Shown: positions 1-64,000 of the stretch, in pieces | Numbering within the stretch: the stretch's first letter is position 1 | Layout of the letters: each line of letters opens with the position of its first letter | Assembly: GCA_029821755.1 (NCBI GenBank) | Contig: JALGSV010000014.1 | Location: 1 to 64,000, forward strand | Direction of reading: 5' to 3' | DNA length: 64,000 nucleotides | Origin: Candidatus Zipacnadum vermilionense | GTDB lineage: Bacteria; Armatimonadota; Zipacnadia; Zipacnadales; Zipacnadaceae | The notes under the pieces: model-generated | What the model saw: only the letters and a program-made list of their open reading frames with translations | Database searches by the model: none | What the model was told of the DNA's origin: nothing | Program-made: the position numbers and the translations under genes

Positions 1-1
1 C

Positions 2-430
2 GACTACTGGTTAGGCCGGGAGCGACTTGGTACGGACGAGGAGCTTACCGAGATGGTGGCGGTCATCCTCGCGAAGCTTACGCAAGAGTTCTGGCCGGAG
101 TTGATGGTAGTGGCCGCCGAGGACGAGGCGGGGCCGCTACCCCGGCGGCTCGCCGAGATACCGGAGGGGCACTGGTTCTACGCGCGGGCACAGACGCTGC
201 TGCAAACGATGCCCAAGGAGGTGCAGGTAGCGCCGTCGGCGGAACCCGCGGCACCGCCGCAGGTGACCCCGGCTGCCCCACCGCCCGAGCCGGTGGCGAC
301 CGCAGCGCCGGAGCCGCGGGCGTTTCCCGACGTGCCGATGGGGCATTGGGCGGCGGCAGCGGTAACGAGGCTGCAGGCGGAGGGGATTGTGGAGGGGTAT
401 CCCGGAGGGAAGTTTGGGGGAGGAGGGTAA
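2..430 (+). CDS. S-layer-homology (SLH) domain protein, C-terminal part (5' end outside window)
   Basis: The reading frame is open from base 2, so the gene starts upstream of the window. The visible 142 residues contain a weak SLH-like stretch (residues EIPEGHWFYARAQ), a Pro/Ala-rich linker of about 45 residues, and a second, clearer SLH segment beginning FPDVPMGHWAAAAV and ending GYPGGKFGGGG. SLH domains anchor secreted proteins to cell-wall or outer-envelope polymers. The last domain stops just after the GYPxGxF turn, so the final helix of a canonical SLH domain is missing. The protein is probably exported and envelope-bound; any N-terminal signal or enzymatic domain lies outside the window. 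The SLH call is from motif recognition; the overall role is unknown. Confidence 0.7.
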   Translation, partial: DYWLGRERLGTDEELTEMVAVILAKLTQEFWPELMVVAAEDEAGPLPRRLAEIPEGHWFYARAQTLLQTMPKEVQVAPSAEPAAPPQVTPAAPPPEPVATAAPEPRAFPDVPMGHWAAAAVTRLQAEGIVEGYPGGKFGGGG

Positions 431-583
431 GGCCTCTCGACGGGCGTGGCCGGGCCGGATAGGTTCCGTTTGGCCGCGGTGCATCTGCGGCCTGCGACCT
501 ACCCGGCCTCTCCTTGGTTTGGGGTAAGGGTGGGTGGACATTGCGCCGCGGACTCCGCAAAGTCCACCCCTACGTGGTTTGTC

Positions 584-1969
584 ATGTCCTCCTTCACCGA
601 TACCATTGTTGCTATCTCTACGCCTCCCGGCGTGTCCGGGATTGGGATTGTCCGGCTGACCGGGCCCGAGGCCCTGGCGATTGCCGACCGCCTCTTTGCC
701 CCTGCCGATCCGCGCAAGCTTCCCTCTTCCCATCCGAGCTTCACCCTCCTGTACGGGCACGTGGTGGACGGCGAGGAGGTCGTGGATGAGGCGCTGCTGT
801 CGGTGATGCGCGCCCCGCGCACCTACACTACCCAGGACGTGGTGGAGATCAACTGCCACGGGGGCATCGTGCCGCTGCGGCGGACGCTGGAGCTTTGTCT
901 GCGGGAGGGGGCGCGGCTGGCCGAGCCGGGGGAGTTTACCCTCCGGGCCTTCCACTTCGGGCGGATTGACCTGGCCCAAGCGGAAGCGGCGGCGGACCTC
1001 ATCAACGCCCAGACCGCCGAGGCCGGCCAGGCCGCGGTGCAGCAACTGAGCGGGCGACTCTCGGGGCAGGTGGAGGCGCTGCGGACGGCGTTGGCCTCGC
1101 TGCTGGCGCACCTGGAGGCGGCGATTGACTTTGGGGAGGACGATATCGAGGCGCTGGGCAGGGAGGAAATTGCGGCGCGGTTGCGGGCGGTCCTGGGGCA
1201 TGTGGAGGGGCTACTGGTGACCGCCGAGCAGGGGAAGCTGCTGCGCCAGGGGGCGCGGGTGGCCCTGGTGGGGCGGCCCAACGTGGGCAAGTCGTCGCTG
1301 ATGAACGCGCTGCTGGGCGAGGAGCGGATGATCGTCACGCCCATCCCCGGCACGACGCGGGATACGGTGGCCGAGAGCCTCAACATACATGGGGTGCCGG
1401 TGGTGCTGGTGGACACGGCGGGCCTGCGGGAGGTGGAGGACGAGGTGGAGCAGGCGGGTGTGGACCGCGCCCGGCAGGCGCTGGAGGAGGCGGACGTGGT
1501 GCTGCTGGTGCTGGACCGGTCGGTACCGCTGACAGCGGAGGATAGGGGGCTCTTGGCAGAAGCGGGGGAGCGGACAGTGGTGGTGGTGAACAAGTGCGAC
1601 TTGGCGGGAGCATGGGAGGTGGAAGGTGGAACGTGGCACGCGGGGAGGAGAGGGGAGGCGATGCAGGTATCCGCCAAGACGCATGAGGGGCTGGACCAGC
1701 TGCGAGAGGCGATTGCGGAACGGATTGGCGTGGCGGGGCTGCGACCGACCGGGGAAGTCATCGTGACCAACGTCCGCCACCAGCAAGCCCTGACTCGAAC
1801 GCGGGACGCGGTGGCGCGGGCCCTGGCGAGCAGCGAGGCCGGAGCGACGGAGGAGTACCTGGCCGAGGACTTGCGAGAGGCCCTGGAGGCGCTGGGAGAG
1901 ATCGTGGGGGCGACCAGCCGCGAGGAGATCATCGCGGAGGTGTTTGCGCGGTTCTGCGTGGGGAAGTGA
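584..1969 (+). CDS. mnmE: tRNA modification GTPase MnmE (TrmE)
   Basis: MnmE is the GTPase of the MnmE-MnmG complex that installs the (carboxymethyl)aminomethyl group at C5 of wobble uridine; its N-terminal domain binds 5-formyl-THF or methylene-THF. The 461-residue protein has the usual order: N-terminal TrmE domain starting DTIVAISTPPG, helical domain, G domain (G1 GRPNVGKSS near residue 230, G3 DTAG, G4 NKCD near 336) and the C-terminal FCVGK with its essential Cys. The frame is open further upstream, but the ATG at 584 gives the canonical N terminus, so it was chosen. The loop between NKCD and the SAKT motif is encoded by DNA matching a dispersed repeat (family H). The gene stands alone, with an antitoxin promoter just downstream. 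Confidence 0.96.
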   Translation: MSSFTDTIVAISTPPGVSGIGIVRLTGPEALAIADRLFAPADPRKLPSSHPSFTLLYGHVVDGEEVVDEALLSVMRAPRTYTTQDVVEINCHGGIVPLRRTLELCLREGARLAEPGEFTLRAFHFGRIDLAQAEAAADLINAQTAEAGQAAVQQLSGRLSGQVEALRTALASLLAHLEAAIDFGEDDIEALGREEIAARLRAVLGHVEGLLVTAEQGKLLRQGARVALVGRPNVGKSSLMNALLGEERMIVTPIPGTTRDTVAESLNIHGVPVVLVDTAGLREVEDEVEQAGVDRARQALEEADVVLLVLDRSVPLTAEDRGLLAEAGERTVVVVNKCDLAGAWEVEGGTWHAGRRGEAMQVSAKTHEGLDQLREAIAERIGVAGLRPTGEVIVTNVRHQQALTRTRDAVARALASSEAGATEEYLAEDLREALEALGEIVGATSREEIIAEVFARFCVGK

Positions 1970-1984
1970 GACGGGAGGCGGCTG

Positions 1985-2023
1985 TTTACTTCGGGGCAGA
2001 CAAGTGGTAAGATATTCTTACCA
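1985..2023 (+). promoter_or_regulatory. Promoter with overlapping perfect palindromic operator for the AbrB-type antitoxin gene
   Basis: A 19-bp perfect palindrome, TGGTAAGATATTCTTACCA (2005-2023), lies 20 bp before the antitoxin ATG. A -35-like TTTACT (1985-1990) and a -10-like TAAGAT (2008-2013) are 17 bp apart, so the palindrome covers the -10 box. This is the arrangement expected for an autoregulated antitoxin operon; binding itself is inferred. Confidence 0.55.
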
Positions 2024-2043
2024 TACGGACGAGGTGAGCTGAT

Positions 2044-2244
2044 ATGGCACTGGGATATAGAGTAAAGGTCTCCTCCAAGGGGCAGATTGTGATCCCGAAG
2101 AAACTGCGGGAGCGACTGGGGCTGGAGGCCGGGAGTGAGGTGGAGTTTGAGGTCATCGGGGAGAGGAGATTCCTGATCCGCAAGGTCCCGCCCGCCGCGG
2201 AGGAGCGCCGCGGCGGGTCCCCGCGCAAGCGAGAGGCGGCCTGA
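2044..2244 (+). CDS. AbrB/MazE/SpoVT-family antitoxin or regulator
   Basis: This 66-residue protein has the swapped-hairpin AbrB fold signature: VKVSSKGQIVIPKKLRERLGL followed by GSEVEFEVIGE. These proteins are small dimeric DNA-binding antitoxins or transition-state regulators. The C-terminal 15 residues are Arg/Lys/Glu-rich. It has a good Shine-Dalgarno (GAGGTGAGC) and follows a palindromic operator overlapping a promoter, which suggests autoregulation. It is 32 bp upstream of a second AbrB-type gene, so this looks like an array of two antitoxins followed by a single PIN toxin remnant. It may be an orphan or a spare antitoxin. Confidence 0.85.
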   Translation: MALGYRVKVSSKGQIVIPKKLRERLGLEAGSEVEFEVIGERRFLIRKVPPAAEERRGGSPRKREAA

Positions 2245-2276
2245 CTTGACGGTTACGCGGAGGAGCTGAGACTGAA

Positions 2277-2573
2277 ATGGGCACACAATACCGGAAGAAA
2301 ATGTCGTCGCGGGGGCAACTGGTGATACCGGGGCCGGTGCGCGAACGAGTGGGCCTGCAGCCCGGAGACGAGTTGTCCGTACAGGTCCTGGATGACAGCG
2401 TTCTGGCGGCGGAGAAAACGGAGCCGACGGAGTTTGAGTTGGCGGTGGCCCGCCTCCGTAGAGAGATGGAGGACCGGGGGATTACCCAGGACGACATTGA
2501 CCGCGCCGTAGAAGAGGTCAAGCAGGAGATCTACGATGAGGTGTACGGCCCGACCAGCAAGACTCCTGCTTGA
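2277..2573 (+). CDS. AbrB-family (VapB-type) antitoxin
   Basis: The 98-residue protein has an N-terminal AbrB domain (KKMSSRGQLVIPGPVRERVGL) and a helical, charged C-terminal tail (residues 50-90) that would wrap the cognate toxin. Its 3' end overlaps the start of the downstream PIN-domain reading frame (ATG at 2536) by 38 bp. This is the usual translational coupling of antitoxin and toxin. Because the toxin frame carries an internal stop, this antitoxin may now act without an active partner. Confidence 0.85.
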   Translation: MGTQYRKKMSSRGQLVIPGPVRERVGLQPGDELSVQVLDDSVLAAEKTEPTEFELAVARLRREMEDRGITQDDIDRAVEEVKQEIYDEVYGPTSKTPA

Positions 2574-3003
2574 CGCCAACGTCATTATTAGCGGCATGCG
2601 CTTCCTGGGGCCGCCCCACTAGCTTCTAGAGCAGGCCCGAATGGGAAACGTCACGCTGGTGACGCCGGAGTACGTGGTGCGCGAGGCGCGACGCGTATTG
2701 TCGGTGAAGTTCGCCTTGACCGAAGAGGCGATCGAGACCGGCTTGGCCGAGATTGCGGTGGCGGCAACCCCAAATCCACCGGTTGCGGCGGTCGCTGAGG
2801 CTGCAATGTTGATTCAGGACCGGGCGGACGCGCCAGTCGTGGCCGCGGCCCTGCAGGCCAAGGTGCACGCTCTCGTCACTGGCGACATCCATTTCTTCAG
2901 CCCCGCCGTCCAGGCAAGCATACGGGTCCTGACTCCCCGACAGGCGCTCGACTTGGTCATGGGCTCTGGACCCGGAGCCGGAAGCGAGGCCGATGGCTCA
3001 TGA
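2536..3003 (+). pseudogene. PIN-domain (VapC-type) toxin interrupted by an in-frame amber codon
   Basis: Reading from ATG 2536 gives an N terminus with the PIN motif LLLDANVIISG, then GPPH, a TAG at 2620-2622, then LLEQARMGNVTLVTPEYVVREARRVL in the same frame through to TGA at 3001-3003. Without the TAG this is one continuous PIN protein of about 155 residues with the expected acidic residues: Asp in DANV, Glu near PEYVVREA, Asp in DAPVV and Asp in TGDIHF. PIN toxins are Mg-dependent RNases. A downstream ATG at 2641 could start a fragment, but it would lack the first catalytic Asp. TAG terminates many intact genes here, so code reassignment is unlikely. The 3' end overlaps the next gene as ATGA. 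Confidence 0.75.
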
Positions 3004-3695
3004 TCCTCTACGTCGCTATGGCTGTCTCAGAAGACGACTACCTCACCGCTGGGGGCTGGCTCCTCCGCCATAAGCGGGTCTTCGAGCAGGCCTCCGGGCA
3101 GCCCTGCCTGGTGCGTTGGCACCCGGAAGTGACCGTGGAGTTCGTGGCCGACTGGCCGATCGACAGCCTGGTGGTCAGCGGGTTCGGGAAGAGCTTCGAC
3201 GAGTTCGACCTGGCGCAGTTGTATGGGTTGAGCGACGTGCTGCGGGGGACGGAGCTGCCGATGCTGGGGCTGTGTGGCGGGCACCAGCTCCTGGGGCACA
3301 TCTTCTCGCGCGACCTGCGGCAGGTGGAGAGGCTGGAGGATGAGCCGATCCGACGGCTGGGCGCAGGGGAGCCGGACATGTACCCGGAGTACCACGCGGG
3401 ATGGTACAAGGAGAAGGGCATGCAGCCGGTGCGGGTGCTGGAGCGGGAGGACCCGTTGTTCGCGGGGCTGCCGGGGACGATCATGGTGCTCGAATCACAC
3501 TACTGCGAGGTCAAGACGCTGCCGCCGGAGTTCGTGCTGCTGGCGAGTAACGACAATTGCCGAGTGCAGGCGATGCGGCACCGCGAGCGGCCAGTGTACG
3601 GGACACAGTTTCATCCGGAGGGGTATACGGAGGACTACCCTGACGGTCGGGGGATACTGGAGAATTTCTTCCGGCTGGCGGAGGTGGCACGATGA
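3000..3695 (+). CDS. Class I glutamine amidotransferase-like protein
   Basis: This 231-residue protein has the class I GATase triad: nucleophile Cys92 in LGLCGGHQLLG, and His205 and Glu207 in QFHPEGYTE. Such domains hydrolyse glutamine and deliver ammonia to a synthase partner, or act as gamma-glutamyl hydrolases. It starts in the TGA of the broken toxin (ATGA overlap) and its stop overlaps folP, so it heads the folate run. It is a free-standing domain. The window also holds a GMP synthase-like ATP pyrophosphatase without its GATase half (7295-8260), so this could be a partner in trans. However, the sequence is not a close match to the GuaA glutaminase, so substrate and partner are unknown. 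Confidence 0.75.
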   Translation: MILYVAMAVSEDDYLTAGGWLLRHKRVFEQASGQPCLVRWHPEVTVEFVADWPIDSLVVSGFGKSFDEFDLAQLYGLSDVLRGTELPMLGLCGGHQLLGHIFSRDLRQVERLEDEPIRRLGAGEPDMYPEYHAGWYKEKGMQPVRVLEREDPLFAGLPGTIMVLESHYCEVKTLPPEFVLLASNDNCRVQAMRHRERPVYGTQFHPEGYTEDYPDGRGILENFFRLAEVAR

Positions 3696-4957
3696 GCGCG
3701 GAGGTACGCGGAACCGGTCCGCATCGCGCGCGGGTGCTGGTGCTGCCGACGCGGGCCGACGCGGTGCGAGAGATGGCGCGAACGGGCGTGCGCCCGCCGG
3801 CGGAGCAGTGGCTGGCGGATAAGCTGACGGCCCTGCCGATACGGCTGGAGAACGTCGAGGGGCGGGCGGCGAATCTGCTCAAGCAGGAAATGCTCGCCCT
3901 GGGCGGCGACTGCGCGGTGCACCAGGGGGTGGCGGCCTTTGAGCGCGAGCCGCGGCCGGTGCTACTGCTGGGAACGCGGCGGATGTACCGACGGCTGCTC
4001 GGCAAGTGCCGGATGCAGCCGTTTGGGCTGAAGGGAATCGGAGAGGAACTGGCGCGGCTGCTAGCAGTCGTCGAGCGCGAGGAAAGGCCGGCGCTACAGA
4101 CGCCACACGGGGCGCTGGAGGTGGGGCGGCGGTGCCTGGTGATGGGGATCATCAACATGACGGAGGGGTCGTTCAGCGGGGACGGTCTCGCGCGCGGACG
4201 CGCGGCGGAAGACGTGGCGGGGGCGGTGGAGCAGGGGCGGAGGTTTGCGGCGACGGGAGCGGATATCCTGGACGTAGGCGGGGAGTCCACGCGGCCGGGC
4301 GCTCCGGAGGTAGACGAGGCGGAAGAACTGCGGCGAGTGGTCCCGACGATTGCGGCGCTGCGGGAGGCCGTCGCCCTGCCGATCTCGGTAGATACCCGGC
4401 GCGCGCGGGTGGCGCGGGAGGCGGTCGCGGCGGGGGCGGACATGGTCAACGACATCTGGGCGGGGCGGCAGGAGGGGATGCTGGAAGCGGTGGCGGAGCT
4501 GGGCGTGCCGGTGTGCCTGATGCACATGCAGGGCACCCCGCAGACCATGCAGCATGACCCGCAGTATGAGGACGTTATCACCGAGATCTACGGCTTCCTG
4601 GCCGAGCGGCTGGAGGCGGCGGTGGCGACGGGAGTGGCCGAGGAGCAGATCATGGTAGATCCCGGCTTCGGCTTCGGTAAGCTCCCCGAGCATAACCTGG
4701 AGATCGTGCGGCGGCTGCGGGAGTTCCGCTCGCTGGGGCGGCCGGTCCTGCTGGGCCCCTCGCGCAAGGCCACCATTGGGAAGATCCTGGACAAGCCGAC
4801 CGACCAGCGCCAGTGGGGCACGGCGGCCTTGGTGGCAGTGGGTATCGCCAACGGAGCGGACATCGTGCGGGTGCATGACGTGGAGGAAATGGCGCAGGTG
4901 GCGCAGGTGGCGGGCGCGGCGGTCACGGCGGAGCGGCAAGGGGAGGGTGGCGAGTAG
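3692..4957 (+). CDS. folP: Dihydropteroate synthase with N-terminal extension
   Basis: DHPS condenses p-aminobenzoate with dihydropterin pyrophosphate in folate synthesis. The TIM-barrel part (from about residue 150) shows the pterin/pyrophosphate motifs INMTEGSFSGDG, GGESTRPGA, HMQGTPQTMQ, DPGFGFGK, GPSRK and a final RVHD. The motif INMTEGSFS differs from the common INxTPDSFS. About 130-145 residues precede the barrel; similar N-terminal extensions occur in some anaerobes and archaea and have no settled function. The gene overlaps the GATase gene by 4 bp and is followed 22 bp later by the 5-formyl-THF cyclo-ligase gene, consistent with a folate operon. Confidence 0.93.
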   Translation: MSAEVRGTGPHRARVLVLPTRADAVREMARTGVRPPAEQWLADKLTALPIRLENVEGRAANLLKQEMLALGGDCAVHQGVAAFEREPRPVLLLGTRRMYRRLLGKCRMQPFGLKGIGEELARLLAVVEREERPALQTPHGALEVGRRCLVMGIINMTEGSFSGDGLARGRAAEDVAGAVEQGRRFAATGADILDVGGESTRPGAPEVDEAEELRRVVPTIAALREAVALPISVDTRRARVAREAVAAGADMVNDIWAGRQEGMLEAVAELGVPVCLMHMQGTPQTMQHDPQYEDVITEIYGFLAERLEAAVATGVAEEQIMVDPGFGFGKLPEHNLEIVRRLREFRSLGRPVLLGPSRKATIGKILDKPTDQRQWGTAALVAVGIANGADIVRVHDVEEMAQVAQVAGAAVTAERQGEGGE

Positions 4958-4979
4958 CAGACCGAGGTACGCGCTGATC

Positions 4980-5588
4980 ATGACCAAGCCCAGCAGAAGC
5001 CCAGAAGAGAAGCGCAAGTGGGAGATCCGCCGCTGCATTGGGGCGGCGCGCGATGGGCTGTCGGCCGAGGAGCGGGAGGATAAGAGCCGCATCATCTTCA
5101 CGCGGGTGGTGCAGGCCTGGGAGTACCAGCAGGCGGCGACGGTGCTGGCCTATGCGCACTTCCGGTCGGAGGTGCAGACCGACCGGCTGCTGCGAGCGAC
5201 GCTGGCGGCGGGCAAGCGGCTGGTGCTGCCCCGAGTGAACCGGGCGCGCCACGAGCTAGACCTGTACCTGGTCACCGACCCGGCGCGGCAACTGGTGCCG
5301 GGGGCGTGGGACATCCCGGAGCCCGATCCGGCCCAGTGCGCGGCAGCGCCCCTGGAGGAAATCGACTGCGTGATCGCCCCGGGCGTGGCTTTTGATCCCT
5401 GGGGCGGGCGGACGGGGTACGGCGGGGGGTTCTACGACCGGCTGCTCAACGCCCTCTCGCCCGCCCAGGCACGGGTGTGCCTGGGGCTGGCGTATGAGGT
5501 GCAGATCGTTCACGAGGTGCCGCGGGGGCTGTTCGACGCGCACGTGGGGGCGGTGGCGACGGAGTTGCGTTTGGTGGAGAACCGGTGA
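4980..5588 (+). CDS. 5-formyltetrahydrofolate cyclo-ligase
   Basis: MTHFS converts 5-formyl-THF to 5,10-methenyl-THF using ATP, returning the storage form to the active C1 pool. The 202-residue protein has the family landmarks: basic N-terminal helix with RR near residue 17, TVLAYAHFRSEVQT, LVLPRV, and the C-terminal IAPGVAFDPWGGRTGYGGGFYDR. The ATG at 4980 was chosen because it restores the usual N terminus; the frame is open upstream through the end of folP. Its place between folP and folB and upstream of the methenyl-THF enzymes ties it to folate and C1 metabolism. Confidence 0.93.
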   Translation: MTKPSRSPEEKRKWEIRRCIGAARDGLSAEEREDKSRIIFTRVVQAWEYQQAATVLAYAHFRSEVQTDRLLRATLAAGKRLVLPRVNRARHELDLYLVTDPARQLVPGAWDIPEPDPAQCAAAPLEEIDCVIAPGVAFDPWGGRTGYGGGFYDRLLNALSPAQARVCLGLAYEVQIVHEVPRGLFDAHVGAVATELRLVENR

Positions 5589-5594
5589 TCTGCC

Positions 5595-6287
5595 ATGCCC
5601 ACTGACCTGCACCTGGCGCTGCAACGTCACTACGCGGGGGAGGACGGGGTGATTGAGGCGCCGGTGGGCGGGTATGTGGTGGATGCGTTCCGCGGCGGCG
5701 TGGCCTACGAGATACAGACGGGGAACTTCGCGGCGCTGCGGGGGAAGCTGGCGGCGCTGGCCGAGCGGGGGCCGGTGGTGCTGGTGTATCCGGTGGCGCA
5801 GGTCAAGACGATCGTGCGGCTAGACCCGGAGACGGGGGAGGAGCTGTCGGCCCGACGCTCTCCGAAGCGGGGCCGGGTGACGGAGGTGGGGCGGGAACTG
5901 CTCTACCTGGCGGAGGCCCTGCGGCACGGGAACCTGGCCCTGGAGGTGGTCCTGACCGTTGAGCGGGATCTGCGGCAGGATGATGGGCAGGGGAGCTGGC
6001 GGCGCCAGAGGGTATCGCTGGTGGGGCGGGAGCTGGTAGAGGTGGTGGAGACGCATCGCTTCGAGCGGCCGCAGGACTTCCTGCGGATGCTGCCGGAGGG
6101 CCTAGCGGAGCCCTTCACTACGGCGGAACTGGCGGCGGCGGGGAAGCTGACTAAGGCGCTGGCGGGGCGGCTGGCGTACGGGCTATGGAAGCTGGGGACG
6201 CTGGAGAGGGTGGGCAAGCGGGGGAATTCGCATTTGTACCAGAGGGTCAGGCCGCGAGGCAGGAAACGCCGCGGCCCCGCGAGATAA
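5595..6287 (+). CDS. Conserved hypothetical protein, possible nuclease-like fold plus winged helix
   Basis: I cannot assign a function. The 230-residue protein has an N-terminal segment VVDAFRGGVAYEIQTGNFAA, in which an Asp followed about 10 residues later by E-x-Q recalls the PD-(D/E)XK core. It is followed by a basic SPKRGR stretch and a C-terminal region (FTTAELAAAG ... VGKRGNSHLY) that looks like a winged-helix fold. It sits 6 bp after the cyclo-ligase stop and upstream of folB, so it is probably co-transcribed with the folate genes. The nuclease suggestion is weak pattern matching. Confidence 0.7.
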   Translation: MPTDLHLALQRHYAGEDGVIEAPVGGYVVDAFRGGVAYEIQTGNFAALRGKLAALAERGPVVLVYPVAQVKTIVRLDPETGEELSARRSPKRGRVTEVGRELLYLAEALRHGNLALEVVLTVERDLRQDDGQGSWRRQRVSLVGRELVEVVETHRFERPQDFLRMLPEGLAEPFTTAELAAAGKLTKALAGRLAYGLWKLGTLERVGKRGNSHLYQRVRPRGRKRRGPAR

Positions 6288-6318
6288 GCCGGCATTAGTT
6301 CACGGAGATCACTACCTC

Positions 6319-6690
6319 ATGCCCCCTACCGACTGCCTTCGCATTCAGAACATGACCTTCTACGGCTACCACGGGGTGGACGCGGAGGAGCGGCGGCTGG
6401 GGGGGAAGTTTTCACTGGATGTCGAAATGCACCTTGACCTGCGCCCGGCCGGGGAGAGCGATGACCTGACCAAGACCGTGGACTACAAGGCCGTGTATGA
6501 CCTGGTGCGGCGGGTGCATGACGGGGAACACTACCTGCTCCTGGAGGCGCTGGCCGAGGCGGTGGCAAGCGCGATTCTGGCGAAGTTTGCGGTAGAGGAA
6601 GTGGTGCTGCGAGTCCGCAAACACAGCGTGCCGCTCCAGGGCCTGATTGACTATACTGAGGTGGAGATACGGCGGGGACGGGCACAGTAG
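6319..6690 (+). CDS. folB: Dihydroneopterin aldolase
   Basis: FolB splits dihydroneopterin to 6-hydroxymethyl-dihydropterin and glycolaldehyde. At 123 residues it matches family length, and it has the motifs NMTFYGYHGVDAEER, TVDYKAVYDLV, LLEALAEAVA and VRKHSVPLQG; the conserved Glu and the catalytic Lys of the K-x-x-x-P segment are present. It is part of the folate run, 30 bp after the hypothetical gene, and makes the pterin precursor used by FolP upstream. No folK or folE is seen in the window. Confidence 0.93.
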   Translation: MPPTDCLRIQNMTFYGYHGVDAEERRLGGKFSLDVEMHLDLRPAGESDDLTKTVDYKAVYDLVRRVHDGEHYLLLEALAEAVASAILAKFAVEEVVLRVRKHSVPLQGLIDYTEVEIRRGRAQ

Positions 6691-6720
6691 GTGGGGAACA
6701 ACGCCGAGGGAGGAACTACC

Positions 6721-7152
6721 ATGACCCGAGTAGAGATCCTGGCCGCAGCTACGGAGTTGGTGGGGGCGCGGAAGCCGTTTGTGCTGGGAACCGTAGACGC
6801 GGAGGGGAAGCCACAACTACGGTGGATGGGGGACCTGCTGCTGGAGGAGCCGCTGGTGATATGGATGGCCTGCGGAGCGCAGTCGCGCAAGATCGCGCAA
6901 CTGGCGGCCAACCCTAGCGCCCAATTGGTCTTCAGCGGCCCAGACTTCATGACCGTGGCAACGCTGAGCGGGCACTGCGAGGTGCGGGGTGATGCGGAGG
7001 CCAAGCAGAAGGTGTGGGACAGCATCCCGGCACTGACACACTACTCCAGCGGACCCGAGGACCCGAAGATGACCGCGCTGCGGTTTGTGACCAAGCGGGT
7101 CGAGGTGCTGCAGATGACGGCGGGGATGGAGCCGCAGGTGGCCGAGTTCTAG
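6721..7152 (+). CDS. Pyridoxamine 5'-phosphate oxidase-like FMN-binding split-barrel protein
   Basis: The 143-residue protein resembles the small PNPOx-like split-barrel family: GARKPFVLGTVDAEGKPQLRW, then ARKIAQLAAN-type helices and the strand TLSGHCEVRGD. These proteins bind flavin or related cofactors and are often reductases of unknown substrate. ATG 6721 follows a good Shine-Dalgarno (GAGGGA); a GTG at 6691 in the same frame is less likely. It lies between folB and the GMP synthase-like gene. The substrate is not predictable. Confidence 0.75.
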   Translation: MTRVEILAAATELVGARKPFVLGTVDAEGKPQLRWMGDLLLEEPLVIWMACGAQSRKIAQLAANPSAQLVFSGPDFMTVATLSGHCEVRGDAEAKQKVWDSIPALTHYSSGPEDPKMTALRFVTKRVEVLQMTAGMEPQVAEF

Positions 7153-7294
7153 GGGACCAACCTCCTTCCTCACCGTCCGGAAGGTAGATAAGTGCTGAGT
7201 GGGGAAAACAGCGCCCGTTCTAGCCGGTGCGTGCCGTACAGGGCACGGCCGCCGAGCGGGCGCTCGACATTCCCACGAAAGGCAAGTGATCCGC
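7153..7294 (+). promoter_or_regulatory. Structured leader before the GMP synthase-like gene
   Basis: The 142-bp gap contains nested pairing: an outer GCGCCCG (from 7211) with CGGGCGC (ending 7264), and an inner CGTGCC-GTACAG-GGCACG hairpin. A Shine-Dalgarno-like AAGG follows about 12 bp before ATG 7295. I do not recognise a known riboswitch; it could be a leader hairpin or one of the local palindromic repeats. Confidence 0.35.
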
Positions 7295-8260
7295 ATGGCT
7301 CTTGAGGAAATCCGGGCTGCCGAGTTGGACACCGAACAGTTCATCGCGGAGAAAGTGGCCGAGATCAGGGAGGCCGTCGGTGACGGGCTGGCCATCAATG
7401 CGTTGTCGGGAGGCGTGGACTCGTCGGTCGTGACGATGTTGGGGCACCGGGCGCTCGGCGACCGGCTCAAGACGCACTTCGTGGAGAACGGTCTGATGCG
7501 GCAGGGCGAACCACAGAAGATCGTCGACAGCTTCGCGGCGCTGAGAGTGCGGGTAGAGGTGGCGGACGCGAAGGACAAGTTCTTCGCCGCGTTACGCGGG
7601 CTGACCGATCCCGAGGAGAAACGGGAAGCCATTACCCAGACCTTCTACAAGGACGTTTTCGCGCAACTGGTGCGGGAGAGCGGGGCACGCTTCCTGCTGC
7701 AGGGGACGATTCTGACGGATGTGGACGAGACAGTGGCCGGCATCAAGCGGCAGCACAACGTCTTCGAGCAGTTGGGGATCGACCCGCAGGAAACCTTCGG
7801 TTACGGCATCCTGGAGCCGCTGATCCAGTTGCGCAAGGACGGGGTGCGGAAGGTCGGCGAGGCGGTGGGCCTGCCAGGGGAACTGTTCCGGCGTATCCCC
7901 TTCCCCGGTCCCGCTCTGGCCGCTCGGGTGATCGGCGAGGTCACGCCGGAAAAGGTGGAGCTGGTCCGGGAGGCCACGGTGATCGTAGAGGAGGAGCTGG
8001 CCGTCACGGGAGCCTTCCAGTACATGGCGATTCTGCACGAGGATTGCGTTACCGGTATGCGGGAGGGGCAGCGAGAGTTTGGGCAACAGATCGAGGTGCG
8101 CTGCTGGGACAGCATGGACGCCCGCACCGCCACGCCGACGCAAGTGAACTGGGCGATCTTGGAGCGGCTGGGGCAGCGCCTCGTCAGCGAGGTGCCCGGG
8201 GTGGTCAGCGTCACCTATGGGATCGCCCCGAAGCCGCCGTCGACGATGGAGGTAGTCTAG
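7295..8260 (+). CDS. GMP synthase-like ATP pyrophosphatase, no glutaminase domain
   Basis: The 321-residue protein aligns with the ATP-PPase plus dimerisation half of GMP synthase, the layout of the archaeal GuaAB subunit: P-loop LSGGVDSSVVTML, LLQGTILTDVDE, KRQHNVF, PFPGPALAARVIGEVTPEKVE. The C terminus is divergent: YGIAPKPPSTMEVV in place of the usual YDITSKPPxTIEWE, and IEVRCWDS in place of the ALRAVES strand. It may be a genuine split GMP synthase needing ammonia or a separate GATase, or a paralog acting on another nucleotide. A free-standing GATase lies 3.6 kb upstream. ATG 7295 gives the family-like N terminus. The next gene starts at the base after this stop. Confidence 0.8.
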   Translation: MALEEIRAAELDTEQFIAEKVAEIREAVGDGLAINALSGGVDSSVVTMLGHRALGDRLKTHFVENGLMRQGEPQKIVDSFAALRVRVEVADAKDKFFAALRGLTDPEEKREAITQTFYKDVFAQLVRESGARFLLQGTILTDVDETVAGIKRQHNVFEQLGIDPQETFGYGILEPLIQLRKDGVRKVGEAVGLPGELFRRIPFPGPALAARVIGEVTPEKVELVREATVIVEEELAVTGAFQYMAILHEDCVTGMREGQREFGQQIEVRCWDSMDARTATPTQVNWAILERLGQRLVSEVPGVVSVTYGIAPKPPSTMEVV

Positions 8261-9283
8261 GTGACAGACGCGGGACCGGAAGCACGCAAGCAAGCCTATA
8301 CCTTCTACGTCCTATACACCGTGGTTGCGGAGGCCTGCGGGTTGCACCTGCGGGATATCTTCCTCGAGCCGGAGAAGATTGCGGCGGCGTATCGGCGACT
8401 GCCGGAGGTGTTCTCGCCGCGGCTGTGGGAGGGGGTAGGGGATCACTTTGCCGTACCGGGGATTCAGTCGACCAGCTACGACCATCTGACGGCGCTGGGG
8501 GTGGAGGTGGACTTCCCGCTGGACGGGGAGCCTAAGCCGCGCAATATCCTGCAGGGGCCGGAGGACGTGGAGAAGCTGCAGAGCCCGGAGCGGTTCCTGG
8601 AGTGCGGGCTAATGCCGGAGCGGCGGCGACTGTGGACGCGGCTGCGGAAGGCGTGGGGGGAGGAGAGCCTCTCCCCCCTCCCGACCGGCTATGGCTGCGA
8701 GGGCCCGGTGACCAGCGCGGTGCTGCTGGCCGGGCAGGACTTCCTAGTGTGGCCGTACGACTGCCCGGAGGCGGCGCACGCGTTGCTGGAGTTCTGCGTG
8801 CGCAGCGCGCATGCCTTCCAGCGGGAGTACTTCGCGGAGTTGGGGACCCAGTTCCCGGTGAAGGTGTCGTGGATCTTCGACGACTTCGCGGGGATGTTCC
8901 CCCCCGCGCTGTTTGAGGAGTTCGTCGTGCCCTACTGGAACCTGTGGTACGAGCTGGCCGGGTGTGAGCGGCGCTGCGTGCATACGGAATTGCTCCGGCC
9001 CGACCACCTGCCGCTGCTGGCGCAGTGCAAGACGGACCACTTTGACCCCGGCGTGGACCAGTACGTAACCCCGCGGGACGTGGCTGAGAAATGCCCGTGC
9101 GACTTCCAGCTCCGGCTGCCGGCGTGGCATGTTCGGGGCGTGCCGGTGGAGAAGGTGCTGGCGGAATACCGGAAGCTGGCCAGCTATGAGCCGGTGAGGA
9201 TTGAGTTCGGGATGTACTGCCTGGAGGAGGAGGAGAACTTCCTGGCGCTCCTGGACTTGGCCCGGGAGATGGCGGGCGAGTGA
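8261..9283 (+). CDS. URO-D/MtaA-family protein, divergent zinc motif
   Basis: This 340-residue protein with a GTG start has the TIM-barrel pattern of the uroporphyrinogen decarboxylase superfamily, which includes methylcobamide:CoM methyltransferases (MtaA, CmuA): YGCEGPVTSAVLLAG, WIFDDFAGMFPPALFEEFVVPYW, then HTELLRPDHLPLLAQC. The H-x-C zinc signature seen in the other two family members here (HSCG) is not preserved; the matching segment reads CVHTELL. It abuts the GMP synthase-like gene with no gap, so the two are co-transcribed. It is not a haem-pathway HemE by appearance. Substrate unknown; methyl transfer is an inference from family and C1 context. Confidence 0.7.
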   Translation: MTDAGPEARKQAYTFYVLYTVVAEACGLHLRDIFLEPEKIAAAYRRLPEVFSPRLWEGVGDHFAVPGIQSTSYDHLTALGVEVDFPLDGEPKPRNILQGPEDVEKLQSPERFLECGLMPERRRLWTRLRKAWGEESLSPLPTGYGCEGPVTSAVLLAGQDFLVWPYDCPEAAHALLEFCVRSAHAFQREYFAELGTQFPVKVSWIFDDFAGMFPPALFEEFVVPYWNLWYELAGCERRCVHTELLRPDHLPLLAQCKTDHFDPGVDQYVTPRDVAEKCPCDFQLRLPAWHVRGVPVEKVLAEYRKLASYEPVRIEFGMYCLEEEENFLALLDLAREMAGE

Positions 9284-9539
9284 CCTATCTATTCCCCCAT
9301 CCCACTTGCCGGCTTTCCCCGCCAGGGCCGCAGGGAGGGGTTTGGGGTCAGGACGGGGAAATACACAAGGAATTGTAGCGACCGGTGGACAACAGCGCCG
9401 GAAGGTGCTGGGAACGCCGCACCGCGTACAGACGGTGCGGCGTCAAGTTGACATGGGTAGCACAGACCTCTCAGCCTGTGCGGCATACGACGTAGGCGGG
9501 GCGACCCGTGCTACTCGAGACAAAGGAGATACCCTAACT
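9284..9539 (+). promoter_or_regulatory. Leader of fhs: two hairpins and a family-A palindrome
   Basis: The gap holds AGCGCC-GGAA-GGTGCT (9393-9408), then GCCGCACCG ... CGGTGCGGC (9415-9441), then a family-A repeat (GGGTAGCACAG ... CCTGTG, 9453-9480) and a strong AAAGGAGAT Shine-Dalgarno at 9522. I compared it mentally with THF and ZTP riboswitches and found neither core. It is a candidate structured leader only. Confidence 0.3.
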
Positions 9540-11237
9540 ATGCTTAGCGATCTTGAAATCGCCCAAGCCGCTACCATGCGACCCCTCGCCGACGTGGCCG
9601 CAGACATGGGGCTGCTGCCGGAGGACCTGGAGATGTACGGCCGACATAAGGCTAAGGTCCACCTGGACGTCCGCAACCGCCTCGCTGACCGTCCCAACGG
9701 GAAGTACGTGCTGGTGACCGCCATCACCCCCACGCCGCTAGGCGAGGGCAAGACCGTCACCACCATCGGCCTCACCCAGGGCCTGCAGCACATCGGGAAG
9801 AAGCCCATCTGCTGCATCCGCCAGCCGTCAATGGGGCCGGTCTTCGGCATCAAGGGCGGGGCCGCCGGGGGCGGGTATGCCCAGGTGGTGCCGATGGAGG
9901 ACCTGAACCTGCACTTCACCGGCGACATCCACGCGGTGGGCGCCGCCAATAACCTGCTGGCGGCGATGCTGGACGCCAGCTTGTGGCATAAGAACCCGCT
10001 GGATATCGACCCCTTGAGCATCACCTGGAACCGCGTCGTGGACATGAACGACGTGGCCCTGCGCAAGATCATCACGGGGCTGGGCGGGGCCAAGGGCGGC
10101 CTCCCACGGGAGACGCAGTTCGACATCACGGTGGCCTCCGAGGTCATGGCTATCCTGGCGCTCACCACCGGCCTGCAGGACATCCGGGAGCGGCTGGGGC
10201 GAATCATGGTGGGCCTGAGCAAGTCAGGCAAGCCGGTGACCGCCGAGGACCTCGGAGCCGCAGGTGCCATGTCGGTACTGATGAAGGACGCTATCCAGCC
10301 GAACCTGATGCAGCGGCTGGACGGCGGGGCGGCCTTCGTACACGCGGGGCCCTTCGCCAACATCGCCATCGGCTGTAACTCCATCGTCGCCGACCAGATC
10401 GCCCTGAAGCTGGGCGAGTACGTGATCACCGAGGCCGGCTTCGGCGCGGACATCGGCGCCGAGAAATTCATGGACATCAAGTGCCGCGCGGCGGACCTGG
10501 CCCCGAACGCCGTGGTCATCGTAGCCACCATTAAGGCGCTCAAGATGCACGGCGGCGGGTTCATCCAGAAGCCTGGCAAGAAGCCGCCCATGGACGAGAT
10601 CATGAAGCCCAATCCGGCGGCCGTGGAAGCCGGTTGCGCCAACCTGATCCAGCACGTCGAGAACATGCGCAAGTTCGGCGTCCCAGTCGTCGTAGCGATA
10701 AACGCCTTCCCGTATGACACGCCGGAGGAGACGGAGATCGTGCGGGCGGCGGCGCTGAGCGCGGGCGCGGAGGCGGCGCCGGAGTCGCTGGTGCACGCCC
10801 AGGGCGGCGCAGGCGGCGCGGCGCTGGCCGAGGCCGTGGTGGCCGCGGCGGATAAGCCCAGCGAACTGAAGCTCCTGTACCCGCTCGAGGCCTCCATCAA
10901 GGAGAAGATCGAGACGATCGCGCGGGAGATCTACCGGGCCGGCGACGTAGACTACTCCCCGGTCGCCGAGAAGAAGATCAAGCAGTTCACCAAGCAGGGC
11001 CTGGACAAGCTGCCGATCTGCATGGCCAAGACGCACCTGTCGGTGACGCACGACCCGGACATCAAGAACACCTGCCCCGGCTTCATCCTGCCGGTGCGGG
11101 ACATCCGCCCCTCGGCGGGCGCGGGCTTCCTGTACCCCCTCTGCGGGGAGATGAGCACGATGCCGGCGCTGCCGACCAGGCCGGCGGCGGTGGATGTGGA
11201 CTTGGACGAGGAAGGGAACATCGTGGGGCTGTTCTGA
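9540..11237 (+). CDS. fhs: Formate-tetrahydrofolate ligase (10-formyl-THF synthetase)
   Basis: Fhs activates formate with ATP to 10-formyl-THF, the entry step of the THF methyl branch. The 565-residue length matches the family. Visible motifs are the P-loop TPTPLGEGKTVTTIGL, IRQPSMGPVFGIKGGAAGGG, FTGDIHAVGAANNLL and the C-terminal CPGFILPVRDIRPSAGAGF. ATG 9540 follows an AAAGGAGAT ribosome-binding site at good spacing. It opens a cluster that also holds fchA, folD, metF and an AcsE-like gene, so formate can be carried to methyl-THF by enzymes coded within 14 kb. It could also run in reverse to make ATP and formate. Confidence 0.97.
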   Translation: MLSDLEIAQAATMRPLADVAADMGLLPEDLEMYGRHKAKVHLDVRNRLADRPNGKYVLVTAITPTPLGEGKTVTTIGLTQGLQHIGKKPICCIRQPSMGPVFGIKGGAAGGGYAQVVPMEDLNLHFTGDIHAVGAANNLLAAMLDASLWHKNPLDIDPLSITWNRVVDMNDVALRKIITGLGGAKGGLPRETQFDITVASEVMAILALTTGLQDIRERLGRIMVGLSKSGKPVTAEDLGAAGAMSVLMKDAIQPNLMQRLDGGAAFVHAGPFANIAIGCNSIVADQIALKLGEYVITEAGFGADIGAEKFMDIKCRAADLAPNAVVIVATIKALKMHGGGFIQKPGKKPPMDEIMKPNPAAVEAGCANLIQHVENMRKFGVPVVVAINAFPYDTPEETEIVRAAALSAGAEAAPESLVHAQGGAGGAALAEAVVAAADKPSELKLLYPLEASIKEKIETIAREIYRAGDVDYSPVAEKKIKQFTKQGLDKLPICMAKTHLSVTHDPDIKNTCPGFILPVRDIRPSAGAGFLYPLCGEMSTMPALPTRPAAVDVDLDEEGNIVGLF

Positions 11238-11279
11238 GGGAAGTGGTGAGTGGTGGGTGGTGGGTGGTGAGTTGGGGAG

Positions 11280-11322
11280 GGGACTGACGCCGGTCTGGTC
11301 CGCCGGGCCGGTGTCTGTCCCC
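11280..11322. repeat. Imperfect inverted repeat (GGGACTGAC ... GTCTGTCCCC)
   Basis: The space after fhs holds a GT-rich tract (GGTGAGTGGTGGGTGG, 11245 on) and then this imperfect palindrome with arms GGGACTGACgCCGG and CCGGtGTCTGTCCC. A related arrangement (GGGGACAGGC ... GCCTGTCCC) occurs at 44132-44184. It may serve as the fhs terminator. Confidence 0.45.
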
Positions 11323-11363
11323 GACGTGCGCTGAGGAATCGACAGGCCGAGGAGGCGAAGGCG

Positions 11364-11834
11364 ATGAAGAGGCTGCTGTGGGTGGCGGGAGTGCTGGTCC
11401 TTGCCGCGGCTTTCGTGGCGGCCGTGGGTATTTGGCGACGGAGCCATCCGATCTACTCTCCGGAGCAGGTAGTCCGCAAGTACATCGAAGTCTATGGCGA
11501 CTTTTACCGGACCCGGAAGAGCGAGCCATTGCCAATCTTCCCTCGCATATCCCCGCCTGATGCAGCGCATTTTCTGCCGGCGGCAACGCTGGTACGGGTT
11601 GGGGCGGCGCAGGTGTCTGGTGAGACCGGCACGGTTCCGGTCACCTTCGTTCTCACCAACCACGGGAAGTACCCGCCGGAGGCCGCCACCCCATTCTTCG
11701 TCAAGAAGCTCGGTGGGGGATGGCTCGTAGATGACATCGCCACCCACGACCGCATAAACAGTGAGTGGGGAACGCACTGTTGGGGAGACTGGGGGGTCTA
11801 CACTGGCTCGCCCATCCAGGGAGGCGAGCGGTAG
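11364..11834 (+). CDS. Hypothetical membrane-anchored protein
   Basis: The 156-residue product is not recognised. It starts MKRLLWVAGVLVLAAAFVAA, a signal anchor or uncleaved signal peptide, followed by a soluble domain beginning YSPEQVVRKYIEVYGDFYR. That looks like the start of a small cone-shaped (NTF2- or lipoprotein-like) domain. It has a plausible ribosome-binding site (GGAGGCGAAGGCG). It lies between fhs and a URO-D-family gene; whether it belongs to their transcript is unclear. Its 3' end runs up to a composite palindromic repeat. Confidence 0.65.
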   Translation: MKRLLWVAGVLVLAAAFVAAVGIWRRSHPIYSPEQVVRKYIEVYGDFYRTRKSEPLPIFPRISPPDAAHFLPAATLVRVGAAQVSGETGTVPVTFVLTNHGKYPPEAATPFFVKKLGGGWLVDDIATHDRINSEWGTHCWGDWGVYTGSPIQGGER

Positions 11835-11908
11835 CCTTGCACGTCCCGACACCGGCGAGACGCCGGCGCCACCGGGAGGGACGCAGGCTTGGAAGCCCGC
11901 GCTACCCA
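11829..11908. repeat. Composite palindromic repeat, families C and A
   Basis: The segment contains ACCGGCGAGACGCCGGCGCC (family C) and ACGCAGGCTTGGAAGCCCGC (family A), bounded by GGTAGC and GCTACCC, so the whole piece can fold back on itself. It is intergenic, 10 bp before the start codon of the next gene. Confidence 0.75.
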
Positions 11909-11917
11909 GAGGCAATC

Positions 11918-12865
11918 ATGTCCATGACCCGCCGCGAATCCGTCATCGCCGCCATCAACCACCAGCAGACCGGCCACATCCCCTACGCCTTCGACTTCAC
12001 GGCGGAGGCGACGGCGATGTTGCAGGAGCATTATGGGTGCGAGGACCTCTCCGCCCATATCGGGAACTGCATCCGGGATGTGCCGGGGGTGTGGTGGCAG
12101 TTCGTGAATGTGCCCGAGGAGCAACTGGAGCCGGGGGTGCCCTCGCGCCTGCCGGATGTGCAGGGGCGCGGTAGCTATGAGGCGATGACCGAGGCCCTCG
12201 AGCAGCTGCGAGAGACCACCGACGCCTTCCTGCTGGTGCGGTTCTATGCCTCCCTGTTCGAAAAGGCCTGGGGCCTGCGGGGGATGGAGAACCTGCTCTC
12301 CGACATGCTGCTGCACGAGGAGTACTGCGAGGCGCTGTTTGAGCGGATCGTCACCGCCGACCTGATGATGCTGGAGATGATGCTGGCGGCGGAGGTGGAC
12401 GGGGTGCTGCTGGGGTGCGACTGGGGCAGCCAGCAGGCGCTGCTGATGAGCCCGGCCATGTGGCGCAAGTACATCGGCCCCCGCCATGCGCGGATGTTCA
12501 GCAAGATCCGGGAGGCCGGGAAGTACGCCTTCCTGCACTCCTGCGGTAACATCTGTGACGTCCTACCGGACGTTACTAGGATGGGCGTGCAGGTGCTCAA
12601 CCCCGCCCAGCCGGAGTGCATGGACATCGGTATGCTCAAGGACGAATTCGGCGCGCACCTGACCTTCTGGGGCGGTATCAGCACCCAGCAAACGCTTCCC
12701 TACGGCACGCCGGACCAGGTCCGCGCCGACACGCGGGAGGTCGCGGCGCGACTGGGAAAGGGCGGCGGGTATATCCTCTCCCCGGCGCAGTCCGTGCAGG
12801 GGGACGTGCCGCTGGAGAATATCGTGGCGATGATCGAGGAGGCGGAGAGGTTGTTTGGGGGGTAG
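11918..12865 (+). CDS. URO-D/MtaA-family methyltransferase-like protein
   Basis: The 315-residue protein belongs to the uroporphyrinogen decarboxylase superfamily in its MtaA/CmuA-like branch. It starts MSMTRRESVIAAINHQQTG, a typical start for the family (REx(V/I)xxAxxxxxPDRxP), and carries the zinc motif FLHSCGNICDVLP and the barrel strand ECMDIGMLKDEFGAHLTFWGGIS. Family members move methyl groups between corrinoid proteins and thiols; true HemE is less likely. ATG 11918 was preferred to earlier in-frame starts that would translate the intergenic repeat. It lies between fhs and fchA, suggesting methyl-group metabolism. Its substrate cannot be read from sequence. Confidence 0.8.
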   Translation: MSMTRRESVIAAINHQQTGHIPYAFDFTAEATAMLQEHYGCEDLSAHIGNCIRDVPGVWWQFVNVPEEQLEPGVPSRLPDVQGRGSYEAMTEALEQLRETTDAFLLVRFYASLFEKAWGLRGMENLLSDMLLHEEYCEALFERIVTADLMMLEMMLAAEVDGVLLGCDWGSQQALLMSPAMWRKYIGPRHARMFSKIREAGKYAFLHSCGNICDVLPDVTRMGVQVLNPAQPECMDIGMLKDEFGAHLTFWGGISTQQTLPYGTPDQVRADTREVAARLGKGGGYILSPAQSVQGDVPLENIVAMIEEAERLFGG

Positions 12866-12888
12866 GGATCTACCCCGCCCGCGGCGGC

Positions 12889-12927
12889 CTCACCCCCTGC
12901 CCCCTCTCCTGGCAGGAGAGGGGGTAG
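12889..12927. repeat. Family D palindrome
   Basis: The sequence reads CACCCCCTGCCCCCTCTCCT then GGCAGGAGAGGGGGTAG, a GC-rich hairpin in the gap before fchA. A second copy with the same arms lies inside the GT39 gene at 61895-61933. Confidence 0.75.
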
Positions 12928-12949
12928 CAGAGCCGGCAAGGAGATTGAG

Positions 12950-13582
12950 ATGAGACTATCGGAACAGACCGTCCGCACCTATACTGAACTGCTCGCCGGT
13001 TCTGGCCCGACCCCGGGTGGCGGGAGCGCCGCCGGGCTGGCCGGGGCCCTGGCCGCAGCCTCGGCGGCTATGGTGGGGTCGTTTACCGTGGGGAAGCCCA
13101 AGTTCGCCGAGGTGGAGGCGGAGGTCACGGAGCTCCTTGCTAGCCTACAGGCGCTGCGGGAGCGGCTGCTCGACTTGACCGACGCCGACGCGGAGGCCTA
13201 TGCCCAGGTGGGGGCGGCATACGGGATGGCCAAGGGGACCGACGAGGAGAAGGCGGCGCGGCGGGCAGCCATTCAGGAGGCGCTGAAGGCGGCAGCCCAG
13301 GTACCGCTGGGGGTCGTCGTCGCGGCGGGGGAAGTGGCGGTGCTGCTCCCGGCCATGACGGAGAAGGGGAACCCGAACCTGCTGAGCGACGTCGGGGTAG
13401 CGGCGATCCTGGCGCAGGCGGCCTGCGCGGCGGGGAGGCTGAATGTGGAGGTCAACCTGGCCGGGGTAAAGGACGAGGCGTACGTCGCCCAGGCGCGGGA
13501 GCAAATGGCGGACGCGGAGGGAAAGATAGCCGTAGCGCGGGAGGTGGCGGCGGCGGTGTTGGCTAAGATAACCGCGGGATAG
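12950..13582 (+). CDS. fchA: Methenyl-THF cyclohydrolase / formimidoyl-THF cyclodeaminase family protein
   Basis: The 210-residue protein matches the FTCD C-terminal/FchA family: GSGPTPGGGSAAGLAGALAAA near the N terminus, all-helical composition and family length. Members either release ammonia from formimino-THF or hydrolyse 5,10-methenyl-THF to 10-formyl-THF. Its position between fhs and folD argues for the cyclohydrolase role. The FolD next door lacks the catalytic Lys needed for that activity, so FchA probably supplies it. No histidine-degradation genes are nearby. It has a good Shine-Dalgarno (AAGGAG), and its stop codon lies in a family-A palindrome. Confidence 0.88.
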   Translation: MRLSEQTVRTYTELLAGSGPTPGGGSAAGLAGALAAASAAMVGSFTVGKPKFAEVEAEVTELLASLQALRERLLDLTDADAEAYAQVGAAYGMAKGTDEEKAARRAAIQEALKAAAQVPLGVVVAAGEVAVLLPAMTEKGNPNLLSDVGVAAILAQAACAAGRLNVEVNLAGVKDEAYVAQAREQMADAEGKIAVAREVAAAVLAKITAG

Positions 13583-13650
13583 CGCAAGCTTCCAAGCCTG
13601 CGTGCCCGGAACGTCACAGACCGACACAGGCTTGGAAGCCTGTGCTACCC
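13577..13650. repeat. Family A inverted-repeat pair between fchA and folD
   Basis: Two facing copies, GCTTCCAAGCCTGCGT and ACACAGGCTTGGAAGCCTGT, bounded by GGGATAGC and GCTACCC, can pair along their whole length. The left end includes the fchA stop codon. Confidence 0.75.
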
Positions 13651-13669
13651 AGAATCGGAGGATACCTAG

Positions 13670-14539
13670 ATGTCAGCAACTCTACTCGAAGGCGGCCCTA
13701 TCGCCGCTCAGATCATGTCGGACGTTACCGCGGCCGTGGCCGCGCTGCCCGAGGACCAGAAACCCAAGCTAGTGGCCGTGATGGCCGGGGATAACCCCGG
13801 TGCACGCGCCTATGCCCGGATGCAGTCCAAGGCCGCCGGGAAGGTCGGCATCGCCTATGAGCTGATCGAGCTGCCCGAGGACGTCACCCAGGAGGATATG
13901 GCCAGCAAGATCGTGGAGCTGAACGCCGACGCCAGCGCTACCGGAATCATCCAACTGATGCCGGTGCCGGCACAGATCAACGCGCGGGCCATCCAGGCCA
14001 TCATCGACCCGCTCAAAGACGTCGACGGCGTGACGCCGGCCGCCCTGGGCGAGGTCGTCCGCGGCAATATGAACGCGGCGCCTTGCACCGCCCAGTCGGT
14101 GATGGAGCTGGTCAAGGCCTCTGGCGTGAACCTGCGCGGGCTGGAGTGCGTTATGGTCGGCCACAGCGAGATCGTGGGCAAGCCGGTCGGTCTGCTGCTG
14201 CTGGATCAATTCGCCACCGTCAGCGTCTGCCACATCGGCACCAGCGAGGCGGGCATGCTGGAGGCGCACACCACCAGCGCGGACCTGCTCATCGTCGCCG
14301 TAGGCGTGAAGGGCCTCGTCAAGGGTAGCATGATCAAGCCGGGCGCGGTGGTCATCGACGTGGGCATGAACCGCGTCAAGAACGCCGAGGGCAAGACCAA
14401 GATGGTCGGCGACGTGGTCTTCGAGGAGGCCGTGGAGGTCGCCAGCCAGATCACCCCGGTGCCGGGAGGCGTGGGACCGCTGACCACGGCGATCCTGGTG
14501 CGCAACACCATGAATGCGCTGAAGCTGCAGCGCGGCTAG
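13670..14539 (+). CDS. folD: 5,10-methylene-THF dehydrogenase (FolD family), cyclohydrolase residues changed
   Basis: The 289-residue protein is a full-length FolD: GDNPGARAYARMQSK, KDVDG, PCTAQSV, VGHSEIVGKPVG (dinucleotide-binding turn), NADLLIVAVG-type strand ADLLIVAVG, and PVPGGVGPLTTA. Ungapped alignment with the E. coli sequence as I recall it puts Gln52 at the catalytic Lys of the Y-x-x-x-K motif (E. coli Lys54), and Leu96 where the family has Gln in QLPLP. Published Lys-to-Gln changes at this site in human enzyme abolish cyclohydrolase and leave dehydrogenase activity. So this protein is predicted to be a dehydrogenase only, with FchA as the separate cyclohydrolase. It starts 87 bp after fchA. 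Confidence 0.93.
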   Translation: MSATLLEGGPIAAQIMSDVTAAVAALPEDQKPKLVAVMAGDNPGARAYARMQSKAAGKVGIAYELIELPEDVTQEDMASKIVELNADASATGIIQLMPVPAQINARAIQAIIDPLKDVDGVTPAALGEVVRGNMNAAPCTAQSVMELVKASGVNLRGLECVMVGHSEIVGKPVGLLLLDQFATVSVCHIGTSEAGMLEAHTTSADLLIVAVGVKGLVKGSMIKPGAVVIDVGMNRVKNAEGKTKMVGDVVFEEAVEVASQITPVPGGVGPLTTAILVRNTMNALKLQRG

Positions 14540-14623
14540 GCGCGGGAGCACTGCGAGGCGGGCCGGGCTGGCGACGGTCGCTGACGCGATCGCCACTCGG
14601 CCGCCCCCCCAGGAGGAGAAACC

Positions 14624-15901
14624 ATGTCCATGGCCCATATCAAATCGGACCTGCTGGCTGCCCTTCAGGATCTCGAGATCATTGACTGCCACGAGCACCT
14701 AGGGCCGGAGAGTGAGCGGCTGGCCCAGCCGGTCGATGCACTGAACCTGTTCGGACATTACACACGCACGGACCTGGCGACGGCGGGGATGCCCAACCTG
14801 GAGTTCGAGCGGATGCACGACAAGAGCCTCCCGCTGGACTACCGCTGGGGGCTGCTCCAGCCGTACCTACCGCAGATCCGCTACGGCTCCTACGCGCGGG
14901 CAGCGTACATTGCGGCACGGGAGCTGTACGGGTTTGACGACATCAGCGACGAAACCTACGAGGCGCTCTCGGCGGCGATGCAGGAGAAGAACGTGCCGGG
15001 GGTGTACCGGTGGATCCTGCGCGACAAGTGTAAGATTCGCTGCAGTCTGACCCAGGGAGGGAACGACTACGGCGACGGGGACCTGCTGCTGCCGGTGATG
15101 CGGGTGCTGCATGTGCCGGTGGTACACACCTGGGAGGCGGTCCAGAGCAACGCGCGGTGCTTCGGAGCGACGGTCAATACGCTGGATGACTATGTGGCGG
15201 CCTTCGAGCAGTATGTGGCGACGCGCAAGCGCGAGGAGGGGATGGTGGGGCTGAAGATCATGGCCCAACCCTTCCCGGCGCCGGACCGGACCGCGGCGGT
15301 GGAGGGTTGGGAACTCTTGCGCGACGGACAAGACATCCCCGCAGGGGATGCGCACCCCCTGCACCCCTGGTTGCCCACCGGGCATTTGCACCCCCTGCAT
15401 ACCTGGTTGCTGGACCGGCTATTGGAGATCGCGGCGCGGCAGGAGCTAATCGTGGCCACGCACAGCGGCCTGTGGGGAGACTTCCGGCGACTGGAGGCGG
15501 GGCACATGATCCCCTTCTTCGAGCGCCACCCGAACACGCGGTTTGACCTGTACCACCTCAGCTTCCCGCAGGTCCACGAGGCGGTCGTCATCGGGAAGAA
15601 CTTCGCCAACGTCTGGCTCAACCTGTGCTGGACGCATATAATGTCGCCGACGCTCGCCCGGGAGGGCATGCGGGAGATCCTGGACCTGGTGCCGGTGAAC
15701 AAGGTCTTCGCCTTCGGCGGGGATTACATGAGCCGAGCGGTGGATAAGGTCATCGGACATCTGCGGATGGCCCAAGAGGATGTGGCGGAGGTGCTGGCGG
15801 AGAGGATCGAGGCGGGGCTGATGAACGAGGAGCAGGCGCTGACGGTGGCGAAGAAGTGGTTCTGGGACAACCCGGTGGAGGCATACCGGCTGGAGCTGTA
15901 G
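14624..15901 (+). CDS. Amidohydrolase-superfamily protein (paralog of 25993-27288)
   Basis: The 425-residue protein starts with the metal-binding H-x-H motif DCHEHLGPE, carries VATHSGLWGD later, and ends with FAFGGDYMSRAVDKV, the order of a TIM-barrel amidohydrolase related to uronate isomerase-like and Amidohydro_2 proteins. It is paralogous to the gene at 25993 (shared GSYAR, FANVW and FDL(Y/F)H segments). Residues about 240-262 hold a duplication, HPLHPWLPTGHLHPLHTWL, absent from the paralog and arising from a tandem DNA repeat (15349-15411). ATG 14624 has a strong AGGAGGAG site. It may be involved in C1 or sugar-acid catabolism; the substrate is unknown. Confidence 0.8.
   Translation: MSMAHIKSDLLAALQDLEIIDCHEHLGPESERLAQPVDALNLFGHYTRTDLATAGMPNLEFERMHDKSLPLDYRWGLLQPYLPQIRYGSYARAAYIAARELYGFDDISDETYEALSAAMQEKNVPGVYRWILRDKCKIRCSLTQGGNDYGDGDLLLPVMRVLHVPVVHTWEAVQSNARCFGATVNTLDDYVAAFEQYVATRKREEGMVGLKIMAQPFPAPDRTAAVEGWELLRDGQDIPAGDAHPLHPWLPTGHLHPLHTWLLDRLLEIAARQELIVATHSGLWGDFRRLEAGHMIPFFERHPNTRFDLYHLSFPQVHEAVVIGKNFANVWLNLCWTHIMSPTLAREGMREILDLVPVNKVFAFGGDYMSRAVDKVIGHLRMAQEDVAEVLAERIEAGLMNEEQALTVAKKWFWDNPVEAYRLEL
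15349..15411. repeat. In-frame tandem duplication inside the amidohydrolase gene
   Basis: The unit CACCCCCTGCA(C/T)(A/C)CCTGGTTG occurs twice about 45 bp apart and encodes the repeated HPLHPW / HPLHTW. The paralog has a single version at the same place, so the extra unit is a local duplication. Confidence 0.7.
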
Positions 15902-16028
15902 GGGTTCCGGACCGCCCCAGCCGCAAGCCCAAAGCTCGCTTGCGTGGCAGGAAGAGGGATGGCATTTCCGGGCTGAGCAGGGCTTCAGGAGCGAAGCAAA
16001 CCACAAGGTCGTTGAATGGAGGTCCCCC

Positions 16029-18362
16029 ATGCGCACGATCCAAGCGCAGGTGAGGCAAGTCTTCCCGTACATTGCGCTCGCTCTCCTGAGTGCAATAGGC
16101 CCCGCCCCAGCCGGGGCCCAGACCATCAGTTACTTCGAGACCGGGGAGGAGTTCGCCGGGCCCTTCCCCAGCTGGAAGAATGTTAGGACCGATTTCGGGG
16201 CCAAGGGGGATGGCGTCGCCGACGATGCGCCCGCCATCAGCGCTGCGCTGGATGCTCTCGACGGAACGGCCTCCGTCCTGTACTTCCCCGCCGGGACGTA
16301 TCTTATCAACTCCACGGTGCTGAACACCAAACGCACCGGCACCATGACGATAGTGGGCGAAGATCCAGCCACCACCTCCATTGTCTGTGGCGAGGATTTC
16401 ACCTCGCTGGCGCTGGGAGCGGGGGCCATGTTCCGGTTGGACGGCACCTACGGCAACATCAGTCGCCTGAGCTTCGACGGCAAAGGCAAAGCGGAAGTTG
16501 GTCTATTGCGCGATGGCGGGTATGGTACCGATTGGCGGATCACTGATCTACACGTGAAGAATGTCGGCGTCGGCATCCAGTGGGGTCGGTGGGGCGGTCT
16601 GGGTCAAGATCTCTCCTCGATGATGCGCTGCCGCTTCACCAATTGCGGGACCGGGATCCTCGCCACCGGTCAGAACTGCCTGGGACCGTATGCCTGGTAT
16701 TGCCTGTTCGAGGACTGCAACGTGGGCATCGACAGCGGCGGCGGCTTCGTCCAGCCGGCCGAATGCGTTTTCCTGCGCTCGAAAGTATCTGATATTTCCA
16801 GAGGCCAGCACGGCTACATGATTCTCAACAACACTTCCATCGGGTCGAAATGCTTCCTGGGGTCTACGGGCGCCCCGATGACCACTTGCCTGGCCCTCGG
16901 CAATAGGATCTACAATACGCTGGACCCTCTCGCCATGCAAGGCGTCAACGTCATGCTGGATAATGTGATTCGCAGTCGCACGACGATCGGCCCGGCGCTA
17001 AACATGACCCGCGCCAATACCATGTTAGTCGGCAATACCTTCACGGTGGAACAGCCGGTGGCTACCTCGGGGCGATACTTTATTGCCGATCAGAAGATCG
17101 TCGACCCAGCGACGCTGCCCGTGCCGACCACGCTGCGCCTACCCGGTGTGCCTGAGAATAGACACCGGAAGGTGTTCGAAGTGCGGCCGGATACGGGAGA
17201 CGACGCCAAGGAGATCCAACAACAGATAGATGCCGCCGCCCAGGAACCGGACGACACCAACCCGGTGATTCATATTCCCGGAGGCGCCTACCGGCTCAGC
17301 AGGACAATCGTTCTCCCGGCGCGGGAAACGATGCAGTTGGTTGGCGATGGCGGTCGTGGCGTGGTCACCATCAGCTGGGGCGGCACGGGTACCGGCCCAT
17401 TGTTCCTGATGCATGGACCAAGCCGCGTTACCATGCGCGAAATGCACTTGGTAGGGGGCGGCGCCGACGCGATACATATGGATAGCTGCGACCAGATCGG
17501 CGGACGCCTCTACTGCGATCAAGTCGATCTGATCGGCAACTATGGCGATGGCACGAATGGCGCCGACACCCATTTTCTCATCGATGGCGTAGAGAACTCC
17601 GACGTGACGGTCATCAACCACTATATCGGCGGCGCGAAGAAAGGTGTGGTGGTCAACGGAGGTCCGGTGCTCGCTGCCGGCGGCGCCACGAAAGGCCAGA
17701 TATCCTTTCTAATGGGATTAGTTTGGGGGCATTACAACTCCACCTTCCTGAACATACATAACGGCGGACGTTTGCTCTTCTGCGGGTATCGCGCGGAGAA
17801 CGTACAAAAAGGGTTGGTCACGCTGGACGCGACCTCGTCCGGCGCCCTGACCTGGGCGTGCAATAATGACGGCATTCAGGAATACAACACCACCCCTTTC
17901 GTCGTCAATGGTTTCCGCGGCACGTTGTGCACGGTGGCCAATATGCAATGGGTTTTCAAGAAGGTCACCGCCCCCATCTACAGTATCTCCGGTGACGGCA
18001 GCGAATGCCAGGTGCTCAGCATGTGCAATGCCCTGCCCGGCGGCGACGACCCGACCGTACCCGTTGACAGGATCTGGGAAGATACCAGCGATCCACCGGC
18101 CTCAGCGCTGATGGCCTTGAACCAAGCTAACTTCAACGTCTTCGACTGGCAGGACCTGCCCACGGTGGACCGCAAGGAAGTCGACGCAGAGCAGATCGAT
18201 ACCCAAGTTGTGCTGGATTGCCTGCAGCAGTTGCGCGCGTTGCGCATCGAACCGCCGACGAACCGGGCTCCGGGAGTGACGGATATCAAGTTGATTCGCC
18301 TGCCGATAGACGTTGGGAGAGACCGGAACGGCATCATCATGCGGGCCGCAGTTGGACAGTAG
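16029..18362 (+). CDS. Secreted right-handed beta-helix protein (pectate lyase 3 / GH55-like)
   Basis: The 777-residue protein has a signal peptide (hydrophobic stretch FPYIALALLSA, then APAGAQ). It then has two pectate_lyase_3-type starts: NVRTDFGAKGDGVADDAPAI near residue 57, and a second segment (DTGDDAKEIQQQIDAAA) near residue 395 followed by HIPGGAYRLSRTIVLP. Both lead into repeated short beta-helix rungs. Such proteins depolymerise or bind plant or bacterial polysaccharides outside the cell. The DNA is visibly less GC-rich with different codon choice from its neighbours, hinting at separate acquisition. It has no metabolic tie to the C1 genes on either side; GAGG before ATG 16029 is a plausible ribosome-binding site. 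Confidence 0.8.
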   Translation: MRTIQAQVRQVFPYIALALLSAIGPAPAGAQTISYFETGEEFAGPFPSWKNVRTDFGAKGDGVADDAPAISAALDALDGTASVLYFPAGTYLINSTVLNTKRTGTMTIVGEDPATTSIVCGEDFTSLALGAGAMFRLDGTYGNISRLSFDGKGKAEVGLLRDGGYGTDWRITDLHVKNVGVGIQWGRWGGLGQDLSSMMRCRFTNCGTGILATGQNCLGPYAWYCLFEDCNVGIDSGGGFVQPAECVFLRSKVSDISRGQHGYMILNNTSIGSKCFLGSTGAPMTTCLALGNRIYNTLDPLAMQGVNVMLDNVIRSRTTIGPALNMTRANTMLVGNTFTVEQPVATSGRYFIADQKIVDPATLPVPTTLRLPGVPENRHRKVFEVRPDTGDDAKEIQQQIDAAAQEPDDTNPVIHIPGGAYRLSRTIVLPARETMQLVGDGGRGVVTISWGGTGTGPLFLMHGPSRVTMREMHLVGGGADAIHMDSCDQIGGRLYCDQVDLIGNYGDGTNGADTHFLIDGVENSDVTVINHYIGGAKKGVVVNGGPVLAAGGATKGQISFLMGLVWGHYNSTFLNIHNGGRLLFCGYRAENVQKGLVTLDATSSGALTWACNNDGIQEYNTTPFVVNGFRGTLCTVANMQWVFKKVTAPIYSISGDGSECQVLSMCNALPGGDDPTVPVDRIWEDTSDPPASALMALNQANFNVFDWQDLPTVDRKEVDAEQIDTQVVLDCLQQLRALRIEPPTNRAPGVTDIKLIRLPIDVGRDRNGIIMRAAVGQ

Positions 18363-18400
18363 GATGCGGGTTAGGTAGAGGCGTATCGGTTGGAGGTATA

Positions 18401-18434
18401 GGAACTCACAGGTCTGGAGACCTGCGCCACTAGG
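18401..18434. repeat. Family A palindrome upstream of metF
   Basis: ACTCACAGGTCTGGAGACCTGCGCCACT is a diverged copy of the CAGGCTTGGAAGCCTG repeat. It sits 20 bp before the metF start. Confidence 0.6.
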
Positions 18435-18454
18435 AACACAGGAGAGATAGCTAC

Positions 18455-19327
18455 ATGGCACTTCGTGAGGCAATTGCAGCAGGCAAGTTTGTTCTGACTA
18501 CCGAGGTGGCCCCGCCCAAGGGGATTCACCTGGACCACATGATCGAGGCGGAGGCGGAATCGTGCCGCGGGCGAGTGGATGGCTTCAACGTCACCGACCT
18601 GCAGTCGGCGGCAATGCGGGCCAGCTCCTTCGCGGGTTGCCTCAAGCTCAAGCAGGCGGGGCTGGACCCGGTCCTGCAGATGGTCTGCCGTGACCGGAAC
18701 CGCCTGTCGCTGCAGTCCGAGTTGATCAGCGCCGCGGCCTTCGGGATTGACGAGGTGCTCTGTCTCACCGGCGACTACACCACGCTCGGCGACCACCCGG
18801 ACGCCAAGCCGGTGTTCGACCTAGACTCGGTGCAGCTCATTCACACCTGCACCCGGCTGAACGAGGGCTTTGACCTGGCGGACAATGAGCTGGAGGGCCC
18901 GGCCCCCACTATCCTGCCCGGCTGCGTGGTTAACCCCGGCGCCAATCCGCTGGAGCCGCAGATCATGAAGCTGCGCAAGAAGGTCGCCGCCGGCGCCAAG
19001 TTCGTGCAGACTCAGGCGGTCTACGACCCGGAACTGTTCGCGAACTTCATGTCGCAGGTCGGCGATATCGGCGTACCGATTATGGCCGGGATCGTGATGC
19101 TCAAGTCGGCGGGCATGGCCCGGTACATGAACAAGAACGTAGCCGGCGTGACCGTCCCCGACGCGATGATCCAGCGAATGAAGTCCGCCGAGAGCAAGGT
19201 CGCCACCAGCATCGAGATCACCGTGGAGCTGGTCAAGGGCCTGCAGCCGCTCTGCCAGGGCCTGCACTTCATGCCGCTGGGCTGGAACCAGCATGTGGTG
19301 ACGGTGCTGGATGAGTGCGGGTTGTAG
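18455..19327 (+). CDS. metF: 5,10-methylenetetrahydrofolate reductase
   Basis: MetF reduces methylene-THF to methyl-THF. The 290-residue protein has the family sequence pattern: TTEVAPPKG near the N terminus (catalytic Glu), GFNVTDLQSAAMR, VLCLTGDYTTLGDHPDAK, GCVVNPGANPLEPQ, GAKFVQTQAVYD and PIMAGIVMLKSAGMARYMN. It looks like the short, flavin-containing bacterial/acetogen form; no MetV or ferredoxin-type partner is adjacent, so the electron donor is unknown. It supplies the substrate for the AcsE-like methyltransferase 4 kb downstream or for methionine synthesis. It ends 44 bp before the creatininase-family gene. Confidence 0.95.
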   Translation: MALREAIAAGKFVLTTEVAPPKGIHLDHMIEAEAESCRGRVDGFNVTDLQSAAMRASSFAGCLKLKQAGLDPVLQMVCRDRNRLSLQSELISAAAFGIDEVLCLTGDYTTLGDHPDAKPVFDLDSVQLIHTCTRLNEGFDLADNELEGPAPTILPGCVVNPGANPLEPQIMKLRKKVAAGAKFVQTQAVYDPELFANFMSQVGDIGVPIMAGIVMLKSAGMARYMNKNVAGVTVPDAMIQRMKSAESKVATSIEITVELVKGLQPLCQGLHFMPLGWNQHVVTVLDECGL

Positions 19328-19371
19328 GGTAAGTAGTGAGTGATGAGTGGAAGGGCTCAGGAGGGATCTTC

Positions 19372-20172
19372 ATGTCCTGGAAATGGGAAGAGTTCACGTC
19401 GCCGGACTTTGCCGAGGCCGTCGAGGCTACCCAGGGCGTCTGCTTGCTGCCGATTGGCGTGATCGAGCGGCATGGCACGCACCTGCCGCTGGGGAACGAC
19501 TTGCAGGTGGTGCGGGAGGTGGCGTTGCAGGTGGCGGAGCGGGAGCCGGTTGTGGTCTTTCCCGAGTTCTTCCTCGCGCAGACCCACGAGACCAAGAGCC
19601 GCCCCGGGGCTATCGCCATCCGGCAGGAACTCATCCTCCAGTTGCTGGAGAACGTCTGCGCGGAGATCGCGCGCAACGGGCTGCGCAAGATCGTCCTGCT
19701 CAACGGGCACGGGGGGAATGAGTTCATCCTGCCGGTATTCATGACCATGATGCTGGAGCAGCCCCGCGACTACACGCTGTACCTGTTGCGGCTGTCGGAG
19801 TGGTGGGGTCTGGCCGCGCAGGACGAGGGGTGGAAAGCGATGAAGGCCAGCGAGTTTGACTACCATGCGGGCGAACAGGAAACCAGCTTCGCGCTGGCCT
19901 CGCGGCCGGACCTGGTCCACCTGGACCGGCTGTCGCCGCCGGCCGTGCCGCAAAAGCGCCTGGCGCACCTGCCCAAGATGAGCACGGCGACGTGGTGGAA
20001 CGCGGACTGGCCGGACCAGTACGCGGGCGACGCGACCCACGCGACGGTGGAGAAGGGGGAGTACCTGATGGGGCTGGCCGTGGAGCATCTGGCAGGAGTC
20101 CTAAAGGCGATCAAGGAGGACACCGCGGCGGCGGAGCTGGAGAAGGAGTTCTTCGCGGACAGTGGGACGTAG
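19372..20172 (+). CDS. Creatininase-family amidohydrolase
   Basis: The 266-residue protein shows the creatininase family pattern: LPIGVIERHGTHLPLGND (metal ligands Glu, His, Asp), LLNGHGGNEFILP, and the C-terminal DYHAGEQETSFAL. Family members include creatinine amidohydrolase and formamide-releasing enzymes of riboflavin/F420 or mycofactocin pathways. ATG 19372 follows CAGGAGGGATC; a start at 19336 would lack a site. Its placement in the C1 cluster could mean release of a C1-bearing amide, but this is speculative. The substrate cannot be assigned. Confidence 0.85.
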   Translation: MSWKWEEFTSPDFAEAVEATQGVCLLPIGVIERHGTHLPLGNDLQVVREVALQVAEREPVVVFPEFFLAQTHETKSRPGAIAIRQELILQLLENVCAEIARNGLRKIVLLNGHGGNEFILPVFMTMMLEQPRDYTLYLLRLSEWWGLAAQDEGWKAMKASEFDYHAGEQETSFALASRPDLVHLDRLSPPAVPQKRLAHLPKMSTATWWNADWPDQYAGDATHATVEKGEYLMGLAVEHLAGVLKAIKEDTAAAELEKEFFADSGT

Positions 20173-20425
20173 GCGGGGGATGAGACGGGCGAGGACGCCC
20201 GTCGTACCGGAGAGGGGCCCTTACTGCCGCCCCTACCGCACGCACGCCCGGAAGCCGCGGCCGGACGGGCCTTATCCCCAAGAGGCGTCTAATCGTACAC
20301 TACTGCTTGTTCCTTCGCGCATCTCGCCGTATTTCCTGCATCAACTGCGCTCGCGGGCAGGAGAGTCGCTCCTCGGCGGCAAACCTTATTCGTGACGCCA
20401 CGTCCTCTGAAGATAGGTGATTCAC
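20173..20425 (+). repeat. Intergenic stretch with a family-C-like palindrome
   Basis: The gap contains ACGGGCGAGGACGCCCGTCGTACC (20187-20211), which resembles the family-C unit inside the GT39 gene at 62364-62422. The rest has no convincing gene or promoter. A short Gly/Arg-biased open frame here is not credible. Confidence 0.55.
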
Positions 20426-21757
20426 ATGGATACATCCGGACCCATTCTGCAGGTCGCTCTCGACTTCGCCAACCTCTCGCAGGCCCTGCGCCTGGCCGAG
20501 GAGGCCGCCGCTGGCGGGGCCCAGTGGCTGGAGGCGGGCACGCCGCTGATTAAGAGCGAGGGACTGCAGGCCGTGCGGGAACTGAAGCGGCGCTTCCCGG
20601 AGCACGCCATCGTCGCGGATATGAAGACGATGGACGCCGGGCGGGCGGAGGTGGAAATGGCCGCGCAGGCCGGAGCGTCCGTCGTCGCGGTGCTGGGGGC
20701 GGCCTCCGATGCTACCATCGCCGAGTGCGTGGAAGCGGGCCAGCGGTATGACGCGCGGATTATGATTGACCTGGCCGAGGTGGCCGACCCCGTGGCGCGA
20801 GCGCGGCGGGCGCAGGAGCTGGGGGCCGCGATTATCGGGGTGCACCTGCCCATTGACGTGCAGATGCGCGGGGAGACCAACCTGGACACGCTCCAGGCCG
20901 TGGCCGAGGCGGTACAGATTCCGGTGGCGGCGGCGGGCGGGCTGAACTCGGAGACCGCGCCGCAGGCGGTGGCCGCGGGGGCCGCCATCATCATCGTGGG
21001 CGGGGCGCTGACCAAGGCACCGGATGCCAAGGCAGCTACGGAGACGATCCTGCGCGCGATGCAGACGGGGGAGGCTGTCGCCACGGAGGCCTTCAAGCGC
21101 GGCGGGCCGGAGCAGATCCGGGAGATGCTGGAGAAGTGCGAGGCGGCACAGGTGACCGACGCCCTGCACCGCGGCGGGTGGGTGGAGGGGATTCGGCCGC
21201 TCTTCCCCGGCGCGCACTGCATCGGGCCGGCGCTGACCGTGTGGACTTACCCCGGCGACTGGGCCAAGCCGGTGGAGGCAATTGACCAGGCCGCGCCAGG
21301 GACGGTGCTGTTCGTGGACGTGCGCGGGGAGGGCCCGGCGGTGTGGGGCGAGGAGGCGACCAAGTCGTGCCTCTCGCGAGGGCTGGCCGGGATCGTCATC
21401 CACGGGGCCCTGCGCGACAGCCGCGCCATCACCGAACTGGGCTTCCCGGCCTTTTGCGCCAAGGTAGCCCCGGCGGCGGGGGACCCGAAGGGGATGGGGA
21501 TGATCGGCGTGCCGCTGAAGATAGCGGGCGTCGCCATCCGCACGGGGGACTGGGTCATAGCCGACGACGACGGAGTAGTCGTCATCCCCCAGGAGCGGGC
21601 GGTGGAGATCGCCAACCGCGCCTGCGCGGTAGTCGAGCGCGAGTCCCGCGAGAAAGCGGAGATTGACGCGGGGAGCACCCTGGCGAAGGTGGTGGAGCTG
21701 GAACGCTGGGAGCAGGTGGGAGGGGGCGGGAAGGAACAGTCGCCGCACGATGGGTAG
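20426..21757 (+). CDS. 3-hexulose-6-phosphate synthase / RraA-like fusion
   Basis: Residues 1-215 form an orotidine-decarboxylase-type barrel with HPS motifs: QVALDFANLSQALRLAEEA, ADMKTMDAGRAEVEMAAQAGA (D-x-K-x-x-D) and VAAAGGLNSETAP. HPS condenses formaldehyde with ribulose 5-phosphate. Residues about 230-430 are an RraA-like domain (AQVTDALHR, GPALTVWTYPGD, FVDVRGEGP, GIVIHGALRDS, DWVIADDDGVVVIP), a fold also used by aldolases. This fusion is known mainly from archaea. Nearby THF genes support a role in formaldehyde assimilation or pentose synthesis by reversed RuMP. ATG 20426 was preferred over GTG 20417 because of spacing from AGATAGG. Confidence 0.88.
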   Translation: MDTSGPILQVALDFANLSQALRLAEEAAAGGAQWLEAGTPLIKSEGLQAVRELKRRFPEHAIVADMKTMDAGRAEVEMAAQAGASVVAVLGAASDATIAECVEAGQRYDARIMIDLAEVADPVARARRAQELGAAIIGVHLPIDVQMRGETNLDTLQAVAEAVQIPVAAAGGLNSETAPQAVAAGAAIIIVGGALTKAPDAKAATETILRAMQTGEAVATEAFKRGGPEQIREMLEKCEAAQVTDALHRGGWVEGIRPLFPGAHCIGPALTVWTYPGDWAKPVEAIDQAAPGTVLFVDVRGEGPAVWGEEATKSCLSRGLAGIVIHGALRDSRAITELGFPAFCAKVAPAAGDPKGMGMIGVPLKIAGVAIRTGDWVIADDDGVVVIPQERAVEIANRACAVVERESREKAEIDAGSTLAKVVELERWEQVGGGGKEQSPHDG

Positions 21758-21797
21758 ACGAGCGGCCGGGGGGCCGCTGTCCAGCGAGGTGTTCACC

Positions 21798-22715
21798 ATG
21801 CCCCGATTTGACCACATCGTTATCGTGGGCCCCGGTGCCATGGGGTGCCTGCACGCAGCGCTGATGACCGAGGCCGGGCTGCAGGTCAGCCTGCTCGACT
21901 ACAACCCCGAGCGCTCCTGGTACCTGAACCAGAATGGGGTTACCCTGTCCTTCCCCGAGGGGTCCTCGCGGAGGGTTTCGGTGCATGCCACCGCCAAGCC
22001 CTCCGAGATAGAGCCGGCCAAGTTGCTCATCGTTCTGGTCAAAGCCCACGCCACCGCGGCAGCGATCCGCTGGGCGGCGCCGGCGATCGGCAGCAAGACC
22101 TGCGTGCTGACGCTGCAGAACGGGCTGGGCAACTACGAGACAATCATGGAGCAGGTGCCGGCCAAGCAGGTGCTGGCCGGTTCCACCTCCAGCGGGGCGA
22201 CAGTGCTGGGGCCGGGACGGATCAAGGTGGCGGGGATCGGCGACACCGTCCTGGGCAGCCCCGCCGGGAGTAGGGCCTGCGTCAAGGAGGCCGCCGCCTG
22301 CTTCGAGACGGCTGACCTGCCGGTGCAGGTTACCACCAAGGTGGACCTGGCCCTGTGGCGCAAGGCGGTGATCAACGCCGCGATCAACCCGCTGGGGGCG
22401 CTGTCACTGCAGCGCAACGGGCAACTGGTGGAGCAGGCGTCGCTGCGCAAGCTGCTGGGCAAGGTCGCCCGGGAGGCGCACAAGGCGGCGCTGGCGGCGG
22501 GTTTTGACCTGTCCGACATGGACCCGATCGCCGCGGTGGAGGAGGTCTGCCGCCAGACCGCGCCGAATCAGTGCTCCATGCTGCAGGATGTCCTGGCCGG
22601 CCGCCAGACCGAGATTCAGCAGATCAACGGCGAGATCATGCGGCGGGCCAAGCAGCACAAGGTCAGAGTGCCACTGAACCAGGCGCTGATGGCGCTGATT
22701 GAGGGAGTGAAGTAA
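21798..22715 (+). CDS. Ketopantoate reductase-like 2-dehydropantoate 2-reductase family protein
   Basis: The 305-residue protein has the Rossmann turn IVGPGAMGCLHAALM, LIVLVKAHAT, LTLQNGLGNYE and the C-terminal KAVINAAINPLGAL and EI(Q)QINGEI segments of the ApbA/PanE family. PanE reduces ketopantoate for coenzyme A synthesis, but relatives reduce other 2-keto acids. ATG 21798 begins the canonical N terminus. Its stop codon shares a base with the start of the next gene (TAATG), so the two are translationally coupled. No other pantothenate genes are in the window. Confidence 0.88.
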   Translation: MPRFDHIVIVGPGAMGCLHAALMTEAGLQVSLLDYNPERSWYLNQNGVTLSFPEGSSRRVSVHATAKPSEIEPAKLLIVLVKAHATAAAIRWAAPAIGSKTCVLTLQNGLGNYETIMEQVPAKQVLAGSTSSGATVLGPGRIKVAGIGDTVLGSPAGSRACVKEAAACFETADLPVQVTTKVDLALWRKAVINAAINPLGALSLQRNGQLVEQASLRKLLGKVAREAHKAALAAGFDLSDMDPIAAVEEVCRQTAPNQCSMLQDVLAGRQTEIQQINGEIMRRAKQHKVRVPLNQALMALIEGVK

Positions 22716-23086
22716 TGGCCAAGGGCGGAGCGAAAACCTGGTACTTTCCCGATGGGGAGCTGCCGCCGCCGGCGACTAAAGGGACCATGGAGCCGCATGA
22801 GGCGCTCATGATCTTCAACCTCAACGAGGAGCCGGCGAAGGTCAAGCTGGACCTCTACTTCAAGGACCGCGACCCGATCAAGGGCGTCAAGCTGGTGGTG
22901 CCGGCGGAGCGCGTGATCAACTTCCGCCTGGATCACCCGGACGAGATCGGCGGGGTGGAGATACCGCGCGGGGTGCAATATGCCTTGCGGGTGCGCGCCA
23001 GCGTCCGGGTGGTCTGCCAGTTCGGGCGGCTGGACGCGACGCAGGCAAACCTGGCGTACTACACCACGATGGGGTTGGCGGAGTAG
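22715..23086 (+). CDS. Sensory rhodopsin transducer-like (ASRT family) protein
   Basis: The 123-residue protein resembles the Anabaena sensory rhodopsin transducer family: KTWYFPDGELPPP, MEPHEALMIFNLNEEPAKVKLDLYFKDRDP, RVINFRLDHP, IPRGVQYALRVRASVRVVCQFGRLD. ASRT is a small soluble beta-sandwich tetramer first described with a rhodopsin; most family members occur without one and are linked to carbohydrate metabolism or regulation. There is no rhodopsin gene here. It overlaps the ketopantoate reductase-like gene by one base and is followed by an inverted repeat, which suggests the end of a transcript. Confidence 0.8.
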   Translation: MAKGGAKTWYFPDGELPPPATKGTMEPHEALMIFNLNEEPAKVKLDLYFKDRDPIKGVKLVVPAERVINFRLDHPDEIGGVEIPRGVQYALRVRASVRVVCQFGRLDATQANLAYYTTMGLAE

Positions 23087-23093
23087 GGAACGG

Positions 23094-23169
23094 ACGTGGA
23101 AGGCGGAACGTGGGGGAGGCCCTTGTCCGCAGCCTTCCGCTCTGGGCCGTTTTCCACGTTCCACCTTAC
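23094..23169. repeat. Family H inverted repeat (AAGGCGGAACGTGG ... CCACGTTCCACCTT)
   Basis: Two facing arms of about 14 bp flank a CG-rich middle, so the whole 76 bp can fold. Arm sequence recurs inside mnmE (1616-1640) and after glnA (59770-59790). It lies directly after the ASRT-like gene and may act as a terminator. Confidence 0.7.
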
Positions 23170-23246
23170 CCGGCCCACAATAGCAGCAGCAGAGGGGCGG
23201 GGTGCGTAGCCCCCGCCCTACATACCTGAAAGGACTCTCTCGTCCC

Positions 23247-24053
23247 ATGATCATCATCGGTGAACTCATCAACGGGACCCGCAAGCGCATCAAGCGAGCC
23301 ATTGCGGAACGCGACGACGCTTACATCACCAAGCTGGCCCAGCAGCAGGCGGAGAAGGGGGCGTCGTTCATCGACGTCAACCCCGGCACCATCGGAGATA
23401 AGGAAGTAGAGGACGCGGTGTGGCTGGTCAAGACCGCCCAGGCCGCCACGGACAAGCCGCTGTGCTTTGACACCCCCAACCCGGCGGCCATGGCCGCGGC
23501 GCTGGAGGCCTACGAGGGTTCCGCGGTGCCCATGATCAACTCCATCTCCCTGGAAAGCGAGCGGCTGGAGACCATGCTGCCGCTGGTCAAGGACGCCGGC
23601 TGCAACGTGGTGGCCCTGTCGCTGGGGGATGCCGGGATGCCCACCCGCGCCGGGGACCGGGAGAAGGCGGCCCTGCCGCTGATGGACCTGCTCATGGACC
23701 AGGCCGGGCTGCCGCCGGAGCGCATCTTCATGGACCCCATCATCACCCCGGTCAGCACCCAGGCCGAGGTGGTGGGCCTGATCTGCCAGGCCATCGCGGC
23801 CATCAAGAAGCACAACCCCCAGGCCCACGTGACCTCGGGGCTGAGCAACATCTCCTTCGGCCTGCCCAACCGCAAGCTGCTTAACCGGGTGGCGGTGACG
23901 CTGTTCATGCACGCCGGGATGGACTCGGCGGTGCTCGACCCGCTGGACGAGCGGATCATGGGCCAGATCTTCACCACCGAGACGCTGCTGTGCCGGGATG
24001 AGTACTGCATGAACTACCTGATGGCGTTCCGGGAAGGGCGGTTGGAGGTGTAG
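23247..24053 (+). CDS. Methyltetrahydrofolate:corrinoid methyltransferase (AcsE/MtrH-like)
   Basis: The 268-residue protein aligns end to end with Moorella AcsE (262 residues) as I remember it. Residues that bind the pterin or catalyse transfer are conserved: Asp in CFDTPN, Asn in PMINSIS, Asp in FMDPIITPV and Asn in GLSNISFGLPNR; the MIIIGELINGTRK N terminus is also typical. AcsE moves the methyl group of methyl-THF to a corrinoid iron-sulfur protein. No corrinoid protein or CODH/ACS lies in the window, so its acceptor must be encoded elsewhere or be a different corrinoid protein. ATG 23247 restores the family start. It completes the methyl branch after MetF. Confidence 0.9.
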   Translation: MIIIGELINGTRKRIKRAIAERDDAYITKLAQQQAEKGASFIDVNPGTIGDKEVEDAVWLVKTAQAATDKPLCFDTPNPAAMAAALEAYEGSAVPMINSISLESERLETMLPLVKDAGCNVVALSLGDAGMPTRAGDREKAALPLMDLLMDQAGLPPERIFMDPIITPVSTQAEVVGLICQAIAAIKKHNPQAHVTSGLSNISFGLPNRKLLNRVAVTLFMHAGMDSAVLDPLDERIMGQIFTTETLLCRDEYCMNYLMAFREGRLEV

Positions 24054-24135
24054 AGGCGGGATCCGGCGGCGCCGGCTTCCCTACCGCCGCTTCGGATCGG
24101 CGGCAGGGGGCTGGCGAGTATCGGAGGTGACGCTC

Positions 24136-24954
24136 GTGCGATTAGGCGGTCCCGTGTTCAACGTATCGTCGCCCGAGGAATGGGTGGCGGCGCATAGGGC
24201 GGAAGGGTACCGAGCGGCGTACTGGCCGGGCGTCGCCGAGGCGGAGGAAGGTGCCTATCTCCAGGCGGCGCAGGCGGCGGACCTGGTCATCGCCGAGGTG
24301 GGGGCGTGGAGCAATCCGCTCCATCCGGAGGAGGACAAGCGGCGCGAGGCGATCGTCCACTGTCAGCAGCAACTAGCCACCGCCGACCGCGTGGGTGCGC
24401 GCTGCTGCGTCAACATCGCCGGCTCGCGGGGCGAGAAATGGGACGGGCCGTGCGCCGACGATCTCAGGGAAGAGACCTTCGCGCTGATCGCGGACACCGT
24501 GCGCGAGATCCTCGATGCGGTCCGGCCCACACGCACCTTCTACACGCTGGAGACGATGCCGTGGATGTATCCCGATTCGCTGGAGAGCTACCAGCGGTTG
24601 GTCGGGGCCATTCACCGCCCGGGCTTCGCGGTGCATTTCGACCCGGCCAATCTCGTCAATTGCCCCTCCCGCTACTTCCGCAGCGGCGCGCTTATCACCG
24701 AATTCGCGTGCGCCCTGGGGCCGCTCATCCGCAGTTGCCATGCCAAGGACATACGGCTGGGAGAGGAGTTCACCGTGCACCTAAGCGAAGTGGCGCCGGG
24801 CGAGGGCGGGCTGGACCACCGTGCGTTCCTGCGGGCCGTGGCCGCGCTGGACCCTGACTTGCCGGTTATGCTGGAGCACCTCCCGCCGGAGAAGTACCCC
24901 GCGGCCGCCCGTCACCTACGCGAAGTGGCCGCAGCGGAGGGGTTGGACCTATGA
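24136..24954 (+). CDS. Sugar phosphate isomerase/epimerase-like TIM-barrel protein
   Basis: The 272-residue protein has features of the AP-endonuclease-2/xylose isomerase-like family: GARCCVNIAGSRGEKW, FYTLETMPWMYPDS (metal-binding Glu), GFAVHFDPANLVN, IRSCHAKDIRL and a final Glu in MLEHLP. A GTG start at 24136 is chosen because GGAGG at 24123-24127 lies 8 bp before it; the earlier in-frame GTG at 24127 overlaps that site. It overlaps the next gene by 4 bp (ATGA), so it probably acts with that dehydrogenase on a sugar or cyclitol. Its substrate is not predictable. Confidence 0.82.
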   Translation: MRLGGPVFNVSSPEEWVAAHRAEGYRAAYWPGVAEAEEGAYLQAAQAADLVIAEVGAWSNPLHPEEDKRREAIVHCQQQLATADRVGARCCVNIAGSRGEKWDGPCADDLREETFALIADTVREILDAVRPTRTFYTLETMPWMYPDSLESYQRLVGAIHRPGFAVHFDPANLVNCPSRYFRSGALITEFACALGPLIRSCHAKDIRLGEEFTVHLSEVAPGEGGLDHRAFLRAVAALDPDLPVMLEHLPPEKYPAAARHLREVAAAEGLDL

Positions 24955-25922
24955 CCTCTACGACGTTACCGCAGCTTGCGGTGACGGGGCCGGAACGAAT
25001 CGAACTGGTGGACTCGCCGCGCTCGCCGCTGGGGCCCGCGCAGGTGGCGGGACCCACGCTGGTCACGCTGGTGAGTCCGGGCACCGAACTGGCCTGGGCC
25101 TACACGGCGCCGCAGGGGTTCCCGTTGCATCCCGGCTACGCGGCCGTCTTTCAGGTGGAGGAGGTCGGCCCGGAGGCGAGCAGACTGGCGCCCGGGGAGG
25201 TGGCTCTATGCATGGGGCCCCATGCCGGCTGGCAGCAGGTAGAAGCGGCCGACACAATCCCGCTGCCGGCGGGCCTGCCGCCGGAGCATGGCGCCTGCGC
25301 GCGGCTGATGGGCGTAAGCATGAGCACGCTCACGACGACGAGCGCGCGGCCGCCTGAGCCGGTGGGGGTCACTGGTCTGGGGCCTATCGGGCATTTCGCT
25401 GCGCAGATCTTCCAGGCGGCGGGGTATGAGGTAGTCGCGGTTGATCCCTTGGTCGCCCGGCGCGACTACGCTCGGGGCGCCGGGGTGGTCCGGGTGGCTG
25501 AGACACTGCCCAGTGATGGGGAGTTCGCGCTGATCATGGATTGCTCCGGGCACGAAGGGGCGGCCCTGGATGCCTGCCGCTGCGTGCGTCAGGGCGGCGA
25601 GGTGGTGCTGATCGGCACTCCGTGGGCGCGCCGGACCGACCTCACGGCCCACGAACTGCTCCACGCGATCTTCCACCGCTACGTTCACCTGCGCAGCGGC
25701 TGGGAATGGGAAGTGCCGCTGCATCCCGCGCCCTTCCGGCACAACAGCATCCTGGGACAGTTCACCGGTGCTTTGCGCTGGCTGGCCGAGGGCCGCATCG
25801 TGGTCGACGGACTCTACACCCTACACGTGCCGTCTGAGGCGCAGGAGGTCTATCAGGCGCTCCTCCACCGCCGGGCGGACCGTCTGTTGGCGATGTTCGA
25901 TTGGCGAGGTTCTTCTCTCTGA
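24951..25922 (+). CDS. Medium-chain dehydrogenase/reductase (zinc alcohol dehydrogenase-like)
   Basis: The 323-residue protein has the MDR layout: N-terminal barrel (LVTLVSPGTELAW, FPLHPGYAAVFQVEEVG) and a Rossmann domain with GLGPIGHFAAQIFQAAGYEVVAVDP. The usual catalytic zinc Cys and structural Cys cluster are not evident, so it may be a zinc-free reductase like those acting on sugars (bacteriochlorophyllide or scyllo-inosose dehydrogenase-like forms share the SPGTEL motif). It is coupled to the preceding isomerase-like gene by a 4-bp overlap. It is likely a two-step sugar or cyclitol oxidation pair. Confidence 0.8.
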   Translation: MTSTTLPQLAVTGPERIELVDSPRSPLGPAQVAGPTLVTLVSPGTELAWAYTAPQGFPLHPGYAAVFQVEEVGPEASRLAPGEVALCMGPHAGWQQVEAADTIPLPAGLPPEHGACARLMGVSMSTLTTTSARPPEPVGVTGLGPIGHFAAQIFQAAGYEVVAVDPLVARRDYARGAGVVRVAETLPSDGEFALIMDCSGHEGAALDACRCVRQGGEVVLIGTPWARRTDLTAHELLHAIFHRYVHLRSGWEWEVPLHPAPFRHNSILGQFTGALRWLAEGRIVVDGLYTLHVPSEAQEVYQALLHRRADRLLAMFDWRGSSL

Positions 25923-25992
25923 CCCTCTCGCGCGCCCGTGGCGAGGGAGGCACCCGGTCGGGAAAGCGTTCCGCGCTGCCAAGGAGTGCCCC

Positions 25993-27288
25993 ATGTCCGA
26001 CGACCTTTTGTACCAGTCCCTGCTCACCCAGATTGCCGAGATCCGCGCCGTGGACAGCCATGCCCACCTGGACCCGGAGGCCGAGCACCTCACCCGACCG
26101 CTGGATGCGCTGACGCTGTTCCGCAACTACGCGCCAGGCGATTTGATGACTCTGGGGTGCCCAGCGGACGTGATGGAGCGTATCTGCGACGCGGAGGCGG
26201 GGACGATCGCCGAGCGCTGGGAGCAGCTGGCGCCGTACTGGCCCCAGCTGCGCAACGGGTCCTATGCCCGGCTGTGGGAGCGCACCGTGCGGGAACTGCT
26301 GGGCTGTCCCCGCCTCAACGCGGCAGGCCTGGAGCAGGCCACCGAGCGGCTGCGCGAGCTGCTCCAGCCGGGGTGGTACCGCGAGCTGCTCCGGGACCGG
26401 TGCAACCTGGAGGTGTGCCTGCTGGACCGAGATTGCATGGAGGGACCCGGCTGCAGCCTCGTCCAGGCGGACGGAGAGCTGATCCGGCCGGTGGTGCGCA
26501 ACGAGGACTTCCTGCAAGTGCTGAACCGGGCCGACCTGGGGCGGCTGGAGGAGCGCCAGGGGCAGTCGGTGCACACGCTGGAGGACTTGGCGGCGTTGCA
26601 GACGGCCTTCTTGGAGGACGCCCACCGGCAGGGCGCGGTAGGGCTGAAGTTCGGGCTGGCCTATCGTCGCTCCCTGCTGGTGGAGAACCCCACCCACCAG
26701 GAGGCGGAGGCGTGCTTCCGGCGGCTGTGCTCCGAGCGCGGGGACGGGATCGGCTACGATGAAGCCAAGCCGCTGCAGGATTGGCTGCTCCGGCGCTCGC
26801 TGGAGGTCTGTGAGGACCTGGACATGACGGCCGTCTTCCACACCGGCCTGCAGGCGGGCGGCAAGAACCTGCTGGCCAACAGCGACCCGACGCTGCTCAA
26901 CAACCTCTTCCTGGAGTACCCCCGCGTGCGATTCGACTTGTTCCACGCGGGCTTCCCCTACGTCCGCGAGTGCGGAGTGCTGGCGAAGTACTTCGCCAAC
27001 GTGTGGGCCGATATGGCCTGGGCACATTTCATCTCGCAAGCGGGCGCGCAGCAGTGGATGCTGGACTGGCTGGACTATGTGCCGGCAGGGAAGATTATCG
27101 GCTTTGGCGCGGACCTGGGAGATGTGGAGATGACCTGGGGGGCACTGACCATGGCGCGGGAGAACCTGGCGGCGGTCCTGGCCGAGCGAGTGCGGCGAGG
27201 CTACGACACCGAGGAGCAAGCGGTGGACCTGGCGCGGGTGATGCTGCGCGAGGCGCCGGGGGAGTGCTACCGGCTGGGGCTGTCGTAG
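25993..27288 (+). CDS. Amidohydrolase-superfamily protein (paralog of 14624-15901)
   Basis: The 431-residue TIM-barrel protein has the H-x-H motif VDSHAHLDPE, the second-shell FHTGLQAGGKN, RFDLFHAGFPY, and a late Asp in GFGADLGDVEM. It is paralogous to the gene at 14624 but lacks that gene's duplicated loop. Proteins of this type include uronate isomerase-like enzymes and metal-dependent lactonases or decarboxylases. It follows the isomerase/dehydrogenase pair by 70 bp, so it could act on their product. ATG 25993 follows AAGGAG. Confidence 0.8.
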   Translation: MSDDLLYQSLLTQIAEIRAVDSHAHLDPEAEHLTRPLDALTLFRNYAPGDLMTLGCPADVMERICDAEAGTIAERWEQLAPYWPQLRNGSYARLWERTVRELLGCPRLNAAGLEQATERLRELLQPGWYRELLRDRCNLEVCLLDRDCMEGPGCSLVQADGELIRPVVRNEDFLQVLNRADLGRLEERQGQSVHTLEDLAALQTAFLEDAHRQGAVGLKFGLAYRRSLLVENPTHQEAEACFRRLCSERGDGIGYDEAKPLQDWLLRRSLEVCEDLDMTAVFHTGLQAGGKNLLANSDPTLLNNLFLEYPRVRFDLFHAGFPYVRECGVLAKYFANVWADMAWAHFISQAGAQQWMLDWLDYVPAGKIIGFGADLGDVEMTWGALTMARENLAAVLAERVRRGYDTEEQAVDLARVMLREAPGECYRLGLS

Positions 27289-27313
27289 GGGTGGGGGCCA
27301 GGAGTGAGGCGCC

Positions 27314-28492
27314 CTACGGCGCCACTACCGTCCGCGGCTGCTCCAGGCGGCAGGCTACCTCGGCCAAGCCCAACTCCAGCGTACGCTCCAGGACCTCCTC
27401 GCCGCGGTAGCCAGTCACCATCTCCCGCGGGTTGTCGGTCACCTCTCCCCCCCGGTGCAGCAGTACTGCCAGATTGCCCTCCCGTTCCTCACGCCGGACC
27501 TCCCCCGGCCCGACCACGGCATAGCCCGAGCCGTGCGGCAGTAGCCTCGCCTCGGCCAGACGGTCCGCCGCGCCCAGGGACTGCGCGCGCTCCAGTAGCC
27601 CGGTCCGCTCCAAGACCTCCTTACCAATCCGCTGTCGCCCACGCAAGAGATAAGCCGGCTCGTCGCGACGGACCATAAAGGGCAAGAGTTCCGCGGGGTT
27701 GAGCACGGGATGGCAGCCGAGGTACATCTCCCCCGGCGAGGTCAGGCCCTGGTGGAAATCGTTGCTGATCACCTGCACCGGGCCGAAGAGGCGCTCGGCG
27801 AGGTGCACCCGGCGAACGGCGGCGAAGCGCTCCGCCTGGCGGTGGGTACGATAGTAGATCTGGGCGGCCTCGCCGACCAGCACGTCGAGCGGACCCCAGG
27901 GGGTGGCGAAATGCCGCGCAGCCCGGCGCAGAGCGGCGCTGCGGTCCCAGTACAGTCCCCAGCCGTAGGGGTTGTCGTCGCGCAGTTCGGGAGCGGCCCC
28001 GTGCAGGACAGCGATGAACGGCGGTAGAGCACCGTCTCCCGGCGCCGTGTAGACATTGACGAAGTGATTGCTCCGATCCAGGTCAAACTCCAGCTTGATC
28101 CCCTCGACGTGCCCCGGATTCTGCCGCAGGTCGGTCACCCGCCCGCGTAGGACCGCCGCGTCGGGCACCTCGCTCATCCCCGCCACCAGCATGCCGCAGA
28201 CATTGGGCTTGACCTGCAGCACCACCAGAGGCTCGCCCTCCCCGCGCCAGTCCACCTTTCCTCCGTAGGCGAAGCCCATCTCCCAGCGCGGCAGGTTGCG
28301 GGTGACGGTCATGTCCGGACCGCCCAAGAACAAGGCGTCCGCTGCCCGCCCCAGCTCCGCCTGGACCCAGTGGATCTTGGCCAGGCCCAGGGCGGTGTTG
28401 GCCAAGCACAACTCTGTAGCCAGGTCCGGGACCCCCAGCGGGAAGATGTACTGCTCGGCGCGCGCCAGTGTCAGGTTAGCGGAATTGGTCAT
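27314..28492 (-). CDS. Conserved hypothetical protein; possible degenerate RtcB relative
   Basis: The 392-residue product was not recognised by direct comparison. Read N to C it echoes RtcB (RNA 3'-phosphate ligase) motifs in the right order: PNVCGML for D-x-GCGM, LDRSNHFVNVY for GGGNHF, FIAVLHGA for LHSGSRG, NDFHQG for CHHNxV, PAYLLRG for SYIVRG, and SLGAAD for SHGAGR. Most metal ligands and the guanylylated His are lost or changed. So it is either a non-catalytic RtcB-like protein or the resemblance is chance. It is transcribed away from the PilB-like gene, with a foldback element between them. No partner gene is apparent. Confidence 0.7.
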   Translation of the reverse strand: MTNSANLTLARAEQYIFPLGVPDLATELCLANTALGLAKIHWVQAELGRAADALFLGGPDMTVTRNLPRWEMGFAYGGKVDWRGEGEPLVVLQVKPNVCGMLVAGMSEVPDAAVLRGRVTDLRQNPGHVEGIKLEFDLDRSNHFVNVYTAPGDGALPPFIAVLHGAAPELRDDNPYGWGLYWDRSAALRRAARHFATPWGPLDVLVGEAAQIYYRTHRQAERFAAVRRVHLAERLFGPVQVISNDFHQGLTSPGEMYLGCHPVLNPAELLPFMVRRDEPAYLLRGRQRIGKEVLERTGLLERAQSLGAADRLAEARLLPHGSGYAVVGPGEVRREEREGNLAVLLHRGGEVTDNPREMVTGYRGEEVLERTLELGLAEVACRLEQPRTVVAP

Positions 28493-28865
28493 GTGCGTAC
28501 GGACACCCTTCTACTATGGTATGCAGTAGTTATTCGACGTCCGAAGGCAAAGACCTGTTCGGGTGGGGGGGGCGGTCGGTTCCCCGGAGGGGCCGTGTCG
28601 ACTTGCGCACGCAGAGCGCAAGGAGGCCGGCCCCGGACGCTTGGCAGACCTCCGACGTACTGCTCCGGTACTGACTGTCTCCCGGGGTCCCCTCGCCGAC
28701 GGCCAGCGGCTACGGCCTTGGGGCGTCGTCGGCGTCTGGGCGGGGGCCGGCCTCCTTGCGCGCCCTTGGCGCGCAACTCGACGCGGCCCCTCCGTGGGAG
28801 GAGGTGCTCCGACCCCGTCGGTGGAATTGTTCTCTACACCATTTCCGCCCAAGAGGTGATCTACC
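28493..28865. other. Divergent intergenic region holding foldback element E1
   Basis: This 373-bp gap separates divergently transcribed genes and has no credible coding frame. Its main content is the foldback element at 28586-28793. The remaining 92 bp on the left carry the leader of the minus-strand gene, and the right 72 bp include AAGAGGTGAT, the ribosome-binding site of the TTG-start pilB-like gene. Confidence 0.7.
28586..28793. repeat. Foldback element family E, copy 1 (208 bp)
   Basis: The ends are inverted repeats of about 50 bp. Each arm has an outer box (GGAGGGGCCG(T/C)GTCGA), a private hairpin and an inner box GGAGGCCGGCCCC. The left hairpin is TTGCGC-ACGCAGA-GCGCAA (28603-28621); the right one pairs TTGCGCGCC with GGCGCGCAA-like arms (28756-28776). 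The interior (28635-28742) shares a motif near GC(A/T)TTGGCA with copy 2 at 46189. No transposase frame is present. It resembles a MITE or a structured RNA gene. Confidence 0.85.
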
Positions 28866-30656
28866 TTGCCGACAATTGACGACCACAGCCTGGTGCAGAG
28901 CCTGCTGCGCATGGGATTAGTCAATGAGGTACAGATCGAGGAGGCCCAAGAGGAGGCCGAGCGCTCCGGCAGCAACCTGGCCCAGGTGCTGCTGCGACTG
29001 GGGTACATCTCGGCCCGTGAAATCGCGCAGGCCGTGGAATCGACTGCGCCAGAGCCGTCCGAACTGGAAAGCGTGGTCAACGTCGGCCTGGACGAGGGCG
29101 CCCTGGCCGCCCAGACCGCCGGCGGTAAGGCCTCTCTGTCCTCCTACGACATCGATCCCGCCGCGGTCCGAGCCATCCCCCGCTCCCTGGCCGACGAATA
29201 CCAGGTGCTACCCATCAGCATCTCCAACGAGCGCATCCTCTTGGCCATGGCCGATACCACCAACGTACTAGCTATCGACGCCGTACGCATGCACAGCCGG
29301 CGCCGAGTAGAGCCGGTGGAAGTCAATGCGGAGGAATTGTCCCAGGCCATCGAGCGTTACTACACCGAGGCGGCGCGGCAGAAGGCGGCTATCGCCCAGA
29401 AGGCGCGGGACCTGTCGGCCTCGGCAGTGGATCTGGGCGAGGGGCACGGCGGGGATCGGGAGATGCTCGGGATGCTGGACCAGGCGCCCATCGTACGGGT
29501 GGTCGAGTCCATCGTCCGCGAGGCCGTTCGCCAGAACGCCTCGGACATCCACGTGGAGCCACGCAGCGACTACCTGCAAATCCGCTATCGCATCGACGGT
29601 GTGCTGCAGACCCAGACCACACTGAAGAAGGACATGCAGCAGTACATCATCTCCCGCATCAAAATCCTGGCCGAAGAGGACATCTCCGAGACCCGCAAGC
29701 CGCAGAGCGGCCGGTTCGAGTTCGTGCTGGATGACCGCCCCATTGACCTGCGCGTGTCCACCCTGCCCACCTTCTGGGGGGAGAAGGCTGTCCTGCGTCT
29801 GCTGGACAAGAGCCGCGTCCTCGTCTCCCTGTCGCACCTGGGTTTTCTGCCGGAGATGCAGGAGCAATTCGAGCGGCTGTTACGCATGCCGCAGGGGCTG
29901 ATCCTGGTCACCGGCCCCACCGGAAGCGGCAAGTCCACCACCCTCTACGCGGCGCTGCACACCATCAACGATGAGACCAAGAACATCACCACGGTCGAGG
30001 ACCCCATCGAGTACGAGGTGGAGGGCCTTAACCAGGTGCAGGTACTTCCCTCCATCGGCGTGGATTTCTCCGCCGCCCTGCGAGAGATTCTCCGCCAGGA
30101 CCCGGACGTGATCCTGGTCGGCGAAATCCGCGACCTGGAGACGGCGCAGATGACTTTTCGCGCCGCCATGACCGGCCACCTGGTCCTCAGCACTCTGCAC
30201 ACCAACGACGCCCCCAGCGCGGCAACGCGTCTGGCCGACATGGGGATACCGCCGTACATCGTCGGCTCCTCGCTAACCGGGGTACTGACCCAGCGGCTGG
30301 TCCGGCGCATCTGCACCAAGTGCCGGGCCCCGCACCAACCTACGCCGCAGGAGTTGAGCGCCCTGGGCCTGGCCCAGGAGGGGGCGACCAAGATCAAGTT
30401 CTACTGGGGCCGGGGCTGTCAGCACTGCCGTAATACCGGCTACACCGGCCGGGTAGCGGTGTACGAGCTGCTGGTGATGAACGACGAGATCCGCCGCGCC
30501 CTGTCCAAGGGCGAGGACGCCTCGGTCCTGCGCAACATCGCCCTGCGCACCGGCATGAAGCCCTTGCGCTACGACGGCCTGGCGAAGATTCACCAGGGCA
30601 TAACCACGGCCCAGGAGGTCATCAACGTGACCTTCGCGCCGGATACGATGGGGTGA
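28866..30656 (+). CDS. Type IV pilus / type II secretion assembly ATPase (PilB/GspE)
   Basis: The 596-residue protein has an N-terminal MshEN-type region (residues 1-160, beginning LVQSLLRMGLVN), then the secretion ATPase domain: ASDIHVEPR, Walker A GPTGSGKST near residue 350, Asp box, Walker B ILVGEIRDLETA, and LSTLHTND. A zinc tetracysteine knuckle follows (CTKC near 482 and CQHC near 518). It powers pilin polymerisation at the inner membrane. Translation starts at TTG 28866, supported by AAGAGGTGAT 7 bp upstream. A prepilin gene lies 5 kb downstream, but no pilC or pilT is visible. Confidence 0.95.
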   Translation: MPTIDDHSLVQSLLRMGLVNEVQIEEAQEEAERSGSNLAQVLLRLGYISAREIAQAVESTAPEPSELESVVNVGLDEGALAAQTAGGKASLSSYDIDPAAVRAIPRSLADEYQVLPISISNERILLAMADTTNVLAIDAVRMHSRRRVEPVEVNAEELSQAIERYYTEAARQKAAIAQKARDLSASAVDLGEGHGGDREMLGMLDQAPIVRVVESIVREAVRQNASDIHVEPRSDYLQIRYRIDGVLQTQTTLKKDMQQYIISRIKILAEEDISETRKPQSGRFEFVLDDRPIDLRVSTLPTFWGEKAVLRLLDKSRVLVSLSHLGFLPEMQEQFERLLRMPQGLILVTGPTGSGKSTTLYAALHTINDETKNITTVEDPIEYEVEGLNQVQVLPSIGVDFSAALREILRQDPDVILVGEIRDLETAQMTFRAAMTGHLVLSTLHTNDAPSAATRLADMGIPPYIVGSSLTGVLTQRLVRRICTKCRAPHQPTPQELSALGLAQEGATKIKFYWGRGCQHCRNTGYTGRVAVYELLVMNDEIRRALSKGEDASVLRNIALRTGMKPLRYDGLAKIHQGITTAQEVINVTFAPDTMG

Positions 30657-30670
30657 GGGCGGATTCCGAG

Positions 30671-30695
30671 GTAGCGCAGGCTTCCAAGCCTGAGG
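30671..30695. repeat. Family A repeat
   Basis: GCGCAGGCTTCCAAGCCTGAG is a single hairpin copy of the family A repeat, between the pilB-like gene and the HNH nuclease gene. Confidence 0.65.
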
Positions 30696-30713
30696 ACGGG
30701 AAGGTGCAGAGCC

Positions 30714-31412
30714 TTGCTCAGACCGGGTGACATACTGTCCTACGTGGAAATGTGCAGCATTGAAGCGACCAGCAGCCTCCAGAGGGGGATGAACTTTCGC
30801 CTGCGCCCGACGCACAGCGTCGTCCTGATGAACCGGCGGCCCGGGGCGCCCTACGCTAACGGGATGGACGCCGAAGGTCGGACCTTGGTCTACGAGGGCC
30901 ACGACGTGCCCCAAACGTCAAAGACGCCGCTCCCAAAGACTGTGGACCAGCCGGCGGCGACGCCGAGGGGTAGGCCGACTCAGAACGGCCTGTTCCTGGC
31001 AGCCGCTGGGCGTTACCGCGAGGGACTTGCGCCGCCCGAGAAAGTGCGGGTCTACGAGAAGATCAAGACAGGCATCTGGGTCTACAATGGCGTCTTCAAC
31101 CTCGTGGATGCCCGGACCGAGTCGAGCGGCGGCAGACTGGTCTTCAAGTTCCGGCTCGAACTGAGCGAACAGGAGGTCGGTGAGGACGTCCCTGGCGCGA
31201 CCGACCTCCCGCACACCCGGATGATCCCGACGAACGTAAAGCTGGCGGTGTGGAAGAGGGACGGCGGCAAATGCGTGGTCTGCGGTAGTCGTAACAACTT
31301 GCACTTCGATCACGACATCCCCTTCTCCAAGGGGGGCTCCTCTCTGGTCGCCGCCAACGTACAGCTCATGTGCGCTCGACACAATCTGGAGAAACGGGAC
31401 GCCATCGTGTAG
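30714..31412 (+). CDS. HNH endonuclease with N-terminal accessory domain
   Basis: The C-terminal 55 residues form an HNH domain: LAVWKRDGGKCVVCGSRNN, LHFDHDIPFSKGGSS, NVQLMCARHNLEKRD, with Cys pairs and the catalytic His. The N-terminal 130 residues include PTHSVVLMNRRPGAPYANGM and TLVYEGHD, which recall SRA/YDG-type modified-base readers found in McrA-like restriction enzymes. Together this suggests a modification-dependent nuclease, though the reader assignment is weak. The start is a TTG at 30714 with AAGGTG upstream. No methylase is adjacent, so it is an orphan. Confidence 0.8.
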   Translation: MLRPGDILSYVEMCSIEATSSLQRGMNFRLRPTHSVVLMNRRPGAPYANGMDAEGRTLVYEGHDVPQTSKTPLPKTVDQPAATPRGRPTQNGLFLAAAGRYREGLAPPEKVRVYEKIKTGIWVYNGVFNLVDARTESSGGRLVFKFRLELSEQEVGEDVPGATDLPHTRMIPTNVKLAVWKRDGGKCVVCGSRNNLHFDHDIPFSKGGSSLVAANVQLMCARHNLEKRDAIV

Positions 31413-31480
31413 GCAGATGGGCTGCAGTCGGCGGCGGGCCGGATACTTCCAGCCGCTCATCCTAACCCCTCCCCGCTCCC

Positions 31481-31510
31481 TTGACATCCCCTCCCCCCTG
31501 CCTCTACAAT
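31481..31510 (+). promoter_or_regulatory. Sigma-70-type promoter of the CDF transporter gene
   Basis: TTGACA (31481-31486) and TACAAT (31505-31510) are separated by 18 bp. Transcription would start near 31517, immediately before the candidate riboswitch. This is the clearest consensus promoter in the window. Confidence 0.75.
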
Positions 31511-31516
31511 GATCTC

Positions 31517-31620
31517 AGACCAGGCGCCGCCCAGTGGGGCGGAGGGCCGGGCCTGAGGCAGACACTCGGGCAGCGGGCATGGGGCTCCGTGGGACTAGCC
31601 GTCCCAGGGAGCCTTTTTTG
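31517..31620 (+). promoter_or_regulatory. Candidate NiCo (czcD-type) riboswitch with terminator expression platform
   Basis: The leader begins near ACCAGGC, has a hairpin CCGCCC-AGTG-GGGCGG, then GGGCCGGGCCTGAGGCAGAC and later GCGGGCATGGGG. This order (CAGGC, hairpin, CCGGGC, GGCA-AGA, GGG-CA) follows the NiCo aptamer as I remember it, though the last helix is unclear. A strong terminator hairpin with six T follows, and a CDF metal exporter gene starts 18 bp later; NiCo riboswitches typically control such genes. A known riboswitch class is likely but unproven. Confidence 0.5.
31583..31619 (+). terminator. Intrinsic terminator / riboswitch expression platform
   Basis: GGCTCCgTGGGAC-tagcc-GTCCCAgGGAGCC followed by TTTTTT. 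It lies upstream of the CDF start codon, so it must be conditional for the gene to be expressed. Confidence 0.85.
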
Positions 31621-31637
31621 TTGCCGGGGGAAACATC

Positions 31638-32534
31638 GTGGATGTCAATCGCCAGAAAAGCGGAGCCGCGCTGCTGTCGGTGTTGTCCAATAGCACCCTG
31701 GTAGCGCTTAAGCTGGTGGTGGGGATCACCATCGGGTCCGTCTCGGTCATCTCCGAGGCGCTGCACTCGGGCGTGGACCTGCTGGCCGCGATCATCGCCC
31801 TCTTTGCCGTGCGCACCGCCGCTAAGCCCGCCGACAAGGACCATCCCTTCGGCCACGGCAAGTTCGAGAACGCCTCGGGCACTATCGAGGCCTTGCTCAT
31901 CTTCGTCGCCGCCGCCTGGATCATCTGGGAGGCCTGCAAGGAGCTGTCCCACGGCGGCCAAGTCCTGGAGAACGCCTTCTGGGGAGCGCTGCTGATGTTG
32001 CTGTCGGCGGTGGTCAACACCGTCGTCTCGCGGACGCTATTCAAAGTGGGCACGCGCACCGACTCGGTGGCCCTGGTGGCCGATGCCTGGCATCTGCGCA
32101 CCGACGTGTGGACCTCCTTGGGCGTGATGACCGCGCTGGGCGTGGTGTGGATCGCCCAAGCCGTGTGGCAGGTGGACCTGGCCTGGATTGACCCGCTCGC
32201 GGCACTCGGCGTAGCGCTGCTCATCATCCACGCCGCCTACCGCCTCACCCGCCGCGCCGCTCGTGACCTCCTGGACGTTACCCTCCCGCCGGAGGAAGAG
32301 CATTGGCTCCAGGAGTACCTGGGCAGCCACCCCACCCCGGTCTACGGCTTCCACCACTTGCGCACCCGCAAGGCCGGCTCCACGCGCTTCGTCGAGTTCC
32401 ATCTCTGGGTAGACCCGCAGATGTCAGTGGAGGAATCCCACGCCCTGGGGGACGAGATAGTCGCGGGGATCAAGGCAAAATTCCCGGAATCACGGGTGAT
32501 CGTGCACGTGGAACCGTACGAGGGAGATCGATAA
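31638..32534 (+). CDS. Cation diffusion facilitator (CDF) metal exporter
   Basis: The 298-residue protein has the six-helix CDF membrane domain with the metal-site residues on helices 2 and 5 (LHSGVDLLAAIIAL and DAWHLRTDVWTSLGV), a His-containing loop DHPFGHGKFE, and a C-terminal cytoplasmic domain ending VIVHVEPYEGDR. CDF proteins export Zn, Co, Ni, Fe or Mn in exchange for protons. The GTG start at 31638 follows GGGGGAA. Expression appears to be controlled by the upstream promoter, aptamer-like leader and terminator, which points to Ni or Co as substrate. Confidence 0.93.
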   Translation: MDVNRQKSGAALLSVLSNSTLVALKLVVGITIGSVSVISEALHSGVDLLAAIIALFAVRTAAKPADKDHPFGHGKFENASGTIEALLIFVAAAWIIWEACKELSHGGQVLENAFWGALLMLLSAVVNTVVSRTLFKVGTRTDSVALVADAWHLRTDVWTSLGVMTALGVVWIAQAVWQVDLAWIDPLAALGVALLIIHAAYRLTRRAARDLLDVTLPPEEEHWLQEYLGSHPTPVYGFHHLRTRKAGSTRFVEFHLWVDPQMSVEESHALGDEIVAGIKAKFPESRVIVHVEPYEGDR

Positions 32535-32596
32535 ACGATAGATGGGGAGCCAGAGGACGCGGCCGGCGGAGGCGCCCGGCCCCCCTCCATCGTCTA
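32535..32596. terminator. Bidirectional hairpin between convergent genes
   Basis: GATAGATGG ... CCATCGTCTATC arms with a GC-rich inner palindrome (CGGCCGGCGG region) lie between the CDF stop and the M20 peptidase stop. A shared terminator is likely, although no long T-run is present. Confidence 0.5.
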
Positions 32597-33715
32597 TCAC
32601 CCATCACTTATGGTTGCCGTTTCCACCAGCCACTCCAGACACTCCAGCGACGCCGCTATGTTCAACTGCTCCTGGGAAGTGTGCAAGTCCATGGCGCCGG
32701 TGGCCATCATCAGGCTGGGGATCCCGTACTCGTTGAAGACGTTGGCGTCACTGCCGCCACCGCCCCGTTCGGTGACCGGCTCCAGGCCCAGCCGCCGGGC
32801 GGCCTGGGCCGCGCGTTGTACTAGCGGCGCGTCCTCCGCCAGAGCGAAGGCCGTGTAGCTGCGCCCCACCTCTACCTCCACCTGCGCCCCCACGGACCGA
32901 CCCGCTTCCCGGAAGCACACGGTCATGTGCTCTATCTGCGCGGTCAGCTTGCCGTCGTCATGGCTGCGGGCCTCGGCCCGAAGCACACAGCGCTCGGGGA
33001 CGATGTTGGGGGCGCTACCGCCGGCGATGGTGCCGACGTTGGCGGTGGTCTCCGGGTCCAGGCGGCCCAACTGTAGGGCGGATATCGCCTGAGCGGCGGC
33101 CAGGATGGCGCTAACCCCCGCCTCCGGGCGAACCCCGGCGTGAACGGCGCGCCCGGTGATGGTCACGTCCAGGCTGCTGGAGGAGGGCGCAGCGGTGCCC
33201 ATCTTCCCGGGCTGGCGACCACCGTCGAGGGCATAGCACATCTGGGGCCAGGGCTGCAAGCGCGCGTAGTCCAGTCGCTGTGCTCCCCACAGGCCGGTCT
33301 CCTCCGCCACCGTGAAGACCGCCCACAGGTCTCCGTGGGGTAGCTTCTCCTCAATTATCTGCCGCAGCGCCAGCAGGATCAGCGCGATCCCGGCCTTGTC
33401 GTCGGCGCCCAGGATGGTCTCGCCCGCGCTGCGAATGAAGTCGCCCTCCACCACCGGCTCGATCTCGCCCTCGTGGACGACAGTGTCCAGGTGGGCGTTG
33501 AGCATGATCACGGGGTAACCGGGAGCCGTGCCGGGCAGGAAGGCGAGGAGGTTGCCGCATTCGGCCTCGCAGGTCTCCTGAGCGTTGTCGCGGGTTATCG
33601 CCAGGCCCAGGTCCGCCAGGTACTGCGCTACCAGCTCGGCCACGGCGGCCTCGTGGCCGGTGGGACTGGCCGTGCGCACCAGGCGGAGGAAGGTTTCAGC
33701 TAGCAGGTCTCTCAT
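32597..33715 (-). CDS. M20-family metallopeptidase (peptidase T-like)
   Basis: The 372-residue protein has the M20 di-zinc signature: NAHLDTVV, GADDKAGIALIL (bridging Asp), EETGLWGA (catalytic Glu plus ligand Glu), DGG, and the late His in MDLHTSQE. The dimerisation (lid) domain lies in the middle, at about residues 185-290. It is an aminopeptidase or deacylase, cytoplasmic since no signal peptide is present. GGAGGTG precedes the start codon. It converges on the CDF gene. Confidence 0.92.
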   Translation of the reverse strand: MRDLLAETFLRLVRTASPTGHEAAVAELVAQYLADLGLAITRDNAQETCEAECGNLLAFLPGTAPGYPVIMLNAHLDTVVHEGEIEPVVEGDFIRSAGETILGADDKAGIALILLALRQIIEEKLPHGDLWAVFTVAEETGLWGAQRLDYARLQPWPQMCYALDGGRQPGKMGTAAPSSSSLDVTITGRAVHAGVRPEAGVSAILAAAQAISALQLGRLDPETTANVGTIAGGSAPNIVPERCVLRAEARSHDDGKLTAQIEHMTVCFREAGRSVGAQVEVEVGRSYTAFALAEDAPLVQRAAQAARRLGLEPVTERGGGGSDANVFNEYGIPSLMMATGAMDLHTSQEQLNIAASLECLEWLVETATISDG

Positions 33716-33886
33716 CAGTATGGCACCTCCGTGCCTCGCTCAATTCCACCCGCGCGGCCCCTATCCCTGCCCGGGGGGGGAACCCACGGCGGCCCGGGAC
33801 ACGTCTAAAACGTAGGCGGCTGGGAGGCCGCAACATATGTCCTTGGCGGGAGGAATAGCTCACGCCACCTCGTGGCATAATAAGAA

Positions 33887-33917
33887 ACGGACCGCTTCGG
33901 CGGCCCGTCTTTATTTT
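33887..33917 (+). terminator. Intrinsic terminator-like hairpin in the prepilin leader
   Basis: ACGGaCCGC-TTCG-GCGGcCCGT followed by CTTTATTTT. It sits 26 bp before the prepilin ATG, with an A-rich flank on the other side, so it can work in both directions or as an attenuator. Confidence 0.7.
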
Positions 33918-33942
33918 GGCCCAGTTCGTGGAAAGGACGTAC

Positions 33943-34608
33943 ATGCCCTATCGCTCCGGCCGGAAGGCCTTTACACTTATAGAGTTGCTCGTAGTTATCG
34001 CCATCATCGCGATCCTGGCGGCCCTTCTGTTCCCGGTCTTTGCCCGGGCGAAGGCCAAAGCTCAGGCTACGCTCTGTCTGAGCAACATGAAACAGATCAC
34101 CCTGGCCTTGAACATGTACGCTTCAGACTGGGACCGGAAGTACCTGCGGGTGGCTAAGGTGGATCCATTCACTTACGCCCTGCTGGATATCCATCCCTGG
34201 CGGCCCTCGATCGAGCCGTACGTCAAGAACCAGCAAATCTTCTACTGCCCGGCCAAGTCCAGCCACACCGGGTATACGCCTGCTGATGATAGCGACTACG
34301 TGGCCAACCTCTACCTGGCCTGTGAGATGCCCGAATCCATGATTGCCAAGCTGGCGGAGGCCATCTGCTTCGCCGAGCGTAGTGACAACCCGGTGACTTG
34401 CGGCAACGCGGTCTGCGAGGCGCTGACCTACTGCGCCTGCGCCTTCCCCTACCCGGACGCTAGCACGTGCTTCTGGCCGCACCTCCAGGGCAACCACCAC
34501 AACGGCGGGGCCAACTACGGCTTCGTCGACGGCCATGCCAAGTGGATGAAGCCGGAGGCAACGACCAGCCCGGTTAACATGCACGTGCCCGAGTTGACGG
34601 GGTACTAA
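33943..34608 (+). CDS. Type IV prepilin-like (pseudopilin) protein with H-X9-DG domain
   Basis: The 221-residue protein begins [18 protein letters not shown], a class III leader, with Ala rather than the usual Gly immediately before the Phe. After the hydrophobic helix comes [19 protein letters not shown], then a C-terminal [13 protein letters not shown], which is exactly H, nine residues, DG. This combination marks the DUF1559-like pseudopilins abundant in Planctomycetes, Verrucomicrobia, Armatimonadota and relatives. It is exported and processed by prepilin peptidase and probably assembled by the PilB-like ATPase at 28.9 kb. ATG 33943 has AAAGGA upstream and gives a normal leader length. 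Confidence 0.92.
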
Positions 34609-34651
34609 CGCCGAGGACGCCTCGCCCCCGGGCAGGACAGGGCGCTCTTCT

Positions 34652-36706
34652 CTACCCCGCGCAGGGCAGTGTCCAGACTGCCACTTCCAGGGCCGGTAGC
34701 TCCAGCGCCACGCTGAGCCCCTCCGTCGCGGAGTGGGTGCCGTCCTGGCGCCATAGCTCGCCTGTTCCCGACGCGGTCCGGCCGTGGGCGGTCGGGTCGA
34801 GCGCCAGACGCACTCTCCGCGACTCCGGGTCCAGATTCCCCAACACCACGGCCAGGCCTGCCGGGGAGTCGTAGACCTTGGCTAGCGCCCCTTCCGCCTG
34901 CAGACCGATCTCGTCCCGGTAGCGACCGTAAGCCGTATACTCCGCCGTCACCTGTCGCAGGCGGGCCAGCTCGGCCACCCGCTGCCCGAACTCCGGGTAC
35001 TCCTCCAGCGATTTCTCCAACTGGTGGGTGGTCAGGGCCATGAGGAAGCCCAGCACGAAAGCCCGGCTCAGCACCTCCGGCTGGCGGTCCACCACCCACA
35101 GTTGCAGCGCCTCGGGGAAGGTATAGCGGATGACCTCCGGCCGTGCGTCCCGGTCCGACCAGTTCCAGTTCCACATCAGGTCGATATGCTGCAGGCCGTG
35201 CGCGTCGGTGATCTCCCCGATGACGTAGGCCTCCGACCCCGTCTCCCGCACCATCTGCGCGGCATGGCGCATCCACTCCAGCGCCGCCTCGTGGGTGTCG
35301 GCGGGGGTCTCGTGGCCGTGAGCCGCGTCGAAGCACGGGTATATCTCGAAGGCCTGGTCGATGAACAGGGAAGTGAACCCCAGCTCCATCGTGCGCCGGG
35401 TCAGGGCCAGCGCGCGCGCCCGGAAGCGCTCCGGTCGTGGGCAGAGCACCACGCCCTCCTTGCTCATCGCTGCCAGGTTGAAACTGGCGAACCCCGCCCC
35501 GTAACCGCCGTAGTCCTCCCGAGGCGTCTCCCCGTACCGCCCGCGGATGAGGAGGTCCTCATTACCCTGACGTCGGAAGAGCTCGGTGCGGCGCAGGGCC
35601 AGGCGGTAGTTGACCAGCGTGGAGACGTTGACGCCCTGCGCCTGCACCTCGGCCAGGGCGACCCGCAGGTCGTCCAGGCTTTGGGCGGAGTCGAACTCCT
35701 CCCAGAAGTCGCCCTCGTCCGGACGGCAGTACACCCCGGCGATCGGGTCCCAGAGGCACAGATCCTCGATCCCGCAACGCAACCCCGCCTCCGCCAGCCG
35801 TGGGAGGTCCCGCCAGCCGTGTCCCAGGGGCTGGCCGTCGAAGCCGCGGGTCTGGATGAACTGGACGCCCAGGCTCCGCCGCAGTCGCGCCGGCGGGGAG
35901 GGCGGCTGCCACCAGGTATCGGCCCAAGCGCGGTAGCGATCTGCCGCAGCACGCCAGTCGCCCGCGTGCACGCTCACCCCTACCGGCGGGGACTCCCAGC
36001 GCTCCCCAGAAGCCAGATAGGGGTAGTGCACCCAGGCCCAGCTCATGCAGAGCTGCTCCGGCTCCGGGTCGAGATTGTCCACCACCAGCCCGCCCAGCCG
36101 GGGGCGGGGCTCGTAGCAGATCAGCGACAGCCCGCCGCCGCTCTGGGAGAGGTCGAAGACCGGGATGATAGATCCCTGAGGATGGCTGTAGAAGCGCACC
36201 CGCTGGCGTCCGGCCAGGTTATAGGCAAAGCGCTCGCCCCGCGGTGGCCGGAAGCCGCCCGAGAGGTCGTGCCAGCCGAAGATCGCCTCCGCATTGGCCT
36301 CAGATTCGGGAAGCCAACCCCCGACCCAGGGGAAACGCGTCTCGACCAGGAGGTCTGGTTCGTGATTCTCCAGAGCGAGGGTGAAGAGGGCCTCGGAGCT
36401 GTCCGGGGGCAGGTGGATCTCCACGGTCGCGGCAACCTCCAGCGGCCCGTCTGCAGCCTGCAGGCGCTCCCAAGACAGCCGGAGGATGCCGTCGGCTTGC
36501 TCGATCTCGGGAGGGGGCGCCAGGTGGGAATCGGCGAAGCGGGAGTGCCAGAGGGCGGAGGGTGCGACCACCCGAAAAAGCCGCCCGTGGGATGGGGTTT
36601 GCAGGTGCGCTCGCCCCGTCTGCAAGTCCTCGATCTGGATCAAGCTGCCGGTAGTGGGGTCGAAGCCGAGACGGACCAGCTCGTTGGCTAGGACCACTGC
36701 CTCCAT
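34652..36706 (-). CDS. Putative glycoside hydrolase (DUF6259-like)
   Basis: The 684-residue protein has no signal peptide. The N-terminal 270 residues look like a beta-sandwich (ANELVRLGFDPTTGSLIQIEDL). They are followed by a barrel-like region with LCLWDPIAGVYCRPDEGDF, LGFTSLFIDQAFEIYPC (candidate catalytic Asp) and HIDLMWNWNWSDRD, then a C-terminal beta-rich segment. This order resembles DUF6259/GH36-like proteins of heterotrophs. It is the first of four minus-strand genes for polysaccharide processing (34.6-46.2 kb). Good Shine-Dalgarno GGGAGG. The family name is tentative. Confidence 0.7.
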   Translation of the reverse strand: MEAVVLANELVRLGFDPTTGSLIQIEDLQTGRAHLQTPSHGRLFRVVAPSALWHSRFADSHLAPPPEIEQADGILRLSWERLQAADGPLEVAATVEIHLPPDSSEALFTLALENHEPDLLVETRFPWVGGWLPESEANAEAIFGWHDLSGGFRPPRGERFAYNLAGRQRVRFYSHPQGSIIPVFDLSQSGGGLSLICYEPRPRLGGLVVDNLDPEPEQLCMSWAWVHYPYLASGERWESPPVGVSVHAGDWRAAADRYRAWADTWWQPPSPPARLRRSLGVQFIQTRGFDGQPLGHGWRDLPRLAEAGLRCGIEDLCLWDPIAGVYCRPDEGDFWEEFDSAQSLDDLRVALAEVQAQGVNVSTLVNYRLALRRTELFRRQGNEDLLIRGRYGETPREDYGGYGAGFASFNLAAMSKEGVVLCPRPERFRARALALTRRTMELGFTSLFIDQAFEIYPCFDAAHGHETPADTHEAALEWMRHAAQMVRETGSEAYVIGEITDAHGLQHIDLMWNWNWSDRDARPEVIRYTFPEALQLWVVDRQPEVLSRAFVLGFLMALTTHQLEKSLEEYPEFGQRVAELARLRQVTAEYTAYGRYRDEIGLQAEGALAKVYDSPAGLAVVLGNLDPESRRVRLALDPTAHGRTASGTGELWRQDGTHSATEGLSVALELPALEVAVWTLPCAG

Positions 36707-36802
36707 GAGACGGACCTCCCTACGGTAGAGGCCTGCGCGGAAGGGGGACCGCCGGGATGCAGGATAGGCCCTGCCACCCGGCGGCCCCTCGCGTGACCTA
36801 CC

Positions 36803-39800
36803 TTACACCGTTACCCGGAACTCCACCTTCCCCGCCGGTAGCACTATCCGCACCGTTCTCCCCGGCGGGGTAATCTGGCGGTCCTCGCCGTCGACGGTTA
36901 TTACCACCGCGGCGGCTGCCATCCCCGCGGGAAGGGTTAGGACCACCTCGCCGGGGACAGGGAAGTTGGCCTCGCCAGTGATCTCCTGGCCCTGGATGGT
37001 TACCTGCACCGGTCCCGGCGCGGCCAACTCGTAGCCCGCGGCGGCCAGCCGCTGGCCTTGCAGCAGCGCCAGGATTGTCCGGGTGGCGCTTTGGCGGACC
37101 AGGGCCCGCTGGCCCTCCAGGGTGATGCCGTCGGCGGCATATGTGCCCGGCTGCGGAGCGCAGATGACCACGTGCTTCTCGTCACCGATGGTAGCCGTGG
37201 TGCCCGCGCCACCACCCCAGGGGGTGAAGGCCGGCGCCGGCTCCTCCGGGCGATGCGCGTAGAGTACGGCGAAGTAGCCCTGGTGGTCGGCGCGCTTGAC
37301 GCGCATGAAGTGCTGCGTCTCCTCGAAGGGCACGTCAGCCCCGTGCACCTGGGCCCAGTACCTCGCCCCAATGTAGCCAAACTGGTGGCTGTAGCTGCCG
37401 GTGGTAATCTGCGGCTGAGCCGGGTCCAGCATCGTCACCGCCAGGTCCACCCCGAGCTGGCCGGGGAAGTGGGCCACGTTGCCTGCGGTCTTGACCTCCT
37501 TGGCCAGGTCCCACAGCGTGAACTCCGTGAAGTCATCCCCCGCACCCGCGAAGCCATCCCGTAGCACCACGTAGGTGGGACCGTCGGCCTCGGTGGGCTT
37601 GACGAAGACGAGCTGGCGGGTCCAGGTGGTCGGCTTGATTAGCTCCGGCGGCGGGGCGGCGTTGGGCGGCGTGGGCGTCCCCGGTTCCTCAGGGATGGGC
37701 GACACCGCGTCTACCGTCATCTGTCCCAGGCAGGAGTCGGCCGCGGCCAGCAGGTTGTTCTCCGTCACCTCGCCGCGGCTCATCCAGTCCAGCTTGTGGT
37801 TGAAGGCCACGCGGTTGTGGAACCACGGTCGTAGCATCATCGGCTGGTACAGCGAACCGAAGTCCTGCACTAGGGGCACACCCTTGGCCCAGAAGATGAT
37901 TTCGCCCTGCTCGTTCTCGTAGTGCTCGTGCTGGTAGCCAAAGCGGAAGATCAGGTAGGCCTCGTCCGGCTCGCCCACACGCGCCCGCATCACCGTGCCG
38001 AAGCCGGGGAAGTGGCGGCTGGAAAGGTCAGGCTGCTGGGCGGACAGATCGTCGTCGAGCACGTACTCGTCATTGGGGTACATGTACGGCTTGCCCATCT
38101 GCTGCCAGGCCCACTGCAGGTTGGCGGCGTATTCGGGGTCGGTCTGGGCCGAGCCGGCGGCCATGCGGGCGTAGAGGCTAGTGCTCTCGTAGCCGGTGTT
38201 GCCCAGGGTGGGCATCATGCGAATCCCGAAGCGCGGATCTACCGGCGTGATGATCTGCGCGTGGTAGAGCATGGTGGACTTGAGGAAGGGATTCTGGTAC
38301 AGGTCCATGAAACCGGCGTTCTTGAAGAGCTGGGCGGACTGCAGCACCCCGCTCATGGAAGCGTCCATCTGATAGTGGGGGCACTCGCGCCAGGCCCCGC
38401 CGGGAGCGGTGTAGTCGCGCAGCATGTTGAGGGTGCTGCCCACCGAGCGCAGCATCCAGCTGTAGGCCATGGGGTGCCCGGGGATGAGCGAGGCGCCCGC
38501 GCCGATGAGGCTCAGCGACATGGTAGGCATGTTGGGGTTACCCAGGTGGAAGCCGGCGCCGTAGGCCAGCCAGTCGGGGTCGCTGAGCTTGTACATGCAG
38601 AAGGCGTACAAGGCCCGGGCCTCCCGGCGCTCCTCGGGAGTCATCTCCGGAACGCTCATGGCCACGTCAAACAGCGGGGACGACCCGGCGATGTGGCCGT
38701 TGCCGTGGTGCATGAAGGTATGGATGCCCATGTCGCCCTCGTTGTCGAGGTAGCAGGCTGCCGAGTAGCGCAGCTTGGGCAGGATCCCCATCCAGTTGGT
38801 GTCGCCGCCCGCCTCGAAGCGGACCAGCTTGTCACCGATGGCCTCGTCCTGCGTTACCAAGTACGTGAAGGGCTGGTGCTGAGCGCTGCCCACCAGAGCC
38901 TTCAGCTCCGGCACGCGAGCGGCGCGCTCGCGCAAGGCAGGTAGGTCGGCGCGAGTGATGGCCCCGCGCGGGTAGGCCTCCGCACCGGGATCGGGCCACT
39001 CCAGCGTCCAGTCCTTGATCTTGTCCAGGGGGTTCTGGCCGTACTTGGTCCAGGCCTTGCGGATGCCCGACTGGGTGAAGTCGTCGTTGGCCGGAATCGC
39101 CTGGTCGGCACGAGTGACCAGCATTCCCCACTCCCGCACTCCCTGGCTGCGCACCACACCCGGATAGGTCGTACCCGTGCCGTAGGGGGATAAATAATCG
39201 ATCCCGTCCACCGTCCACTCGGAAGTCGGCTGCCGGATGGGGGCCTTCACCACCAGGTCCGGCCCCTTGGTCGACTCCAGGAACAGCACCGTCGGGTTCC
39301 GCCAGTGTCCTGGCCGCTCCGGGAAGAATGCTACCAGATCGCCCTGCGGGTCGGCGGCGCGATAGGCGCCGAACTCCTGGGCCGCCTGCGGCCACCAGGC
39401 AAACAGCCCGTGCAGCCGCAGTAGCCGCTGGGCCTTGCCATAGTCCACCGGGAAGACAGCCTCCTGCATATTGTCGTAGTCGATGACGGCGCCGGTGGGG
39501 TTGAACTCCTGGTCATAGTACCGGCCGTACCAGCGCACCGTATCCGGCTGCAGGCCTGCGTACAAGCTGAAGCAGAAGTTGTCGTTGCGGTCGGGGGAAG
39601 GGTCGCCGAGGTCGAACTCCTCGCGGACATGCACCACGTCCTCGCCGGTACGCAGGGTGACGTAGCAGGTGTACCGGCCCTGCTCGAACCAGTACTCGGC
39701 CTTGACCCGTTTGTACAGGGGGCCGTCGTGGGTCAGGGCGAGGCTGTAGCCAGTGATCTTCTGAGTGCTCTCCAGCCAGCCGCGGCCCAGCCACTTGCCG

Positions 39801-40297
39801 CTGGGTCCACGCACGGCCTGGATCGGGGCAGGGACCTCCTCGGCGGCGACGGCGGTGGGGAAGCGTTTCTCCCCGCGACCGGCGCGCACGGCGATCAGGG
39901 AGTTGGACAGAACATACGCGTCGGTCTCCTGAGCCACCTTCAGATCCGTCGCCCGCGACTCCAACCGCGTCTCCTCGCCGCAGTGGAGCGTCCAGGTGCG
40001 CTGCTCCCAGGGGCCGAAGCTGGCGAGGACGGTGACAGTCACCGGGATCTCGGGCAGCTCGGCCTGGAACTCAGGGGCGGCGACCTGGGAGGGTACGACT
40101 TGCCCCTGCTCGTCGGTGACGTACATGGTATCGAGGTTCAAATCCAGCTTGGGGACTTTGACCTGGAAGTTGAGCACCTCATGCACCCAATCGCGCTTGA
40201 GCGCCTCACGGTAAGAGAAGGTAACCGTAGAGGCGGAGGCGAGGGAGGAGAAGGCGAAAGCAAGGATAGCCAAGGTCAAGATACGGGTACGGGACAT
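36803..40297 (-). CDS. Giant secreted heparinase II/III-like protein, paralog A
   Basis: The 1164-residue protein has a signal peptide (ILTLAILAFAFSSLASAS). A beta-sandwich follows at residues about 25-430, then an (alpha/alpha)6-type helical toroid (HHGNGHIAGSSPLF, GAGASLIPGHPMAYSWMLR, CPHYQMDASMSG with the Tyr-His pair typical of such lyases). The C-terminal part has the beta sheets expected for heparinase II/III or alginate lyase families. It probably cleaves acidic polysaccharide outside the cytoplasm. ATG 40297 is chosen because AGAGG lies just upstream; the GTG at 40306 overlaps that site. It is a tandem paralog of the next gene, with a hairpin between. Confidence 0.8.
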   Translation of the reverse strand: MSRTRILTLAILAFAFSSLASASTVTFSYREALKRDWVHEVLNFQVKVPKLDLNLDTMYVTDEQGQVVPSQVAAPEFQAELPEIPVTVTVLASFGPWEQRTWTLHCGEETRLESRATDLKVAQETDAYVLSNSLIAVRAGRGEKRFPTAVAAEEVPAPIQAVRGPSGKWLGRGWLESTQKITGYSLALTHDGPLYKRVKAEYWFEQGRYTCYVTLRTGEDVVHVREEFDLGDPSPDRNDNFCFSLYAGLQPDTVRWYGRYYDQEFNPTGAVIDYDNMQEAVFPVDYGKAQRLLRLHGLFAWWPQAAQEFGAYRAADPQGDLVAFFPERPGHWRNPTVLFLESTKGPDLVVKAPIRQPTSEWTVDGIDYLSPYGTGTTYPGVVRSQGVREWGMLVTRADQAIPANDDFTQSGIRKAWTKYGQNPLDKIKDWTLEWPDPGAEAYPRGAITRADLPALRERAARVPELKALVGSAQHQPFTYLVTQDEAIGDKLVRFEAGGDTNWMGILPKLRYSAACYLDNEGDMGIHTFMHHGNGHIAGSSPLFDVAMSVPEMTPEERREARALYAFCMYKLSDPDWLAYGAGFHLGNPNMPTMSLSLIGAGASLIPGHPMAYSWMLRSVGSTLNMLRDYTAPGGAWRECPHYQMDASMSGVLQSAQLFKNAGFMDLYQNPFLKSTMLYHAQIITPVDPRFGIRMMPTLGNTGYESTSLYARMAAGSAQTDPEYAANLQWAWQQMGKPYMYPNDEYVLDDDLSAQQPDLSSRHFPGFGTVMRARVGEPDEAYLIFRFGYQHEHYENEQGEIIFWAKGVPLVQDFGSLYQPMMLRPWFHNRVAFNHKLDWMSRGEVTENNLLAAADSCLGQMTVDAVSPIPEEPGTPTPPNAAPPPELIKPTTWTRQLVFVKPTEADGPTYVVLRDGFAGAGDDFTEFTLWDLAKEVKTAGNVAHFPGQLGVDLAVTMLDPAQPQITTGSYSHQFGYIGARYWAQVHGADVPFEETQHFMRVKRADHQGYFAVLYAHRPEEPAPAFTPWGGGAGTTATIGDEKHVVICAPQPGTYAADGITLEGQRALVRQSATRTILALLQGQRLAAAGYELAAPGPVQVTIQGQEITGEANFPVPGEVVLTLPAGMAAAAVVITVDGEDRQITPPGRTVRIVLPAGKVEFRVTV

Positions 40298-40377
40298 GGA
40301 GGACACCTCTCTGGGTGGGGAATTGGGGAGTAGTTTCGCGGGAGGGGGAGGGGAATCCTCCTCTGGGGAGGGGAAGG

Positions 40378-40417
40378 AACTGGCGCGCTTCTCCTGCCGA
40401 GAACCGCGCCAGTTTTT
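40378..40417 (+). terminator. Hairpin between the two heparinase-like genes
   Basis: AACTGGCGCG ... CGCGCCAGTT followed by TTT, a 10-bp perfect stem. The T-run is on the plus strand; on the minus strand, where the genes are read, only two T follow. It may be a terminator or a processing site between two coupled genes. Confidence 0.55.
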
Positions 40418-40448
40418 GGGCTTACCGTGGACCCACTCGGGCCCGCCT

Positions 40449-43400
40449 CTACAGACTGAACTTATGGTCGCCCTCCGGTAGGCTGAACCGGACCCGATTC
40501 CCGTCCGTTCCCAGTTCCGCCGGCTTGCCGTCGATCAGCAGCTTGCCTGGCTGGGCACCCGCCGGGAACTGCACAATTACTGTGCGCGCCGCCCCGTGGC
40601 TCTCGCCGGTCAGGGCGCCAGCGGCGTCAATGGTCACCGACAGGCTCCCCGCAGCCGCTTGCCCCTCTCTGCCGGTGGCCGTCACCAGCCACTCCCCGCT
40701 CCCGATCTGCGTGCCGGAGAGCAGCGTCAGGCTGGTCATCCCCTCTCGTACCCGGATGACCCCCGCCCGGCCGACCAGAATCTGGCCGTCCGCCCGCGCC
40801 TCCCCCGGCGCGTCGGTGAGGACCACGTAGTGAGTCTGGTCGCCGATGGTCAGCTTCGCCCCCGCGCCTTCGACCCAGGGAACGATCTCCGGCGCGGGCT
40901 GGTCATGGCCGCGGGGGTACAGCACCGCCGCCATCTGGCCCGGCCCCGCCGGGAACCGCACCTGGTACAGCTTCTGCCGCCAGTCACCCGCGAAGCCCTT
41001 CTCCGGGCCGTAGGCCCCCGTCACCAGTTCTGGCACGGGCGTGAGCGGCGCCAGGTCCAGGTCCACCCCCAGCTTTCCGGTGAACCGCGCCCCCGTCAGT
41101 GTTTCCTGCTCCTCGCTCGCCAGACACCACAGGTTCCAGTCCCAGGGCACGGCGGTGTCGGCGACGTCCCGGACCACGAAGTAGTTGGGCCCGGTGGGGT
41201 CAAAGTCCTTGACGAAGAGCATATGCCGCCGCCAGGTGATGGGGGCGACCCGCTCCTCCTTGGTGAAGCCGATCTCCACCGAGTCATCGTGCGGGCGGGG
41301 CTTGCTCAGCTCCAGCTTGTCCGGCCCCTCCGGCGGCCCCAGCGGGCCGTGCTCGACCAGGCGGGAGAACTCCCACTCCCCGCTGGCTAGATCGGCGCGG
41401 CTGCAGGAGGACCACTCCAGCAGCCGGCCGGTGCCCCCCTCCTTCTCCGAGCGGTAGCCGAAGCTGGGGCGGTTGGTCAGCCAGCGCTGGTGGGTGACGT
41501 TGCCAAAGCCCTTGTGTACGCCCACGTCCCAACTGCGCAGGCCGAAGACCAGGCACAGGGGCTGGCCTTGCGCGTGGAGCTGGAAGCCGCCCTCGGCGTT
41601 GTACCCGGCCAGTCCGGCGGGCTTGGCCAGTTGCAGGGCCAGGAAGGTCTCCTGCGGTAGGCCACAGCCGCTGCGGAAGATCGCGCCCCAGCCCGGCAAG
41701 TACTCGCTAGCGAACTTGGGGTTCTGCGCCGGGAGGGTCGGGTCAACCCAGCCGAGACTGGCCCAGCCGAAGTCGTCCCGGTCGCCGGTGCGGAAGGACC
41801 CGGGCTGGCCACAGCGGTTCCAGTACCACATCAGCCGCCCGGCGAAGGCCGGGTCGTCTTCGGCCACCGCCGCAGCCGCGTCGGCCCACATCACCGACCG
41901 GGTCCAGCAGCCCTGGCCGTTGCCGAAGGGCACGATGTAGCCGCCGTTGACCCGCTCGTCGAAGGGGACGGTCAACTGGCCGTAGAAGTCCAGCCCGTCG
42001 CGCAAGAGCGGGTCCTTGAACATGTCATAGAACCCCGCCCGCTTGAGCGTCATCGCCCCCAGCGTGACCATCTCCAGGCTCAGCGAGCCGTACCATTCGT
42101 CCTGGCTGTAGTTGGGCAGGTGGTGGCCCTCCTCCAGCGCCCAGATCAGGCCGTCATAGCAGACCTTCGCCCAGTCCTTCGCCCGCGGATGGCCGCTCAG
42201 GACGCTCCCGATCTGCCCCTGGACCATACGCAGCGACACGATCATGTCGGTGTTGCCGTGGTTGTAGCCGGGCGGGGCGTAGTCGCGGGAGGCGAAGAGC
42301 TCCCCCCAGAAGGCCAGCAGCGCCCGGGTCTCGCGCTTCTGCTCCGGGGTGACGCTGGGAGAGCCCAGCAGAATGTCTGCCTGGCGCAGAGAGATCGGCA
42401 GCGGCCCGGTGGTAAGGTGGAACATCCCGTAGTTGTGGCTCCAGCGGTAGCCGGAAATGCCGATCCCGACATGGGTCTGGTGCACGTAGTAGCGCAGCCG
42501 GGCGATAAGCAGCTCCGCGGCATCCCTCGCATAGGTCTCGTCACCAGTGGCGAGATAGAGATTGTCCAGGCCGCGGTGGTACATGACCCAGTTCTTGTAG
42601 AAGGGGAAGTCCGCGTCCTTCTGCGCCTTGTAGGAGTTCCAGACACGCGCGAGCCGGTCCACGTGCGTCTGCAGGGGCGGCGAGTCGGCTATGCGCTTGC
42701 GGATGGCGGGGAGGTCGGCGGCGGTGGCGTAGATGTGTGGGAAGACCACGCCGGGCGGGTCCGGGAACTCCAGCGCCCAGTCCTTGACCATATCCAGCGG
42801 CAGCAGCCCATACTTGATCGTCGCCAGTTGTATGGGCCGTGCATACTGCCGCCCCGGCCACGTCTCTCCGGGCGGCTCCTCGCCGGGGATGGTGATGTCC
42901 TCGTCCCGGTCGCCCACATATAGCGCCCAGTTCCGCGAGCCGCCGTTAATCGGGAGCACCGCCTGCAGCTTCCCCTCCGGGTCGTTCTCCAGGACGATGA
43001 CGTTTTCATGCGGCTGCTGCCAGGCCCCGCCGCTCAGCGCCATCAGCCCGACGAAGTTGTTACCACCCGTCGAATACGCTCCCGCCCACTGGGCCACGTT
43101 CATCCACCACTCGCCGTGCGTGGGGTTGAGTGTCACCAGCGGCCCGGGATCGGTCGGCCGGGGGAAGGTTTCCCAGGGCTCGCCCTCCACTGACTTCTTC
43201 CCCCAGACATTCCCCAGCGGCTGCCAGGCCATGCGGTCGGGCTGGAGGCCGTCCAACGACAGCGTCCAGTAGGAGCCCTGCTCCTGCAGTCTCTTCCCAT
43301 ACGCCTGCATGACGTAGTTGCCCTCCGGCGCGTCCGCCGGACGCGTCCCTTCGAGGAACCCCGGCTTGTCCATCAGGTCGGACTGCTCGGAGACCAGGAC

Positions 43401-44009
43401 CACCGGCTGCCCGGCGATGACAGTGATATCACAGGTGTAGTACTTGTCCTCCTCGAAGGTGTAGGTGAGACGGACCTGGAGGAAGACGGGGCCCTGGGCG
43501 AGGGTCTCGCCGGATATGCTGGTGAAATTGAGAGGGCTGTGGATCGAGGCTACCCCGGTCGTGGTGCCGTCCGGGAGTGACATGACCAGTGGCGCTTGCA
43601 GTTCGTCGCCCTCCCAGGGGCAGGTTATGGACAGCTTGCTGTTGCCGAGACTGACGGTGCCCTCCCCCCAACTGATCGTCAAGTCCGTCTCCGGCTTCTC
43701 CTCGCCCTTCACCAGCGTCCAAGTTTGCTCCGCGTTGGGGGGCAGGTCCACAATGAAGTAGACCTTCCCGGCACGGCTCGGGGGCGCGTCGGGCACAAAC
43801 TGGGCCACCCGTGTCAGCCCCGCCGCCTCTTTGACGGCCAGGCGCTCCGGGCTCAAGTCGGCGGGGAGGGTCACCGGGAAGGAGACCAGCTCCTGGGACC
43901 AGCTCTCACCGAGGTGCTCAGTGAGGGTGAAGGTGGGCGCGGCCCAAGCAACCGCGGCCGGGAGCAGCAAGGCGATGAAGAGCAGCAGACGAAGCAGAGA
44001 CCGGGACAT
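40449..44009 (-). CDS. Giant secreted heparinase II/III-like protein, paralog B
   Basis: The 1186-residue protein has a signal peptide (LLRLLLFIALLLPAAVAWA) and the same layout as paralog A: beta-sandwich, helical toroid (YNHGNTDMIVSLRM, GHHLPNYSQDEWYGSLSLEM), and a large C-terminal beta domain (RHMLFVKDFDPTGPNYFVVRD). The matching C-terminal segments (TWRRHMLFV / TWTRQLVFV, YVVLRD / YFVVRD) show the two arose by duplication, though overall identity looks low. ATG 44009 has GGGAGG at 7 bp; the upstream in-frame ATG at 44060 would place extra residues before the signal. Polysaccharide lyase activity is inferred. Confidence 0.8.
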   Translation of the reverse strand: MSRSLLRLLLFIALLLPAAVAWAAPTFTLTEHLGESWSQELVSFPVTLPADLSPERLAVKEAAGLTRVAQFVPDAPPSRAGKVYFIVDLPPNAEQTWTLVKGEEKPETDLTISWGEGTVSLGNSKLSITCPWEGDELQAPLVMSLPDGTTTGVASIHSPLNFTSISGETLAQGPVFLQVRLTYTFEEDKYYTCDITVIAGQPVVLVSEQSDLMDKPGFLEGTRPADAPEGNYVMQAYGKRLQEQGSYWTLSLDGLQPDRMAWQPLGNVWGKKSVEGEPWETFPRPTDPGPLVTLNPTHGEWWMNVAQWAGAYSTGGNNFVGLMALSGGAWQQPHENVIVLENDPEGKLQAVLPINGGSRNWALYVGDRDEDITIPGEEPPGETWPGRQYARPIQLATIKYGLLPLDMVKDWALEFPDPPGVVFPHIYATAADLPAIRKRIADSPPLQTHVDRLARVWNSYKAQKDADFPFYKNWVMYHRGLDNLYLATGDETYARDAAELLIARLRYYVHQTHVGIGISGYRWSHNYGMFHLTTGPLPISLRQADILLGSPSVTPEQKRETRALLAFWGELFASRDYAPPGYNHGNTDMIVSLRMVQGQIGSVLSGHPRAKDWAKVCYDGLIWALEEGHHLPNYSQDEWYGSLSLEMVTLGAMTLKRAGFYDMFKDPLLRDGLDFYGQLTVPFDERVNGGYIVPFGNGQGCWTRSVMWADAAAAVAEDDPAFAGRLMWYWNRCGQPGSFRTGDRDDFGWASLGWVDPTLPAQNPKFASEYLPGWGAIFRSGCGLPQETFLALQLAKPAGLAGYNAEGGFQLHAQGQPLCLVFGLRSWDVGVHKGFGNVTHQRWLTNRPSFGYRSEKEGGTGRLLEWSSCSRADLASGEWEFSRLVEHGPLGPPEGPDKLELSKPRPHDDSVEIGFTKEERVAPITWRRHMLFVKDFDPTGPNYFVVRDVADTAVPWDWNLWCLASEEQETLTGARFTGKLGVDLDLAPLTPVPELVTGAYGPEKGFAGDWRQKLYQVRFPAGPGQMAAVLYPRGHDQPAPEIVPWVEGAGAKLTIGDQTHYVVLTDAPGEARADGQILVGRAGVIRVREGMTSLTLLSGTQIGSGEWLVTATGREGQAAAGSLSVTIDAAGALTGESHGAARTVIVQFPAGAQPGKLLIDGKPAELGTDGNRVRFSLPEGDHKFSL

Positions 44010-44131
44010 GGCGTCCTCCCTAGCGGGCGGCAGTGTTACTAAGGCCCACACTGGAATCAAGCTATTGGTTCGGGGTCAGGGGAAGGGAATCCTTCTTGGG
44101 GGGCGGAGGGGAGGAGATCGCGCCGGAGCAG

Positions 44132-44184
44132 CGGGGACAGGCGCAGTCCTCGCGCCCCTTAGCGCCCGGGCCGTGCCTGTCCCT
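44132..44184. repeat. Inverted repeat (GGGGACAGGC ... GCCTGTCCC)
   Basis: Ten-base arms enclose CGCGCCCCTTAGCGCC. It lies in the gap between paralog B and the esterase gene and resembles the repeat at 11280-11322. Confidence 0.5.
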
Positions 44185-44215
44185 AGTTCTCACCGGTAGG
44201 GATGCACCCTCCGCC

Positions 44216-46153
44216 CTATTCCTTCCCCTTCAGCCAATACTCCAGCCAGTCGAACGCGTCTGGCTGGACCCACGACGGGAAGCAGTGGGCCTGGTTGGAA
44301 TAGACTACCCGAAAACGGTCGGCGGCGCCGAGGGACTGGTAGAGCTGCTGGACCTGCACCGCCGCCTGGGCTACCTGCGCGGCGTTGGACCACAGCTCGG
44401 TCTTCACGTCCTGCATAAAGATCGGAGTAGGCGCCCACAGGGCGGTGAAATCGGAGAAGTCCCAGGGCAGCTGGCGCTGAGCTACGGGCAACTGCAGCAG
44501 TTTGCGCATGTTCATGGACAGGATGGGGTCGCCCGGCGAGGTGTAGGTCGCCGCGGCGTCAGGGAAGGTCCGGATGAGCGTGAAGCCGCAGCTTTCCACG
44601 GCCGCGCTGATGCGCGGATCCATCGCCGCCAGCACGGTCGAGCTCTGTCCCCCCAGCGAGTGGCCGATACAGCCGATCCGCCTCGCGTCCACATAGGGGA
44701 GGCTTTCCAGATAGTCCAGGCAGCGCTGCTGGTCGCGGAGGTTCTGCGCCAGGGAGGACCAGGCCGGGTCGCGGTCGGCCAGGTCCTGGCAGTGGTAAGG
44801 CGCCTGCGTGTCCGGGGCATAGCGCTCGCCGACGCGCTCGTTGTCGGGAGCGATCACCACGAAGCCACGGTCCACCAAGTAAGGTCCGAAGTCCAGCACG
44901 TAGTAATGCCCGCCCAGGCCCACCGGCTCGTCCTTGCCCTCGGCCACGGTCTGATACAGGGCGACGAGGGCCGGGAAGGGCCCCTCCCCCGGCGGGACCA
45001 GCAGCCACACGTTCATGCGGCGCCCGACCTCGGTCTGCAGGGAGACCTTGCGGCGGGTGTAGGCCTGGGTGATCCCGCCGAGGTGCGCGGTGGCCGGGAT
45101 GGCCTCCTCGGAGAGGACCGTCGGGCTAAGGGGAACCAGCGTTTCGCGGCTAGCCAAGAGGCCCAACTCCCGGTTCAGGCGTGCCCGCAACTCCTGGCGT
45201 CGCGGCGCCCACTCCGCCGCGCTCTCCGCGGTCGGCTTCCCGACCAGGGGGAACTGCACCGGGCCGTACTGCGCCTCGCCCACCGCGGCCATCTCCGCCA
45301 GGGGCACTGGCGCGATGTAGGGATGCACCGGATCGGTCTCCAGCACCAGCGTCGCCGCCGCGGCACAGGCCGGGAGGGTGAAGGTGCTGGTGTTTCCCTC
45401 CGACAAGTGGTACAGCCGGGTCGCGCGCGGCGCCGGGGTCACATCCGGCTCCAGCAGGAAAGCCCGGCGCAGATGCTGGCCGGGGGTCTGGAAGGTGGCG
45501 CTCAAGTGGGCCTCAGCCGTCCCCGCGGGCAGGGCAACCTGGTAGGCGATAGCGCCGGAAGGCGCGGTGCCCGTCGAGACCGCCTCGGCGGGGAAGCTTG
45601 CTCCGGCGAAGGTGAGGCCCCCCGCGGGCGCCGGGGTGAAAGCGGGGTTGCGCAGGTAACCGCTGTAACGCAGCGCGAAAGCCTCCCGCGCGTCGCCCAG
45701 GGGACGGGTAGCGCGCAGCGGCTTGTCCGGCACGGGGAGGCCGTCCTCCCGGATGGCAAAGATGGTGGAGCCACTCCCCAGCACCTGCCCCGCCGCGTCC
45801 CGCAAGGACACCCGAATCTCCTGCCCCCACGAAGGCCCCGGTAAAGTCCGGATGACCTCGTTGAAGAGCGTGAAGCTGGAGTCCGGGGGGTAGTCCCACG
45901 CCACCGACAGCGCGCGCTTCTCCAGCGGCGCCAGCGTGATCCGCTGGCGGGGCAGGGCGCGCACGGTGTCCAGGTTGCTGAGGATCTCGCTGTCCAGGTA
46001 GCCCTCCCAGACCTGATCCGAGGTGTTCTCCACCCGGACCCAGAACCGCGCCGGATGCTGGCGCACAAACAAGCGGCCGTCGGGATTGAGCGGTGTCCCA
46101 GCGGGCTCAACCGAGAGGACGGCTACAAGCGCGAGGAGGGGGAGGGAGTGCAT
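44216..46153 (-). CDS. Secreted alpha/beta-hydrolase (acetyl xylan esterase-like)
   Basis: The 645-residue protein has a short N-terminal hydrophobic signal (MHSLPLLALVAVLS). About 330 residues of beta-rich, adhesin-like sequence follow, then a C-terminal alpha/beta-hydrolase: GPFPALVALYQTVAEG, RGFVVIAPDNERVGERY, nucleophile Ser in IGCIGHSLGGQSS, and a late His in NQAHCFPSW. The fold suggests deacetylation or ester cleavage on the polysaccharide handled by the neighbouring lyase-like proteins. There is no strong ribosome-binding site before the start. Element E2 begins 36 bp upstream. Confidence 0.82.
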   Translation of the reverse strand: MHSLPLLALVAVLSVEPAGTPLNPDGRLFVRQHPARFWVRVENTSDQVWEGYLDSEILSNLDTVRALPRQRITLAPLEKRALSVAWDYPPDSSFTLFNEVIRTLPGPSWGQEIRVSLRDAAGQVLGSGSTIFAIREDGLPVPDKPLRATRPLGDAREAFALRYSGYLRNPAFTPAPAGGLTFAGASFPAEAVSTGTAPSGAIAYQVALPAGTAEAHLSATFQTPGQHLRRAFLLEPDVTPAPRATRLYHLSEGNTSTFTLPACAAAATLVLETDPVHPYIAPVPLAEMAAVGEAQYGPVQFPLVGKPTAESAAEWAPRRQELRARLNRELGLLASRETLVPLSPTVLSEEAIPATAHLGGITQAYTRRKVSLQTEVGRRMNVWLLVPPGEGPFPALVALYQTVAEGKDEPVGLGGHYYVLDFGPYLVDRGFVVIAPDNERVGERYAPDTQAPYHCQDLADRDPAWSSLAQNLRDQQRCLDYLESLPYVDARRIGCIGHSLGGQSSTVLAAMDPRISAAVESCGFTLIRTFPDAAATYTSPGDPILSMNMRKLLQLPVAQRQLPWDFSDFTALWAPTPIFMQDVKTELWSNAAQVAQAAVQVQQLYQSLGAADRFRVVYSNQAHCFPSWVQPDAFDWLEYWLKGKE

Positions 46154-46487
46154 ACCAAGAGCATAGGCCGGGGTGCAGCGGGCGTCAAGGAGGGGCCGTG
46201 TCGAGTGGCCCGCGCCGTTGGCGGGTCAGGAGGACGGCCCTGGTGCATTGGCAACCGCCGCTGTATCGCCAGAGTCGCAGTCCCGCGGGCGAAGGGCCCT
46301 CGACTAAGGCCTTAGCGCGGCGCCAAGTATCCAGTCGGGGGCCGGCCTCCTCGCGATTGCTTCGCAATCACGACTCGACACGGCCCCTCCGCCGAGCCGC
46401 CGACAGATCGTGGTCACACCAAGAGGAGCCGCCGCGTCAGGCAGCGAACCTCCGCCACGACCGCATTCCACTGACAAGGAGTCTCCT
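46154..46487. other. Divergent intergenic region holding foldback element E2
   Basis: This 334-bp gap separates the minus-strand esterase gene from the plus-strand SGNH hydrolase gene. Apart from the element (46189-46390) I see no credible gene. The right side ends with AAGGAG before ATG 46488. This matches the arrangement around E1. Confidence 0.7.
46189..46390. repeat. Foldback element family E, copy 2 (202 bp)
   Basis: Outer boxes GGAGGGGCCGTGTCGA (46189-46204) and its complement (46375-46390) are perfect. Inner boxes are GGAGGACGGCCC (46229-46240) and GGGGCCGGCCTCC (46338-46350). The hairpins between them differ completely from copy 1 but still pair: CCCGC-loop-GCGGG on the left, ATTGC-TTC-GCAAT on the right. 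Interior similarity to copy 1 exists around GCATTGGCA. Confidence 0.85.
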
Positions 46488-47552
46488 ATGCCCGACCTTA
46501 CCCTCGAACAGCTCGACCCCAACATGGCGGCGGCGCAGGCCGACTCGGACCTGCTCTGGTACGACCTGCTGGATCTGGGGCTGGAGGGGCAGGGCTGGAG
46601 CGACCTGGCCCATCCCTACGACCGCCTGCCCGCGCGGGCGGAGGGGCGGGTAACCGAGGCGGTCTGGACGCTCAGCCATCACACCGCCGGAGTCGGGGCG
46701 CGGTTCGTGACCGATGCCCCGGAGATCGCCGCCCGCTGGAGTATCCGCGGCGAGCGCCTGGCCATGGACCACATGCCCGCCACCGGCATGAGCGGAATTG
46801 ATCTGTACGTCCGCCAGGAGAGCGACTGGCGCTGGCTGGGAATCGGGCGGGCGGTCAACCTGCCGGCGAACGACGTGCAGCTGGTCGCGGGGATGGCGGA
46901 GGGCGAGCGGGAATACCGCGTGTACCTGCCGCTGTACAACGGGGTGGACAGCGTGAAGATCGGGGTGCCGCAGGGGACGAGGGTGTGCAAAGTGGCACCG
47001 GGAGGGGAGCGCCCGCTCGTCTTCTATGGCACCTCCATCACCCAGGGCGGGTGTGCCTCGCGGCCAGGGATGGTGCACACCTCGGTCCTGGGGCGATGGC
47101 TGGAGCGTCCGGTGCTCAACCTGGGCTTCTCGGGTAGCGGGAGAATGGAGCCGGCGATGGGAGAGCTGCTGGCGGAGTTGGAGGCGGCGGCCTACGTGCT
47201 GGAGTGTCTGCCCAACCTGTCGCCCGAGGAAGCCGAGGAGCGGGTGGAGCCCTTCGTGGTGAACCTGCGCGCCGCCCGGCCGGAGACGCCGATCGTGCTG
47301 GTGGAGAGCATCAGCTACCAGAACGACCACCTGGTGACGGCCATGCGGGAGATGGTGGAGCGCAAGAACCGACACCTACGGGGCCTGTACGAGCACCGGG
47401 CGCCAGGGGACGCGAAGCTGCACTATATCGAGGGCGCGGGCCTCTTGGGGGAGGACGGGGAGGCCACGGTGGATGGCGTCCACGCCACCGACCTGGGCTT
47501 CCTGCGGATTGCGGAGGGGATGGTGGCAGGGCTGCGGGAGGCGCTGGGCTAG
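46488..47552 (+). CDS. SGNH/GDSL-family hydrolase
   Basis: The 354-residue protein has an N-terminal beta-sandwich (residues 1-165) and a C-terminal SGNH hydrolase domain: block I FYGTSITQGG (Ser), LNLGFSGSG (Gly), LECLPNLS (Asn block) and DGVHATDLG (Asp/His). It probably removes acyl or acetyl groups from carbohydrates, like other two-domain members. It has no signal peptide, so it is presumably cytoplasmic. AAGGAG precedes ATG 46488. It is divergent from the esterase across element E2 and convergent with the GH20-like gene. Confidence 0.85.
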   Translation: MPDLTLEQLDPNMAAAQADSDLLWYDLLDLGLEGQGWSDLAHPYDRLPARAEGRVTEAVWTLSHHTAGVGARFVTDAPEIAARWSIRGERLAMDHMPATGMSGIDLYVRQESDWRWLGIGRAVNLPANDVQLVAGMAEGEREYRVYLPLYNGVDSVKIGVPQGTRVCKVAPGGERPLVFYGTSITQGGCASRPGMVHTSVLGRWLERPVLNLGFSGSGRMEPAMGELLAELEAAAYVLECLPNLSPEEAEERVEPFVVNLRAARPETPIVLVESISYQNDHLVTAMREMVERKNRHLRGLYEHRAPGDAKLHYIEGAGLLGEDGEATVDGVHATDLGFLRIAEGMVAGLREALG

Positions 47553-47577
47553 ATCCGCGCGAGACGCGCCAGCGCCC

Positions 47578-47658
47578 CCGCGTGGCGCGGGCTTTCTAGC
47601 CCGCGCTCCGGTGCGCATACGACTGCCTGGGCGGGCTAGAAAGCCCGCCCCACGCGGG
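47578..47658. repeat. Family B inverted-repeat pair
   Basis: CCGCGTGGCGCGGGCTTTCTAGCCCGCG and CGGGCTAGAAAGCCCGCCCCACGCGGG face each other across about 20 bp, each with its own inner palindrome. It lies between convergent genes. Confidence 0.8.
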
Positions 47659-47668
47659 AACCCCTGCC

Positions 47669-49222
47669 CTACCCCTCCCGCCGGGGCGGCCGCACCTGGC
47701 CTTCGGCGTTGTGCGCGTGGTAGATCGCTGTCAGCTCCCCTAAGGCTTGCGCCGCCCCTGCCGAGAGCCGCCCCTCGCCTCGCACCAGTTCCGCATCTAC
47801 CAGCGCCCGATTGGCCAGAATCCGCCAGCGCCACGACTCCTGGGCCCGACGGTCCAGCTTCCCCGCCGCCGACTGCAGCAGGGCGTGGGCCTGCTCGGCG
47901 CCCTCGGGATGCGCCAGAACCCAGCAGGTGACGCCGTCGCGAGTCTGGCGCTCCCGGGGGAGGGTGCGCTCCAGAATCGCCACCGCCGCCGCTACCTCCT
48001 CAGCCACCTCCGGAGCAAATTCCCCCGTCACGTACTCTCGCACGATCTCCCCCACCGGCCGGTCGGGGTCCCAATAGAGTTGGGCGCAGACCACCTTGTT
48101 CAGATCGTCGAAGATCCCCTCCGAGTACGGCCAGCCGCCGGAGAGGAGCGCCTTGCCCTGGTCCCACAGGCCCTGGATCAGGGCCGGGAAGGGATTGGCC
48201 CCGAAGCCGCCCCAGGGGCAGCAGCCGTACATGCTGATCTCGGGGAAGCCCACCAGCGGCAGCCCGTCGGGAACGCCATGCTCCACCGGGTAGGCGGGGT
48301 AGCTCCCGTCGCGACCGTCGGCGAGGAGCAGGTCCGCCCAGTCCTGCCCCCGGCGGAAGGCCCGGTCCAGGCCCTCCCACTCGCCGGGCCAGTACGCGTC
48401 GAAATCCCACGTGCACAGCACGATCTTCACCCCCGGCAGCACCTGCCGGGCCCGGCGGGCCACCCGCTCAGCGGTGTAGAGGAAACCGTTGCTCCCCCAG
48501 GGATGGCACAACGGGCAGCAGCACCCGCCCTGGTCATAGGGCCACAGCCACAGGTACTCCACGCCCAGGTCGGCGAAAGCCAGCATCCGCTCCTCGGCCC
48601 AGCGGACGATCTGGTCGATCCCGCCCGGCTCGTGGGGGCAGACCTCGGTATGGTAGTGCGCCGGCAGGACGAAGTCGCCTCTCCCCCACGTCGCCCGCAG
48701 CGCCTCCGGTCCTCCGGCGTAGCCCTCGTTGGCCAGCGAGCACAGTCCCGCCGCCATGCCCACCCGCTGCGCCGCGGCCAGGATCGCCCGCAGCCGCTCG
48801 ATCATCGCCACCGCCGCCGGGTCGTCAATCCCGGTATAATGGTGCAGGTCGAGCCACACCTGCAAGGAGTTGACGCCCCACAGCGCCAGATCCTCCACGT
48901 ACCGCTCCACCTCGGCAAGTGGCGCGTCGTGGTACCAGTTGTGGAAGTGGGTAGCGAAGTAGATGCCGCGGACGGGCAGTCGGGGCACGGAGGTCCCGCG
49001 CCAGGCGGGCTCGCGCAGGAGCTTGCCCAGGCCGTAGAGCAGCCCGCGGTCGTCGCCGGCGGTGAGGCAGAGGGAGCCCTCCGGACCGTCAGCGAGACGG
49101 AAGCCCTCGGCGCCAATCTCCGGCGAGAGGGCAAGGTCGAGTGGCGGCGCGGGGAGTCCGCGCTCCTGCCGGCGGGTGGTGAAGAGCTGCAGGGCGGTGT
49201 CGCGGAGATTCGTGGTGGACAT
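47669..49222 (-). CDS. GH20/GH84-like putative glycoside hydrolase
   Basis: The 517-residue protein has an N-terminal GH20b/GH67N-like segment (AGDDRGLLYGLGKLLREP) and then a barrel beginning VRGIYFATHFHNWYHDAPL. LEYLWLWPYDQGGCCCPLCH is typical of GH20-like DUF4838-type proteins with a Cys-rich loop; YSEGIFDDLNKVV is near the C-terminal side of the barrel. The substrate is probably an amino sugar or uronic acid, by family. No signal peptide. AGGAGG before the start. It is transcribed toward the SGNH gene and away from the NeuB fusion gene. Confidence 0.7.
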   Translation of the reverse strand: MSTTNLRDTALQLFTTRRQERGLPAPPLDLALSPEIGAEGFRLADGPEGSLCLTAGDDRGLLYGLGKLLREPAWRGTSVPRLPVRGIYFATHFHNWYHDAPLAEVERYVEDLALWGVNSLQVWLDLHHYTGIDDPAAVAMIERLRAILAAAQRVGMAAGLCSLANEGYAGGPEALRATWGRGDFVLPAHYHTEVCPHEPGGIDQIVRWAEERMLAFADLGVEYLWLWPYDQGGCCCPLCHPWGSNGFLYTAERVARRARQVLPGVKIVLCTWDFDAYWPGEWEGLDRAFRRGQDWADLLLADGRDGSYPAYPVEHGVPDGLPLVGFPEISMYGCCPWGGFGANPFPALIQGLWDQGKALLSGGWPYSEGIFDDLNKVVCAQLYWDPDRPVGEIVREYVTGEFAPEVAEEVAAAVAILERTLPRERQTRDGVTCWVLAHPEGAEQAHALLQSAAGKLDRRAQESWRWRILANRALVDAELVRGEGRLSAGAAQALGELTAIYHAHNAEGQVRPPRREG

Positions 49223-49254
49223 GGGAGGCCTCCTGCATGGGATGGCGGACGCTT

Positions 49255-49328
49255 GGTAGGGGCGGCACTTCAGTGCCCGCCTCTACCCGTGACGACAATG
49301 GCACCGGACGCAGGCTGGGAAGCCTCCC
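49255..49328. repeat. Palindromic repeat pair between GH20-like and NeuB-fusion genes
   Basis: GGTAGGGGCGGCACTTCAGTGCCCGCCTCTACC (a palindrome, 49256-49288) is followed by a family A copy, ACGCAGGCTGGGAAGCC. The unit extends to the stop codon of the NeuB-fusion gene. Confidence 0.7.
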
Positions 49329-51230
49329 CTACCCGGCCTCAATCGCTTCCTTCAACCTGATCAGACCCACCAGGAAGCCCTCGCCCTCGTTCAGGTGTCC
49401 CATCCAGATCTCCGGGATCACCGGGGCGTCTACGTCGGCCAGTTCCCGCATCACCGCCGGCAGGTCGGTCATGCCCTCGCCGAATTGCAGCGCTTCGGCG
49501 TCGGTGCCGCTGCTATCGGCGAGGTGCAGGTGGGCGATTAGGGGCTTGACCTGGCGCAGGTAGTCGAGGATGTCGCGGCCGGTCAGGTTGCAGTAGAGTT
49601 GGGCGTGCGACAGGTCCCAGCACATCCGGGCCCCACGTTCGGTGAGGAAGGCCGTTACCTCCTCCGGCGCCACGAACACGTTGTGGTACCACTGCCCGCC
49701 GAAGTACCAGGGGAAGGGGGCGATGTTCTCCAGCAGCAGCTCTACGCCCGGCTCGTCGGCCAGCTCGTCCAGCGAACGGCGGAGGCCTGCGAAGAGCGCC
49801 TCCTTATCCAACGCCGGCTCCTCGTAGCTCATCCCGCCGGGATGCACCACCACCGGCGCCGGGCCCCGGTGCTCCGGGAAAAGCGCGACCAGCTCCCGGG
49901 CTACCTGCAGACTGCGGCGCACGACGGCCACCGAGGCCTCCCGCGCCGCCTCGTCCAGGGCGCACAGGTCCAGCAGCATCCCCTGGTAATACTCCGGCAC
50001 GTGTAGCGCCACGCGCCCCGGGAACTCGCGCTCCGGCGGGGCGCCGTGGTCCAGGTCGTAGTCGGTCAGATGGAACTCCAGCAGGTCCGGCGCCCAGGCG
50101 GCGATAGCCTCGCAGTCGCGGTAGCGGGCCACGCAGCCCCAGGGGCGGGGGAAGTCGCGGGTGACCGCGGCGGGGGTGAGGTCGGCGAAGTCCGCCTCGC
50201 GGAACTGCTCGCCCTCCGCCATCTCGCGCGGCACCGGCCGGCCCAATAGCTCCCGGTAGCGCTGCGGGCTGACGCCGCTGCCGGGGCCGAGGGCAGTGAA
50301 CATCCCGCGGGTCAGCGTCTCCCCGGCGCGCAGGTCGCGGGCGGCGGCGAGGGACTTGCGCAGGGCGTGGCGGTTGAGCACCTCCCCCCGCGACAGGAAG
50401 CGGTCGGCCTCGCCTAGGGCCTGCTCCAGCGCCCGGATGTCACGCACCTGCTTGATCAGCCCCTGCGGCTCCAGGCTGGCGGCGTGGTCCGGGCCCGGCA
50501 GCGTCCGATCCAGGGTGATATGCCGCTCGACAATACACGCCCCCAACGCCACCGCTGCCGTGGAGACAGCAATGCCCCGCTCGTGCCCCGAGTACCCCAC
50601 CGGCACGCCGAACTGCTGCAGCCGAGAGATGACCCGCAGATTGACGTCCTTGAAGGCTGCCGGGTAGGTCGACTGGCAGTGCAGCACACCGAAGGGAGCG
50701 TTGGACTCGCGCAGGAGGGCGACGGCATGCTCAATCTCCGGCCAGGTGGACATGCCGGTGGAGACGATCAGAGGGCGGCCGGTGGCGACGAGGTACTCGA
50801 TCAGGAAGTCGTTGGTCAGGTCGGCGGAGGCGATCTTGAAGGCGGCTACCTCCAGGGAAAGCAGGAAGTCCACGGAGGGCTGGTCCCAGGGGGTGCAGAG
50901 GAACTCCAGGCCCCGCTCGCGGGTGTGCTCGGCCAGGCGGGCGAAGTCCAGGTCCGACAGCTCCGCCTGCTGGAGGAAGGGGATGACGAACTGCAGCTCT
51001 TTGTCGCTGGATTCGAGATGCTCCAGCGTTTCCGCCGAGAACTGCCGCGCCAGCACGCGCTTCTGGAACTTGACGGCATCCGCTCCCGCCTCGGCGGCCA
51101 GGTCAATGAGCTGCCGCGCCAACTGCGGGTTGCCGTTGTGGTTGATGCCGATCTCGGCGATGAAGTACACCGGCTGGCCGGGACCGACCAGGCGACTACC
51201 AATGGCGAGGGGCCGTGGGGTGTTAGTCAT
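49329..51230 (-). CDS. NeuB-type sialic/pseudaminic acid synthase fused to a TIM-barrel isomerase domain
   Basis: Residues 1-270 match N-acetylneuraminate synthase: FIAEIGINHNGNPQLARQLID, AVKFQK, STGMSTWPEIEHAV, HCQSTYPA, VGYSGHERG and ERHITLDRTLPGPDHAAS. Residues 280-350 match the SAF antifreeze-like domain (RKSLAAARDLRAGETLTRGM). Residues 370-630 are a xylose isomerase-like TIM barrel (LLLENIAPFPWYFG, MCWDLSHAQLYCN, HLHLADSSGTD). NeuB condenses phosphoenolpyruvate with an amino sugar to a nonulosonic acid. The extra barrel could epimerise or supply the sugar. The NeuB call is firm, the joint function inferred. Confidence 0.88.
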   Translation of the reverse strand: MTNTPRPLAIGSRLVGPGQPVYFIAEIGINHNGNPQLARQLIDLAAEAGADAVKFQKRVLARQFSAETLEHLESSDKELQFVIPFLQQAELSDLDFARLAEHTRERGLEFLCTPWDQPSVDFLLSLEVAAFKIASADLTNDFLIEYLVATGRPLIVSTGMSTWPEIEHAVALLRESNAPFGVLHCQSTYPAAFKDVNLRVISRLQQFGVPVGYSGHERGIAVSTAAVALGACIVERHITLDRTLPGPDHAASLEPQGLIKQVRDIRALEQALGEADRFLSRGEVLNRHALRKSLAAARDLRAGETLTRGMFTALGPGSGVSPQRYRELLGRPVPREMAEGEQFREADFADLTPAAVTRDFPRPWGCVARYRDCEAIAAWAPDLLEFHLTDYDLDHGAPPEREFPGRVALHVPEYYQGMLLDLCALDEAAREASVAVVRRSLQVARELVALFPEHRGPAPVVVHPGGMSYEEPALDKEALFAGLRRSLDELADEPGVELLLENIAPFPWYFGGQWYHNVFVAPEEVTAFLTERGARMCWDLSHAQLYCNLTGRDILDYLRQVKPLIAHLHLADSSGTDAEALQFGEGMTDLPAVMRELADVDAPVIPEIWMGHLNEGEGFLVGLIRLKEAIEAG

Positions 51231-51275
51231 ACGGAAGTTTTCGCTAGACAGAGCGGGATTCCTCTTGCCACTTCC

Positions 51276-52271
51276 CTACGGTATCGCCACCCCCGGCGCC
51301 GCCTTCTCGATGAAGGCCTCTAGCATGACCCGCTTCTTCTCCGGGGAGACGCCGATGGCGTTGGGATCGCCGTAGTCGCTCAGGATGAAGCCGCCCTGCG
51401 GCGTGGCCCAGTGCTCCAGCAGCAGCCCTGCCTCTTCCCGGATCTCCTCCGCCGGCCGCCAGGGCAGCGTCATCTGGATGTCGCAGGTCGTCTCGAAGCA
51501 GATCTTCCCCCGGTAGCGCACCCCGATTGCCTCGATCCCCAGGTTGCGCGGCTGCTGGAGGTTGACCACGTCCAGCTGGCAGTCGATCCACTCACCGATG
51601 ACCTCGTTGACATGGCCGCAGGAGTGCATCCAGGCGTGCATACCGGCGTCGTGGATAGCCCCGAACAGGCGGGTGTAGCGGTCCTTGAAGAAGGTACGCC
51701 ACATGGGGATCCGGATAAAGTGGGTGACCTGCGTGCCCCAGTCATCGGTCATGCCAAAGGCGTGTACTCTGCCGCCGAAGCGCTTGCCCAGCTCGGTGGC
51801 GACCCCGATAGGATACGACACCACCCGCTCGGCCAGCTCGTGCACCTGGTCCGGCTGTTCGTACATGGCCACGAACAGGTTGTCCATGCCGTACAGGTAG
51901 TGCATGCGCTCGAAGAAGGTGAACCCCACGCCGGCGACCACGTACTTGTCCCCCGCCCCGGCGAGCGACTCCTCAATTAGCGCATAGCGGTTGTCGTCGG
52001 TGGGATCGGGCCAGGGGTAGTCGGCGAGATGGTCCAGGTCGGCCAGGGGATGTCCCTTGGGCTGGCCCATGTTGACGATGCCGGAGTCGGGGTCGGGCCG
52101 ATGCCACAGGCAGCCCCACTCATCCACATTGGGCGCGGCTGCCTCCCACCCCGCGGCCTCCTGCAAGGGCACGCCATAGGTGTCGTCAATGCCCATCGAG
52201 GCAAAGCGGATGGGGATGCGCTCGGGAGAGTCAAACTCAACTGCGCGACGAACGATTTCGTATGAAGTCAT
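51276..52271 (-). CDS. URO-D/MtaA-family protein
   Basis: The 331-residue protein has the URO-D barrel: N-terminal TSYEIVRRAVEFDSPERIPIRF, then AWMHSCGHVNEVIGEWIDC with the H-x-C metal motif, and QMTLPWRPAEEIREE near the end. It is the third family member in the window and resembles the uncharacterised MtaA-like proteins common in carbohydrate loci of this kind of bacterium; in such loci a methyl-sugar demethylation role has been proposed. AAAGGATCTCC upstream of the start. It lies next to the NeuB fusion and a phosphomutase, all on the minus strand. No substrate can be assigned. Confidence 0.78.
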   Translation of the reverse strand: MTSYEIVRRAVEFDSPERIPIRFASMGIDDTYGVPLQEAAGWEAAAPNVDEWGCLWHRPDPDSGIVNMGQPKGHPLADLDHLADYPWPDPTDDNRYALIEESLAGAGDKYVVAGVGFTFFERMHYLYGMDNLFVAMYEQPDQVHELAERVVSYPIGVATELGKRFGGRVHAFGMTDDWGTQVTHFIRIPMWRTFFKDRYTRLFGAIHDAGMHAWMHSCGHVNEVIGEWIDCQLDVVNLQQPRNLGIEAIGVRYRGKICFETTCDIQMTLPWRPAEEIREEAGLLLEHWATPQGGFILSDYGDPNAIGVSPEKKRVMLEAFIEKAAPGVAIP

Positions 52272-52290
52272 GGAGATCCTTTCGGTGTGT

Positions 52291-52376
52291 CAGGAGCACA
52301 GGCTTCCCAGCCTGTGCAATCAGGAAAGACGGACAGGTTACAGAACCTGTCCTCCGGTAGCCAGCCTGTCCTCCGG
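52291..52376. repeat. Three family-A-like palindromes in tandem
   Basis: CACAGGCTTCCCAGCCTGTG, GGACAGGTTACAGAACCTGTCC and CAGCCTGTCCTCCGG follow each other in the gap between the URO-D-family gene and the phosphomutase. Confidence 0.75.
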
Positions 52377-52381
52377 CCTGG

Positions 52382-53779
52382 TCAGGCCAGGGCGTCAACC
52401 ACCAGCCCGACCGCGCGTTTCGCCAAGCGATCCGCTTCCTCCTCGGTGTCGGCCTCGGCCATGACGCGGATGATGGGCTCGGTGTTGCTGGGGCGGAGGT
52501 GGAGCCAGGCCCCGCGGGGCCAGGTGATGCGCAGGCCCTCGGTCTCGTCGAGTTGGCCCTCCCCGGCGAAGGCCTGGCGCAAGGCCAGTTGCACCCGCTG
52601 CACCCGCGCCGCCGGGCACGGCACCTTGAGCTTGGCCATGTAGGAGGGCGGGTAGCTCCCGGCCCACTCCGAGAGCGTCTGCTCGCGCCGGGCCAGGCCC
52701 TCCAGGATCAGGCACATCCCTCGGTGCGAATCGCGGCAGTAATGCAGCCGCGGGTCGATCACCCCGCCGTTGCCTTCTCCGCCGAAGACGCGGGCAGCGT
52801 GGCCCCCGCGCTCCCAGGCACTAGCGGCGGATTGCATCATCTCCACCACGTTGATTTCCCCCACCTTGGCGCGATAGACCGGGCAGCCCCAGCGCCGGCC
52901 CACCTCCTCCAGCAGGCGTGAGGCGGAGAGGTTAGTCACCAGCGGCAACGGCTCCCGGGAGGCGACCACTTCCGCCGTCATCGGCACGGTGAACTCCTCG
53001 CTGAGGGCCACGCCCTGCTCCGTCACCAGACACAGACGGTCGGCGTCGGCGTCCTGGGCGAAGCCCACGTCAGCCCCGTGCGCCCGGACGGCCTCCGCCA
53101 GGCCCCCCAGGTTGGCCGGCACCGGCTCCGGCGGCCGGGCGAAGTGCCCGGTCGGCTCCCCGTTGAGCACAACCACCTCACACCCCAGCGCCTCCAGCAG
53201 GTCCGGCGCGAGCTGGGTCCCGGCCCCGTTGCAGCAATCCAGCACCACCTTGAAACGCCGGGAGCGAATCAGGTCCGCGTCGGTGTGCTCCAGCAGCAGC
53301 CGCAGGTGTCGGGCGCAGGCTCCGCCGTCGTGGGCGACCCCACCGATCTCGTCGTTGTCGACCAGAGTGAAGTCGCCCTGGTGGTAGACATCGAGCAACT
53401 CCTCGGCCTGGTAGGGGTAAAAGAAGATGCCGTCAGCGCGGATGAACTTGAGGGCGTTCCACTCCTGGGGATTGTGGCTGGCGGTAATGGCGATGCCGCC
53501 GTCCCAGTGCTCGTCACGGGCGATGGCGATCTGCAGCGTCGGCACGGGGACGATGCCCAGGTCGATAACCGAGCACCCCGCCGCCAGCAGCGCCCCGATG
53601 AGCGTCTCACGGATCATCTCCCCACTAGGCCGAGTATCGCGCCCAATCGCCACCCGCCCCCGGTCGAGGTAGGTCCCAAAGGCCTGCCCAAAGGCGGAGA
53701 CCAGCCGAGGCGTGAAGGACTCCCCCACCACGCCGCGGACGCCGGAGATGCCGGTTTTGAGAGTCTGGATAGAGGGCAT
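52382..53779 (-). CDS. Phosphoglucosamine/phosphomanno-mutase family enzyme
   Basis: The 465-residue alpha-D-phosphohexomutase has all catalytic sites: phosphoserine loop TASHNPQEW (Ser101), metal loop QDADADR, sugar loop GEGNGG and phosphate-binding RPSNTEP. It interconverts 1- and 6-phosphates of glucosamine, mannose or glucose. It precedes the URO-D-family and NeuB-fusion genes on the same strand, so it may supply amino-sugar precursors. Its Shine-Dalgarno (GTAGGTG) lies in the terminal box of the adjacent foldback element F1. A paralog without the catalytic Ser lies on the other side of the element pair. Confidence 0.92.
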   Translation of the reverse strand: MPSIQTLKTGISGVRGVVGESFTPRLVSAFGQAFGTYLDRGRVAIGRDTRPSGEMIRETLIGALLAAGCSVIDLGIVPVPTLQIAIARDEHWDGGIAITASHNPQEWNALKFIRADGIFFYPYQAEELLDVYHQGDFTLVDNDEIGGVAHDGGACARHLRLLLEHTDADLIRSRRFKVVLDCCNGAGTQLAPDLLEALGCEVVVLNGEPTGHFARPPEPVPANLGGLAEAVRAHGADVGFAQDADADRLCLVTEQGVALSEEFTVPMTAEVVASREPLPLVTNLSASRLLEEVGRRWGCPVYRAKVGEINVVEMMQSAASAWERGGHAARVFGGEGNGGVIDPRLHYCRDSHRGMCLILEGLARREQTLSEWAGSYPPSYMAKLKVPCPAARVQRVQLALRQAFAGEGQLDETEGLRITWPRGAWLHLRPSNTEPIIRVMAEADTEEEADRLAKRAVGLVVDALA

Positions 53780-53785
53780 GGTTCA

Positions 53786-54085
53786 CCTACCCCCCCGGCG
53801 ACTTCGTCGCCGGTACCCCTCCCCTGCGGGGAGGGGCGATAGGAAATCGGGTTTCGGGAATGGCAAATCTGGTTTCGGAAATGAGAAAGGGGTTTCAGAG
53901 AACAGAAATCGGGTTCCTGAGATCGGGAATGGGTCGGAACGTGAGAGACCTCCCCCGCACAGAAGGGACACGCGTCCCTACCTATTTCCTAGCTTCCTAC
54001 CCGATTTCTCCTTTCCGGACCCGATTGTTTCATCGCCCCTCCCCGCCAGGGGAGGGGTGCCGCGCGGAACGCGCGGCGGGGTAGG
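53786..54085. repeat. Foldback element family F, copy 1 (300 bp)
   Basis: Terminal inverted repeats of about 54 bp: an outer box CCTACCCC, a private hairpin (GGCGACTTCGTCGCC left; GCGCGGAACGCGC right), and an inner palindrome CCCCTCCCCTGCGGGGAGGGG. The middle contains degenerate A/G-rich direct repeats of the type AAATCGGGTTTCGGGAATG. The element starts 7 bp from the phosphomutase start codon and includes the last 36 codons of the DUF559 gene. Confidence 0.85.
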
Positions 54086-54451
54086 CGACTCCGCCACCGC
54101 CCAGATTTCGTTCACCACCCCTGTGATATCCCCCAACACACGCTCGTTCCTGAACCGCAACACGCGTAGCCCCAACTGCGTCAGTACCTGGTCCCGCTCT
54201 GCGTCATACTCCTGCTGTCCGTCGTGGACATCGCCGTCCACCTCCACTACCAGCCGGCAGGCGTGGCAATAGAAGTCCACGATGAAGCCTCGAATCACCT
54301 GCTGGCGCCGGAAGTGCAGCCCGTTCAGCCGGTTGGACTTGAGCTTAAGCCACAGGCGTGCCTCCGCGGGCGTCATGGCCCGGCGCAGGCGTTGCGCCTG
54401 TTCCAGTTTGCCGGAGGCATGAGGGCCGGTGACCAGGCCTCGTTCGCGCAT
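53978..54451 (-). CDS. DUF559 (very-short-patch-repair-like) endonuclease-domain protein
   Basis: The 157-residue protein matches DUF559: RLRRAMTPAEARLWLKLKS, GLHFRRQQVIRGFIVDFYC, RLVVEVDGDVHDGQQEYD and VLRFRNERVLGD. This is a restriction-endonuclease-like (Vsr/MutH-type) fold with the D-(x)n-E-x-D residues present. The body ends near residue 120; the last 35 or so residues (PPRVPRGTPPLAGRG and onward) are encoded by the adjacent foldback element. The gene lies alone between two F elements in the gap between two phosphomutases. AGGAG lies 8 bp before the start. It may be the enzymatic part of a small mobile unit, but this is speculation. Confidence 0.88.
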   Translation of the reverse strand: MRERGLVTGPHASGKLEQAQRLRRAMTPAEARLWLKLKSNRLNGLHFRRQQVIRGFIVDFYCHACRLVVEVDGDVHDGQQEYDAERDQVLTQLGLRVLRFRNERVLGDITGVVNEIWAVAESPTPPRVPRGTPPLAGRGDETIGSGKEKSGRKLGNR

Positions 54452-54471
54452 GGACGGCTCCTACTGGGTCT

Positions 54472-54761
54472 CCTACCCCACCGCTCACTCCGTGAGCGGC
54501 ACCCCTCCCCTGGCGGGGAGGGGCTAAGGACAAATGGCGTTTCGGAGATCGGCAAGCAATGGGTCTCGCACGTAGAAAACAGATTCCCCGCAGCCGTGCA
54601 GGGATCGAGCGGCGAGAGACTTCCCCCTCGCGTGCGCCCGAAGAAGCCGCCTCCTTACCGCTTTCCCCTCTTCCTACCCGATCTCCCCTCTCCCTACCCC
54701 CTTTGTGCCTCGCCCCTCCCCGCAGGGGAGGAGTGCCCGAGCTCCGCGAGGGCGGGGTAGG
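54472..54761. repeat. Foldback element family F, copy 2 (290 bp)
   Basis: It has the same layout as copy 1: outer box CCTACCCC, hairpin CCGCTCACTCCGTGAGCGG on the left and CGAGCTCCGCGAG on the right, inner palindrome CCCCTCCCCTGGCGGGGAGGGG. The interior shares GAGAGACTTCCCCC and TTCCTACCCGAT with copy 1. It ends 4 bp from the stop codon of the second phosphomutase and 20 bp from the DUF559 start. Confidence 0.85.
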
Positions 54762-54765
54762 TGAC

Positions 54766-56127
54766 TCACACCGCTCTCCTCACCTTCGTCACGTACTCCC
54801 GCATCAGTTCCTCCGTGACTTCCTTTTCCTTCGACTCCGCGATTACCCTCACGACCGGCTCGGTCTGGCTCACGCGGATGTGCACCCACCGGCCCGGGCC
54901 GCGCAGGAGCAGGCCGTCCTCCAGGTTGCGCGCGTCGGCCCAGGCGGGGAGGGGCTCCTCGCGCAGGCGCTGGAGCACGGAGTAGCTGCGTTCCGCCGGA
55001 CAAACTACCTCCGCCTTCTCCATCGCATACTGCGGGAGGTTCTGGGCCACGAACTCGCACAACGGCGTGTCGACCTGCGCCAGCAGGTCCAGGATATGCG
55101 CCATCGCCGCCAGGCTGTCGCGGGCGAAGTTCAGGCGTGGGAAGACGATCCCGCCGGAGCCCTCCCCGGCAATCGCCGCGCCGTAGTTGAGCGCCGCCTC
55201 CGTGATGTAGGCCTGGCCGATGCCGGTGCGGTACACCGGACGGCCGTAGGGGGCGGCGATCTCCTCGATGGCCATGCTGGTGGAGAGGTTGGTTACTACC
55301 GGCCCGGGGTCGCCTCGGCGCAGGATCATCTCCGCGCACAGACCCAGCGTGGCCTCCTCGCCCGGGATGCCGCCGGTCTCGCAGACCGTGCCCAGCCGGT
55401 CGCCGTCGGCGTCGTGCGCGAAACCTACGTCCGCCTCCGCCGCCCGCACCAGCGCCCGCAACTGCCCCAGATTCTCCGCCGTCGGCTGCGGAGGATGGGG
55501 GAAGGGCAACTCCGGCTCGTTGTTGATCGCCACCACCCGGCAGCCCAGCGCCTCCAGCAGGCGCGGGGAGTACTCCGAACAGGCCCCGTTAGCGCAATCG
55601 ACCGCCACCGTGAAGCCGCAGGCGGCAATGCGTTCTTGGTCCACCTGCGCCAGCACCGCTTGCAGGTGCCGCTCGCCGGCGCTGGGGTCGGCAGCCAGAG
55701 GCTGCAGCTGGTCCCACTGCGCGGCCTGGTAAACGCCCAGGTGGTAGAGGTCCAGCAGTTCCTCGCTCTGGCGAGGGTTGAGGAAGATGCCGTCGTCGCG
55801 GATGAACTTGAGCGCATTCCAGCGGGCGTTGTTATGCCCGGCGGTGACGGCGATGCCCCCCGCGGCGGCACTTTGCTTGACCGCAAGCTGCAAGGCCGCG
55901 GTGGGCACCACCCCCAGGTCCACCACGGCGCAGCCGGCGCTCATCAGCCCCGCCCGCACCGAGGCAGCCACCATGAGCCCCGAGCGCCGAGTGTCGCGGC
56001 TCAACAGCACCCGTTCGCCGTCGAGATAAGTCCCGAAGGCCTCGCCAAAGCCCACCAGGAGATCAGGAGTAAGCGTCTCCCCGATCACCCCGCGGACGCC
56101 GGAAAGCGAGAGTTTTAGGGCGCGCAT
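54766..56127 (-). CDS. Phosphohexomutase paralog lacking the catalytic serine
   Basis: The 453-residue protein is collinear with the phosphomutase at 52382 and keeps the metal loop HDADGDR, but the phosphoserine loop reads TAGHNNARW (Gly97 where Ser is required). The sugar loop is GEGSGG and the phosphate loop VSQTEP instead of PSNTEP. So three of four active-site loops are altered. It may be a regulatory or binding partner of its paralog, or have a changed reaction. ATG 56127 gives the family N terminus (LSLSGVRGVIGE); upstream codons would read through a family B repeat. Confidence 0.85.
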   Translation of the reverse strand: MRALKLSLSGVRGVIGETLTPDLLVGFGEAFGTYLDGERVLLSRDTRRSGLMVAASVRAGLMSAGCAVVDLGVVPTAALQLAVKQSAAAGGIAVTAGHNNARWNALKFIRDDGIFLNPRQSEELLDLYHLGVYQAAQWDQLQPLAADPSAGERHLQAVLAQVDQERIAACGFTVAVDCANGACSEYSPRLLEALGCRVVAINNEPELPFPHPPQPTAENLGQLRALVRAAEADVGFAHDADGDRLGTVCETGGIPGEEATLGLCAEMILRRGDPGPVVTNLSTSMAIEEIAAPYGRPVYRTGIGQAYITEAALNYGAAIAGEGSGGIVFPRLNFARDSLAAMAHILDLLAQVDTPLCEFVAQNLPQYAMEKAEVVCPAERSYSVLQRLREEPLPAWADARNLEDGLLLRGPGRWVHIRVSQTEPVVRVIAESKEKEVTEELMREYVTKVRRAV

Positions 56128-56140
56128 GGTATGACTCTTT

Positions 56141-56233
56141 CCGTCCGCGTGGGGCGGGCGTTCTAGCCCGCCCTTCCGAGGGGTTACCGCTCCCCTGCGC
56201 GGGCTGGAAAGCCCGCGCCACGCGGAGAGACGG
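56141..56233. repeat. Family B inverted-repeat pair
   Basis: TCCGTCCGCGTGGGGCGGGCG-TTCTAGCCCGCC faces GCGGGCTGGAAAGCCCGCGCCACGCGGAGAGACGGA. It lies between the GHMP kinase stop and the phosphomutase start, together with a family C unit at 56272-56301. Confidence 0.8.
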
Positions 56234-56271
56234 AAACCTCCCCGTAACATCCTCGCGTTAGAATGTCCCCA

Positions 56272-56301
56272 GGGAGCGCCGGCGAGACGCCGGCGCGACC
56301 G
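56272..56301. repeat. Family C palindrome
   Basis: GCGCCGGCGAGACGCCGGCGC, a compact hairpin directly after the GHMP kinase stop codon. Confidence 0.75.
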
Positions 56302-56304
56302 GGA

Positions 56305-57375
56305 TCAACTCATCTCCACCGTCACCCCACCCCGGGGCGACACCACATACGCCCGTCCGCCCGCGCGGGTGAGGGCCTCGGCTACCTGCTCCTGCTTGCC
56401 GGGGGCGTAGGCGAACATGGTACCGCCGCCGCCCGAACCGTTCAGCTTCCCGCCCAGCGCTCCCGCCTCCAGCGCAGCCTCGATCAGCGCGTCCAGTTGG
56501 GGATGCGAGATCTCGATGCCGTCGCGGAGCTGGTCCTGGTGCGCCAGCAGCATTGCCCCCAGCCGCGGCGGGTCCACCTGGCCGGAGGTCAGCATCCGGT
56601 GGGCCTGCTGGCACAGGTCGCGGTTGATGAACTGTGCGCGTAAGGGCCGACGCTGGCGCTCGGGAAGCTGTTCAGCGTAGTCGCTAATCGCCTCCCAGGA
56701 GGTCGTGCGCAGGTCGAAATCGGGAAAGGTCTCGCGGAGCAACGCCACCGCCTCCCGCACGAAGACCCGCGTGCGCAGCAGCATCTCCGTGGTCTGCTTG
56801 CGCACCAGACTGTCAGCGAGTACGAAGCCGTCGAGCTGCGTGGGTAGTGGCGTGCACGTGATCGGCTCGCAGCAATCAACGTACAGGGGCCCGCCGACGG
56901 CAGAGGTGTAGTGGTCCATCATCCCGCCGGGCTCGTGGAACTCGAGCACCTCGGCGCGGTAGGCGAGGCGGGCCACGGTGGCCGGGTCGGCCGCCTCCCC
57001 CGTAGCCGCCGCGAGGAGCAGCGCGGTCCAAGCCACCACTAGGGCCGAGGAGCTGGAGGTGCCGGAGTTGATGGGGATGGTCCCCCGGACGGCGGCCTTC
57101 ACTCCCGGCACGCGGTAACCCTCCGCCCGCAGCACCCGAGCCACCGCCGGGAGGTAGTCACGGGCGTGCAGATACTCGCGCCCCTCCACCGCAAAGGCAT
57201 CCTCCTGGCCGATATCGGGCAGGTGCAGCCGCAGGAAGTCGTCGCGGCTGGGCTCGGCGGTGATGGTGATATCCAGATCGACGGCCTGGGCGATGACGGC
57301 CAGCCCGAGGAAGTCCTGGTGCTCGCCGAAGAGGCACAGGCGACCAGGGGCGGAGACGCGAAGGTGGTTGAACAT
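56305..57375 (-). CDS. GHMP-family sugar kinase (galactokinase-like)
   Basis: The 356-residue protein has the GHMP motifs: N-terminal RVSAPGRLCLFGEHQDFLG (galactokinase signature family), the phosphate loop PINSGTSSSSAL, and the C-terminal GGGGTMFAYAPG. The substrate-facing segment HEPGGMMDHYTSAVGG suggests a sugar or cyclitol 1-kinase such as galactokinase, glucuronokinase or a fucokinase relative. It is next to the phosphomutases and likely feeds sugar-1-phosphate to them. ATG 57375 was chosen because the upstream in-frame part is repeat-derived. Confidence 0.88.
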   Translation of the reverse strand: MFNHLRVSAPGRLCLFGEHQDFLGLAVIAQAVDLDITITAEPSRDDFLRLHLPDIGQEDAFAVEGREYLHARDYLPAVARVLRAEGYRVPGVKAAVRGTIPINSGTSSSSALVVAWTALLLAAATGEAADPATVARLAYRAEVLEFHEPGGMMDHYTSAVGGPLYVDCCEPITCTPLPTQLDGFVLADSLVRKQTTEMLLRTRVFVREAVALLRETFPDFDLRTTSWEAISDYAEQLPERQRRPLRAQFINRDLCQQAHRMLTSGQVDPPRLGAMLLAHQDQLRDGIEISHPQLDALIEAALEAGALGGKLNGSGGGGTMFAYAPGKQEQVAEALTRAGGRAYVVSPRGGVTVEMS

Positions 57376-57398
57376 GGGGTGATGGTCCTGGCGTCCGT

Positions 57399-57462
57399 CC
57401 GCGTGGCGCGGGCCTTCTAGCTCCCGCGGAGGAGGGCGGGCTAGGAAGCTCGCCCCGCGCAG
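57399..57462. repeat. Family B repeat
   Basis: CCGCGTGGCGCGGGCCTTCTAGCTCCCGCGG and GCGGGCTAGGAAGCTCGCCCCGCG lie in the divergent gap between the GHMP kinase and the regulator gene. Confidence 0.75.
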
Positions 57463-57541
57463 AACGGTTGTCGCAGTGGTTGCGATTGTGTATGCTAAGT
57501 CTATGCTCCCCACCGGGGGCTGTCAAGCTAAGGACCTCCGC

Positions 57542-58243
57542 ATGAGCAAAGCCGCCGATCCCGTCATATTCTGGTGCGAGAACCAGCGTGCCTCCCAGCA
57601 CATTCTAGCCCTGCTGGAGGAGCTGGGCCGGCGGGTGGTGGCGAGGCGGAGCGTGACCGAGATCGTCCAGGCCCTGCCCGACTACCCGGCCGGCAACCTC
57701 CTGCTGGTCTCCTTCGTCGGTGTACCCCTCGTCCACGCCCAGGCCGCCTGCCGCCGTTTCCGGGAGGCCGCCGGGGAGCGGCGCCTGCGCCTGCTGGCCC
57801 TGCTGGAGCCCGGTCAACTGAAAGACTTCCAGCCCACCTGGGGCGTGGACGACTTCTCCGTCTTCCCCGCTGACGCGCAAGAGCTGGCCGTGCGTATGAA
57901 CCTGATCGCCTGGCGCGACCAGCACCTGCAGACCAACGCTCTCGTCAAGGTCGGCCCGCTACTGGTCAACACCGAGCGCCACGAGGTGCTCCTGCACAAC
58001 CGCCCGGTGACGCTGACGGTCAAGGAATACGAGTTGCTGCTGCTGCTGGCCACCGGGCGCGACCGGGTGCTGACGCGGGAGGCCATCGTCGACGCGGTCT
58101 GGGGCAGCGACTACTACGGCGGGGAGCGCACCGTGGACGTCCACATCCGCCGTCTGCGCGCCAAGCTCCCGCCGATCGCCCCTTGCATTGAGACGGTGCA
58201 CGGGGTGGGGTACCGGTTCACGCCGGAGTTGGCGGCGGAGTAG
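57542..58243 (+). CDS. OmpR/PhoB-type regulator with atypical receiver (GlnR-like)
   Basis: The 233-residue protein has a receiver-like first half lacking the phospho-acceptor Asp: the strand that should end in D reads NLLLVSFVGVPL. The second half is a winged-helix DNA-binding domain (LTVKEYELLLLLATGRDRVLTREAIVDAVWG, RTVDVHIRRLRAKLP, IETVHGVGYRF). Atypical, phosphorylation-independent OmpR-family regulators next to glnA are known as GlnR in Actinobacteria and similar bacteria. It lies 108 bp before glnA on the same strand, so it likely controls nitrogen genes. ATG 57542 gives a sensible N terminus; an earlier GTG would add repeat-derived residues. Confidence 0.85.
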   Translation: MSKAADPVIFWCENQRASQHILALLEELGRRVVARRSVTEIVQALPDYPAGNLLLVSFVGVPLVHAQAACRRFREAAGERRLRLLALLEPGQLKDFQPTWGVDDFSVFPADAQELAVRMNLIAWRDQHLQTNALVKVGPLLVNTERHEVLLHNRPVTLTVKEYELLLLLATGRDRVLTREAIVDAVWGSDYYGGERTVDVHIRRLRAKLPPIAPCIETVHGVGYRFTPELAAE

Positions 58244-58351
58244 TCGCGAGCCCCCATCCACATCTTGCCTTCCCTCGAAACATTCCCGAAACACCTCTCC
58301 GCTACCATGCCTCCAGACGCACCGCAATCCCTTGTCAGGAGGGCCCTACCC

Positions 58352-59692
58352 ATGGCGCACAAAGAAGATATCCAATACGTACTGGACCAGGCCAAGGCCG
58401 AGAATGTCAAGTTCATCAAGCTCTGGTTCACCGATATCCTCGGCTACCTCAAGAGCTTCTCGATCACCGTGAACGAACTGGAGATGTCGATGGTTGAGGG
58501 GCAGGGATTTGACGGCTCGTCCATCCAGGGCTTCGCCCGGATTGACGAGAGCGACATGGTGGCCATGCCCGATCCCTCCACCTTCGTGCTGCTCCCTTGG
58601 CGCCCGCGCGAGGGCGGGGCGGTGGCGCGGATGTTCTGCGACATCGTCAACCCCGACGGCAACCCCTACCAGTTTGACCCCCGCCACGTGCTGAAGAAGA
58701 ACCTAGCCGTGGCCAAGGAGCTGGGCTACACCTACTACGTGGGGCCGGAGCTGGAGTATTTCTACTTCCAGAACGCCGCCAAGCCCCCGGTGGTCATGGA
58801 CCAGGCCGGCTATTTCGACCTGACCCCGCGCGATGAGGCTGTCGACATGCGTCGCGACACCGTGCTCATGCTCGAGGAGATGGGCATCGGGGTGGAGTAT
58901 AGCCACCACGAGGTCGCGCCCTCCCAGCATGAGATCGACCTGCGCTACACTGACGGCCTGACCATGGCCGACAACGCCATGACCTATCGCCTGGTGGTGA
59001 AGGAAGTGGCCATCATGCACGGCTGCTACGCCACCTTCATGCCCAAGCCGATCTTCGGCGAAAACGGCAGCGGAATGCACACTCACCAGTCCCTGTTCAC
59101 CGGGGACAAGAATGCCATGTACGACGCCACCAACGCGCCGACCTACCTGTCGGACATAGCCCTCAAGTACATCGCCGGCCTGATTAAGCACGCGCCGGAG
59201 ATCGCCCTGGTCACCAATCAGTGGGTCAACTCCTACAAGCGGCTGGTGCCGGGCTACGAGGCGCCGGTGTATCTCTCCTGGGCCATGCGTAACCGCTCGG
59301 ACATGATCCGGGTGCCGGTGTACAAGCCGGGCAAGGAAAAGGCCATGCGGATCGAGTTCCGCTCGCCCGACCCGGCCTGCAACCCCTACCTGGCCTTCGC
59401 CGCCATGCTGGCCGCCGGCCTGGAGGGCATCCAGCAGGACTACCCCTGCCCGGAACCGACCGAGGAGAACGTGTACGAGATGTCCGAGGAGGAGCGCACC
59501 AGCCGCGGGATCGGCACGCTGCCCGGCGACCTGGACCGGGCCATCGAGGCGGCCGAGGGCAGCGCGCTGCTCAAGAAATGTCTGGGCGAGGAGATGCATG
59601 GCAAGCTGATCGCCAACAAGAAGATCGAGTGGGACGCCTACCGCACCCAGGTCACCGACTGGGAGCTGGACAACTACCTGCCGCTGCTGTAG
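58352..59692 (+). CDS. glnA: Glutamine synthetase, type I
   Basis: GlnA makes glutamine from glutamate, ammonia and ATP. The 446-residue protein is a GSI of the alpha-like length. Motifs include the N-terminal FDGSSIQGFARIDESDM latch, YYVGPELEYFYF (metal Glu), EVAPSQHEIDL, FMPKPIFGENGSGMHTH, GYEAPVYLSWAMRNRS and RIEFRSPDPACNPYLAF. The region of the adenylylated Tyr in proteobacterial enzymes reads NVYEMSEEE, so that control is uncertain. AGGAGG precedes ATG 58352. It follows the GlnR-like gene and is followed by a strong terminator-like hairpin. Confidence 0.97.
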   Translation: MAHKEDIQYVLDQAKAENVKFIKLWFTDILGYLKSFSITVNELEMSMVEGQGFDGSSIQGFARIDESDMVAMPDPSTFVLLPWRPREGGAVARMFCDIVNPDGNPYQFDPRHVLKKNLAVAKELGYTYYVGPELEYFYFQNAAKPPVVMDQAGYFDLTPRDEAVDMRRDTVLMLEEMGIGVEYSHHEVAPSQHEIDLRYTDGLTMADNAMTYRLVVKEVAIMHGCYATFMPKPIFGENGSGMHTHQSLFTGDKNAMYDATNAPTYLSDIALKYIAGLIKHAPEIALVTNQWVNSYKRLVPGYEAPVYLSWAMRNRSDMIRVPVYKPGKEKAMRIEFRSPDPACNPYLAFAAMLAAGLEGIQQDYPCPEPTEENVYEMSEEERTSRGIGTLPGDLDRAIEAAEGSALLKKCLGEEMHGKLIANKKIEWDAYRTQVTDWELDNYLPLL

Positions 59693-59719
59693 AGCGGAGA
59701 AGACAACCAAGCCGAGTAG

Positions 59720-59753
59720 CACCGGGGCGAGGCCAAGGGGTCTCGCCCCGGTC
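59720..59753 (+). terminator. Terminator-like hairpin after glnA
   Basis: ACCGGGGCGAGgccaaggggtCTCGCCCCGGT, an 11-bp perfect stem 28 bp after the glnA stop. There is no T-run, so termination might be factor-dependent. Confidence 0.6.
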
Positions 59754-59769
59754 ATGTGTGGAGGGGGGA

Positions 59770-59854
59770 GAGTGGAACGTGGCAAGGGGCAGGTAGCCGG
59801 AGCGGAGGGGGAAGGGTCTGCTCCCGGTGGCGCCGGCGTCTCGCCGGTGCGGGG
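59770..59854. repeat. Family H arm and family C palindrome between glnA and the FAD oxidoreductase gene
   Basis: GAGTGGAACGTGGCAAGGGGCAG matches the family H arm, and GGTGGCGCCGGCGTCTCGCC (59826 on) is a family C unit. The gap (59754-59900) has no credible gene. Confidence 0.6.
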
Positions 59855-59900
59855 TGGCGCGATGCCCGGCGCCGGGGAGAGGGGGCAGTTATGTTGCCCC

Positions 59901-61211
59901 CTACAGCCCCTCCACCAGCCCCCGCACCAGCCCGATCATCCCGCTCAGGCAGCGGTCGGAAGGGTACAGTTGCGTAGAATCGAGCAGGTACAGACCCTCC
60001 ACCGGCGCCTGTATCGGCGGCAGGCGGCGAGAGAAGCCCGGCGGGGTCACCGCCTGGGCGTAGTCGTCGCGAGACAGAAGCGTGGCCGTGATCTGCTCCA
60101 ACTGCACGTCGGGGAGGACCATCCTCAGGCCCGTCTCCAACTCCCGGGTGAGATCCTCAGGCGGCATCAGGTAGTGCGGATCGTCGTGAGGAGTGTAGAC
60201 TGGCAAGTAGGCCAGCCCGCCACCGGGTGCGGCGTGGCGATTGAGGTTGGAGTACTCGATGATCCCACTGGCCGGGACACGCTCATCGGCGATGTTAATC
60301 CAGTACTGGTCGGTCAGAGGCCGGTTCACCAGCGCCAGCAGGCAGGAGATGCCGAGGAAGTCAATCCCGGCCAGGCTCTCCCGGAAGCCGGCGGCCTCCT
60401 CCGGCAGCAACTTGACGAACTCCGGCAGGGGGAGGGCGGAGATGACCAGGTCGGCCGGGAGGTCCTCCTCCGGCGTCTGCACTGCCACCACCTTCCCGCC
60501 GCGCAGCGCCAGGCCCGTCGCCGGGGTGGACAAGCGAATCTTCCCCCCGGCGTCCTCGATCCGGTCGGCCAGGGCCTCCAGCAGCATCCCAGTGCCCTCG
60601 GCCAGGCAGCCGAAGCTCTCCGGGCGCAGCAGGCTGGCCCGGGAGCGAGAGGCCCGGTGAATACGGTGCCAGATCCACGGCGCGGAGATTTCCCCGGCGT
60701 AGCGCCCGAACTTGGTCCGCAGCAGCGGCTGCCAGATCACCTCGCAAGCCCGGTCGCCCACCTCCCGCCGCAGCCAGGCCTCGGCGGTGAGCTCCTCCAG
60801 CGCCACCCAGTCCTTCATGCGGCGACAGCGCGCGGCGTGCAGGCCAAAGCGCAGGCGGTCCCGCAAGCTTAGGGGCGGGAAGCGCAGGATGTCCAGCGGA
60901 GTGGTGAAGGGATACAGGCGCCCCTCCACGTAGTAGCTGGTCCGCGCAGGCGTCCATTCCAGGGCCGCGCTCAGGCCCATCTCCTCAATGAGGCGCAGCA
61001 GCGAGTAATCCTCGGCGCAGATGAAGTGGTAGTAGACCTCGCGTAGCTTCCCCGCCAGCGGCTCCGAGCGGGCCAGGCCCCCCAGGACGGTCCGCCGCTC
61101 CAGCAGCGTCACCCGCGCCCCCCGGCGGGTGAGGGAGTAGGCGGCGGTGAGGCCGGCGATGCCCCCACCGAGCACGACGGCGCTGCGCCCGCGGAGGGAC
61201 GGGGTGGCCAT
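59901..61211 (-). CDS. FAD-dependent oxidoreductase (protoporphyrinogen oxidase / UDP-sugar mutase-like)
   Basis: The 436-residue protein has the dinucleotide-binding motif VVLGGGIAGLTAAYSL, followed by LLERRTVLGGLARS and the helical substrate cap. The pattern (VYYHFICAEDYSLLRLI, GTGMLLEALADRIEDAGG, DLVISALPLPEFVKLLP) is that of NAD(P)-binding flavoproteins commonly found with polysaccharide genes and related to PPOX and UDP-galactopyranose mutase. It is cytoplasmic. It is 4 bp downstream of the GT39 gene on the same strand, so the two are co-transcribed and probably act on a cell-envelope glycan. The substrate is unknown. Confidence 0.85.
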   Translation of the reverse strand: MATPSLRGRSAVVLGGGIAGLTAAYSLTRRGARVTLLERRTVLGGLARSEPLAGKLREVYYHFICAEDYSLLRLIEEMGLSAALEWTPARTSYYVEGRLYPFTTPLDILRFPPLSLRDRLRFGLHAARCRRMKDWVALEELTAEAWLRREVGDRACEVIWQPLLRTKFGRYAGEISAPWIWHRIHRASRSRASLLRPESFGCLAEGTGMLLEALADRIEDAGGKIRLSTPATGLALRGGKVVAVQTPEEDLPADLVISALPLPEFVKLLPEEAAGFRESLAGIDFLGISCLLALVNRPLTDQYWINIADERVPASGIIEYSNLNRHAAPGGGLAYLPVYTPHDDPHYLMPPEDLTRELETGLRMVLPDVQLEQITATLLSRDDYAQAVTPPGFSRRLPPIQAPVEGLYLLDSTQLYPSDRCLSGMIGLVRGLVEGL

Positions 61212-61215
61212 TTTT

Positions 61216-62946
61216 CTACTCCACCCCTTTCCGGTACCCCACCGGCTGGCAGGGGGGCGGGTTGGTCGCGGGCCGGGTCAGGTCGAAGACCTCGTAGGCC
61301 TCGCCCTCCCCCAGCAGCACGCGGCGGTAGGTGGTGCGCAGGTAGGTCTCCAGGTCGTCCCGCCCGCCCGGCCCGGTGGAGGCAAAGTAGACCGCCCAGC
61401 GCGCCCCGCGGGCAATGCGATTGGTAACGTACAGCGAGCCGGGGAGGTCCTCCGGCCGGGTCTCGGCCGGTGACCGGCCCATCGCCTCCCGCCCCACCCA
61501 GCCGGGGCGATGGAAGTAGTACAGGCAGCCGTAGCCGGGCGGAAAGATGATCACCGGCTTCCCGGCGGGGTCCAGGCGGTCCAGGGCGGCGGAGGCCTGC
61601 AGGATGGGCGTGTAAGGCTCGAAGAAAGGCTGCACTCCCCAGGCGCACAGGACCAGGAAGAGTGCCACGAGTACGCCATTGGACCAGCGGTTCACCACGC
61701 GCGACTGAATCAACCGATCCCAGGCCAGCCCGATCAACCCCGCCGCCGGCAGGAGCAGGGGCAGCTGGTAGTAGGTCTGGCGCAAATTCCCCCCGGAGAC
61801 CAGCACGAAGTAGAGCAGGACCACCCCCAGCCAGACGTGGAAGAGGTAGGGAGCCTCTCCGCTGCAGGGCGCGGGCTCGTACCGCGCCCTCGGAGGCTCA
61901 CCCCCTGCCCCCTCTTCTTGCAGGAGAGGGGGTGCCGATACCCCTTCCGGTGGCACCGGCGTCTCGCCGGTGCGGGGTGGAGAGCGCCGTAGCAAGAATC
62001 CCACCGCCAGCAGCACCATTCCCACGGCGGTCAGATGATCCTTCAGCAACCGCTGCAACATCAGAGAGTAGTTCCCGGGCCGCAGGAAGTCCTTAGCGGC
62101 CAGCCACATCCCCCCGCCGAAACCCACGCCGACGGTGAAGTAATGGGCACCGATGGCTTGCTGGGCGTGCCAGTAATAGACCAGCGCCGGTCCCAGCGTC
62201 AGCACCAGCAGCGCCCAGACCGCCGGGCGCCGCAGGAAACCCCAGCCCCACTTATCCCAGGCCAGGTAGGCCAGAGGCAGCAGCAGCATGACGGTGGGGA
62301 GCTTGACCAGAAAGGCCAGCGCACCGCAGAGGGCGGTGAGGAAGAACCAGAGGGCGGCCCTCCCGGTAGGACGGGCGTCTCGCCCGTCCCCGCCGACGAC
62401 GGGCGAGACGCCGGTCGTACCCAACCATCTCCCAAAGCAATACACCACTGCCACCGAGAAGAACAGCATCAGCGACTCGCTCATCAGGGCGCGGGAGTAG
62501 TACCAACTGGAGGGCGCAAAGGCGTAGAACAGCAGGCCCCAGAAGGCCGGGCGCTCGCCCAGGTACCGCGCGAGCAGCCGCCACAACAGCAGCATCGTCC
62601 CCAGGCTGAAGGCCACCGTCACCAGCCGCCCTACCCACTCGTGCATACCGAAGAGCTTGTACAGCAGGGCGGTCAGGAAGGTGACAAGCTGGAACTCGAT
62701 CTCGATGTAGCCGGGCTGGTCGGCGCTGTAGTCGGTCTCCGGCCATAGGAGGTTGTACCCGTGCAGGTAGAAGTTCTTGGCGACAGGCGCGACCTGGAGC
62801 TGCTTGATCCAGTGGCCGTCAATGTAAGGGGCGTTGAAGCCAATCAGCCGCACCGCTACGGCCAGCAGCAGGATGAGGAAAACGACCTGCCGCCGTGGGA
62901 GGCGGGAAGCGGACGCGCCGGGAGAGGTGGGAGCATCAGCAGCCAT
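61216..62946 (-). CDS. GT39/ArnT-like membrane glycosyltransferase with repeat-encoded loops
   Basis: The 576-residue protein has about 10-12 membrane segments and the PMT/ArnT pattern (RLIGFNAPYIDGHW near the start, LLWRLLARYLGERPAFWGLL). Such enzymes use polyprenyl-phosphate sugars to glycosylate lipids or proteins at the membrane. Two loops between membrane helices are encoded by dispersed palindromes: residues about 175-194 (TTGVSPVVGGDGRDARPTGR) and about 322-365 (TGETPVPPEG followed by LLQEEGAGGEPPRA). These inserts are absent from normal members, as far as I recall. The frame stays open in both. It overlaps no gene but is coupled to the oxidoreductase downstream. Confidence 0.85.
   Translation of the reverse strand: MAADAPTSPGASASRLPRRQVVFLILLLAVAVRLIGFNAPYIDGHWIKQLQVAPVAKNFYLHGYNLLWPETDYSADQPGYIEIEFQLVTFLTALLYKLFGMHEWVGRLVTVAFSLGTMLLLWRLLARYLGERPAFWGLLFYAFAPSSWYYSRALMSESLMLFFSVAVVYCFGRWLGTTGVSPVVGGDGRDARPTGRAALWFFLTALCGALAFLVKLPTVMLLLPLAYLAWDKWGWGFLRRPAVWALLVLTLGPALVYYWHAQQAIGAHYFTVGVGFGGGMWLAAKDFLRPGNYSLMLQRLLKDHLTAVGMVLLAVGFLLRRSPPRTGETPVPPEGVSAPPLLQEEGAGGEPPRARYEPAPCSGEAPYLFHVWLGVVLLYFVLVSGGNLRQTYYQLPLLLPAAGLIGLAWDRLIQSRVVNRWSNGVLVALFLVLCAWGVQPFFEPYTPILQASAALDRLDPAGKPVIIFPPGYGCLYYFHRPGWVGREAMGRSPAETRPEDLPGSLYVTNRIARGARWAVYFASTGPGGRDDLETYLRTTYRRVLLGEGEAYEVFDLTRPATNPPPCQPVGYRKGVE
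61895..61980. repeat. Family D and family C repeats inside the GT39 gene
   Basis: CACCCCCTGCCCCCTCTTCT with GCAGGAGAGGGGGTG (family D) and GGTGGCACCGGCGTCTCGCC (family C) are read in frame on the minus strand. They account for the loop of about 44 extra residues. Confidence 0.85.
62364..62422. repeat. Family C repeat pair inside the GT39 gene
   Basis: ACGGGCGTCTCGCCCGTCCC faces GACGGGCGAGACGCCGGTCGT across six bases. The 59-bp unit is translated into an insert of about 20 residues between two membrane helices. Confidence 0.85.
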
Positions 62947-63021
62947 TGGGAGGTGATTCGACGCGGGGGGAAGGGGGTCCTTCCGGGGGACCCGGGGATG
63001 ACCTCCTCCCCCACAAAAGAT

Positions 63022-63051
63022 GAAGAGCCGCGGTTCCCAGCGCGGCTCTTC
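63022..63051 (-). terminator. Terminator-like hairpin
   Basis: GAAGAGCCGCG-gttcccag-CGCGGCTCTTC, 11-bp perfect stem, with TCTTTTG following on the minus strand. It precedes the GT39 start, so it could be an attenuator of that operon. Confidence 0.6.
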
Positions 63052-63237
63052 GTGTGGAGATGGCCTGCGACAGGACTGCTCTGTCCTCGCAGACTCGCGG
63101 TTTCACCCTGGCATCCACGATGCCATGTAACGGCCGTCGTTAGCGGCGCGTCTAAGAGATAGAACGCCGGGGGAGACAAAAGGGTTCCTGAGAATGGAAA
63201 AGTAGAAGAAGAATCGGTGTAGAAAGGTACTGGGAGA

Positions 63238-63285
63238 GGTCGGATACGAGCCCCGCCCGGCATGAGCGGGCTGAAGTATCCGACC
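63238..63285. promoter_or_regulatory. Inverted repeat upstream of the xylose-isomerase-like gene
   Basis: GGTCGGATAC (63238-63247) and GTATCCGACC (63276-63285) are perfect 10-bp arms. The inner part (AGCCCCGC ... GCGGGCT) also pairs. It lies 82 bp before ATG 63367; it may be an operator or a leader hairpin. Confidence 0.45.
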
Positions 63286-63366
63286 CCTCCGTGGAGAAGG
63301 TCCCCCCCTCCTGTATGGGGAATACCGCCCACACGTACTCCAACGACTCTCACGCAGGTGATCTGT

Positions 63367-64000
63367 ATGCCGGTTTGTGACCTCCGTTCTCAAGCTACCG
63401 TGCGGACCGGAGAAGAGCTGGTCCGTCACCTCCACAGCTTCTCGATGGACCTCAAGTTCTCCGCTGGCGTCTGGTTCTTCGCCCCCGGCGGCGGGCGCTT
63501 CCACGACCGCTACGCCCCCTCCAAGACCATGGAGCAAGTGCTCGAGGAAGCCGCGAGCCTCAAACAGTACGGCCTGGTGGCCCTGGAGGGGCACTACCCC
63601 AACGAGGTCAACGAGGACAACCTGGAGATGTTCAAGCAGTTCCAGGCCGACACCGGTATCCGCCTGGTGTCGGTGGTGCCGAACCTCTTCTACGACGCGC
63701 GCTTCGAGTGGGGAAGTTTGTCCAATCCCGATCCGGCGGTGCGGCAGTTCGCCATCGAGCGCACCAAGACCACGCTGCAAATCAACCGAGAGCTGGACAC
63801 CGACTTCGCCATCGTCTGGCCCGGCATTGACGGCTACGAGAACACCTTCGCCCACAACCACGCCGCGGCGCGGGCCCGCTTCGCCGAGGGGGTTATCGAA
63901 GCCATGGACGCCGTCCCCGGCGTGCGCATCGCCGAGGAGCCCAAGCCCTACGAGCCGCGCGGCAACATCCTGTACGGCACCACCCCGCAGGGCGTGCTCC
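63367..64000 (+). CDS. Xylose isomerase-like TIM-barrel protein, 5' part (3' end outside window)
   Basis: The frame opens at ATG 63367 (MPVCDLRSQATVRTGEELV) and stays open to the window edge, giving 211 residues. It has xylose-isomerase features in order: KFSAGVWFFAPGGGRFHDRY, VVPNLFYDARFEWGSLSNPDP, FAIVWPGIDGYENTF, then IAEEPKPYEPRG, where the Glu is the first metal ligand. Xylose isomerases interconvert aldoses and ketoses; relatives act on rhamnose or fucose. The GCAGGTGAT before the start is a usable ribosome-binding site. The C-terminal metal ligands lie beyond the window, so activity cannot be judged. Confidence 0.8.
   Translation, partial: MPVCDLRSQATVRTGEELVRHLHSFSMDLKFSAGVWFFAPGGGRFHDRYAPSKTMEQVLEEAASLKQYGLVALEGHYPNEVNEDNLEMFKQFQADTGIRLVSVVPNLFYDARFEWGSLSNPDPAVRQFAIERTKTTLQINRELDTDFAIVWPGIDGYENTFAHNHAAARARFAEGVIEAMDAVPGVRIAEEPKPYEPRGNILYGTTPQGVL

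Follow-up and report, generated by a model that had tools for sequence, protein, structure and literature searches.

DUF559 nuclease genes are flanked by BoxC-type repeats across bacteria and may form a mobile repeat system with them

Background

The BoxC, PIT and TMECO repeats, whose ability to form intrastrand triplexes in vitro was shown for E. coli TMECO (PMC4666352), are part of a large population of such structures, with 988,588 potential triplexes of all classes counted in 5,246 genomes and plasmids (PMC4666352). TMECO is present in 23 copies in E. coli MG1655, in 29 copies in strain 55989 and in one copy in IHE3034; the authors found no mobility function associated with BoxC, left its origin unanswered, and did not mention the gene ycjD (PMC4666352). 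The latter, conserved in phylogroups A, B1 and C and elsewhere having eefRABCD in its place (PMC12817139), codes for a protein earlier assigned to the PD-(D/E)XK superfamily, its Vsr-like fold being known (PMC1189080). Another DUF559 protein, VsrA from Caulobacter, has been tied to DNA damage in cells lacking a cytosine methyltransferase (PMC12907096). In REP/REPIN-RAYT systems, palindromic repeats surround a single gene coding for a HUH/Y1 transposase (PMC3116915, PMC2817692).

Few short repeats in bacteria are as widespread as those of the BoxC/triplex type. We know of no report tying DUF559 to BoxC, and a search of the open-access literature, with subscription papers and preprints outside its range, yielded no paper tying DUF559 to repeats. 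Here, we describe a DUF559 gene enclosed by two such elements, and compare it with DUF559 loci from other bacteria.

Structure of the locus

The window, i.e. the entire 64,000-nt stretch of Candidatus Zipacnadum vermilionense DNA which was analysed, contains two phosphomutase genes on the minus strand, PGM1 (52382..53779) and PGM2 (54766..56250), which flank an inserted block (53780..54765, no strand assigned) composed of a DUF559 gene between two foldback elements, F1 (300 bp, 53786-54085) and F2 (290 bp, 54472-54761). Both elements, also without assigned strand, share the tips CCTACCCC/GGGGTAGG, each of their arms contains a private hairpin, and their BoxC-type hairpins are located at 53816-53836 and 54036-54057 in F1, and at 54502-54523 and 54715-54731 in F2. 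The tip of F1 begins 6 bp ahead of the start codon of PGM1 and that of F2 ends 4 bp short of the PGM2 stop codon (54766), and the whole gap is thus filled, as described in the first-pass annotation of this DNA. Its account of the elements themselves also stands: F1 and F2 are direct copies (75% identity over 81 nt and 74% over 58 nt), and the inner palindrome CCCCTCCCC-N3/4-GGGGAGGGG that it had noted in the arms is found three times in the window, as opposed to none in 100 shuffles, with the palindrome of the fourth F arm carrying one mismatch.

The private hairpins vary in sequence from arm to arm and keep their pairing. In 16 arms from the window’s genome, their helices pair in 94% of cells, and 25 two-sided changes are seen versus 10±2 in shuffles (0/500), with a covariation score of 0.25 versus 0.08 (0/500), indicating compensatory conservation of structure rather than of sequence. 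The genome harbors about 14 F-like places, including dispersed gene-free copies. Rfam yielded no match above the gathering score at the F locus, and the known G-quadruplex repeats of Xanthomonas and Nostoc, which are simple heptamer repeats, were ruled out as the identity of F.

Like BoxC, PIT and TMECO, the DUF559 arms comprise a C-rich stem, a loop, a G-rich stem, a three-base loop and a second G-rich stem, with loops of types A (TTA) and B (CCG), and form inverted pairs. The succession of C-rich stem, G-rich stem and second G-rich strand is present in the arms of the window and in DUF559 arms across phyla, and TMECO-like sequence adjoins DUF559 in E. coli, Klebsiella and S. meliloti. The window arms, as judged by reading, do not match the TMECO pattern CCCTCNCCCN3-6GGGNGAGGGN3GGGNGAGGG (PMC4666352), using CCCCTCCCC instead, and F elements differ from the described repeats in having the private hairpin inserted ahead of the third strand. 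Judging from this arrangement of strands, the window repeats probably belong to the BoxC/intrastrand-triplex superfamily.

The gene itself (ORF 53978-54451, minus strand) codes for a 157-aa nuclease of the PD-(D/E)XK, Vsr-like type. Its PF04480 domain (E 1.2e-37; 128.5 bits against a curated cut-off of 20.6) occupies positions 54095-54403, between F1 and F2, and its C-terminus is translated from the right arm of F1 (about 53978-54085). A Y1/HUH transposase domain is absent from this gene, in which only DUF559 and a weak MTES_1575 match were found. The acidic and histidine core is kept, with D59, E70, D72 and H76 invariant across 37 proteins, and the protein is under purifying selection, dN/dS being 0.06-0.34 in close pairs, excluding the out-of-frame pair L114/L129. 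The sequence matches PDB 3hrl with an E-value of 9.4e-21, and the predicted model (pLDDT 75.5) resembles 3hrl from Neisseria gonorrhoeae (TM 0.88 on target), the catalytic domain of the homing endonuclease I-Bth0305I (TM 0.74) and, more weakly, Vsr. Arms are also translated in four Nostocaceae loci (L110, L095, L150 and L155), where the DUF559 frame opens upstream of the left repeat arm and reads through it, so that the arm becomes the N-terminus, e.g. the peptide PPSSLAGRGLGGGV in L110. On G000:C61, three DUF559 domain matches (L003, L005, L007) are situated within about 3 kb, two of them in one long frame, and these are possibly decaying or fused copies.

Association of DUF559 genes with repeats

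Most DUF559 genes of the window’s family are bracketed by repeats. In the window’s genome, two more of them (L002 and L004) are found inside inverted-repeat elements of other families, and non-coding copies with the ends of the L004 unit (CCTCACCCCCTGCCCCCTCTCCTGGCAGGAGAGGGGG) are present in the window at 12877..12930 (element at 12900) and 61886..61935 (element at 61908), neither with an assigned strand. Strong inverted arms surround about half of the 41 DUF559 loci in the phylum, as opposed to 0/20 phosphomutase loci from related genomes. In a set of 76 loci spanning Cyanobacteria, Chloroflexota, Bacteroidota, Acidobacteria and other phyla, 54% exceed the 99th percentile of in-locus control positions, and, with the stricter controls consisting of other genes from the same loci with intergenic DNA on both sides, inverted arms are seen at 51% of DUF559 loci versus 3.5% of control genes (Fisher p 2e-14). 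A BoxC-type hairpin followed by a third G-rich strand is found within 450 bp upstream in 67 of 72 loci, downstream in 55 of them and on both sides in 52, compared with 25/876 control windows (2.9%). Loci from a plasmid collection, which adds Sinorhizobium, Azospirillum, Deinococcus, Sphingobium, Klebsiella, E. coli and Neisseria, have a repeat on one or both sides, the Neisseria gene being accompanied by BoxC-like repeats on both. The flanking which had been pointed out for a single locus is therefore a strong association in its relatives and extends, beyond that first description, to bacteria in general. Both repeats and DUF559 genes are intergenic in their placement, and small solitary genes could simply gather in repeat-rich intergenic DNA; this explanation is contradicted by the 3.5% of other same-locus genes with arms and by the total lack of them around Vsr genes (see below), and can hardly be credited.

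To gauge specificity, we applied the same test in the window’s phylum to RAYT genes, as a positive control for repeat flanking, and to Vsr genes, as a negative control for the fold. Inverted arms were found at 21/39 DUF559, 14/30 RAYT and 0/29 Vsr genes, and a BoxC-like motif on any side at 32/39, 1/30 and 1/29, respectively, with 7/39 DUF559 genes lacking BoxC-like repeats. The Y1 genes of the window’s genome are flanked by other repeats, e.g. CGTGGGGCGGGCTTTCTAGCCCGCCC, and it follows that two separate repeat systems coexist there. Y1/RAYT-like genes with inverted repeats of their own (L191, L193, L194, L207 and L208, e.g. GTAGGGGCGGC and TAGCACAGGCTTCCAAGCCTGTG, distinct from the DUF559 repeats of the same genomes) were observed in this genome and in same-genus relatives. 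The existence of Y1_Tnp genes in the genome, and the cargo-like appearance of DUF559 units between repeats, could suggest that RAYT or another transposase mobilises the elements, with DUF559 as a passenger. We regard this as highly improbable: the RAYT genes here and in related genomes own different repeats, the BoxC-like motif being found at only one of 30, and the same passenger would scarcely recur across phyla unless linked to the repeats.

Vsr-like enzymes suggest yet another role, that of a host repair enzyme which deals with triplex or hairpin structures or mismatches and is kept beside the repeats. Such a role would agree with the known fold (PMC1189080) and with the connection of VsrA to DNA damage without the methyltransferase (PMC12907096). 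A repair gene, however, needs neither two-sided repeats nor a mobile unit, true Vsr genes are flanked in 0/29 cases, and the DUF559 unit moves together with its arms, as described in the next section; we consider the repair role improbable.

Mobility of the unit and its empty sites

The gene and its arms move as a block. In Cyanobacteria, comparisons between species (e.g. L083/L088, L110/L133, L113/L119) revealed gene-plus-arms units which are 87-97% identical over 490-570 bp, with both flanks unrelated. In Trichormus, non-coding elements of this type lie between unrelated flanks at about seven sites, and many other copies share the flanks of another repeat. As such defined-end copies sit at unrelated sites, something must move the non-coding elements. 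No consistent target-site duplication was noticed by eye. The high cyanobacterial copy numbers are partly due to elements residing inside other multicopy repeats, and copy counts from Anabaena azotica were dropped as evidence, since the flanks of the 20 copies read are those of another repeat. A 91-bp Nostocaceae element (L239-L258 and many of L268-L287) is likewise found inside other multicopy repeats with conserved flanks, indicating that one repeat is carried by another.

The cleanest pair of occupied and empty sites comes from the Rhizobiaceae: in Sinorhizobium C101 and K101 an element-DUF559-element block of ~762 bp occupies an operon junction which in Shinella PSBB067 measures 10 bp and contains no repeat, the downstream gene being clearly the same. 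The first-pass annotation had called for a search for empty sites between the mutase genes, and these were also found: most relatives from the same family or order which keep the gene pair and lack the DUF559 gene have a PGM1-PGM2 spacing of 17-325 bp. The exceptions are longer, one measuring 535 bp and the others 1.2-1.3 kb or more with another gene inside, and no DUF559 match is present in the PGM1-PGM2 intergenic spaces of these relatives. In the same-genus relatives G001 and G002, synteny is lost at this locus. In other relatives (L031, L036 and L038), the gap holds an unrelated gene of ~1.2 kb, which by eye resembles one for a right-handed beta-helix protein, and the junction thus accepts different inserts.

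Distribution in genomes

In the phylum, 73% of the 133 DUF559-positive genomes have a strict BoxC-type stem pattern, compared with 32% of the 158 that are DUF559-negative (p 2e-12), and in genera containing both states the stems were more numerous in the positives 14 times and less numerous three times. Several DUF559-negative genomes are nevertheless rich in BoxC-type stems, with up to 385 copies, and constitute the main evidence against a strict dependence on DUF559. The highest number in the phylum, 385, belongs to G224, which is DUF559-negative at the threshold used; another driver, or one since lost, is possibly behind its stems.

The DUF559 gene of E. coli is ycjD (1,351,407-1,351,760 in MG1655, annotated as DUF559), and TMECO no. 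9 (1,351,239-1,351,204) is situated between ycjD and fabI, just 3′ of ycjD. Of the 5,375 E. coli genomes matched, 3,333 contain the gene. Across a selection of 59 genomes, in which repeats per strain were counted as places per record, ycjD-positive strains have 11-28 matching places (median 18) and ycjD-negative strains 2-14 (median 5.5), with a p-value of 3e-10 which overstates the contrast, since few independent gains or losses underlie it.

These distributions bear on the main competing explanation, according to which DUF559 would be a selfish gene resembling a homing endonuclease, with BoxC-type repeats as its landing sites: a gene-free repeat would be cut and the gene copied in by recombination between arms, the repeats themselves being spread by other means. 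The fold is indeed close to that of I-Bth0305I, the gene in L002 and L004 lies inside one element between both arms, as insertion into a repeat predicts, and some genomes have many repeats and no strong DUF559 match. Non-coding elements with defined ends nevertheless occur at unrelated sites, and the Y1 transposases tested are not their owners; moreover, repeats are fewer where DUF559 is absent, which would not be expected from a pure parasite of repeats. On balance, we view homing as unlikely. Since repeat number is lower where DUF559 is absent, we favor a model in which DUF559 is the mobiliser, and find it somewhat probable that the DUF559 gene and its F elements make up a single mobile repeat system, of a type found across bacteria, with the nuclease acting in trans on BoxC-type elements.

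Discussion

Under the mobiliser model, DUF559 would be a solitary nuclease of the Vsr/homing-endonuclease fold that operates in trans on elements in whose arms a C-rich/G-rich hairpin precedes a third G-rich strand, in some cases with a private hairpin between the two. Once the DNA becomes single-stranded, the arms would fold, and DUF559 would recognise and bind this fold, rather than a fixed sequence, nicking or cutting at the tip; repair or replication may then place new copies in intergenic sites, either of the element alone or of the element together with the gene. The earlier proposal of a nuclease-driven repeat unit akin to RAYT/REP is supported by the association and by the empty gap, and the cutting and spreading by DUF559 itself are steps which we infer. 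We put forward more tentatively, as close to an even matter, the broader view that a structure-specific PD-(D/E)XK nuclease, and not a transposase, cuts triplex-folded DNA and so spreads gene-free hairpins, with DUF559 and BoxC forming a pan-bacterial class that was previously unrecognised.

DUF559 is the first gene family to stand as a candidate partner of the BoxC repeats, which are widespread and of unexplained origin, and the presence of ycjD in E. coli makes the question of that origin directly testable in a laboratory strain. If the model is true, a large nuclease family still named a “domain of unknown function” would gain a role, and the REPIN lifestyle would have arisen a second time, independently.

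Among characterised proteins, the EDxHD homing endonuclease I-Bth0305I (PDB 3r3p) and Vsr (1vsr, 1cw0) have a nuclease fold in common with DUF559. Homing endonucleases, however, sit in introns or at single sites, and Vsr repairs mismatches and is devoid of repeat flanks. NGO0050 from N. gonorrhoeae (PDB 3hrl), an uncharacterised endonuclease-like protein, belongs to the same family as DUF559. The closest parallel in organization is the REP/REPIN-RAYT system, which likewise combines a single gene, palindromic repeats on both sides, gene-free copies and inverted pairs. It differs in its enzyme, RAYT being a HUH/Y1 transposase and DUF559 having a PD-(D/E)XK, Vsr-like fold, and in the class of its repeats, both systems being present in the window’s genome with separate ones. 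The likeness to RAYT/REP drawn in the first-pass annotation would accordingly hold for function, and not for the repeats, since the real RAYT genes of this genome own different ones. DUF559 is thus best explained, by analogy, as a putative functional counterpart of RAYT/REPIN built on the unrelated Vsr/homing-endonuclease fold.
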